Positions 1 through 35,957 of a stretch of DNA of 35,957 nt are shown piece by piece. The first letter of the stretch is position 1. Each line of letters starts with the position of its first letter. The DNA lies in contig JANQJC010000035.1 in NCBI GenBank assembly GCA_028281825.1, forward strand, positions 1-35,957. Reading direction: 5' to 3'. Both the position numbers and the translations under genes were made by a program. Below the pieces are notes generated by a model that ran no database searches, was not told where the DNA came from, and saw only the letters and a list, made by a program, of their open reading frames with translations. Source of the DNA: Flavobacteriales bacterium. Its GTDB lineage: Bacteria > Bacteroidota > Bacteroidia > JANQJC01.

Positions 1-141
1 AAAGTCAAGGCTGCCTGAAATTACCTTGAAATATAGCCTGTCACCCACCACGGATGTGTTGCAAGCCGTCCACTTCGTGGACTTCGGGCAATCCATCCAC
101 AGGCCAGCGCTGCCAGGCATATTTGCTACGGCAATTTCAGG
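1..141. repeat. Left copy of palindromic intergenic repeat flanking the TIR gene
   Basis: Bases 1-24 are identical to bases 1542-1565 on the other side of the TIR gene, a perfect 24-bp direct repeat beginning AAAGTCAAGG. Inside this copy, CCTGAAATTACC (14-25) is matched in inverted orientation by GGCAATTTCAGG (130-141) with one mismatch. A short hairpin, GTCCAC-TTC-GTGGAC, sits at 68-82. No convincing gene lies here. The element may extend left of the window. It resembles dispersed repeats I remember from Bacteroidota genomes, but that is memory, not a search result. Confidence 0.6.
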
Positions 142-159
142 AATGCCGATGAGAAAAAC

Positions 160-1461
160 TTATTCCCTTTTCAAGTCTCTGAGTAAACGTTCGAAAGCTT
201 TGGTGTAGCTATCGTGGTCTTTCCAGTTGGTGAAGTCGCCGATGTGATATTTCCTTCTTATAGTATTGGCCCAAGGTGTTGAAGGATGTAATATATTATT
301 ATTTAACCTTATTGGAAAAAGGACATTTATTTTACTATTCATTTCTCTTTCAAGTGCAGCTTCTACTTCATTTTCCACCCAATCACTTACTATTGAGTGC
401 TCCGAAAGCACCAATAACAACTTATCATGAACTCTTATAGCCCTGTCTATAACATGACGAATTTTATCTCCGATTCGTAAATCCTTGCTGTCGAGCCAGC
501 AACGTATTCCATTGTTTTGTAAATCTGCATGTAACCGATCTACGAACTCTTTGTCTTTCGATGAATAACTGATAAAGCATGAATAAAATTCAATTGGATT
601 GCCCTGTAAGGTAGGTATTAGGTTGATTAATTCATCTGGTAAGCCGCAGCCCCTTAGAAACGCAACGGGTAAATCTCCCGATTGGGCTAATGATCTGTGG
701 TCAATAGAACTGGGACCTCTATGGATACAGGATTTTAGGTTTTTAATTTTCCCCAAACTAATATCAATAAATATGGTTTCATCCAATATTGCACCATGAA
801 AATTAGCTGAATCAAGATTAGTATTAACAAACTTTGTCTGTAAAAAATAAGCTTCTTTACAAATAGTATTTGACAAATTTACGCCCTCTAAATAAGCCTG
901 AAAAAGGTTGGCATCGGTTAGATTTGCCTTATTAAGTTGTGCTTCTGTTAAGATTGAACTTGAAAGATTTGTGTTAACAAGCTGTGCTTCAGATAAATTG
1001 GACGCTATTAAATTTGCTTCTTGAAGTTGTGCATGAAATAAGTTAGCTCGCACTAAACTTGCTCCAAACAAGATTGCTGAGTTAAAATTTGCATAGGATA
1101 GATCAGCTTTAAAGAACTGAGTTTCAGATAGGTTTGAGTTATGAAAGTTAGCTTTTATAGCGATTATCTCATTTAAGTCACCTTCTGTAATACTACTATT
1201 TGAGAAATCACAATTATTTAGGTTTGCACCAGAGAAGTTTGCTCTAGAGAGGTTCGAGTTAGAAAAAGAGGCATAAATCAGGTTGGAATTAGAAAAGTTA
1301 GCCCCAAAAAAATTTGCATTAGAAAAATCTATAAAAGGTAAATTAGAACTTGGTTTTTCTATTCCTGTCAAGTCAGGTCTAATATCAACATTTTCCTTTC
1401 TCCACTTGTTCCAAATATCAACGCCTTGTTCTAGTATTGCTAAATGTTCTGGGTTCGCCAT
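160..1461 (-). CDS. Pentapeptide-repeat protein with C-terminal TIR domain
   Basis: This 433-aa protein begins MANPEHLAILEQG, a start common in pentapeptide/TIR proteins. Residues about 43-233 are pentapeptide repeats of the A(N/D)LxxA type, which form a right-handed quadrilateral beta-helix. A linker containing HRGPSSIDHR and FLRGCGLPDELI leads into a TIR domain at about 291-428 (FISYSSKDKEF, then CWLDSKDLRIGD). In the WVENE motif, Glu365 is four residues after Trp361, as is the catalytic Glu of SARM1-type TIR NADases, so NAD cleavage is possible. The longer reading frame to 1497 was not used: a weak -7 box (CAACTTTG, 1495-1502 on this strand) overlaps that start, while the ATG at 1461 lies downstream of it. 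The gene is AT-rich and flanked by repeats, suggesting transfer. A defence or signalling role is inference. Confidence 0.9.
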   Translation of the reverse strand: MANPEHLAILEQGVDIWNKWRKENVDIRPDLTGIEKPSSNLPFIDFSNANFFGANFSNSNLIYASFSNSNLSRANFSGANLNNCDFSNSSITEGDLNEIIAIKANFHNSNLSETQFFKADLSYANFNSAILFGASLVRANLFHAQLQEANLIASNLSEAQLVNTNLSSSILTEAQLNKANLTDANLFQAYLEGVNLSNTICKEAYFLQTKFVNTNLDSANFHGAILDETIFIDISLGKIKNLKSCIHRGPSSIDHRSLAQSGDLPVAFLRGCGLPDELINLIPTLQGNPIEFYSCFISYSSKDKEFVDRLHADLQNNGIRCWLDSKDLRIGDKIRHVIDRAIRVHDKLLLVLSEHSIVSDWVENEVEAALEREMNSKINVLFPIRLNNNILHPSTPWANTIRRKYHIGDFTNWKDHDSYTKAFERLLRDLKRE

Positions 1462-1521
1462 AGTGAGATTGTTTAAGACAAGTATAATGAAAAACAAAGT
1501 TGCGTCTACTTATACTTTTTG

Positions 1522-1620
1522 CTTGACCAAAAAGTATTGGAAAAGTCAAGGCTGCCTGAAATTACTTGCTAGTGGCAAAAATCAATCATCCATTAGACGC
1601 AAAATCTTGCGTCTCTACGG
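1522..1620. repeat. Right copy of the palindromic repeat with attached hairpin
   Basis: This holds the second copy of the 24-bp repeat (1542-1565). Just before it, CTTGAC (1522-1527) and GTCAAG (1545-1550) form an inverted pair, with CCAA/TTGG (1527-1530, 1537-1540) nested inside. Further on, AGACGCAA (1595-1602) and TTGCGTCT (1607-1614) form a perfect 8-bp hairpin with a 4-base loop. The hairpin has no run of T and looks like a dispersed repeat rather than a terminator. Confidence 0.6.
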
Positions 1621-1819
1621 AATTAATAATATTTAAAATATTGATTTTCAATTAGTTATTGAAATAAAACAATAATATTGTACTCCCTTTTTAAACAGCG
1701 TGTACTTGCAAATTAACAGTGTTAAAATGGCGAAAAAAGGCCAAAAAACGCGTTTGTCGATACCCCCGAGGGACTCACGGAAAATCTTGGTCGACGAATA
1801 ACACCGTACTTTTTTAGCC
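1621..1819. other. Gene-free stretch with an inverted-repeat element
   Basis: Together with the repeat before it, this makes a gene-free stretch of over 350 bases. The first half is AT-rich. At 1753-1760 TTTGTCGA is mirrored by TCGACGAA at 1791-1798 (7 of 8 positions), with a GC-rich core between them. A 24-codon frame starting MAKKGQKTRL spans 1727-1801 on the plus strand over the same element. I saw no ribosome site for it and do not call it a gene. The element lies just past the stop of the DUF6952-like gene on the minus strand, so it could be a structured transcript end, an operator or a repeat. Confidence 0.4.
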
Positions 1820-2062
1820 CTAACTGATGGAATTTCTAACTCTTACAGAATAGTTACGAATAGCAGTTCTTAAGTCTACGCCATTTTGCTGCATATCTTG
1901 CAGTATAGCAATAGCAGCGGTTGTGTGGGTCAATTGCTCTCCTTCGTCTTCACCCTCAATTTCAATTTCGGGTTTTTGTTCTTCTAGTATGGCTTCTTCA
2001 GCTGCTTGCAATTGCTCTATATTGTAGGTTTCTGCAAGCTGCTTTATCACTGCTATTTTCAT
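1820..2062 (-). CDS. Small acidic protein, DUF6952-like
   Basis: This is an 80-aa protein with no signal peptide or membrane segment. It begins MKIAVIKQLAETYNIEQL, has a very acidic middle (residues about 27-42) and ends in a basic helix-like stretch. Size, N-terminus and position directly after a thioredoxin gene match what I remember of the DUF6952 family of Bacteroidota, whose function is unknown. Its ATG overlaps the thioredoxin stop by four bases (ATGA), which suggests translational coupling and a linked function, perhaps as a redox partner or client (inference). The family assignment is from pattern memory. Confidence 0.75.
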   Translation of the reverse strand: MKIAVIKQLAETYNIEQLQAAEEAILEEQKPEIEIEGEDEGEQLTHTTAAIAILQDMQQNGVDLRTAIRNYSVRVRNSIS

Positions 2063-2379
2063 CCTTTCAAGTTTTGAAGCAGGTTAACTACAAATTCTTC
2101 TTTGGCTGCACTGCCGTATTCTTTTAGTTCACCATTTTCAAAAGTCGCGAAATAGGGTAGGTTGTCTACTCTGGCTTTTTTCCTGGCTTCTGGGTTGTGC
2201 TCAGCGTTTACATCCAGAAATGCTACTCCATCAAACCTTTCGTCTTCTGAAAGCCTTCTGAATTTAGGTGCAAAAAGTTTGCATGAGCCGCACCAATCTG
2301 CATAATACTTTACTATTATCTTTGGGTTTTCGGCTAGTTTCGCCTCAAAGTCTTGGTCTGTCACTATTTCTACTGCCAT
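2059..2379 (-). CDS. Thioredoxin family protein
   Basis: This is a 106-aa cytoplasmic thioredoxin-fold protein of about the usual thioredoxin length. The redox motif is WCGSC (Cys30 and Cys33) rather than the classical WCGPC. The Ser in the Pro position usually shifts the redox potential of such proteins, so its substrates may differ from TrxA. The cis-proline needed opposite the active site is present in DNLPYF (Pro75). No signal peptide is seen, so it acts in the cytoplasm. It is the first gene of a two-gene unit with the DUF6952-like protein, with a four-base overlap. A -7 box TATTTTTG with a TTG 18 bases upstream precedes it. Confidence 0.93.
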   Translation of the reverse strand: MAVEIVTDQDFEAKLAENPKIIVKYYADWCGSCKLFAPKFRRLSEDERFDGVAFLDVNAEHNPEARKKARVDNLPYFATFENGELKEYGSAAKEEFVVNLLQNLKG

Positions 2380-2401
2380 CTCTTTTTAGTTCTGGTTTTT
2401 A

Positions 2402-2430
2402 CAAAAATAATAATCAATACAAAAAAGCAA
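2402..2430 (-). promoter_or_regulatory. Promoter of the thioredoxin unit
   Basis: Read on the minus strand, TATTTTTG (2402-2409) fits the Bacteroidota -7 box TAnnTTTG. A TTG at 2428-2430 lies 18 bases upstream, near the usual -33 spacing. It is placed 20-25 bases ahead of the thioredoxin ATG. Confidence 0.5.
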
Positions 2431-2439
2431 CGGAATTGT

Positions 2440-4095
2440 TTATTCTACCTGTTTCATGCCAATCAGGTAATGCCTCATAGAGATACCAAAGGTTTCAAAG
2501 GTTTCTTTTTCCATTGAAATTTTCTGCCACTCGTCAGTTGGCGTTATCACTTGTGACTCATTACCACTGTAGTTGATTTTTACAGGCATTTTGAAGCCAG
2601 GGGTGTTGGCATCCCAGCGATACATGAGGCCGCGCTTTTTCTTTCCACCCTTTTTATATTTATACTCCAGTGTCGGGATTTTAGAGTATCTCAAATACTC
2701 ATCAAAGAACCAGGTGAGGTCTTGCCCTGTGGATTCGCTGAAATAGTCTACAACATCCTTTGTATCAAGATTAGTGATTTTATGTTCACCAGAAAAGTTA
2801 AGCAATAGCTCATGCCAAAGTGAGTCATTATCCAGCACAGTTCTAAGGGTGTGTAGCATCCAACTGCCTTTGTAGTACATATCGGTGCTGTTACCTTCAT
2901 GGTTTACATTATAGGTCCCAATAATGGGCGATTTATTGGTGATAAATTTCTTTTGCGAGAGGAGATAATCCAACATCTTTTCATGACCATACATACACTC
3001 TACATAAACGGCTTCAGAGTAGGTGCAAAAGCCCTCGTGTATCCACATATCCGCCAGGTCATTCATGCTAATGCTATTGCCCCACCATTCGTGCCCAGTT
3101 TCGTGAATAATGATATAATCAAAGTTCATATCACCTGGATAGAATCCCATATAACCGGGCATGTATTTGTTGCCATAAGCAATAGCCCCTTGATGTTCCA
3201 TTCCCAGATATGGCGTTTCAACCAATTTGTAACCATCATTCCAAAAGGGGTACTCACCAAACGCTGCACCAAAGCACTTCAGGGTTGTTTGCACTTGTTT
3301 GAATTGCTTTTCGGCCTTCTCAACATGGTAGGGTAGAACGTAGTAATCCAAATTTAATGTCCTGCCATCTACATCGGTATAAGTATCTTGGAAATGCTCA
3401 TAATTGGTGATATTGAGCGTAACGTTGTAATTGTTGATGGGATAGCTTACATGCCACACATATTGGTTTAGTCCGATCGCCACATTATTCACTTTTCTTA
3501 GCTTTCCATTTGATACACATACCAGGCTATCAGGTACGGTAAACCTCATGGTCATGCTATCGGGTTCATCGCTCAGATGGTCTTTATTGGGCCACCACAC
3601 GCTGGCACCTAAGCCTTCGCAGGCTACACCTACCCAAGGTTGCCTGTTTTCTGTATTTGGCTCAGTGTGCGAGCCCCATACGAATCCACCATCCCAGGGG
3701 GCATTCTCAGCCACCTGCGGATTACCATGGTAGTAAACTCTTATTACTCCATTGCTACTACTCTTCTGTGTTTCTGGGAAATCAACAAAAACGGCATTGT
3801 ATTCTCGGGTATATTGGAGTTGTTCCTCATTGAATATGATACTGTCCAGAATCATATTCTCAAAAAGGTCGATTTGTAGCTTGTTGAAATCACTCACTAT
3901 ATTGTAGTAGATGTCATTATATCCATTGATGCTTCTATTGGCGATATCAATGCTAAGGTTCAAATCGTAATAGTGCACATCATAACAAGTCCTCAACGGG
4001 GTGAGCATACCGCGAAGTGTATCCGCTTTGGTGAACTCCTGAGAATACCCAAGCAGACTGGTGAATATGAATATCGGCGTAAGTAACTTCTTCAT
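2440..4095 (-). CDS. M1 family metallopeptidase (aminopeptidase N-like), secreted
   Basis: This 551-aa zinc aminopeptidase has a signal peptide (about residues 1-18, ending near GYSQ). An N-terminal beta-sandwich domain precedes the catalytic domain. The exopeptidase motif is GMEHQGAIAYGN (298-309), a variant of GAMEN. The zinc site is HETGHEWWG (331-339), with His331, His335 and the third ligand Glu354 in WIHEGF at the expected 18-residue spacing. Glu332 is the general base. The protein is shorter than E. coli PepN and lacks its large C-terminal helical domain, as is common for M1 peptidases of this phylum. It probably trims peptides in the periplasm or at the surface. It is apparently monocistronic; the only upstream box is a one-mismatch TAAATTCG. 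Confidence 0.94.
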   Translation of the reverse strand: MKKLLTPIFIFTSLLGYSQEFTKADTLRGMLTPLRTCYDVHYYDLNLSIDIANRSINGYNDIYYNIVSDFNKLQIDLFENMILDSIIFNEEQLQYTREYNAVFVDFPETQKSSSNGVIRVYYHGNPQVAENAPWDGGFVWGSHTEPNTENRQPWVGVACEGLGASVWWPNKDHLSDEPDSMTMRFTVPDSLVCVSNGKLRKVNNVAIGLNQYVWHVSYPINNYNVTLNITNYEHFQDTYTDVDGRTLNLDYYVLPYHVEKAEKQFKQVQTTLKCFGAAFGEYPFWNDGYKLVETPYLGMEHQGAIAYGNKYMPGYMGFYPGDMNFDYIIIHETGHEWWGNSISMNDLADMWIHEGFCTYSEAVYVECMYGHEKMLDYLLSQKKFITNKSPIIGTYNVNHEGNSTDMYYKGSWMLHTLRTVLDNDSLWHELLLNFSGEHKITNLDTKDVVDYFSESTGQDLTWFFDEYLRYSKIPTLEYKYKKGGKKKRGLMYRWDANTPGFKMPVKINYSGNESQVITPTDEWQKISMEKETFETFGISMRHYLIGMKQVE

Positions 4096-4200
4096 TTTAA
4101 GAGAAATGGCGCTGTGCGAATTTACTACTTAAGAGATGTGACAGGTGATAATATTTCATAAAATATGTCAAATACCATTCCTGTTTTACTAAAGGGTATA

Positions 4201-4236
4201 AAAACAAAAAACGTCACCACAAAGTAGCAACGTTTT
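4201..4236 (-). terminator. Rho-independent terminator of rpmB
   Basis: On the minus strand, AAAACGTTGCTAC (4236-4224) pairs fully with GTGGTGACGTTTT (4220-4208), counting three wobble pairs, around a TTT loop. A T-rich tail (4207-4201) follows. It lies about 27 bases after the rpmB stop. Confidence 0.8.
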
Positions 4237-4263
4237 CTGCATTTATATAGAGTATTAAAAGCT

Positions 4264-4503
4264 TTACTTGTTAGTAAAACCTTTTTCCCTGGCTTCTTTG
4301 ATGCAGGCTGTAATACCTTTCTTGTTTACGTTACGCAAAGCCGAAGTGGAAATCTTAAGTGTTACCCACTTATCTTCCTCTGGAAGGTAAAACTTCTTTA
4401 CAATAAGGTTTGGGTGAAACCTTCTTTTGGTCTTAACATTTGAGTGGGAAACTTTATTTCCTACTATTACCCTTTTTCCTGTAAGTTCACAAACTCTTGA
4501 CAT
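4264..4503 (-). CDS. rpmB: 50S ribosomal protein L28
   Basis: This 79-aa basic protein has the full L28 pattern: MSRVCELTGKRVIVGN at the start, SHSNVKTKRRFHPNL, and a C-terminal WVTLKISTSALRNV segment. It is a component of the large ribosomal subunit. Length fits the Bacteroidota form. In many Bacteroidota rpmB is followed by rpmG (L33) and a DUF4295 gene; here it stands alone between its own strong promoter and a good terminator, so those partners must be elsewhere. The M1 peptidase downstream is beyond the terminator. Confidence 0.97.
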   Translation of the reverse strand: MSRVCELTGKRVIVGNKVSHSNVKTKRRFHPNLIVKKFYLPEEDKWVTLKISTSALRNVNKKGITACIKEAREKGFTNK

Positions 4504-4533
4504 GACTTTATATATCTGTATCTAAACGGGCGG

Positions 4534-4564
4534 CAAAGTTAACTAATTTTTTATTTGGTGCAAA
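4534..4564 (-). promoter_or_regulatory. Strong promoter of rpmB
   Basis: On the minus strand the sequence reads TTTG (4564-4561), 19 bases, then TAACTTTG (4541-4534). This is an exact match to the Bacteroidota consensus TTTG-N19-TAnnTTTG, and the clearest promoter in the window, as expected for a ribosomal protein gene. The predicted transcript start is about 25 bases before the ATG. Confidence 0.85.
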
Positions 4565-4655
4565 GTATTAGTGAGTAAGTTTTATCTATTAAAATGGAAT
4601 TTTTTAAATGATAGGACTTAAACAGTTAATATTGCAATACTAACACCACTATAAA

Positions 4656-5180
4656 ATGGAAAATAAAGCTGAGCGGCTTAAGAAGCTTGATAACCCAAAA
4701 CTTATAGACGTAGTTAAGAATTACCGTCAATATGGTTATGATGAAAACCTTAGAGACCAGGCTATTTCCATATTAGAAGAAAGAGGGATTGATAAAGAGC
4801 ACCTTCAATTAACCGGTAACTTCACTAATAATGTATATGATAGAGCGAGCTTGGCTTATAAGGCTTTTCATAAAAACTCGATAATAGCTCTAATCATGTA
4901 TATTCTTTTTCTTGTTTCACTGGTAAGCGAACCATTTTTAGTTAATGCCCAAATAGTGAACAGTAGCTATTATTTTGTCATTTCTTTGGTAATAATAATT
5001 GCTTTTTGGAGCTTTCTTATCAAATCATTTATAGATTACAATGAGTTTCATAAAGCCATAGGGCAGGGGAGTAATGCGGATGGTGTTATGATGTACTTTG
5101 GTTTCGGGGTTCCTCTTTATTTTCTTGCATTCTTTTATTTCAGGAAACAAATGAAAGAACAAATGGATTCTATTTCTTAA
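4656..5180 (+). CDS. Hypothetical membrane protein with three transmembrane segments
   Basis: I do not recognise this 174-aa protein. Residues 1-70 are charged and probably cytoplasmic, with the run DNPKLIDVVKNYRQYGYD suggesting a small helical domain. Three hydrophobic segments follow at about 75-95, 105-126 and 143-162, and the C-terminus is short and charged. No cleavable signal peptide is present. A one-mismatch -7 box (TAATATTG, 4627-4634) lies upstream. It is convergent with cinA with only five bases between the stops and no visible terminator. Function unknown. Confidence 0.8.
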   Translation: MENKAERLKKLDNPKLIDVVKNYRQYGYDENLRDQAISILEERGIDKEHLQLTGNFTNNVYDRASLAYKAFHKNSIIALIMYILFLVSLVSEPFLVNAQIVNSSYYFVISLVIIIAFWSFLIKSFIDYNEFHKAIGQGSNADGVMMYFGFGVPLYFLAFFYFRKQMKEQMDSIS

Positions 5181-5185
5181 AGCTT

Positions 5186-6433
5186 CTAATCCTGCTCCAA
5201 TATCTCTTTTCTTAGCATATTCAGTGCTGCTAGCGAGCTTCGTATAATATTTCTTTCGCGGTTATCACCAAAGGTGAATTTCTTGGTTTTAACTCCATTT
5301 GGGCTGGCGAGAGCCATCCATACTGTGCCGACAGGCTTGCCTTCCATGCCACCACCCGGGCCAGCAATTCCTGAAACTGAAATAGCATAATCAGTATTGA
5401 AACGTTTCTTACAGCCTTGTGCCATTTCAATTACTGTCTCTTCGCTCACGGCACCATGCTTTTCCAATGTTTCTTTTTTCACTTCCAACAGGTCTTCTTT
5501 GCTTTTATAGGAATAAGAAACCACACCTCCCATAAAATACTCTGATGAGCCTGGTACTGATGTAATTAAGTGGGATATCCTGCCGCCTGTGCAGCTTTCC
5601 GCGGTGGAGAGTGTTTGTTTTCTATCTCTCAATAGCTTACCAACTATCTTTTCAAATTTTTCTTTCTCAAACCCATAAATGTATTGAGGAATAATTTCTT
5701 GCAGCTCTTTTATCTTTTTATCTATTCTTTGCTGTAAGTCTGTTTCATTATCACCCCAAATACTTAACCTCAATCGAACAACACCAGGCGAGGGTAGGTA
5801 GGCCAGCTTGATGCCTTCAGTCCCCAGGCTGTTTTCCCAATCTTCTATTTTGTCTGCTAAGAATGATTCACCTATGCCTTGGGTCAAGACTGTTCTGTGT
5901 ATAATGGCCGGTGTACGAAAATGTTTCTTTACCCGTGGCATGACTTCATTCTCCACCAGTTTCTTCATTTCATAGGGCACACCTGGCATTGAAACGTAAA
6001 CTATACCATCTCTCTCAAACCACATTCCAGGTGCGGTACCATAATTATTGGTAAGTATGGCACAGTTTTCTGGTAACTCAGCCTGCTTGCGATTGGTTTC
6101 CGTCATTTCAATATTAAACCGTGCAAAGAGCTGCTTCACGTGCTCATGTGTAGGCTCGTGGAACTTTAGTTCCGTCTTGAAATACCGTGCTAATGTTTGT
6201 TTGGTGATATCATCCTTGGTAGGGCCAAGGCCACCTGTCATCAATACTAGTTTGGTCTTGCTATGTATGCTTTCCAAAGTATGATATATATGTTCTTCAT
6301 CATCACTGATGGAGGTGATTTGATGAAGTCTGATGCCATTTAAATTGAGTTGTTCGGCAATCCATGCGGAGTTAGTGTCAACAATCTGCCCAATGAGTAT
6401 CTCATCACCTATAGTAATTATCTCTGCTTGCAT
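5186..6433 (-). CDS. cinA: CinA-like protein (competence/damage-inducible; nucleotide hydrolase)
   Basis: This 415-aa protein has both parts of CinA. The N-terminal molybdopterin-binding-like (COG1058) domain starts IITIGDEILIGQIVDTNS and contains TGGLGPTKDD (66-75). The C-terminal PncC-type domain (about 258-412) has AESCTGG (278-284), VPGSSEYFMGGVVSYS and SGIAGPGGG. In characterised CinA proteins these domains carry ADP-ribose pyrophosphatase and nicotinamide-mononucleotide deamidase activity, which salvages pyridine nucleotides. A direct role in competence is not established. Length is normal. It appears to be a single-gene unit with its own promoter box. Confidence 0.95.
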   Translation of the reverse strand: MQAEIITIGDEILIGQIVDTNSAWIAEQLNLNGIRLHQITSISDDEEHIYHTLESIHSKTKLVLMTGGLGPTKDDITKQTLARYFKTELKFHEPTHEHVKQLFARFNIEMTETNRKQAELPENCAILTNNYGTAPGMWFERDGIVYVSMPGVPYEMKKLVENEVMPRVKKHFRTPAIIHRTVLTQGIGESFLADKIEDWENSLGTEGIKLAYLPSPGVVRLRLSIWGDNETDLQQRIDKKIKELQEIIPQYIYGFEKEKFEKIVGKLLRDRKQTLSTAESCTGGRISHLITSVPGSSEYFMGGVVSYSYKSKEDLLEVKKETLEKHGAVSEETVIEMAQGCKKRFNTDYAISVSGIAGPGGGMEGKPVGTVWMALASPNGVKTKKFTFGDNRERNIIRSSLAALNMLRKEILEQD

Positions 6434-6447
6434 AAAAGAGGTTTGTA

Positions 6448-6455
6448 CAAAGGTA
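6448..6455 (-). promoter_or_regulatory. -7 box ahead of cinA
   Basis: On the minus strand TACCTTTG fits TAnnTTTG, about 15 bases before the cinA ATG. No clear -33 TTTG is seen at the usual spacing. Confidence 0.45.
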
Positions 6456-6555
6456 AGATTGTATTAGGTACTAAGTATTGGATGGTAAGATTAAAATGAA
6501 GGGTTTTGGAGTGATAGTTGAAGAAGACTGGCGATTTTAATGAGTTCATAGGCAT

Positions 6556-6590
6556 AAAAAAACATCCCTACCTTATTGAGGTAGGGATGT
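6556..6590 (-). terminator. Terminator of the envelope gene cluster
   Basis: A perfect 12-bp stem (6562-6573 pairing with 6579-6590; one arm reads ACATCCCTACCT) closes around a five-base loop. On the minus strand it is followed by a run of seven T (6562-6556, partly in the stem). It lies about 30 bases after the stop of the coiled-coil lipoprotein gene. Confidence 0.88.
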
Positions 6591-6618
6591 CTTGATTACC
6601 TGCTTTATGACATTGAAA

Positions 6619-7545
6619 TTACTTATATTCCATCACCATATACTTGGAGGTCTTCCAAAACTCTTGCGGGTCAGTAATTTCAAGGTAAGCGAAATCGTTT
6701 TCATCTTCGCCTTCTACAATCTCATAAGAATCGGCAGGATGGTCAGTTACCAATTTCGCTTTGTCACTGTAAATTGGAATGGCAAAAGTATTCCTTATGT
6801 CAACAGTGTTAAAATACTGTGGGTCAAAATCATCAGCTAGTTTTTTATCTTGACCAATCCACAAGAAACCACCTTCTTTCTCAACCAAGCCTTTATTCTT
6901 TAGGTCTTTGAAATTACCTGCTGTGTAATAGGCAGTGTACAAGGCCTGCTCTTGAGCGTTCATGATTTCAATCTGACGATTGATAATACTCTGTTGCTCC
7001 AGTCCTTCATCTACCAATGCTCTCAATGTTTGATTCAAATCCTGGATTTGGAATTCCTGGTTTTTCGTTGTTTCTTCCAAACTGGCTAATTCCTCATTCC
7101 TCTCTTGCAACTCCGCATTAAGGGCTGTTAGCTTTTCCCTGTATTCACGAATGCTTATTTGAGAAGATTTTAGTTTTTCATTAAGGTCACCGATTTGCTC
7201 CCTGCTTGTGGTAAGCAATGAATTGATAGTCTCAATGTCATTCACCATCTTTTCTCTTGCACTTGGCGAGAGCTCGCTATCGGTAGCATCTATGGATATC
7301 ATGCCCTCTTTCTCTTTAATTGCTTGTATGTTCTTATCCACTTCATCAAGGGTAGTCATCATATTGCTTATTTCCTCATAGCTTGATAAAAGCTCCATTT
7401 TCATTTGCTCATTTTCAGATTCCAGGCGAGCGATTTTTTCATTCTTAGTTTCACCGCTCTGCGTACAACCAACAGCCAGTATTCCAATGGTTACCAGTCC
7501 TGCGGCGTATTTGCCTGCGTTCGCTATTTTACTTATAATTTTCAT
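6619..7545 (-). CDS. Coiled-coil lipoprotein, Cbp1 adhesin-like
   Basis: This 308-aa protein has a lipoprotein signal with lipobox LAVGC and lipidated Cys27. Residues about 35-200 are a long charged coiled coil rich in E, L, K and Q. The C-terminal domain (about 205-305) contains LYTAYYTAGNFKDLKNKGLV and GGFLWIGQDKKLADDF. That combination resembles proteins annotated as Cbp1-family collagen-binding adhesins in Bacteroidota, although collagen binding here is unproven. Attachment to the outer membrane or its periplasmic face is likely. A good ribosome site (AGGAG) precedes the ATG. It follows the OmpA-type gene by 59 bases and ends at a strong hairpin terminator, so it is probably the last gene of a three-gene unit. 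Confidence 0.82.
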   Translation of the reverse strand: MKIISKIANAGKYAAGLVTIGILAVGCTQSGETKNEKIARLESENEQMKMELLSSYEEISNMMTTLDEVDKNIQAIKEKEGMISIDATDSELSPSAREKMVNDIETINSLLTTSREQIGDLNEKLKSSQISIREYREKLTALNAELQERNEELASLEETTKNQEFQIQDLNQTLRALVDEGLEQQSIINRQIEIMNAQEQALYTAYYTAGNFKDLKNKGLVEKEGGFLWIGQDKKLADDFDPQYFNTVDIRNTFAIPIYSDKAKLVTDHPADSYEIVEGEDENDFAYLEITDPQEFWKTSKYMVMEYK

Positions 7546-7604
7546 GATTGTGTTCTCCTATTTGTTTTGTTGGGCTTACACCCATTGGTTGCTGTTCAAT
7601 TTGT

Positions 7605-8393
7605 TTATCGTGATGATGTTTGTAAGTCTTCTTCTTCTGTAAGTTCCCAAAGTTTATCGAGTTTGGGTGCCAATACTACCTCAGTGCGCCTGTTAGTTTG
7701 GCGGCCTTGGTCAGTTTCATTGCTTGCTATTGGGTGATACTTACTTCTTCCACTGGCAATAATTCGTTCAGGTTCAATACCTTTTTCAATCATAATTCTT
7801 GCTACACTAGTAGCTCGATGGGCACTTAAGTCCCAGTTATCCTTATTGCGTGAAGTATTGATTGGCACTGAGTCTGTATGGCCTTCCACCATTATTTCAA
7901 GGTCACTATTATCAAGTACAGCAGAGAGTAGTTCAACAGCTTCTTCGCCTCTTGAGTTCACTTTATCACTACCCGAAGGGAAAAGCAACTTATCAGAAAG
8001 TGAGACATAAAGCTTACCATCTCTTACTTCTACTGTTAGCTCATCAGGTGAAAAGCACTTTAACGCACTACACACTTCCTGTTTCAAAGCCTGAACAGCT
8101 TGCCTTTGCTCGTTTACCATCATATTGAGTTCTCTCATTTTGGCTTCGCGCTCCGCAAGCTCCCATTCTTTTTCTCTTAGTGCTACTTCTTTATCGTTAA
8201 GTGCTTCTGTTGATGAAGCTTCTAATTCACTTATTTCATTGTTCATTTTAGTTATCCTGGCTTTCAGGTCTTCATTTTCTTCTGTCAATTGTTGTGTTTT
8301 GGATACTTGCCCCTGGTATTTTTCCATGGATACACAACTGCTAAGGAATATTCCTGTGAATAACATTAGTGCTATTATTTTTATCGTTTTCAT
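7605..8393 (-). CDS. OmpA family lipoprotein with coiled coil
   Basis: This is a 262-aa lipoprotein with lipobox LSSC and Cys20. A coiled coil fills about residues 22-107. The OmpA/MotB C-terminal domain (about 130-242) contains MVEGHTDSVPI, DLSAHRA (188-194) and TNRRTEV (233-239). Asp188 and Arg193 sit where peptidoglycan-binding residues of this family lie. It probably tethers the outer membrane to peptidoglycan. It belongs to a minus-strand run with the barrel gene 45 bases upstream and the coiled-coil lipoprotein 59 bases downstream. The MotB-like layout (coiled coil then OmpA) is common in Bacteroidota. There is no membrane helix other than the lipid anchor, so it is not a flagellar motor protein. 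Confidence 0.93.
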   Translation of the reverse strand: MKTIKIIALMLFTGIFLSSCVSMEKYQGQVSKTQQLTEENEDLKARITKMNNEISELEASSTEALNDKEVALREKEWELAEREAKMRELNMMVNEQRQAVQALKQEVCSALKCFSPDELTVEVRDGKLYVSLSDKLLFPSGSDKVNSRGEEAVELLSAVLDNSDLEIMVEGHTDSVPINTSRNKDNWDLSAHRATSVARIMIEKGIEPERIIASGRSKYHPIASNETDQGRQTNRRTEVVLAPKLDKLWELTEEEDLQTSSR

Positions 8394-8438
8394 GACTCAA
8401 TCTGTTTTTATTGGTTACTACTATGTTAATTGTGATTA

Positions 8439-8966
8439 TTAAAATGCCACCTTTACACCCACACCTGGGTCAAGCGCCAAGAAAGCGTATCCACTTGTGG
8501 TAAATTCTACAAAAGGTTTAAGGTCAAGGCTTATCGCGAATGGTATTGGCAGTATTTTGTATTCAATACCTAGCATGCCGTCCACACCTATGCCAAAGTC
8601 ATCACCCCGGTAATATCTCCTGCCTTCATAATACACACGGTCAGTTTCCGCAACGGCGTGTGCTCCACCACCGTAATACCAATTAAGGCCTGCTACATTA
8701 AAGGCAGGTACGTATTTCTCTACCAAAATGGTAAGGCCAACAGCATCTGGCCACACACCTACGATACCTTCAATGGCAGTATTAGCTCCGGTAAATTGTT
8801 TAATGGTTAGCCCTGAAGTTCCACCCACACGAACACCTACTGCCGTTCGGTAATCAGAATTACCACTGTAGTTCGGTGATGTGCCTGTGTCTTGTGCTAA
8901 TGATATAAATGGTAAGGTTAATAGTCCTATTAAAAGCACTGCTAAGATAATTTTTGTCTGTTTCAT
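8439..8966 (-). CDS. Outer-membrane beta-barrel protein
   Basis: This 175-aa protein has a signal peptide (about residues 1-24, cleaved near SLAQ). The remainder alternates hydrophobic and polar residues with many Gly and aromatic residues and ends in a strand finishing with Phe (VGVKVAF), as outer-membrane barrels do. About eight strands would fit the size. It has no recognisable enzyme motif and no family assignment is certain. It is likely the first gene of the envelope cluster with the OmpA-type and coiled-coil lipoproteins. No clear TAnnTTTG promoter was found in the 219 bases upstream, which also hold the end of the lysC-lysA transcript. Confidence 0.8.
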   Translation of the reverse strand: MKQTKIILAVLLIGLLTLPFISLAQDTGTSPNYSGNSDYRTAVGVRVGGTSGLTIKQFTGANTAIEGIVGVWPDAVGLTILVEKYVPAFNVAGLNWYYGGGAHAVAETDRVYYEGRRYYRGDDFGIGVDGMLGIEYKILPIPFAISLDLKPFVEFTTSGYAFLALDPGVGVKVAF

Positions 8967-9185
8967 GGTTACTAGTTGTTTGGTTATTTAATTAGATGAA
9001 TAAACATTTGCATGCAGTAACGAAGAAACTGTGCCAAAACAAAAAAGTAACCATGAAAAATCTTTACAATCCCTTTTTAATAAAGGGGTGTGTAAGTTTT
9101 TAGGAAAAAGCTAAAAGAAAAATTTTAGCGAGTGATGTGTAGGAAAAAATACACAGTAGTGTGATTGTAGTACACAAAAAGGAGG

Positions 9186-10334
9186 CTATTCAGAATACTC
9201 AGCTTGTACTATATCCCTTAGGTTATATTGCGATGCCATTACTTCACCATAGGCTCCTGTAGTGCGAATTGCCATTAAATCACCTCTTTCGGTCTCTGGC
9301 AATAATAGTGCTTTGCCAAAGCAGTCACTCGACTCACAAATAGGTCCTACAACATCATAACGTAGCTTATCATTGCTATTTGATGTAAGGTTATCAATCC
9401 TGTGATAAGATTGGTACAGCGCTGGACGTATCAATTCTGTCATCCCTGCATCCAATATCGCAAAGTTGGTGTTGATTCCCTTCTTCACATAAAGTACCTT
9501 ACTGATTAGGCTACCACATTGGCCTACAAGGGCACGCCCTAATTCAAAATGGAGCTTTTGAGAAGGTCTTAGCTCAAGAAATTCATTAAAGATACCGAAG
9601 TAGGTTTCAAAATCACAGATAGGATTGTCATCAGGGTGGTGATAGTCCACGCCTAAGCCGCCACCCACATTGATATGGGGCAATATCATTCCTCTATCCA
9701 TGAACCATTTGTTGAAATGGTTCACCCTACTGCATAAGTTTTTGAATACACCCAGGTCAGTTATTTGTGAGCCAATATGAAAATGAATACCTATTAGCTC
9801 TATATTCTCACAGCTTTTTACCAATTCAAAAACATCCTCAAGTTCCCATGGGTTGATGCCAAACTTGTTTTCCTCCAGCCCTGTAGTAATGTATTTATGT
9901 GTATTGGCATTTACATTTGGGTTTATCCTAAGTGCAACCCTTGCCTTTTTACCTTTCTGTTGTGCGAGTTCATTAATCACTTTAATTTCTTCACCCGACT
10001 CGCAGTTGAAAGAAAAAATGTCATGTTCCAACCCCAAAAAAATCTCTTCATCGCTCTTGCCCACGCCAGCAAAAGCTATATGGTCAGGAGTGAAACCTAT
10101 TTTAAGTGCCTTCTTTACCTCATTGCCGCTTACGCAGTCAGCACCCAATCCCTTTTCTTTTATCATCTCAAGGATAGGTGTATTCACATTAGCTTTTAAG
10201 GCATAATGAATTTCAAAGCCGTATTTACTGGAATGCTTCACGGCTTCATTAAGCGTCCGCTCAAGCAAAGCCATGTTGTAATAATAGAATGGGGTTTTTA
10301 ATCCTTTGAAGCGCTCTATTGGAAAATTGCTCAT
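9186..10334 (-). CDS. lysA: Diaminopimelate decarboxylase
   Basis: This 382-aa PLP enzyme of the alanine-racemase fold makes L-lysine from meso-diaminopimelate, the last step of lysine synthesis, in the cytoplasm. Lys47 in YALKAN is the PLP lysine. HIGSQ (186-190) and GGGLGVD contact cofactor. CESSD (333-337) carries the catalytic Cys of the partner subunit. The usual EPGR reads ELGR (264-267), which I remember as typical for the Bacteroidota branch. It is somewhat shorter than E. coli LysA. It follows lysC with two bases between stop and start, clearly one operon. Confidence 0.95.
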   Translation of the reverse strand: MSNFPIERFKGLKTPFYYYNMALLERTLNEAVKHSSKYGFEIHYALKANVNTPILEMIKEKGLGADCVSGNEVKKALKIGFTPDHIAFAGVGKSDEEIFLGLEHDIFSFNCESGEEIKVINELAQQKGKKARVALRINPNVNANTHKYITTGLEENKFGINPWELEDVFELVKSCENIELIGIHFHIGSQITDLGVFKNLCSRVNHFNKWFMDRGMILPHINVGGGLGVDYHHPDDNPICDFETYFGIFNEFLELRPSQKLHFELGRALVGQCGSLISKVLYVKKGINTNFAILDAGMTELIRPALYQSYHRIDNLTSNSNDKLRYDVVGPICESSDCFGKALLLPETERGDLMAIRTTGAYGEVMASQYNLRDIVQAEYSE

Positions 10335-10336
10335 CT

Positions 10337-11659
10337 CTATCCCTTCTTGTTAAATAATCCAACATTAATCGCTTTGAGAGCTTTGTTCTTGTACTGTTGA
10401 TTAATGAGTACAGATACATTATATCGGCTTCCACCATAAGATATCATGCGGATAGGAATGTCTTTCAAGGCGTCAAAGACTTTTAAAGCATGTCCAGACT
10501 CATCCATCCCGAAATTACCTACTATACACACTATAGCTTGGTCTCTGTCTATTTCAACGGTACCGTATTTTTCTATTTCTTGAACTATTTCATCTAAATG
10601 CGTTGTATCGTCAATGGTTAAAGATACAGCTACCTCTGAAGTGGCAATCATATCAATAGGAGTGCGATAGTGCTCAAATACCTCAAATATTTGTCTCAGG
10701 AAACCATAGGCCATCAGCATTCGACCCGACTTTATTTTAACTGCTGTAATACCTTCTTTAGCTGCAATAGCTTTAATACCACTGCCTGAAATGTTAGGCC
10801 CAATGAGTGTGCCCGCAGCCTCAGGTTTCATGGTGTTGAGTAGCCTAACTGGTATATTCTTATCCTTCGCAGGCCTGATGCTAGAAGGGTGCAATATCTT
10901 AGCACCAAAATAGGCTAACTCAGCAGCTTCGTCAAAAGACAATTCAGAAATTGGATGGGTTTCTTCCACAAAACGTGGGTCGTTATTATGCATACCATCA
11001 ATGTCAGTCCATATCTGTATCTCAGATGCATGGATAGCAGCACCAACTATTGAAGCGGTGTAATCACTTCCACCGCGCCTCAGGTTATCAATCTCACCAA
11101 AAGGATTACGGCATATATACCCTTGGGTGATAAAGAGAATTTCACCCGAGTGTTTTTCCAATTCAGTTTTTAGGTTCCCTGTAATGTAAGCCATATCTGG
11201 CTCTCCATACTCATCTATCCTCATAAAATTGAGAGCAGGTAATAGGGTGGAAGCCATACCTTTTTCTTCCAAAGAGAAATGGAAAAGGGCAGTAGAGATT
11301 AACTCACCTTGAGCCAGGATAGCTTTTTCTTCATGTATGGTAAATGAGTCTTGAGTGAAGCTCCTAATAAAACCAAAGTGATTGTTGATTACTTCGCTTC
11401 CTTTGTTTAGTCCAGTTTCCGTATCATACAGTTCTTTGATGAATGATTGATACTTACTTTCAAGCTCACCAATCAATAGGTTGGCTTGCTTATTTTCCTT
11501 CTTGTATAGGCATTGAGCTATTTCAACAAGGCTATTGGTAGTTCCTGCAATTGCAGATAACACCACTATTTTTGGCTCTTCGTTAACAACCAATTTTCGA
11601 ACTTCCATCATGCGCTCCGGCGAACCCACCGAAGTGCCTCCAAATTTTAAAATTTTCAT
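10337..11659 (-). CDS. lysC: Aspartate kinase (monofunctional)
   Basis: This 440-aa enzyme phosphorylates aspartate, the first step toward lysine, threonine, methionine and diaminopimelate. It has KFGGTSVG (5-12) for nucleotide binding, GGSDYTAS (196-203) and WTDIDGMHNNDPR (217-229). Two ACT domains follow at about 310-440, so feedback control by an amino acid, probably lysine given the lysA neighbour, is likely. No homoserine dehydrogenase is fused, unlike ThrA. It is the first gene of the lysC-lysA unit with a TACTTTTG box upstream. No lysine riboswitch was recognised in the short leader (under 20 bases). Confidence 0.95.
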   Translation of the reverse strand: MKILKFGGTSVGSPERMMEVRKLVVNEEPKIVVLSAIAGTTNSLVEIAQCLYKKENKQANLLIGELESKYQSFIKELYDTETGLNKGSEVINNHFGFIRSFTQDSFTIHEEKAILAQGELISTALFHFSLEEKGMASTLLPALNFMRIDEYGEPDMAYITGNLKTELEKHSGEILFITQGYICRNPFGEIDNLRRGGSDYTASIVGAAIHASEIQIWTDIDGMHNNDPRFVEETHPISELSFDEAAELAYFGAKILHPSSIRPAKDKNIPVRLLNTMKPEAAGTLIGPNISGSGIKAIAAKEGITAVKIKSGRMLMAYGFLRQIFEVFEHYRTPIDMIATSEVAVSLTIDDTTHLDEIVQEIEKYGTVEIDRDQAIVCIVGNFGMDESGHALKVFDALKDIPIRMISYGGSRYNVSVLINQQYKNKALKAINVGLFNKKG

Positions 11660-11677
11660 TTCTTTTTATTGCGCCCG

Positions 11678-11685
11678 CAAAAGTA
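11678..11685 (-). promoter_or_regulatory. -7 box of the lysC-lysA operon
   Basis: TACTTTTG on the minus strand fits TAnnTTTG, about 18 bases before the lysC ATG. A TTG lies 21 bases further upstream, slightly long for the usual spacing. Confidence 0.55.
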
Positions 11686-11717
11686 TAATAATAAACGTGC
11701 AACTTGCAAGCGGATAC

Positions 11718-11725
11718 TAGCTTTG
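11718..11725 (+). promoter_or_regulatory. -7 box ahead of the DUF1232 gene
   Basis: TAGCTTTG fits TAnnTTTG and would give a leader of about 50 bases. It is back to back with the lysC promoter. No good -33 box was seen. Confidence 0.45.
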
Positions 11726-11781
11726 TGGTAATTTTAGAACAAACTAATCGTTACATTAGTTGATATAATAAAGATATCACC

Positions 11782-12225
11782 ATGACTACAGAACCACTAG
11801 GATTTGGAATGGCTAAGCGAAGGGCCAAACGGATAATGAAGAGAAAAAGTCGCTTGCGTCGTTTGCTTTCGCTGGCAACCCTGAAAACAGTAGCATCTAA
11901 GGACGGCCTAAAAGAAGCATGGAATGACCTAACCACCTTCATAAGGTTAGTAACTGCTTGGATGGCAGGTACTTACACTAAAATACCTTACAAGAGTATT
12001 TTCCTAATGGTGGCTGCTATTGTTTATTTCGTTAACCCAATTGACCTTATACCAGACTTTCTCATGCTTTGGGGGCTGATTGATGATGCCTTGGTATTAT
12101 CATTTGTGGCAAAATCAATTAAAGACGACCTCGATGCATTTCGCCAATGGGAAAGGGCCGAAAGGCTTGGTGTAGGTAAAGCCGAAGCCGCAATTATTGA
12201 TAAAGAAGAACCCCAATCACCTTAG
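11782..12225 (+). CDS. DUF1232 (YkvA-like) membrane protein
   Basis: This 147-aa protein has a very basic N-terminus (KRRAKRIMKRKSRLRR) and a DUF1232 core. Its signature YFVNPIDLIPDFLMLWG (82-98) continues into LIDDALVL. The core spans two hydrophobic helices at about 70-90 and 93-112. Members of this family are small inner-membrane proteins of unknown biochemical role. The C-terminus is charged and cytoplasmic. Its stop overlaps by four bases that of the convergent paraoxonase-like gene, so no terminator fits between them. Confidence 0.88.
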   Translation: MTTEPLGFGMAKRRAKRIMKRKSRLRRLLSLATLKTVASKDGLKEAWNDLTTFIRLVTAWMAGTYTKIPYKSIFLMVAAIVYFVNPIDLIPDFLMLWGLIDDALVLSFVAKSIKDDLDAFRQWERAERLGVGKAEAAIIDKEEPQSP

Positions 12226-13232
12226 TCTAATTCTACTTCTAAAACAAAAGAATCGAATACCTGAGCCATGTAAAGCTTACCATTATAAACCAAGCCAGTA
12301 GAGGCAGCACTGATTTTTACACCATTATCCTTATACAAGATTTCAGGTTCAGGTTTATCCAGATTTACCTGATAAATCACACTTGGTGAGGTTTTGATTG
12401 TTTTCTTCGCGTGAGCCACAAAAGCAAACATTTTAGGATGTGATGTAGTAACCAGGTTGTTGCCATTAAAGGTTAAGTTGTCTAATCCTATAATCTTACA
12501 CACATCATTTCTATTACTTAAACTACCATCTTTTGCCCTATCATAAACATAAATCATATTGCTGCGAACGGTGGAGAGATAAACTTTGTCATCGGCAACA
12601 GCTACACCATTAGCGTATGACATGCCTTTTTCATCATACAAGGCCCACTTTTTTGTGGATGGATTGTAGTACCCAATTGAAGATGTTTTCATCTTAAATA
12701 AAGGTTGCACCAAGCTTCCATGTTTGCTGGCATCATTAGAGAAATAGATTTCTCCATTAGGTGCCACAGCCAAATCGTTAGGTGATATCGTGTATTTTGG
12801 ATGGTTGTATGCGTCTTGATACACTAATCTATCCTGTTCAATTAAGTACTTGATGATGACGTGAACTGTTTTCTTTTTTCGTTTCTCATGCGAGATGGCA
12901 TATAAGTAAGGCTTTCCACCATGCCACTGCAGGTCAATACCATGTGGCCTGAATTTTAGGCTGTCTGGTGTTCCAATCCGTGGTAAAACACAGCTTGTGT
13001 ATTCATTCAGGTTTACTTCAAAAACTTCACCATAATGCTTTTTCTTTTTCCTTCTTTCTGCACATGAAACTAGCAACCTGGGATAAGCGTAAGTAGTATC
13101 AAGCACTAGGTCTTCAGGTCCTGGTCCAACGTATATTTCCCTTTGTTTTTTGGCAGGTGTGGTTGTGTTTTGTGCCGTGCTAGAATAACCGAATAATAGA
13201 GCAATCAAAAAAGGTAAACAAATAAAGCGCAT
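12222..13232 (-). CDS. Secreted paraoxonase/arylesterase-like six-bladed beta-propeller
   Basis: This 336-aa protein has a signal peptide (about residues 1-20). It matches the paraoxonase (PON) and SMP-30 propeller pattern: GPEDLVLD near residue 40, RPHGIDL (95-101), SPNDLAVAPNGEIYFSND (150-167), YANGVAVA (207-213) and LDNLTFNGNNL (250-260). The positions corresponding to the PON1 calcium ligands Glu53, Asn168, Asn224, Asp269 and Asn270 appear as Glu40, Asn152, Asn208, Asp251 and Asn252, and the PON1 catalytic-region His115 as His97. A calcium-dependent lactonase or esterase in the periplasm or outside the cell is therefore plausible. The substrate is unknown. A basic KK-rich insert near 61-65 and 118-121 is unusual. 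Family call is good; the activity is inference. Confidence 0.82.
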   Translation of the reverse strand: MRFICLPFLIALLFGYSSTAQNTTTPAKKQREIYVGPGPEDLVLDTTYAYPRLLVSCAERRKKKKHYGEVFEVNLNEYTSCVLPRIGTPDSLKFRPHGIDLQWHGGKPYLYAISHEKRKKKTVHVIIKYLIEQDRLVYQDAYNHPKYTISPNDLAVAPNGEIYFSNDASKHGSLVQPLFKMKTSSIGYYNPSTKKWALYDEKGMSYANGVAVADDKVYLSTVRSNMIYVYDRAKDGSLSNRNDVCKIIGLDNLTFNGNNLVTTSHPKMFAFVAHAKKTIKTSPSVIYQVNLDKPEPEILYKDNGVKISAASTGLVYNGKLYMAQVFDSFVLEVELD

Positions 13233-13390
13233 AAACAGTAAAAATGATGGTCGTTGAAATTACCAAAATTTAAATGCTTAGTACCCAACTAAGTAGGATA
13301 ATTTTTCGTGGATAAAATTGTTGATACTTTAGATATTATAGATTGAATAAACGGTTGATATTTCGTAGTTTTACATGTTGTAGAAGTGGT

Positions 13391-16300
13391 ATGCGTAAAA
13401 TACTATTGCTAATATCGATTGCGCTATGTTGGTGGGGACAGGCCTCGGCTAGTCACTTATTGGGCGGTCAAATTACCTGGAAATGTCTAAATAATGGGCA
13501 ATACCAGTTCTATTTGAGCCTATATAGGGACTGTGCTGGTTTTGTATCTATCAATCCCCCAACCATTGAAGTTTGGAACCATCCAACTGTTTCCTCTATA
13601 GCTGTAACTCAGATTTCTTACCAGGAGCTTTCACCAGTCTGTAATCCCGCAGGTCCTTTAATCACTTGTGCTACTGCTGACTCATCTACTTTGGGTGCTG
13701 TGGAAGAATACGTGTTTAGAAGTGACCCGGTAACATTGGCAGGTGTCCCACCACCAGAGGGCTGGGTTTTTACCTACGATGCATGTTGTAGAAATGGTAA
13801 TGTAGTGAACATCGTTAACGCCGCTAACGAAGGTTTTACCATCAGGGCCAAAATGTTTGCCTATGAGGGCAGGGATATGAATCCTTGCTATGATTCTTCT
13901 CCTGAATTTGCTGAAGTGCCAGCTACTGTGCTTTGCACAGGGGGTGACTATACTTATAACCATAATGCTTTTGATGAGGACCTTGATTCATTAAGATATT
14001 CCTGGGCACCAGCGCTAGATGACCTTCAAGGTACTTATCAAGAAGGTGTTGTTCCGCCGCCATTATCATACGCTAACCCATATTCATTCAATAACCCGAT
14101 ACCTGGAGGAACGGTCAATCCTGCAACCGGGGAGTTTAATTTTAATACAGGTACCATAGGCAACTTTGTAACAACACTCAAGGTAGAGGCCTTTAAGTTT
14201 GGAACAAAAGTAGCAGAGATATACAGGGAAGTACAGGTAGTAATTTCTAATTGCAATTATGTCAATAATCCACCACAATTTGCTGCTGGAACCTATTCTA
14301 CCACAGTTACAGCCGGTGATATTGTCAATTTTAATGTTGCAGTTACAGATAATGACCCCCTTAACTCAGGCGGGATGCAGTCTATGAGTTTAACTGCTTC
14401 GGGGGTTCAATTTGGTAGTAATTTTACCAGTACTACCACAGGATGTCTCAACCCGCCTTGTGCTATTTTAACCCCACCACCAACTTTAACAGGGCAAGGC
14501 ACAATAACTACAGATTTCAGCTGGCAAACAGATTGCAGCCACTTGGCTATAGCGGGGATTAACTCCAATGCTTCAAATACCTACACATTTGTTATCCGTG
14601 TGCAAGATGATGCTTGCCCCATACCAGATATCTCGTTTAAGACCCTATCAGTCACCATCAATGCATTACCAACAGTTGATGCACCATCGTTGAGGTGCAT
14701 CAGTGTTCAACCCAATGGCGATAATATACTCACTTGGGTAGCTTCATCCAATGCTGTAGGCACGTTTAATAATTATCAGATATTCCATTCAAGTGACTCT
14801 AATGGCCCTTTTACGGTGATAGATAGTGTGAGTAACGTGAATACTACTTCTTATACTCATGTGGGTGCCGGCGCAAATACCGGTCCTCAGTATTACTTTG
14901 TCATGACCAAGTCAGGATGCTTTGGGCAAGTATATTCCAATCCATCAGATACATTAGCTAGTATGTTCCTTACTGCTACGGCACCCGTTTCAGGTGGGGT
15001 TGCTGAGCTAAGCTGGACACCATTAGCTACTCCCTTGCCATCTACTACTTCAGGTTGGTATAGGATAATGAAGGAATTTCCTGCCGGAACATGGACATTA
15101 TTAGACTCTACCCAAGGTTTGACCTATGATGATGAAATTGTGCAGTGCGAAGCACAGATTAATTATCGTATAGATGTAGTAGACAATTCAGGCTGTGTTT
15201 CTTCTTCAAATGTTGATGGTGACGTTTTCAGGGATGTTACCCCACCACCAGCTCCATCTATAGACTCTGTGAGTGTAACTGCAAACGGAGAAGCCACTAT
15301 TAGTTGGTTTCCATCGGCTTCAAGTGATGCTGTAAAGTATATTATCTATAGAGAAAACACTAATCCCCCTTTTGGAGTGTTTAATTGGGTGGACACGGTT
15401 TATGCTCCCGGAACTTTCTTTCTTAATGACATCAATTCAATTGCAGGGGATGTTAGAGAGAGATATAGGGTAGCGGCAATGGATAGCTGTGGAAACCTAA
15501 GTTTATTGGGAAGCATACATAACACCATTTATCAAACTTCTGAAGTTGATGTATGTGAGCAAGCCACTACTGTTACATGGAATAAATACAATGGCTGGAG
15601 TGGTGGTGTGAATAGATACGATATATATGCCAGCGAGGATAATGGTCCATTCCTGCTGGTAGGTGCATCTTCACCAAACGATACCATCTTCGTTCATGAG
15701 AACGATAAGCAATACGCCACCTATTGTTATTTAGTAAGGGCTGTAAATGCAGATGAGACTAAAACGTCTTCATCAAATATTCAGTGTATATATACTGACA
15801 TACCCAAGCCTCCAGATTTTTCATATATCAATGTAGTCACTGTTCCTGAAACTGGTGGAGTAGAGGTGAACTGTTATGTGGATACTACTGCAGATATCGT
15901 TTTTTATGAAGTATATCGGTCTGAAGATAGCTTGAATTACGTTTATGTAGACAGTGTGCCTTTTACAGGAGACTCCATCATCACCTATCTTGACGAGAGG
16001 GCAAAGTCAGATGAAATGAGCTATTACTACAAAGTTGTAGCAGTAGATAGCTGTGGAGCCCGTGTTGATACAACAGATTTTAGCAAAACTATTCACCTGG
16101 CCGCTGAAGGAAAAGCAGATAGAAAAAATTACCTGAATTGGAATGCTTATCAAGGCTTCTTGGGCAATATTGAGGCCTATAACATTTATAGAAGCATTGA
16201 TGGAGTATTTGATATAAGCCCACTTGCAACGGTGAGTGATGGAACATTAAGCTATGTGGATGATGTAGCTGATGTGATAGAAGGTGATGGAGAGTTTTGC

Positions 16301-16660
16301 TATTATATTGAGGCAGTTGAAGGCTCTGGTAACACCTATGGTTTTACTGAAGTGAGTCATTCTAACAGGGCATGTGCATATCAACTGCCCAACTTTTTTG
16401 TACCAAATGCCTTCGCACCAGAAGGGTTTAATCAAGTGTTTATACCAGTCACGGTTTATGTATCCAGGGCTAGTTACCTTTTCCAAATATATAACCGCTG
16501 GGGGCAAAAGATATTTGAAACCACAGATTTGGAGGAAGGTTGGGAAGGTTATATGAATGGTCAGATACTTCCTCAAGGGGTTTATGTATATTACTTCCAA
16601 TACAGTTCTGCCCAGGGTTATGTGTATGAAAAGAGAGGAACAGTTACATTGATTAAATAG
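13391..16660 (+). CDS. Large surface protein with FN3-like domains and type B T9SS sorting domain
   Basis: This protein of about 1,089 aa starts at MRKILLLISIALCWW, a good signal peptide. A longer frame from a TTG at 13343 adds 16 non-signal-like residues and was rejected. The mature protein begins SHLLGGQITW, an N-terminal segment common in Bacteroidota gliding-associated proteins, followed by cadherin/PKD-like and several fibronectin type III-like repeats (roughly residues 430-990). The last 85 residues hold the CHU_C/TIGR04131 type B signal: FFVPNAFAPEGFN, YLFQIYNRWGQKIFE and GVYVYYFQY. It is exported by the type IX system and probably anchored with SprF/PorP-type partners, none of which lies here. 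A role in adhesion or gliding is inference. The M43 protease gene follows after 11 bases. Confidence 0.9.
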   Translation: MRKILLLISIALCWWGQASASHLLGGQITWKCLNNGQYQFYLSLYRDCAGFVSINPPTIEVWNHPTVSSIAVTQISYQELSPVCNPAGPLITCATADSSTLGAVEEYVFRSDPVTLAGVPPPEGWVFTYDACCRNGNVVNIVNAANEGFTIRAKMFAYEGRDMNPCYDSSPEFAEVPATVLCTGGDYTYNHNAFDEDLDSLRYSWAPALDDLQGTYQEGVVPPPLSYANPYSFNNPIPGGTVNPATGEFNFNTGTIGNFVTTLKVEAFKFGTKVAEIYREVQVVISNCNYVNNPPQFAAGTYSTTVTAGDIVNFNVAVTDNDPLNSGGMQSMSLTASGVQFGSNFTSTTTGCLNPPCAILTPPPTLTGQGTITTDFSWQTDCSHLAIAGINSNASNTYTFVIRVQDDACPIPDISFKTLSVTINALPTVDAPSLRCISVQPNGDNILTWVASSNAVGTFNNYQIFHSSDSNGPFTVIDSVSNVNTTSYTHVGAGANTGPQYYFVMTKSGCFGQVYSNPSDTLASMFLTATAPVSGGVAELSWTPLATPLPSTTSGWYRIMKEFPAGTWTLLDSTQGLTYDDEIVQCEAQINYRIDVVDNSGCVSSSNVDGDVFRDVTPPPAPSIDSVSVTANGEATISWFPSASSDAVKYIIYRENTNPPFGVFNWVDTVYAPGTFFLNDINSIAGDVRERYRVAAMDSCGNLSLLGSIHNTIYQTSEVDVCEQATTVTWNKYNGWSGGVNRYDIYASEDNGPFLLVGASSPNDTIFVHENDKQYATYCYLVRAVNADETKTSSSNIQCIYTDIPKPPDFSYINVVTVPETGGVEVNCYVDTTADIVFYEVYRSEDSLNYVYVDSVPFTGDSIITYLDERAKSDEMSYYYKVVAVDSCGARVDTTDFSKTIHLAAEGKADRKNYLNWNAYQGFLGNIEAYNIYRSIDGVFDISPLATVSDGTLSYVDDVADVIEGDGEFCYYIEAVEGSGNTYGFTEVSHSNRACAYQLPNFFVPNAFAPEGFNQVFIPVTVYVSRASYLFQIYNRWGQKIFETTDLEEGWEGYMNGQILPQGVYVYYFQYSSAQGYVYEKRGTVTLIK

Positions 16661-16671
16661 TATAAGATTTA

Positions 16672-17904
16672 GTGCGAAGTTTAATTGTCTTTTTTGTTTC
16701 TCTTTTTGTTTCAACAAACCTTTTTGCACAAGTACATTGCGGTACTGATGAGAAATTGGCTCAGCTAATAGAAAAATACCCTGAGCTAAAACAAGCGCGA
16801 CAATTAATAGAACAACAAGCACAAGATTGGATAGCTAATGGCGAAAAGGTATCCGCTGTTATTACTATACCTGTTGTTGTGCATGTGGTATATAATACTT
16901 CCACTCAAAACATATCCAATGCCCAAATTTTATCTCAACTTGAAGTATTAAATGAAGATTACAGAAAACTTAACGCTAACGCTTCAAATACTCCGTCTGA
17001 ATTTCAGGGACTTGCTGCTGATGTTGAGGTAGAGTTTTGTTTGGCTTCAAGAGACCCTAATGGCAACTGGACGGATGGCATCACGCGAACAGAAACCGAT
17101 GTTGTTAATTGGAATGGAAGTGACCTGGTAAAGTCAACCTCTGATGGAGGTAAGGACGGCTGGGAGCCAAGCAAGTACCTGAATATATGGGTATGCAACA
17201 TTGGCTCAGGCTTGTTAGGTTATGCCTACCCTCCTGGTGTGCCCAGCTACCTGGACGGTGTGGTAATCGGCTATAAGTATTTTGGTAAAACAGGAACTTT
17301 ACAACCTCCTTATAATAAAGGTAGGACAACTACTCATGAAATTGGACATTGGTTGGGCCTCTCGCACTTGTGGGGCAATGGCTTAAGCAATACCAATTGC
17401 AATGCCAGTGACAACGTGAGCGATACTCCTGCTCAAGCTGACCCTAATTATGGCTGTCCTTCATTTCCACATGAATCATGCAACAATGGACCTAACGGAG
17501 ATATGTTCATGAATTTTTTGGATTATACCAATGACGCTTGCATGACCATGTTTACAACAGGTCAAAAGCAAAAGATGCTTGCTGTATTAAACAGCTCTCG
17601 CTCAGGCATAAAAAACTCTGATGTAATTTGTGCTACTGTTGGTGTGGCAGAGTTGGATAATAATACATTTGATATTTACCCTAACCCGACTAACAAGCAA
17701 TTTACCATTGAATTAAAAGAGCTACCTCATGAACCAATTTTTTATACACTTGTTAACAGCATAGGCTTAGTAATGGCAAGGGCTACCCTAACGGAACAAG
17801 TCACGCAAATCAATATAGCTGACTATCAAGCAGGGGTTTATTTTATGACATTGGAAACTGAACAGGGGCAAAAAGCCATCAAAAAATTACTTATAACCCA
17901 TTAA
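16672..17904 (+). CDS. M43 (pappalysin-like) zinc metalloprotease with type A T9SS sorting domain
   Basis: This 410-aa secreted protease uses a GTG start directly followed by a good signal peptide ending LFAQ (residue 20); no better ATG exists. The zinc site HEIGHWLGLSH (222-232) gives His222, Glu223, His226 and His232. The Met-turn region is around MFMNFLDYTNDACM. Cysteines near the active site fit the disulfides of the M43B group. The last 80 residues (from FDIYPNPTNKQF) are a type A T9SS C-terminal domain, ending GVYFMTLETEQGQKAIKKLL. It is probably co-transcribed with the large FN3-like gene. It may process surface proteins or feed on external protein (inference). Confidence 0.92.
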   Translation: MRSLIVFFVSLFVSTNLFAQVHCGTDEKLAQLIEKYPELKQARQLIEQQAQDWIANGEKVSAVITIPVVVHVVYNTSTQNISNAQILSQLEVLNEDYRKLNANASNTPSEFQGLAADVEVEFCLASRDPNGNWTDGITRTETDVVNWNGSDLVKSTSDGGKDGWEPSKYLNIWVCNIGSGLLGYAYPPGVPSYLDGVVIGYKYFGKTGTLQPPYNKGRTTTHEIGHWLGLSHLWGNGLSNTNCNASDNVSDTPAQADPNYGCPSFPHESCNNGPNGDMFMNFLDYTNDACMTMFTTGQKQKMLAVLNSSRSGIKNSDVICATVGVAELDNNTFDIYPNPTNKQFTIELKELPHEPIFYTLVNSIGLVMARATLTEQVTQINIADYQAGVYFMTLETEQGQKAIKKLLITH

Positions 17905-17919
17905 CGAGCTTGGTTTTGC

Positions 17920-17927
17920 TACCTTTG
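17920..17927 (+). promoter_or_regulatory. -7 box ahead of mqnE
   Basis: TACCTTTG fits TAnnTTTG 17 bases before the mqnE ATG, implying a very short leader. No convincing -33 box at the usual spacing. Confidence 0.45.
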
Positions 17928-17944
17928 TTCTGAAATTTGTTACC

Positions 17945-19111
17945 ATGAGCGAGAGTAGTATCAAAGCAATTCTTAAGGATAGTGAGGTTTTACCGGAACT
18001 TAAAACCATCGGCGAAAAAGTATTGGCTGGTGAGAGGGTTACTTTTAACGAAGGAGTGCTTCTTTTTGAGAAAGGGGAGCTTGGTTACCTTGGAAGCCTA
18101 GCGAACTATATTCGTGAGCAAAGGCATGGAGATACTACTTATTTCAACCGCAATTTTCATATTGAGCCGACCAACATATGTGTTTTTGATTGCAAGTTTT
18201 GTTCTTATTCACGTTTGCTCAAGCACAAGATGGAAGGTTGGGAGTATGATGAAGAACAAATACTGGATATAGTTAAAAGCTATAACGGTAAACCAGTTAC
18301 TGAAGTGCATATAGTGGGTGGGGTGCACCCTAAAATGGGTTTGCAATACTTTGCTAACCTCATTAGAAAGATAAAGGAAATACGTCCTGAAATTCATGTG
18401 AAAGCCTTTACTGCGGTTGAGTTAGAGTACATGTGTCGTAAGGCAAAGGTGAGTTATCGCGAAGGTCTACAAATATTGAAAGACCACGGACAGGGTTCTT
18501 TACCAGGTGGTGGCGCTGAGATTTTTGATGAAGAAATACGTCAGGAGATTTGTGCAGATAAATGTAGCAGCCAGGAGTGGCTGGAAATACACGAAACTGC
18601 TCACTCATTGGGAATGCCATCCAATGCCACTATGCTTTATGGGCATATAGAGCAATACCACCACCGTATTGACCACATGAATAGGCTGCGTGAATTGCAA
18701 GATAAAACAGGTGGCTTTAATACATTTATACCGCTTAAGTTTAGGAATAAAGACAATCAGATGTCTCACATACCAGAAGTTTCTGTAGTTGAAGATCTGA
18801 AGAACTATGCAGTTTCACGCATATACATGGACAATTTCCCTCATTTGAAAGCTTATTGGCCAATGATAGGGCGCTCAACGGCGCAGTTGTCACTTAACTT
18901 TGGTGTTAATGACATTGATGGAACGATTGATGACTCCACCAAAATCTATTCTATGGCAGGCTCTGAAGAACAGAATCCAGCACTTACAACTCGCCAGTTG
19001 GTGGAGCTAATAAAAGAAGTTGACCGTCATCCAATAGAAAGAGATACCCTATATAATGTAGTAACAGACTATATAGACTATGATTTTGAACAAGAGAAAG
19101 TAACTGCTTGA
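17945..19111 (+). CDS. mqnE: Aminodeoxyfutalosine synthase (radical SAM)
   Basis: This 388-aa radical SAM enzyme belongs to the futalosine route to menaquinone. It joins the chorismate-derived MqnA product to S-adenosylmethionine to give aminodeoxyfutalosine. The iron-sulfur cluster cysteines are Cys79, Cys83 and Cys86 (NICVFDCKFCSYSR), the CX3CX2C pattern. GGVHPKMGL, GGGAEIFDEE and MLYGHIEQ are typical of MqnE. MqnC is the closest alternative, but the CVFDCKFCSYSR context and length favour MqnE. No other mqn gene is in the window, so the pathway is scattered. Its presence suggests menaquinone is made by the futalosine rather than the classical men pathway. Confidence 0.93.
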   Translation: MSESSIKAILKDSEVLPELKTIGEKVLAGERVTFNEGVLLFEKGELGYLGSLANYIREQRHGDTTYFNRNFHIEPTNICVFDCKFCSYSRLLKHKMEGWEYDEEQILDIVKSYNGKPVTEVHIVGGVHPKMGLQYFANLIRKIKEIRPEIHVKAFTAVELEYMCRKAKVSYREGLQILKDHGQGSLPGGGAEIFDEEIRQEICADKCSSQEWLEIHETAHSLGMPSNATMLYGHIEQYHHRIDHMNRLRELQDKTGGFNTFIPLKFRNKDNQMSHIPEVSVVEDLKNYAVSRIYMDNFPHLKAYWPMIGRSTAQLSLNFGVNDIDGTIDDSTKIYSMAGSEEQNPALTTRQLVELIKEVDRHPIERDTLYNVVTDYIDYDFEQEKVTA

Positions 19112-19161
19112 ACTTTTGGCATAGGGTTTGTTTAATCCTCTCAAACTAAAAAACAAATAGT

Positions 19162-19821
19162 ATGAAGAGGATATTGGCGATTACAATTCTATTGATATTT
19201 GGAGCATTGTATTATGCCCAGGCACAAAGCAAGGTTTATAGGTCTTCTGGTGGTGAGTTAATTTTTTCATTTGCTAATGTTGAAGGACCTGGAGAAGCTG
19301 ATATCAGGAATATACCTCGTTTTACGGGTTTTTTTCACTTTCAATCACTCTGGAATTATGACCCTGCGGATGCTATAGGCTTTTTCTCAGGTGTCTCAAT
19401 GCGAAATGTTGGTATCATCACAGAACCGAACGATACCTTTAAACTTAAGCAACGTTCTTATGCTTTGGGAGTTCCTTTAGGTATCAAGTTGGGCTCTATG
19501 GATAAGAAATTCTTTGTGTTTGCAGGTGCTGAAGCCGAAATGATGCTTCACTATAAGGAAAAGCATTTTGTAAATGGAGATAAGGTGAAGAAAAGAAGGG
19601 AATGGTTTAGCGACAAGGTAAACTTCTTTAATCCATCGTTGTTTGCGGGAATACAATTACCAGGTGGAGCTAATCTCAAATTTAAGTACTACTTATTTGA
19701 CTTCCTTAATACCGATTATACAGAAACTGTGAATGGGGTAGAAGTGAAGCCTTATGCAGGCATGAGAACTCAAATGATGTATGTGTCTCTTGGTTTCAAC
19801 ATACATAAGAGGAAGAAATAG
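19162..19821 (+). CDS. Outer-membrane beta-barrel protein, hypothetical
   Basis: This 219-aa protein has a signal peptide cleaved near AQAQS (residues 1-22). The rest is rich in aromatic and Gly-containing strands such as GFFSGVSMRNVGII, LGVPLGIKLGS and FFVFAGAEAEMML, and ends MMYVSLGFNIHKRKK, a barrel-type last strand with a basic tail. The pattern resembles the porin/OmpW-like PorT barrel families of Bacteroidota, but I cannot place it further. It follows mqnE by 50 bases and ends at a good terminator; it could be read from the mqnE promoter. Confidence 0.78.
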   Translation: MKRILAITILLIFGALYYAQAQSKVYRSSGGELIFSFANVEGPGEADIRNIPRFTGFFHFQSLWNYDPADAIGFFSGVSMRNVGIITEPNDTFKLKQRSYALGVPLGIKLGSMDKKFFVFAGAEAEMMLHYKEKHFVNGDKVKKRREWFSDKVNFFNPSLFAGIQLPGGANLKFKYYLFDFLNTDYTETVNGVEVKPYAGMRTQMMYVSLGFNIHKRKK

Positions 19822-19844
19822 GACTCCATATAAAGTGTGTGATG

Positions 19845-19876
19845 AAAAGGCTGTTCGAAAGAGTGGCTTTTTTTTT
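19845..19876 (+). terminator. Terminator after the barrel gene
   Basis: AAAAGGCTGTTC and GAGTGGCTTTT pair around a GAAA tetraloop with one bulged G and wobble pairs. A run of at least nine T follows. Orientation fits the upstream plus-strand gene. Confidence 0.8.
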
Positions 19877-19882
19877 GCGAAG

Positions 19883-20293
19883 CTATTCTTTGCTAATCTT
19901 GTGGGGGTCGTTGTTTTGTGTTTCAATATAGTCTTTCACTATTTGGATACGCTTGGCAATCATGGCAAATTCCTTTTCGCCATCAGCAATAAGTTCCCTC
20001 AAAGCAATTTCATTCCCGTCGCCAGCCTTAGCCATTTTTGCTAATGTTGGATATCCGTATTTTTCCAACCAGAGCACAGCATTTTCGTTGCCTTCAGCTC
20101 CGTTAATTAACGCCATCAAGTGCGGGAAACCATTGTCCATCAACCACTTTCTTGCATCATCTTTATTATTGAGTGCAAACACGAAAAGGCCAAGTTCAGG
20201 ATAGCCATTGCCCATCAGCCATTCTCTTATAGGTTTATTTCCACTGATGGCTTCGCCCCAGGCCAAAAGTATTTTTGAAGGATACTGTCGCAT
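19883..20293 (-). CDS. Small protein of 25-residue repeats, unknown function
   Basis: This 136-aa protein has no signal peptide. It contains a clear repeat with an exact 25-residue period: WLMGNGYP at 25-32, WLMDNGFP at 50-57, WLEKYGYP at 75-82, then a degenerate fourth unit (LIADGEKE from about 101). Each unit is helical and has small linkers such as NKDDAR, GNENAV and GNEIAL. It looks like a helical-repeat (solenoid) protein, ankyrin-like in spirit but not matching the ankyrin consensus. The C-terminus is a charged helix. It starts nine bases after the stop of the RluD-type gene, so it is probably the last gene of the PASTA operon. I do not recognise the family. Confidence 0.82.
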   Translation of the reverse strand: MRQYPSKILLAWGEAISGNKPIREWLMGNGYPELGLFVFALNNKDDARKWLMDNGFPHLMALINGAEGNENAVLWLEKYGYPTLAKMAKAGDGNEIALRELIADGEKEFAMIAKRIQIVKDYIETQNNDPHKISKE

Positions 20294-20302
20294 AGTACTA
20301 AA

Positions 20303-21373
20303 TTACTCATTTTGAGCTTCCATGTTGCCGGCGGCATATCGCCTCCATTTCTCGAGTACTTCTCGCATATCTTGCGGTATTTCAGTCTCAAAAAGCATCT
20401 CCTTACCTGTTGTAGGATGCATAAACCCTAACGACTTAGCGTGAAGCGCATGCCTTGGCATAGTCTTAAAGCAATTATGTATAAACTGCTTATACTTATT
20501 AAACGTTGTGCCCTTTAAAATCTTATCTCCACCATACACTTCATCATTAAAGAGTGGGTGTTTTATATACTGCATATGCACCCTTATTTGGTGCGTACGG
20601 CCTGTCTCTAGTTTGCATTGAACCAGAGTTACATAACTAAAACGCTCCAATACTTTGTAGTGCGTAACGGCATGCTTGCCATAATCGCCATCCGGGAAAA
20701 CAGCCATTACTTTTCGGTCCTTCAGGCTTCTTCCCAAATGACCTGTGACAGTACCACTATCTTCCTCGAAGTTTCCCCAAACAAGCGCGTTGTATACCCT
20801 TTTGATAGTTCTATTAAAAAATTGCTTGGCAAGATGTGTCATGGCATACTCACTTTTTGCCATTACCATTACACCCGACGTGTTTTTATCCAACCTGTGA
20901 ACCAATCCGGGACGAGGGGTTTCACCCTCCATTGATGGCAACTGACCAAAATGGTAGGTAAGGGCATTGACCAGGGTACCTGTGTAATTGCCATACCCAG
21001 GGTGCACCACCATTCCAGCTTCTTTGTTTACAACTACCAAATCATCATCTTCATACATGATGTTGAGAGGTATGTTCTCAGGTAAAATAGTTTTATCCCT
21101 TGGCGGATGAGCAAAAACGATGCTGATTACATCAGCTGGCTTTACTTTATAATTGGATTTTACAGGTTGGTCATTCACCAATATATTGCCAGCACTCGCT
21201 GCATTCTGTATCTTATTGCGGGAGGTGTTTTCCATCCTGTTCATAAGAAACTTATCTATCCTCAGAAAGTCCTGCCCTTTGTCAACAACTATTCGGTGAT
21301 GCTCATACAGTTCCTCTTGTTCATCATCATTGGAAAGGTTTTCCAAGTCGTCTATTTCATCATTAGACGCCAT
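20303..21373 (-). CDS. rluD: RluA-family pseudouridine synthase (RluD-type, S4 domain)
   Basis: This 356-aa enzyme converts uridine to pseudouridine in RNA, by analogy with RluD in helix 69 of 23S rRNA. After an acidic N-terminal extension (1-25) comes an S4 RNA-binding domain (about 35-85) and the catalytic domain. Its motif HRLDKNTSGVMV (159-170) holds catalytic Asp162. The C-terminal H-QIRVHM and HALHAKSLGF segments are also present. The exact target site cannot be read from sequence, and RluD is the closest guess. Its start lies two bases after the T9SS cargo stop. Confidence 0.92.
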   Translation of the reverse strand: MASNDEIDDLENLSNDDEQEELYEHHRIVVDKGQDFLRIDKFLMNRMENTSRNKIQNAASAGNILVNDQPVKSNYKVKPADVISIVFAHPPRDKTILPENIPLNIMYEDDDLVVVNKEAGMVVHPGYGNYTGTLVNALTYHFGQLPSMEGETPRPGLVHRLDKNTSGVMVMAKSEYAMTHLAKQFFNRTIKRVYNALVWGNFEEDSGTVTGHLGRSLKDRKVMAVFPDGDYGKHAVTHYKVLERFSYVTLVQCKLETGRTHQIRVHMQYIKHPLFNDEVYGGDKILKGTTFNKYKQFIHNCFKTMPRHALHAKSLGFMHPTTGKEMLFETEIPQDMREVLEKWRRYAAGNMEAQNE

Positions 21374-21375
21374 GC

Positions 21376-23316
21376 CTACTTCACTACTATTTTGTAAGTA
21401 TGGGAATATGTTCCAGACTTGGCAACTATATGGACCATGTAAAAGCCAGGTTTTAAGGTATCTAGATTTAGGCTATTAGGTAGGTTTTCTTCTGCTGCTA
21501 TTAATCTTCCCGTATTATCAAATACCCTCAATTGGTATTTATTTGGGTCCTCATTCCAGCTATTGGAAATATATAGGATATCATCGGCTGGATTGGGGAA
21601 TAACGTAAATTCAGGAGCTTTACTTGTTTCCTTAATACCTATAGGGCTAGATACATCACCAAAGATAGGACGCATCATCCATGCACCTTTTAGATTGGAT
21701 GTAATCCACGACTCACCGTTACTCAAACTGAAAAACATGTGCTGATTAGCGTTAATGTTTCTATCAAGGCCAATATTCAGCAAGTCACCTTCCACTTGAA
21801 TCCAACCCACATAAAACGTATCACTTACTGCAACAGGTTGGTCAAGCACGTAGGTATAAAAGCCATTGTAGAACCCCGGGAAATAAGTAGGAGAGTAAAG
21901 TGAGTCACTAACATAAATTGGATTACCCTGAGGGGAGCCAACACCCGTCCATACGGCTAATTTAAAATGCCTGTCAGATACATCATCTAATACAGGGTTG
22001 AAATAAATTTGTACTGCCTTGAGCGTATCCGCTTTTGCTGATGCAAAACGATAAGCTAACTGTCCACCCTCTTGCAAAAGGCCGTAAGCATTTTCAGCAC
22101 TGCCATCATCATAAGCATAATAATTATTGAATTTCTGGCTAAAAAAAACAGAATCATTATTATACCTGAAATCATTAGCTATATCAGATACTAAGTAACC
22201 TTCCACGCTAAATTCTACTTCATTGCCTGGATAGGTGGTAGGGTATTCAAAAGTATCAATTGAGTTGCCAAATGTTCCGACATAGCCCGGGGTACAATCA
22301 TCATTAGATGCATTGCCGCAATAGGTTTGATATAACACGTTAACGGCAGAACCAGTGTTTAGCACATAGATACTGGCGTCGTTTGGATCGTATATATCTC
22401 CAAGGAACGAGATGTTTGATGTATCATCGTCTAAGTTGTGTATCTTAAAAATGAAAGTACTTCCCATTGCATTTGTTGGGCTCTCTTTATAATGTAGCCA
22501 GGGCATTGCCTGATAGTCTTTCAGAAGAGAAGCCATAGGCCTTGTAAAAGCGGCATCATCATAAATGGTATCATCTGCAAACCTGCCTTCGTCAAAATAC
22601 ACGTAATCAATATGCCAGTGGTCAACGTTACCAGATAGGGTAGCGTAGTTAACAAACCTGAATTGAAAACCATTGTAGAAGTAAAAAGAATCTGTAACAG
22701 GTATTATTACCTGTGTAAAAAGGCTATCTGGCTGAATACTACTGCCTGTCGTTTTCCAAACGCTGGTCCAATCATACATAGGATTGTTGTTGGTATCCAG
22801 GTATTCATATTTAAACTGCAATACCAATGAGTCTTCGGTTTCAGGAGCATTGCCCTGGCCTTGTGGCTGATAATAGAAACTGAAATACAAGGAATCAGCT
22901 GATGAAAGCCCCTCTAGGTTTATCCAGCGTGAAGTAAGTTCGTCTGCCTTACCCTGTGGCTGATTGAAGGTAAACTCATAAGGCATGCCATCCTTATTCA
23001 AACCTTCTAGTGTGGCCATACCTACACTTGGCGGGTATAAGGCAAAACTTGGATTGATGTATGCAAAGCTATCCAACCAAAACTCACTGTTTGGGAAAAG
23101 GGATGATTTGGCAAAATCGTCGAAAAAGGGCAATTGTATGGTGTCGTTTGGAGCGCGGTAAGAACCTTCTTGTTGAACAGGATGAACGCCTTTGCTATCA
23201 ATATACGCTTGTTTAATAGCAGGATTAGCCCCCAGTTCAAATAAAGCCTCCTGACTTTGGCCTGCCAATGGTGAAATTAAAAGAAGCGAAAGTATATATG
23301 TTATATGTTTAATCAT
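21376..23316 (-). CDS. Secreted protein with type A T9SS sorting domain
   Basis: This 646-aa protein has a signal peptide (about 1-21, ending AGQSQ). The middle is rich in Asp, Tyr and Asn and has beta-sandwich character; no catalytic motif was recognised. Residues 569-646 form a type A T9SS domain (FTLFPNPADDILYIS, YQLRVFDNTGRLI, LKPGFYMVHIV). It is therefore exported and attached to the surface or released. Its ATG overlaps the PASTA stop by four bases and its stop is two bases from the RluD-type gene. A secreted cargo protein placed between a wall-binding membrane protein and an RNA-modifying enzyme is notable. Function unknown. Confidence 0.9.
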   Translation of the reverse strand: MIKHITYILSLLLISPLAGQSQEALFELGANPAIKQAYIDSKGVHPVQQEGSYRAPNDTIQLPFFDDFAKSSLFPNSEFWLDSFAYINPSFALYPPSVGMATLEGLNKDGMPYEFTFNQPQGKADELTSRWINLEGLSSADSLYFSFYYQPQGQGNAPETEDSLVLQFKYEYLDTNNNPMYDWTSVWKTTGSSIQPDSLFTQVIIPVTDSFYFYNGFQFRFVNYATLSGNVDHWHIDYVYFDEGRFADDTIYDDAAFTRPMASLLKDYQAMPWLHYKESPTNAMGSTFIFKIHNLDDDTSNISFLGDIYDPNDASIYVLNTGSAVNVLYQTYCGNASNDDCTPGYVGTFGNSIDTFEYPTTYPGNEVEFSVEGYLVSDIANDFRYNNDSVFFSQKFNNYYAYDDGSAENAYGLLQEGGQLAYRFASAKADTLKAVQIYFNPVLDDVSDRHFKLAVWTGVGSPQGNPIYVSDSLYSPTYFPGFYNGFYTYVLDQPVAVSDTFYVGWIQVEGDLLNIGLDRNINANQHMFFSLSNGESWITSNLKGAWMMRPIFGDVSSPIGIKETSKAPEFTLFPNPADDILYISNSWNEDPNKYQLRVFDNTGRLIAAEENLPNSLNLDTLKPGFYMVHIVAKSGTYSHTYKIVVK

Positions 23317-24185
23317 TCTGTTGGAGGTAAGGTGTCATTGGTGCCGTTGGGTACTGCTTTCTTCAATTCATCGGCCTTGGTTCTCGCCATGTCATCAACC
23401 TTTATTTTGGTAGAGTCCAGAGTAAGGAAAATATCTACAGGGTCACCTACTGTCCACATTTCATCAGGGTTAAAATCTGGTATTTGCCTGTAAACGCGGG
23501 AATTTAAGGTATCTTCACTTGCAGGTTTCATGGTTTTGTCAGGTACAATTGCACCTACACTCATTGAGCCCACGTTAATAGCATCTATAGCTTCTTCGTA
23601 GCTCATTCCAATAAGGTAAGGTACATGTACTTCATTATCTTGTAAGCCATCACCCAAAATGAGGTCAATTTTCGAGTTTTTGGGTAATAAGGTTCCGGGC
23701 TTGATTGGATTGCCTTGATATTCTTGCCTTAATACAGCATCTTTGGCCAGGTCTGGCACGTATTGCTTTTCACCCAATGCAAAACCATAGTCTTCCAGTT
23801 TTGCTATGGCCTGTCTTAAGGATAAATCCACAACATCAGGCATTTTAAGCATTGGTGGGTTGTTGGCATTGATGGTGAGGTAAATAGTTCTGCCTTCTTT
23901 TACTTTTGAGCTAGCTTCAGGGTTTTGGTCCAGTACCACGCCTTTTGCCATTTTAGGTTCATAGATTGAATCAATTACAACATATTCCAGTGAAGATTTC
24001 TCAAAAACTGAGTCTAGTTTGGTGTGGTGTATTTCTGAATAGTCGGGCACAAGAATATCTTCTCCATGACGGGTATAGTTATCAAGAGCGTATTTTATCC
24101 CTATCAACACAAGGATTATAAAAACCAGCGCGATAAAGAGGTTAATCAAAAAAGCCTTACTCATTATAAATTTAAATAGCCCCAT
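23313..24185 (-). CDS. Membrane protein with three PASTA domains
   Basis: This 290-aa protein has a short cytoplasmic N-terminus (MGLFKFIMSK), one membrane helix (about 11-33) and three PASTA domains at about 40-108, 112-178 and 187-257, ending in a charged tail. PASTA domains bind peptidoglycan or beta-lactam-like ligands in penicillin-binding proteins and Ser/Thr kinases. This protein has neither enzyme, so it would be a stand-alone periplasmic sensor or scaffold. It is the first gene of a unit running through the T9SS cargo, RluD-type enzyme and repeat protein. In other Bacteroidota a PASTA gene sits beside RluD and often near D-Ala-D-Ala ligase; no ligase is here. Confidence 0.92.
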   Translation of the reverse strand: MGLFKFIMSKAFLINLFIALVFIILVLIGIKYALDNYTRHGEDILVPDYSEIHHTKLDSVFEKSSLEYVVIDSIYEPKMAKGVVLDQNPEASSKVKEGRTIYLTINANNPPMLKMPDVVDLSLRQAIAKLEDYGFALGEKQYVPDLAKDAVLRQEYQGNPIKPGTLLPKNSKIDLILGDGLQDNEVHVPYLIGMSYEEAIDAINVGSMSVGAIVPDKTMKPASEDTLNSRVYRQIPDFNPDEMWTVGDPVDIFLTLDSTKIKVDDMARTKADELKKAVPNGTNDTLPPTE

Positions 24186-24213
24186 GTGCCCAGTGCAACC
24201 TAATAACGATGTG

Positions 24214-24221
24214 CAAATATA
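24214..24221 (-). promoter_or_regulatory. -7 box of the PASTA operon
   Basis: TATATTTG on the minus strand fits TAnnTTTG, about 29 bases before the PASTA ATG. It diverges from the transporter promoter. Confidence 0.5.
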
Positions 24222-24285
24222 TTAATTGCATTAGGTAATAGGTAATTACTAAAAGTAGTTGTTTAGGTGTTTATTAACACAATAA

Positions 24286-24293
24286 TATCTTTG
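24286..24293 (+). promoter_or_regulatory. -7 box of the SLC13-type transporter
   Basis: TATCTTTG fits TAnnTTTG. A TTG lies 24 bases upstream. The leader to the ATG at 24381 would be about 80 bases, and the box placement argues against the earlier TTG at 24315. Confidence 0.45.
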
Positions 24294-24380
24294 CGGTGTG
24301 ATTATCCGTAGAAGTTGCTTTTAAGGATATGGCACAAAGGGCTTAAATTCAACACATTTCAACTAATCCACCCAAGCTTG

Positions 24381-26174
24381 ATGGGAGTAGATGCTATAAT
24401 AACTCTGGTAATAATCCTCTTTGCGGTAGTGCTTTTTGCTACTGAGGCTGTTTCTATTGATGTAGTGGCCTTGCTGATTATGGCAGCGTTGATATTAACG
24501 GGTGTTATTACGCCAGATGAAGCTGTGCAGGGTTTTAGTAATAGTGCTACTATTACAGTGTTATTTATGTTTATACTCAGCGCAGCACTGCTGAAAACGG
24601 GGGCTTTACAGTCTCTGGCTCATAGGCTGTCTGGGGTCTTTAGGAATAACTTTACACTAGGTTTTGTATTGATGATGTTGCTGATAGCTTTTGTTTCAGC
24701 ATTTATCAATAACACCCCAATTGTAGCTGTTTTTATCCCTGTGGTTATACAAATAGCACAAGCTTCAGGGCAAAATGCTTCTAAGTTGCTGATACCTCTT
24801 TCTTATGCATCAATTTTTGGAGGTACCTGCACTCTTATAGGTACTTCAACTAATATTTTGGTCAGTGGTATTGCCGTAGAGAATGGCTTGGAAGCCTTTA
24901 GTATGTTTCAGATGGCTCCGGTGGGTTTGGCTTTTTTGGCCGTTGGTGTAGCCTACATGGCCATAGTCGGCATCAAGCTGTTGCCGAATAGAAGCAGTGA
25001 ATCTGACCTAAAGAAGAAGTTTGGAGTTAGGGATTATCTTACAGAAATAGAATTACTGGAGGGTGCCGGCTCTGTGGGTAAGAAGATTATGGACTCAGAT
25101 TGGGTAAGAGAGCTTGAAATGGATATCATTGAGGTGAGAAGGAACACATCTAATTTTACCATGCCATCTGGGGACTTTAAACTGAAGGTTGGGGATATAC
25201 TCAAAGTACGTTGTAATGTTGAAAAGCTAAAAAGCTTAAAAGACCGCCTAAAGATATTGGACACATCCACTGTGAAGATAGGCGGCGATGATTTTACAGG
25301 TAAGGATTCTACGCTTGTGGAAATGGTGATAACATCCAACTCAGAGCTGGATAGAAAGACCTTGAAAGATGTAGACTTTAGAAGACGCTTCCGTGCGATA
25401 CCCCTGGCAATAAAACATAGGCATGAAGTGGTACACGAGCATATATACGACGCTGAACTAAAAGCGGGTGATGTGATTCTCGCTGAAGTAAAGACCCATT
25501 ATATCAAGGAGCTAAAGAAAATGGAAGGGGAGCAGGATGCGCCTTTTGTGCTCTTGTCTGAAGATAAGCTGGTGGATTTTGACAAGAAGAAGTTTTGGGT
25601 GGTGATGAGTGTTTTGGCTGCGATAGTGATAACAGCCACGCTTAATTTGGTTCCGATTATGGTGGGCGCTTTGGTGGGTGTGGCACTTTTGGTGCTCCTA
25701 AGAACACTCAATATGAAAGAAGCTTATGAGGCTGTCAATTGGAAGATTATTTTTCTTTTAGCAGGTGCCTTGAGTTTGGGGATGGCGATGCATAAAAGTG
25801 GTTTAGATTTGATAATAGCCAATACCATAATCAACGGAGTGGGAGCGTGGGGCCCAATAGCTGTTCTATCTGGGCTTTACATTACTACTTCATTGCTTAC
25901 AGAATTTATGTCGAATAATGCTTCGGCGGCATTGCTGGCGCCTATTGCTATTGCAACTGCTCACAAGCTTGGTTTAGACCCCATTCCATTCTTAATGGCC
26001 ATTACCTTCGCGGCTTCAGCCAGCTTTATGACACCTGTAGGCTATCAAACCAATACTATGGTCTATAGTGCGGGGCAGTATCGCTTTTTAGATTTTCTGA
26101 AGGTCGGCTTTTTGCTGGATATCATCTTCTGGGCTATCGCCACAATATTGATACCATTGGTTTATGGATTATAA
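24381..26174 (+). CDS. SLC13/DASS-family transporter with two RCK_C (TrkA_C) domains
   Basis: This is a protein of about 597 aa starting [14 protein letters not shown] longer frame from a TTG at 24315 adds 22 residues without a sensible feature. The two transmembrane halves carry the family's repeated hairpin motifs: INNTP (109-113) with [10 protein letters not shown], and SNNAS (511-515) with TPVGYQTN. Between them lies a cytoplasmic region (about 215-385) with two RCK_C-like domains, containing [11 protein letters not shown] and [11 protein letters not shown]. The family imports sodium-coupled anions such as sulfate or dicarboxylates; RCK_C domains suggest ligand gating. The substrate is undecided. 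Its stop overlaps the convergent lipoprotein hydrolase gene by six bases. Confidence 0.9.
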
Positions 26175-27548
26175 CAACTCCCGAAACCCATCCATTCCCC
26201 TCACACCATCAAAATCAGGTAAAGTTTGTAAGCGTTGAGTATTAGTCAAGCCAAAATTTTTAGCCTTTTTCAATGCTTCAAGCGCACCGTTATCATCACC
26301 TGTGCGTGCACTCAATACTGCATTAAGGTAATGTGCTTCAGGGTTTTCTGGTTCTAGCAAAAGGTAGATACTTACCAACTTTCCAGCCTCCTGATTTTTT
26401 TTCTTGTCAATTGCACTGCTAGCTTGCATATATACAGCCAAACCAAGAAACCCTATAGTACGCTGAGTAGCATATTTAGCTTCTCCCGTTGCTCTTGATT
26501 GCTCTTCTTTTAATCTTTTCACCTCTTGTTGCCACCAAGCCAAGTTTTCGCCATCCATGGCTTTCATGTAATAGGATTTTTGCCCTTCTTCATTTTTTAG
26601 CAGGTTATCGAATTTCTTCAATGCTTCATCAACTCTGCCAGAAGTCTTCATTCTCTCAGCTGCATTGTTAAAAGAAGTAACATCGGCTAAGCCATCATAC
26701 ATTTTAACCAGGTTAGTGTATGCGGTATAAAACCCTAACGTGTTTTGGGGCTTGATGCTGCCAATTTCTTTTTCTGTTTCAAGTTTCCATTCTTGTATTT
26801 TGTCTTTGTCTTTAGCAATGGCTCCTGATTTCATGCCATCAAGGGCGAACCACCTAAGGACTTTGGCTACATTTTCTTTTGGTGCCCATTCATGTTTGCC
26901 ATCAAAAGTTTGGAAAACATAAGATACCCCCATTTTGTCCATTACCTGATAGCTGTAAAACATGCCAGGGTAGTTGAAATCACCTTTTCCTGCAATACCT
27001 GCATAGAGTAGATTCTTTTCAGGTTTCTTGAATTTGGTGGCAGCCCCACAAGCGATGATACCGACAACATTATCATCTCCCAAGCCTATTTGTGTCGCAA
27101 CTTTTCCACCACCTGAAAAACCCAGCATGTACAACCTGTTGCTTGAGTTTACGCGACCAAGTAAGTCCTTCCTAAGGCCTTGGTAGTGTTGGTTGATTAA
27201 ATTAATATCGAGTCCGTTTTTCGAGTAATTAGAGCCTGCCATTATCAATCCAAACTCATCTGCTAAACCTTGATAATTCTTCAATGGTAATGTACCATCA
27301 CCATGCGGGTCAAAGGCTACAAGAATTGGCCAACTTTTGCTAGCATCGTAATTCTTGGGAAGGTATAAGTCATAGGTTTGCCCATCGCCGCAGGGTATAT
27401 CGTGATTAATTTGTCCGCTTTGTATTTCGACTTGGTCAGGAATGTTATTTTCCGTGCGTGTTTCTTGTTCTTTAGCTGCTTCTCCTTTAGGTTCTCCTGC
27501 GCATGCGAACAAAAATAAGGGGAGAGCGAGTAATAGTAAATTCTTCAA
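26169..27548 (-). CDS. Lipoprotein alpha/beta hydrolase with C-terminal TPR-like region
   Basis: This 459-aa protein uses a TTG start, supported by the lipoprotein signal that follows it ([16 protein letters not shown], Cys16). Residues about 40-230 are an alpha/beta hydrolase: the nucleophile elbow GFSGGG with Ser145, probable acid Asp190 (GKGDF) and base His219 (DGKHEW). The pattern resembles polyhydroxybutyrate-depolymerase and dienelactone-hydrolase relatives. Residues 240-459 are helical with TPR-like stretches ([31 protein letters not shown]). Anchored to a membrane by lipid, it may cleave an ester or peptide substrate. The combination with TPR suggests protein partners (inference). A TACTTTAG box (27575-27582) lies upstream. 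Confidence 0.83.
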
Positions 27549-27574
27549 TTCAAATAGGCTTTAAATGTGCCCCG

Positions 27575-27582
27575 CTAAAGTA
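27575..27582 (-). promoter_or_regulatory. Probable -7 box of the lipoprotein hydrolase gene
   Basis: TACTTTAG on the minus strand differs from TAnnTTTG at one position and sits about 27 bases before the TTG start. Confidence 0.35.
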
Positions 27583-27602
27583 AAGAATTCATTGTAAGGA
27601 AA

Positions 27603-27965
27603 TTACTCTTCAATAAACTGCATGGAGAGTTTTCTGCTGGCGTAATCATCCACATCCAGTTTAAAAGTGTAGCGACCTTTTCTGTGTTTGCGCTCACCCA
27701 CGTAATCAATAGGTTGGATGATAAACTCATGACTGTCAATTACAGCATTTATGTAAGCGTATTTATACGTAAAGTCAAATTTTTTGTAATCTGATTTTTC
27801 TTTAGCTGGTATAGCGTCATACTCATTTTCACCACCTGACGTGTCAACGAAAACACTTTGGATATTATATGTGCTGTTGTTTTCAATGGCAATCAAGCAA
27901 TCATTTGCCCTGTCGCAAGACACAAGTACAACCATCAAAGTAATTGTCGTAACTAAATTTTTCAT
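27603..27965 (-). CDS. Small hypothetical lipoprotein
   Basis: This 120-aa protein has a lipobox LVSC (Cys17) after a short hydrophobic signal. The mature part has no motif that I recognise; it is beta-rich and contains two further Cys-adjacent segments only near the start. Its ATG overlaps the rdgB stop by four bases (ATGA), so the two are translated from one message, but a functional link to nucleotide house-cleaning is doubtful. Confidence 0.75.
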   Translation of the reverse strand: MKNLVTTITLMVVLVSCDRANDCLIAIENNSTYNIQSVFVDTSGGENEYDAIPAKEKSDYKKFDFTYKYAYINAVIDSHEFIIQPIDYVGERKHRKGRYTFKLDVDDYASRKLSMQFIEE

Positions 27966-28543
27966 TGCTTATAATCATTTAAGAACGCTATCAGCTTTCT
28001 AGTTGCTATCCCTCGGTGGCTGATTCTATTCTTTTCATCAAGACTAAGTTCTGCAAAAGTTTTGTCATACCCTTCAGGCTTAAAGATGGGGTCGTAGCCA
28101 AAGCCTTTTTCTCCTTGTTTTTCTCTGGTGATAGAGCCTTTCACTTCACCCTTAAAAACATGTTCATTTCCATCAATCACCAGATGGATGACTGTTTTGA
28201 ATGTTGCGCCGCGGTTATCTACACCTTTCATTTCTTCCAGCACTTTATTCATGTTATCATCAAAAGAGCAGTCTTCACCAGCGTATCGTGCAGAATATAC
28301 CCCCGGTGCACCATTCAAAGCTTCTATCTCCAAGCCGGTATCATCAGCAAAGCAGTTCATTTGGTGATTATCAACCACATACATGGCCTTTATTTTGGCA
28401 TTTTCTTCTAATAAAGTGCCTGTTTCTTCTATGTCCACATCACCAGCTACTTCTCTCAAACTAAGTATCTCAAAATTACTTGCTACAGCTTCTTGTACTT
28501 CTTCCAGTTTATATTGATTGTTTGTTGCAAATACCAGCCTCAT
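27962..28543 (-). CDS. rdgB: RdgB/HAM1 non-canonical purine NTP pyrophosphatase
   Basis: This 193-aa enzyme hydrolyses dITP, ITP and XTP to monophosphates and keeps deaminated purines out of DNA and RNA. The substrate motif FATNNQYKLEE (5-15) has Asn8 and Lys12. FADDTGLEIEALNGAPG (65-81) carries catalytic Asp68, and GFGYDPIF with the closing SHRG loop completes the site. Length is normal. A good ribosome site (GAGGAG) lies just before the ATG. It is divergent from gmd, 58 bases between starts. Confidence 0.95.
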   Translation of the reverse strand: MRLVFATNNQYKLEEVQEAVASNFEILSLREVAGDVDIEETGTLLEENAKIKAMYVVDNHQMNCFADDTGLEIEALNGAPGVYSARYAGEDCSFDDNMNKVLEEMKGVDNRGATFKTVIHLVIDGNEHVFKGEVKGSITREKQGEKGFGYDPIFKPEGYDKTFAELSLDEKNRISHRGIATRKLIAFLNDYKQ

Positions 28544-28576
28544 GAACTCCTCTTTTTTAGGTTTACAATAATAGCC

Positions 28577-28584
28577 TATTTTTG
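28577..28584 (+). promoter_or_regulatory. -7 box of the polysaccharide locus (gmd)
   Basis: TATTTTTG fits TAnnTTTG, 17 bases before the gmd ATG, with AAGGA just ahead of the start codon. It probably drives gmd and the genes that follow without gaps. Confidence 0.5.
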
Positions 28585-28601
28585 TTCAAGGAAAGTGCCT
28601 T

Positions 28602-29693
28602 ATGAAAAGAGCTTTAATCACAGGGATAACAGGACAGGATGGAGCCTATCTAGCTGAATTGCTTTTGAGCAAGGGTTATGAAGTGCATGGCATCAAGCGC
28701 AGGGCATCACAGTTCAATACAGAGAGGGTTGACCACTTGTATCAAGACCCACATGAGGAAGGGCGTAAGTTTATTCTTCACTATGGGGATTTGACAGACT
28801 CGACCAATATTATTCGAATTATACAGGAAGTGCAGCCCGATGAGATATATAATCTGGGGGCTATGTCTCATGTGCAGGTGAGTTTTGCAATGCCTGAGTA
28901 TACCGCCGATACTGACGGTATTGGCACGTTAAGGATATTAGAGGCAGTAAGACTATTGAATCTGAATGAGAAAACCAAAATATACAATGCTTCAACCTCT
29001 GAATTGTATGGTAAAGCTCAGGAGTTTCCTCAAAATGAGAATACCCCTTTTTACCCGCGTTCTCCTTATGGTGCAGCCAAGCTTTATAGTTATTGGATTA
29101 CGGTAAATTATCGGGAAGCCTACGACATGTTTGCGGTTAACGGTATTCTTTTCAATCATGAATCACCTAAGAGGGGAGAAACTTTTGTTTCGCGTAAAAT
29201 AACTATGGCAGCTACCAGGATTGTTTTAGGTTTGCAAGATAAGTTATACTTGGGTAATTTGGATGCCAAACGGGACTGGGGGCACGCCAAGGATTATGTA
29301 GAAGCTATGTGGCTCATGTTGCAGCAAGAAGAGCCCGAAGACTTTGTAGTAGCTACTGGAAGGGTACATACGGTAAGGGATTTTCTAACACAAGCCTTTA
29401 AAGAGTTAGGGGTTGAGTTAAAGTTTGTAGGCACTGGAGTGGATGAAGCAGCAGTTGTGGTATCTTGCGATAACCCCGATTGGGGATTAAAGGCTGGAAT
29501 GGAAATAGCTGCCATTGATAAGAATTACATCCGTCCGACAGAGGTAGAAGTATTGCAGGGTGATAGTACCAAGGCACGCGAAAGACTTAACTGGCAACCC
29601 CAATATGATTTCGAGGGTATCGTAAAAGAAATGGTACAGCATGACCTTGAACTGGCTCGTCAGGAAAAACGCATCATTACACATCAGGAGTAA
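28602..29693 (+). CDS. gmd: GDP-mannose 4,6-dehydratase
   Basis: This 363-aa short-chain dehydrogenase-type enzyme converts GDP-mannose to GDP-4-keto-6-deoxymannose. NADP binding is shown by [14 protein letters not shown] (8-21) and catalysis by STSELYG (131-137) and YGAAK (Tyr156, Lys160). [17 protein letters not shown] is the typical Gmd substrate segment. It opens the surface-polysaccharide locus, and the next gene uses its product. The fcl TTG start lies immediately after its TAA stop. Confidence 0.97.
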
Positions 29694-30623
29694 TTGAACC
29701 CATCATCAAAAATATATGTGGCAGGGCATACTGGTATGGTAGGTTCAGCCATCGTAAGGAAGTTGAAAGTCTCAGGTTTTGATAATCTCTTACTTAAATC
29801 TTCAAATGAGGTTGATTTACGTAATCAGTTGTTAGTAAATGAGTTATTTGAAAAAGAAAAACCTGAATATGTATTCCTGGCTGCTGCAAAGGCAGGTGGT
29901 ATACTAGCTAATCGCGAACAGCCCGCAGACTTCATTTATGATAACCTGATGATGGAAGCAAACATCATCAATGCTGCTTACAAATCGGGAGTGAGGAAGT
30001 TACTTTTTCTGGGTTCGTCATGCATCTACCCAAAGCATTCAGAGCAACCGATTAAAGAAGAATATTTGCTTTCTGGTAAATTGGAAGAGACTAATCAACC
30101 CTATGCCGTCGCCAAGATAGCAGGAGTTGAAATGTGTCAGGCTTATAGAAGGCAGTATGGTGGTAACTTTATTTCTGTAATGCCTACTAACCTGTATGGG
30201 CCTAATGATAATTATGATTTACAAACCAGTCATGTGCTGCCAGCCTTATTGCGAAAATTTCACGAAGCCAAGCAAAGTGGAGATGGTAAGGTGGTGATAT
30301 GGGGTAGTGGTAAGCCTTTGCGTGAGTTTATGCATGTGAATGACCTGGCAGATGCTTGCCTTTTTCTGATGGAGAATTACAACGAAGGTGATATTATCAA
30401 TATCGGCACAGGGCAAGAGGCCTCTATTGTTGAACTGGCTAATATCATTAAGAATATAGTTGGGTTTGAGGGAGAAATAGAGATGGATGCTGCCAAGCCT
30501 GATGGTACACCCAGAAAGCTGTTGGACGTCTCTAAGCTTCATGGTTTGGGCTGGAAGCATAAAATTGCTTTAGAAGAAGGTATTAGGCAGGTGTATACAA
30601 CTGAAAAGTTGTTCAATTCCTAA
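29694..30623 (+). CDS. fcl: GDP-L-fucose synthase
   Basis: This 309-aa epimerase/reductase turns the Gmd product into GDP-L-fucose with NADPH. It has the nucleotide loop GHTGMVG (11-17), GSSCIYP (107-113) and YAVAK (Tyr137, Lys141). The start is a TTG directly after the gmd stop, with AGGAG four bases upstream; no ATG gives the conserved N-terminus. Together with gmd it implies fucose, or a fucose-derived sugar, in the surface glycan. The next gene starts two bases after its stop. Confidence 0.95.
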
Positions 30624-30625
30624 AC

Positions 30626-32284
30626 ATGAGTTCTCCGTGGTGGAAGTCGGCTGAGTTGTTATGGGGTTTTAACATTCTCATAGTTTCATTTTTGCTGATT
30701 TGGGTGCTCCCTATGTCACCGGTTTTAATGGGAAATCAGTATATCTATTTTTTCTGGGGGATGAAAAATGCAGGCGTGGGACATTTAGTTGGTGATGTGC
30801 TTGCCAGTGAGCCTGACCCATTTCCCTTGTTTTCTTACATTATTGAATTTACTGAACGCTATTTAGGGCAAGGGTTTTATTATGTATGGTTTTGGTTGAT
30901 ATGTGTCATATATGTGGTTGGATATTTTGGTATAATCAAAAGTCTTTTTCCTAATAGGGGTTATAAATTATTTTGGTTAGTTGTAATTCCCTTTTTCCTG
31001 TTTTTACACGCAACCCCAATTTGGGGTTTCCTTATGCGTTATTTCCTCAATATAGACTTGATTGGGCTGTGGGATGACGGTGTGGCAAAGCAAGGTTTGT
31101 TAAGGGGGTATTTTCAACCGAGTAGTATGGGGGTTTTGCTATTATGGTCGGTTGAGAGGTTTTTGAAAAAAAAGGTGGTGTTTGCAGTTATTTTAGCTGC
31201 CTTGGCTGGTGCTTTCCATGCTAATTATTTACTATTAGGAGGTGTTCTGGTTGGTGTCTATTCGATTATGCTAATTAGGGACAGTAAGTGGCTTCAGTTA
31301 GCACTTTCATTGGTTTTTTCCTTCGTGATTGTTCTTCCATATACATGGTATGTCTATCAGAATTTCACCACAGTGGGTATGACAGTTGAAGAAGTTGAAG
31401 TTTTTAGGAATGCTCTTGCTGCTGTGAAAGAGGAAAATCCACACTTAGACCCAACAAGCTGGTTGAATTGGAGAGCAGGTTTTAAACTCTTATTGGTGTT
31501 AGTTGCCAGTGCAATGCTGCGCAAAACACGGCTGTTTTCCCTGTATTTGTCGCTAGTTGGGGCAACTGTGTTTTTGAGTGTGATGGCCTTAGTTATAGGT
31601 AATGACTTATTTATCAATTTGGCTCCATGGAGGATGAGCATAATATTGGTTCCAATAGCTGTTGCTGTAATTATTGGTTCTTGGGTGGATAGGGCCAGAG
31701 AACAGGTGTTTTTGGTAGTGCTTTTGTTTGCTCTATTATCTGTTGTGGTTCTACTTTACAGAACTTTTGGTAATACGGAAGCTCTTGATGTTTGGAGAGT
31801 CTCGGTACTTGTAGGTGTGGGTTTGATAGTATTAGGGTTTGTATTTTTAAGGCATATTTTTGTAAATATTGTTTCCTTGATTGTTTGTGTTTTATGCTTT
31901 TTTACTTTAGGTGTAAGAACGTTTAACCTTGAGAGTTGGGGGAAAAGTTTTATTAATAAGAGCTACTCCGAGTTGAGCTATGAAGAATTTATGGACGATG
32001 ATGTTTTTCTAATTCCACCAAAGCTTACTTATTTCCGCTTGGATGTGGGTGTGCCTGTGTTTGTAGATAATAATTTGTACTTCTCCAGAAACCTGGCTGA
32101 TTGGCAAAAGAGAAAACAGATGGCAGATTGGTTTTATAGTTTGCCTGATGAAGAAAAATGGGAAAACTTAAAACCTTTCAAAGAAATGGGGGTAACTGTA
32201 GTAGTACTTGATAATAGGAAAATTCCAAAAAACAATAACCCAGACGAATTAAAGTTGTATCTTGATGTTCATCATATTGATTGA
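30626..32284 (+). CDS. Polytopic membrane protein, GT-C/DUF6798-like
   Basis: This 552-aa protein has about ten to twelve hydrophobic segments up to residue 430, then a soluble tail (about 440-552). An early loop holds SEPDPFPLF (acidic motif after the first helix), where GT-C glycosyltransferases place catalytic acids. The tail contains FLIPPKLTYFRLDVG, VFVDNNLYFSRNLADW and an RKQMADWFY stretch, a layout I associate with DUF6798-type membrane proteins. I did not find a known polymerase or flippase signature. It sits within the polysaccharide operon, two bases after fcl, so a lipid-linked transferase or polymerase role is plausible but unproven. Confidence 0.7.
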   Translation: MSSPWWKSAELLWGFNILIVSFLLIWVLPMSPVLMGNQYIYFFWGMKNAGVGHLVGDVLASEPDPFPLFSYIIEFTERYLGQGFYYVWFWLICVIYVVGYFGIIKSLFPNRGYKLFWLVVIPFFLFLHATPIWGFLMRYFLNIDLIGLWDDGVAKQGLLRGYFQPSSMGVLLLWSVERFLKKKVVFAVILAALAGAFHANYLLLGGVLVGVYSIMLIRDSKWLQLALSLVFSFVIVLPYTWYVYQNFTTVGMTVEEVEVFRNALAAVKEENPHLDPTSWLNWRAGFKLLLVLVASAMLRKTRLFSLYLSLVGATVFLSVMALVIGNDLFINLAPWRMSIILVPIAVAVIIGSWVDRAREQVFLVVLLFALLSVVVLLYRTFGNTEALDVWRVSVLVGVGLIVLGFVFLRHIFVNIVSLIVCVLCFFTLGVRTFNLESWGKSFINKSYSELSYEEFMDDDVFLIPPKLTYFRLDVGVPVFVDNNLYFSRNLADWQKRKQMADWFYSLPDEEKWENLKPFKEMGVTVVVLDNRKIPKNNNPDELKLYLDVHHID

Positions 32285-33201
32285 TGAAGTTTACGAAACC
32301 CATATTATTACTTGCTTACAATCGCCCTGCTTTAATGGAAAGGGTGTTTGAGGCTATTAGGAAACAGCAGCCGACAAAACTGTATGTGGCACTTGATGGT
32401 ATAAATATTCTTGAGTCTGAAGATGATGAGAGGTGTGAGGCTGTAAAAGCCATAATTAAGACAGTGGATTGGGATTGTAAAGTGAAGGTGCTTTACAGGC
32501 AGCAGCATTTGGGTTGTAAATTGGCGGTGAGTGGCGCGATTAGCTGGTTTTTTGAGCAGGAGGAAGAAGGGATGATACTGGAAGATGACTGTCTTCCGCA
32601 CCCTGGCTTTTTTAAATATTGTAGTGAATTACTGGAGTATTACAGGGATAATGAAAAGGTTTGGATGATATCTGGTACTAACCAAATGGGAGAGTATCAG
32701 CCTGAACAGAGTTATCATTTTGTGAGGCTAGGCAGTGTGTGGGGTTGGGCAACCTGGAAACGTGCCTGGCAACACTATGATGTGGAAATGAGGGGTTGGC
32801 CTGAGAATAAGGAAACGTGGAGTGAGTTATTTAAGAATGAACGACTGATTGCTCAAAGAACTCAAGCAAGTGAAAAGGCTTATAGAGGTGAAATAGATAC
32901 CTGGGATTATCAATGGGCATATGCGATGGCTAAGCATGATACATATGCTATCATGCCCTCAGTTAACCTGGTTGAAAATATCGGTTTCGGTGAGGGTGCA
33001 ACCCATACTAATGCAGTGCCTGAAAAACTTTACAATAAGACAGATAAAACACTAAAATTCCCACTAAAACATCCCCCAAATAAAATTTTGTCAATAGAAA
33101 ATAAATTCATTGATGAATTGATATTCAATTATTTATATGGCAAAAATGAAAGTAATACTTTAAGTAGATTTCAGAAAGTAAAGTCATTCTTAAACATATA
33201 G
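32284..33201 (+). CDS. GT-A fold glycosyltransferase
   Basis: This 305-aa cytoplasmic nucleotide-sugar transferase starts MKFTKPILLLAYNRP. The ATG shares one base with the preceding TGA (TGATG), a tight coupling; the upstream in-frame TTG was not used. The nucleotide-binding first half ends with the acidic motif ILEDDC (98-103), acting as DXD. GSVWGWATWKRAW follows, seen in related sugar-transfer proteins of polysaccharide clusters. Donor and acceptor are unknown. Confidence 0.85.
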   Translation: MKFTKPILLLAYNRPALMERVFEAIRKQQPTKLYVALDGINILESEDDERCEAVKAIIKTVDWDCKVKVLYRQQHLGCKLAVSGAISWFFEQEEEGMILEDDCLPHPGFFKYCSELLEYYRDNEKVWMISGTNQMGEYQPEQSYHFVRLGSVWGWATWKRAWQHYDVEMRGWPENKETWSELFKNERLIAQRTQASEKAYRGEIDTWDYQWAYAMAKHDTYAIMPSVNLVENIGFGEGATHTNAVPEKLYNKTDKTLKFPLKHPPNKILSIENKFIDELIFNYLYGKNESNTLSRFQKVKSFLNI

Positions 33202-33202
33202 C

Positions 33203-34429
33203 TTGAGGGTAGTTCATATCAATACAACTGACCTTGGTGGGGGGGCTGAGCAGGTGATGTTGGCGTTGCATAATCAGTTGGTGAAAGCTGGTTACCAGTC
33301 CGCTTGTTTTGTTGGGAAAAAGCAAACCAATTTGGATTTCGTTAGGAAACTACTTAGGCCAACGATTATTCAAAGAGCCCTCAACAATATTGCAGCAAGC
33401 CAGGGTAAAGAGCCAATGGCTTACCGAAATGCACTTTGGCAGTTTCATCGCGTAGGTTTTGAGCCTGATATTATACATATCCATAACCTACACGGTGGTT
33501 ATTTCAATCTTAATGATTTAGTCGGGTTAAGTGTTAAGTGCAAGGTGTTTGTCCATTTACACGACATGTGGCTATTGACTGGGCATTGCGCGCAATCATT
33601 TGATTGTGAAAGATGGTTGGATGGTTGTGGGAACTGCCCTGATTTGACTATTTACCCAGCTGTAAGAAAAGATGCTACAGACTTTAATTGGCTTAGAAAA
33701 CGGGAAATACTTTCCAAAACTCGACTCAACTTCATTTGCCCTTCAAAATGGATGGCTGATAAATTGAGGGCCTCAGGAATTGCCAATCAATCCCTTTCAG
33801 TTATTCCAAATGGGGTGGACAGGGGGATGTTTGTGCGAGGTGATAAACTGGCGGCAAGGAAAGCATTAGGGATAAGTCCTGACAAGAAGGTGCTGCTGTT
33901 TATTGCCAGGAACCCTGAAAAGAATGAGTTTAAGGATTATGCCACACTAAAACAAGCTGCTAAGCAGGTTGCTGATGAAATTGGTGATGTGGAGTTGGTT
34001 TGCTTGGGGATGTCAGGAAGACGCATTAAAAGTGAGAAAGTGGGTAGTTTGACTATCTCGTTCCATCCTTTTACTCTGGATAGAACAAAAGTGGTGCAAT
34101 ACTATCAGGCTGCAGACCTCTATGTACACGCTGCTAAAGCTGAAACTTTTGGCATGACAATTATTGAAGCTATGGCTTGTGGCGTTCCTGTTGTGGCAAG
34201 TAATGTGGGTGGTATTGCAGATATTATAGAACATAAAAAGACGGGCTTTTTATTTCTACGAGGAGGTGCTGGGCAACTTGCTGAGATGATTATTGAGTTG
34301 CTGTCCAGTAAAGAAAAAAGGAAAGAAGTTTCATATCAAGCAAGTGAAATGGTTGCGAAATTTGACGTGAAAAGAGTTTCAAAACAACTAATAGAGTTAT
34401 ATCACGGAACGAGGGGAGTGCGCCATTAA
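33203..34429 (+). CDS. GT4-family glycosyltransferase (GT-B fold)
   Basis: This 408-aa protein has a TTG start one base after the previous stop; the N-terminus MRVVHINTTDLGGGAEQVM has the usual glycine loop. The C-terminal donor domain has IPNGVD, and E314-TFGMTII-E322, the EX7E motif of retaining GT4 enzymes, followed by ACGVPVVASNVGG. It probably transfers a hexose from a nucleotide donor to the growing repeat unit at the inner membrane. A short hairpin lies just after its stop. Confidence 0.92.
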   Translation: MRVVHINTTDLGGGAEQVMLALHNQLVKAGYQSACFVGKKQTNLDFVRKLLRPTIIQRALNNIAASQGKEPMAYRNALWQFHRVGFEPDIIHIHNLHGGYFNLNDLVGLSVKCKVFVHLHDMWLLTGHCAQSFDCERWLDGCGNCPDLTIYPAVRKDATDFNWLRKREILSKTRLNFICPSKWMADKLRASGIANQSLSVIPNGVDRGMFVRGDKLAARKALGISPDKKVLLFIARNPEKNEFKDYATLKQAAKQVADEIGDVELVCLGMSGRRIKSEKVGSLTISFHPFTLDRTKVVQYYQAADLYVHAAKAETFGMTIIEAMACGVPVVASNVGGIADIIEHKKTGFLFLRGGAGQLAEMIIELLSSKEKRKEVSYQASEMVAKFDVKRVSKQLIELYHGTRGVRH

Positions 34430-34659
34430 AGGGGTGAGAAAATCACCCTGAACTTTGTCTACAGGCTTAACCAGAAAAAAAGACAGACGTAACAATGGTG
34501 AACGTGATGGTGGTGGAGATGGTTTTTGATTTCGTATCTATTGCGAAGACACAAAATATCGTATCTCTGTTAACGCATGAATTTGAAACAATTTCGCCCA
34601 ATGCAGGTGCTTTTCACTTTTCTCGTTCGTATAGTTTCTTGAATCTTTATCTTTAGCAA
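34430..34659. other. 230-bp gap inside the polysaccharide locus with hairpin
   Basis: GGGTGA (34432-34437) and TCACCC (34443-34448) form a perfect 6-bp hairpin right after the GT4 stop, with no T run. A 53-codon frame (34495-34656) reaches almost to the next start but shows no recognisable features and is probably chance. TATCTTTA (34648-34655), one mismatch from the -7 consensus, lies close to the next start. Base content is AT-rich like its surroundings. Confidence 0.4.
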
Positions 34660-35655
34660 GTGCAATACCCGCGTATTACCATAGTTACGCCTTCTCTCAA
34701 TCAAGGTGAGTTTATTGAGGAGACTATCCAATCGGTTTTAGATCAGGGTTATCCCAATCTGGAGTATATCATAGTTGACGGGGGAAGCACGGACAATACA
34801 CTTGATGTGATTAAGAAGTATGAGAATAGGTTGACTTACTGGGTAAGTGAAAAAGATGATGGACAGAGTGAGGCAATTAACAAGGGGCTAGAGAGGGCCT
34901 CAGGCAATTTATTCAATTGGTTAAATGCAGATGATATACTAGAGCCTGACGCCTTAAGGAAAGTGGCTTTAGAGTTTGCTTACAAAGAGGTGGAAGTGAT
35001 ACATGGATGGTGCAGGCACTTTAGCAATAAAACCAAGGAAACCCTGGCTATCGGCAGGACCTCTGTTTTGCCAAGTATAGAGAAGAGCATGGCTTATTAT
35101 TCTATGGGGCAACCCTCTCATTTTTACAAAACTGAGGTTATTCGTGAGTTGGGTGGGGTAGATAACTCCCTGCATTATGCTATGGATATGGATTTATGGT
35201 TTCGTTATATGGCGGTTCATGGTAAGGGCAAAGTGAAGTTTGTAGATGATGTGCTTTCCCATTTTAGGTTGCATGAGCATTCCAAAACGAATAAAGACAA
35301 TTTGGAGTTTAAACGTGAGCGTGTGGCTATTTATAAAGGTTTGCTGACGCATGCAGAAACACCTGATTACATGAAAAAATACCTAAAGAGGTTTAATGAT
35401 GTAAATGGGTATCAACCAAATTGGGAAGGTGTTGAGATTAATTACAACCTTTTTATGGCCTATTTCGCAGAGCGTTTATTTGATGATTTTTACGCCCAAA
35501 GGGATTATGAGAATTGTCGCAATTGCCTGGCAACGGTTTATGAATACAAGAAGACCAAGAACTCCAAACTTTTAAGAAGGTTTGTTAAGGTAAATGTCTT
35601 TAATGACGATACGCTTAACTTTATGCGTAAATTAAAGAATAGCCTGACAAGGTAA
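34660..35655 (+). CDS. GT2-family glycosyltransferase
   Basis: This 331-aa inverting glycosyltransferase of the GT-A fold uses a GTG start; the sequence after it is the standard ITIVTPSLNQGEFIEETI beginning. It has VDGGSTDNT (39-47), DDGQSEAINKG and the metal-binding NADD (89-92). There is no membrane helix, so it is cytoplasmic or loosely membrane-bound. The start is close to a weak -7 box; it may begin a second transcript after the 230-bp gap. Confidence 0.92.
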   Translation: MQYPRITIVTPSLNQGEFIEETIQSVLDQGYPNLEYIIVDGGSTDNTLDVIKKYENRLTYWVSEKDDGQSEAINKGLERASGNLFNWLNADDILEPDALRKVALEFAYKEVEVIHGWCRHFSNKTKETLAIGRTSVLPSIEKSMAYYSMGQPSHFYKTEVIRELGGVDNSLHYAMDMDLWFRYMAVHGKGKVKFVDDVLSHFRLHEHSKTNKDNLEFKRERVAIYKGLLTHAETPDYMKKYLKRFNDVNGYQPNWEGVEINYNLFMAYFAERLFDDFYAQRDYENCRNCLATVYEYKKTKNSKLLRRFVKVNVFNDDTLNFMRKLKNSLTR

Positions 35656-35659
35656 ACTA

Positions 35660-35957
35660 GTGAATCAACTGCCAGAAAACCCTTTAGTAAGTATCATTAT
35701 GCCAGTGTATGATGCAGGTGATTTTTTCATTCCGGCAGTTGAAAGTATTTTATCTCAAAGTTATCAGAACTTTGAATTGTTGGTTTGTATTGATGGTTCA
35801 CCTGATAAATCAATGATTGGTATTCAAAATGTTGAAAATGAGAGAATTATTATAAATTTAAATATTCAAAATCAAGGATATTTAAAAACATGTAATGACT
35901 TATTTGGGAAAGCCAAAGGAGACATTATCACCTTTCAAGATGCAGACGATTGGTCTG
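35660..35957 (+). CDS. GT2-family glycosyltransferase, cut by the window end
   Basis: Only the first 99 residues are inside the window. The GTG start lies four bases after the previous stop. The segment has LVSIIMPVYDAG, AVESILSQSYQNFELLV, DGSPDKS and the metal motif DADDW (94-98), all features of GT2 enzymes. It continues the polysaccharide locus to the right. Substrate unknown. Confidence 0.85.
   Translation, partial: MNQLPENPLVSIIMPVYDAGDFFIPAVESILSQSYQNFELLVCIDGSPDKSMIGIQNVENERIIINLNIQNQGYLKTCNDLFGKAKGDIITFQDADDWS

Follow-up and report, generated by a model that had tools for sequence, protein, structure and literature searches.

The window analysed here is a 35,957-nucleotide stretch of DNA from a Flavobacteriales bacterium, corresponding to contig C14 of a draft assembly of 144 contigs and 4.0 Mb. 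At its left end a single gene, coding for a protein that combines a pentapeptide beta-helix with a TIR domain, lies between two exact copies of a 24-bp direct repeat. The locus raises two questions: what such a protein might do, and whether the repeats on either side of its gene serve to move it. The sequence-only reading had proposed a stand-alone defence or stress effector with its own mobilising repeats. We found the second part of this proposal to be wrong. The idea of an effector, by contrast, is plausible, and it extends to a widespread family that has apparently not been described before. The features discussed are collected in Table 1.

Table 1. Positions of features at the left end of the window, and of repeat tails elsewhere in the genome
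Feature	Position	Strand	Basis or remark
Type A dispersed repeat, 150-nt imperfect palindrome	1..150	+	BLAST, covariance model
Pentapeptide-linker-TIR coding sequence, 433 aa	163..1461	-	Stop codon 160-162; Pfam, family alignment, AlphaFold2
TIR domain, residues 294-432	166..582	-	PF13676 3.3e-27; AbTIR 4.5e-12 (PDB sequence search)
Putative catalytic Glu365 codon (WVENE)	367..369	-	Invariant in 12 aligned members
Conserved helical linker, ~residues 240-293 (HRGPSSIDH...FLRGCGLPDELI)	583..744	-	Alignment; modelled helices 255-285
Pentapeptide beta-helix, ~residues 29-239	745..1377	-	PF00805, AlphaFold2, Foldseek to pentapeptide solenoids
N-terminal leader ANPEHLAILEQGVDIWNKWRKENVDIRP, two predicted helices	1378..1461	-	Conserved in relatives; AlphaFold2 helices 3-11, 14-23
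Type B composite repeat	1510..1815	+	Head 1510-1565 as in type A, then a different body
Type B tails adjoining stop codons	window 1633-1815; L046:4957-5137; L059:4430-4612; L043:473-655		
DUF6952 (1820-2062) and thioredoxin (2059-2379)	1820..2379	-	Ordinary neighbours; occur in Bacteroidia relatives without an adjoining TIR gene

Architecture of the encoded protein

The open reading frame codes for 433 residues when read from its ATG, or for 445 from a TTG. Both of the domains seen in the sequence-only reading were confirmed by Pfam, which returned Pentapeptide (PF00805) at 2.3e-36 and TIR_2 (PF13676) with a score of 95.8 bits against a cut-off of 28, and the WxxxE glutamate was correctly placed at Glu365, within the motif SDWVENE at residues 359-365. 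A search of PDB sequences matched AbTIR, which is an NAD+ hydrolase, together with other TIRs. The AlphaFold2 model (mean pLDDT 84.8) has the beta-helix running to about residue 240 and a TIR domain in which residues 325-344 are poorly modelled. The linker between the two (~55 residues) gave no Pfam match.

Among characterised proteins, SpbK of Bacillus subtilis is a single-gene TIR anti-phage NADase that is activated through its N-terminal domain, and it remains inactive until the phage portal protein YonE clusters this domain, upon which NAD+ is cleaved (PMC12847820). SpbK and the window protein share a stand-alone layout, in which an N-terminal sensing part is followed by a linker and a C-terminal TIR domain with a catalytic-site glutamate. 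They differ in that the N-terminal domain of SpbK binds YonE, whereas the window protein has a pentapeptide beta-helix there, accompanied by a leader and a linker that are both conserved. SpbK is the nearest tested precedent for the way in which the window protein probably works.

Other known systems were matched over parts of the protein. Thoeris ThsB is alike in its TIR domain, for which ThsB_TIR (PF08937) scored 28 against a Pfam cut-off of 21.2 (2.9e-6), a weaker match than that to TIR_2, but the PADLOC models of ThsB match the TIR stretch only, and no gene for ThsA was identified in the window's list of open reading frames, in which the left side of the gene is the contig end. The best PADLOC match, to the candidate system PDC-S66 (2.2e-20), is confined to TIR residues 291-384, and NCBIfam models of known TIR families scored far below their cut-offs (retron-TIR, 47.9 against 600; Thoeris ThcB4, 28.8 against 220). 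The NCBIfam model of HalA, the effector of the Hailong anti-phage system, gave weak matches (16-20 bits against a cut-off of 250) to the pentapeptide stretch of the window protein and of L068, and to the channel stretch of L079. Although HalA is an ion-channel effector that has no TIR domain, these matches raise the possibility that it and the window protein have in common a helix-plus-effector layout. The pentapeptide proteins Qnr, MfpA and HetL have the same beta-helix fold, as judged by PDB search and Foldseek, but possess no TIR domain, and their NCBIfam scores are far below cut-off.

Spread, conservation and surroundings of the family

The window protein shares its order of parts with proteins from many lineages: a leader (WNKWRKENP), a pentapeptide helix that varies in length among the aligned members, a linker (HxGPS…FLRGCGxP) and a TIR domain. 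A scan of genome contigs recovered full-length or near-full-length relatives in Desulfarculaceae, SAR324, Chlorobiaceae, Chitinivibrionales, Acidobacteria, Omnitrophota, Chloroflexi, Ignavibacteria, Anaerolineales and Saprospiraceae. Every intact linker match that we examined was preceded by pentapeptides and followed by a TIR domain; the reading frame at L114 stops before the TIR. In the literature available to us, our search for a pentapeptide-linker-TIR family found no paper. These proteins form a coherent family, one that is apparently not yet described.

Trp361 and Glu365 are invariant in the 12 members that were aligned, which come from about ten lineages, and the WxxxE motif is retained in 24 of 28 scorable members. 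The glutamate is lost in the remaining four (L109, L110, L111 and L115), so that a conventional TIR NADase activity is excluded for some members. These four are long Chlorobiaceae proteins in which the residue is replaced by T, T, M and L, respectively, and are perhaps regulatory or decoy versions.

The linker profile matched in 35 of the 395 genomes of the phylum, 28 of them in Chlorobiaceae and three in the window's class (one decayed), a patchy spread that is consistent with horizontal transfer. No full-length match to the gene was found in any of the 59 other genomes of the class. Individual genomes carry up to three copies, with copies in tandem at L064 and L067. Judged from the sequences, this mixture of multiple, tandem, lost and broken copies is the pattern expected of conflict genes.

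Two damaged copies are worth recording. The genome under study holds a C-terminal remnant of a second family member on C1 (L042:10381-10526; 39 residues at C1:10410-10526, 67% identity), and a relative on plasmid pSR-5 of Skermanella rosea (L086) is apparently split by two IS256-family transposase genes, which stand between its pentapeptide and TIR parts.

The window copy stands among housekeeping genes. In the neighbourhoods examined, family members had no consistent partner or defence-island context, which agrees with the initial view of a single-gene system; a defence-island setting was considered and rejected, the exceptions being one methyltransferase gene and one SLOG gene. Carriage by phages or viruses was likewise set aside: none of the phage matches extends over more than 57% of the protein, their names are of the pentapeptide type, and the sole IMG/VR match spans only residues 3-249.

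The leader and pentapeptide helix also occur ahead of other C-terminal parts, namely ion channels (L075, L079 and L080) and a further domain common to L073, L076 and L082. Because the leader was among our search patterns its frequency is biased, though its occurrence before different effectors is real. The AlphaFold model of the further domain is weak (pLDDT 58), and for this reason its Foldseek resemblance to the CMP N-glycosidase MilB and to plant TIRs is a lead only, by which the domain may be NDT/N-glycosidase-like or TIR-like. As far as can be told from these arrangements, the C-terminal parts behind leader and helix look to be swappable, which suggests exchangeable effectors. We tentatively entertain, as possible rather than probable, a broader scheme in which leader and helix would be the sensing module of a widespread single-gene defence class, the effector being exchanged (TIR NADase, NDT/N-glycosidase-like enzyme or channel) and the linker serving as a TIR-specific coupler. 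If one leader and helix do serve channels and other enzymes as well as the TIR, the sensing role of pentapeptide helices would become directly testable.

Possible mode of action

We think it probable that the gene in the window reached this genome by horizontal transfer and represents this family as a stand-alone gene, and that its product is most likely an NADase of the immunity type. In a mechanism drawn from SpbK, the beta-helix and leader would bind a trigger or keep the protein inactive, and the linker would pass on the resulting change or clustering to the TIR domain. TIR domains would then gather and cleave NAD+ via Glu365, and the loss of NAD+ would halt the growth of the infected or stressed cell. 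The sequences themselves show the architecture, the conserved glutamate and linker, the patchy spread and the dispersed repeats; cleavage of NAD+, a phage trigger and activation by clustering are carried over by analogy. The window protein is a plausible anti-phage effector. In favour of an NADase effector are the matches to PF13676 and AbTIR, the retained tryptophan and glutamate, the pentapeptides and TIR on either side of every intact linker examined, the copy pattern of conflict genes, the ion channels behind the same leader and helix, the SLOG neighbour at L064 and the precedent of SpbK. Against it stand the setting of the window copy, with its housekeeping neighbours and no consistent defence island; the restriction of PADLOC and NCBIfam matches to the TIR or the repeats, those of NCBIfam being far below cut-off; the four long Chlorobiaceae members that lack the glutamate; and the poorly modelled TIR segment.

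The absence of the glutamate from some members would also fit a TIR domain that acts as a signal generator or scaffold for a separate partner encoded elsewhere, such as a SLOG-type receptor. There is a precedent in Thoeris, whose TIRs produce signals for ThsA. A SLOG fold is described as the sensor of TIR products in that system (PMC11204291), and two of the family's copies, at L064, lie near a cpYpsA/SLOG gene. This SLOG neighbour, however, occurs once only among the neighbourhoods listed, and the window itself is without a partner gene. We regard such an arrangement as unlikely, although it is the alternative that fares best.

A housekeeping or developmental role is less probable still. Qnr and MfpA are examples of pentapeptide proteins that bind gyrase, and a helix that binds gyrase or another protein, attached to a degenerate or structural TIR domain, would accommodate both the members without the glutamate and the weak matches to the Qnr and MfpA profiles. 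These matches are far below cut-off, however, and a patchy spread, decayed copies and the invariance of the tryptophan and glutamate in the main branch all speak against a role of this kind.

If the family does consist of defence effectors, then the pentapeptide beta-helix would be an added way to switch on TIR NADases, and the FLRG linker would provide a defined coupling piece that is open to testing. The obvious group in which to study the family would be Chlorobiaceae, where a genome can hold as many as three copies.

Repeats flanking the gene

The 24-bp repeat is exact at both of its sites (1-24 and 1542-1565), and, as first noted, one AT-rich gene lies between them (35.2% GC in the coding sequence, against 39.8% for the window); about 3e-8 pairs of this length would be expected by chance in 1.7 kb. 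Alignment revealed that the two copies are the common head, TACTTTTTGCTTGACCAAAAAGTAnnCAAAAAGTCAAGGCTGCC, of two different composite dispersed repeats, type A and type B, whose bodies share nothing beyond it. Base 1 of the window is the first base of C14 and falls inside the type A repeat; since the contig starts exactly at the repeat, a break in the assembly truncates the first copy, and the 5' part of this type A copy is missing. The second copy continues leftwards, with a head that is held in common with other copies over ~1510-1565, and type B occupies most of the interval between the start of the TIR gene and the stop codon of the DUF6952 gene.

Copies of the repeats in the genome were counted by search. 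The 24-mer is present at nine places when up to two mismatches are allowed, positions 1-160 of the window gave 29 BLAST matches on many contigs, and a covariance model of type A gave 22 matches, 18 of them strong across all or nearly all 150 positions, with one variant in addition. The variant (L131:1501-1664) retains the ends of the repeat and has its interior swapped for unrelated sequence. Elsewhere, type A copies lie between ordinary genes and have no pentapeptide-TIR gene beside them; from a reading of their translations, the genes beside repeat copies include those for a BipA-type GTPase, YebC, a sufS-like product and purine synthesis. Type B was found whole at two other places (C117:352-655, 94%; C75, L059:4316-4612, 92%), and its tail also in L046, L050 and L131. 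At C117:163-655 (L043), type A and type B follow one another in the order and orientation of the window, separated by ~70 bp that contain no gene.

The claim that the gene has its own mobilising repeats fails on this evidence, in that the flanks belong to two different dispersed families that stand mostly without such cargo, at unrelated places, a distribution that the sequence-only reading had itself named as counting against it. Among the genomes compared, the gene is not fixed at this locus: in eight distant Bacteroidia that have the thioredoxin gene, most of them with a DUF6952-like neighbour but none from the same family, no TIR gene adjoins it. Despite these relatives, the exact repeat on either side of the gene and a 150-nt hairpin located 9 bp past the stop codon, where an attC site would be, it is very improbable that the gene is a cassette moved by the 24-bp repeats or by integron-like hairpins, given that the flanks have only a head in common and not the same element at both ends, that other copies hold no similar cargo (the joint A and B copy on C117 included), that either end of a gene may face the repeat, and that the gene's relatives elsewhere stand in unrelated surroundings. 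An integron-like array was considered on account of the covarying hairpin. Integron attC sites are, like type A, hairpin repeats with covarying stems, but type A copies are unlike integron cassettes in that they are not arranged in a cassette array: their neighbours are ordinary genes, which may turn either end towards the repeat. The cassette reading was rejected for this reason.

On the reading that we prefer, neither flanking repeat has a part in the function of the gene, both being intergenic elements dispersed in the genome. Type A resembles a structured element of DNA or RNA. Its consensus hairpin, from 17 aligned copies, covaries strongly: it has 37 pairs, 19 of them with compensatory changes, and 93.9% of its cells pair, against 80.2% when shuffled and 30-41% when slid. 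Since the hairpin was derived from the same alignment, the last comparison is tilted in its favour over the slid versions. In the outer two helices, 5 cells have one-sided (G-U type) changes against 77 with double changes, a pattern that agrees with a DNA hairpin, or with hairpin-copying, no less well than with an RNA. A known RNA family was discounted, as type A had no Rfam match above the gathering score. One other family (G107) gave weak matches, of 49 and 43 bits, which suggest that the repeat has distant kin. In its dispersed extragenic copies type A resembles the intergenic palindromes of the REP/MITE type, a plausible class for it. Type B tails, for their part, lie ~0-11 bp from stop codons at several places (the window, L043, L046 and L059), as if tied to the 3' ends of genes.
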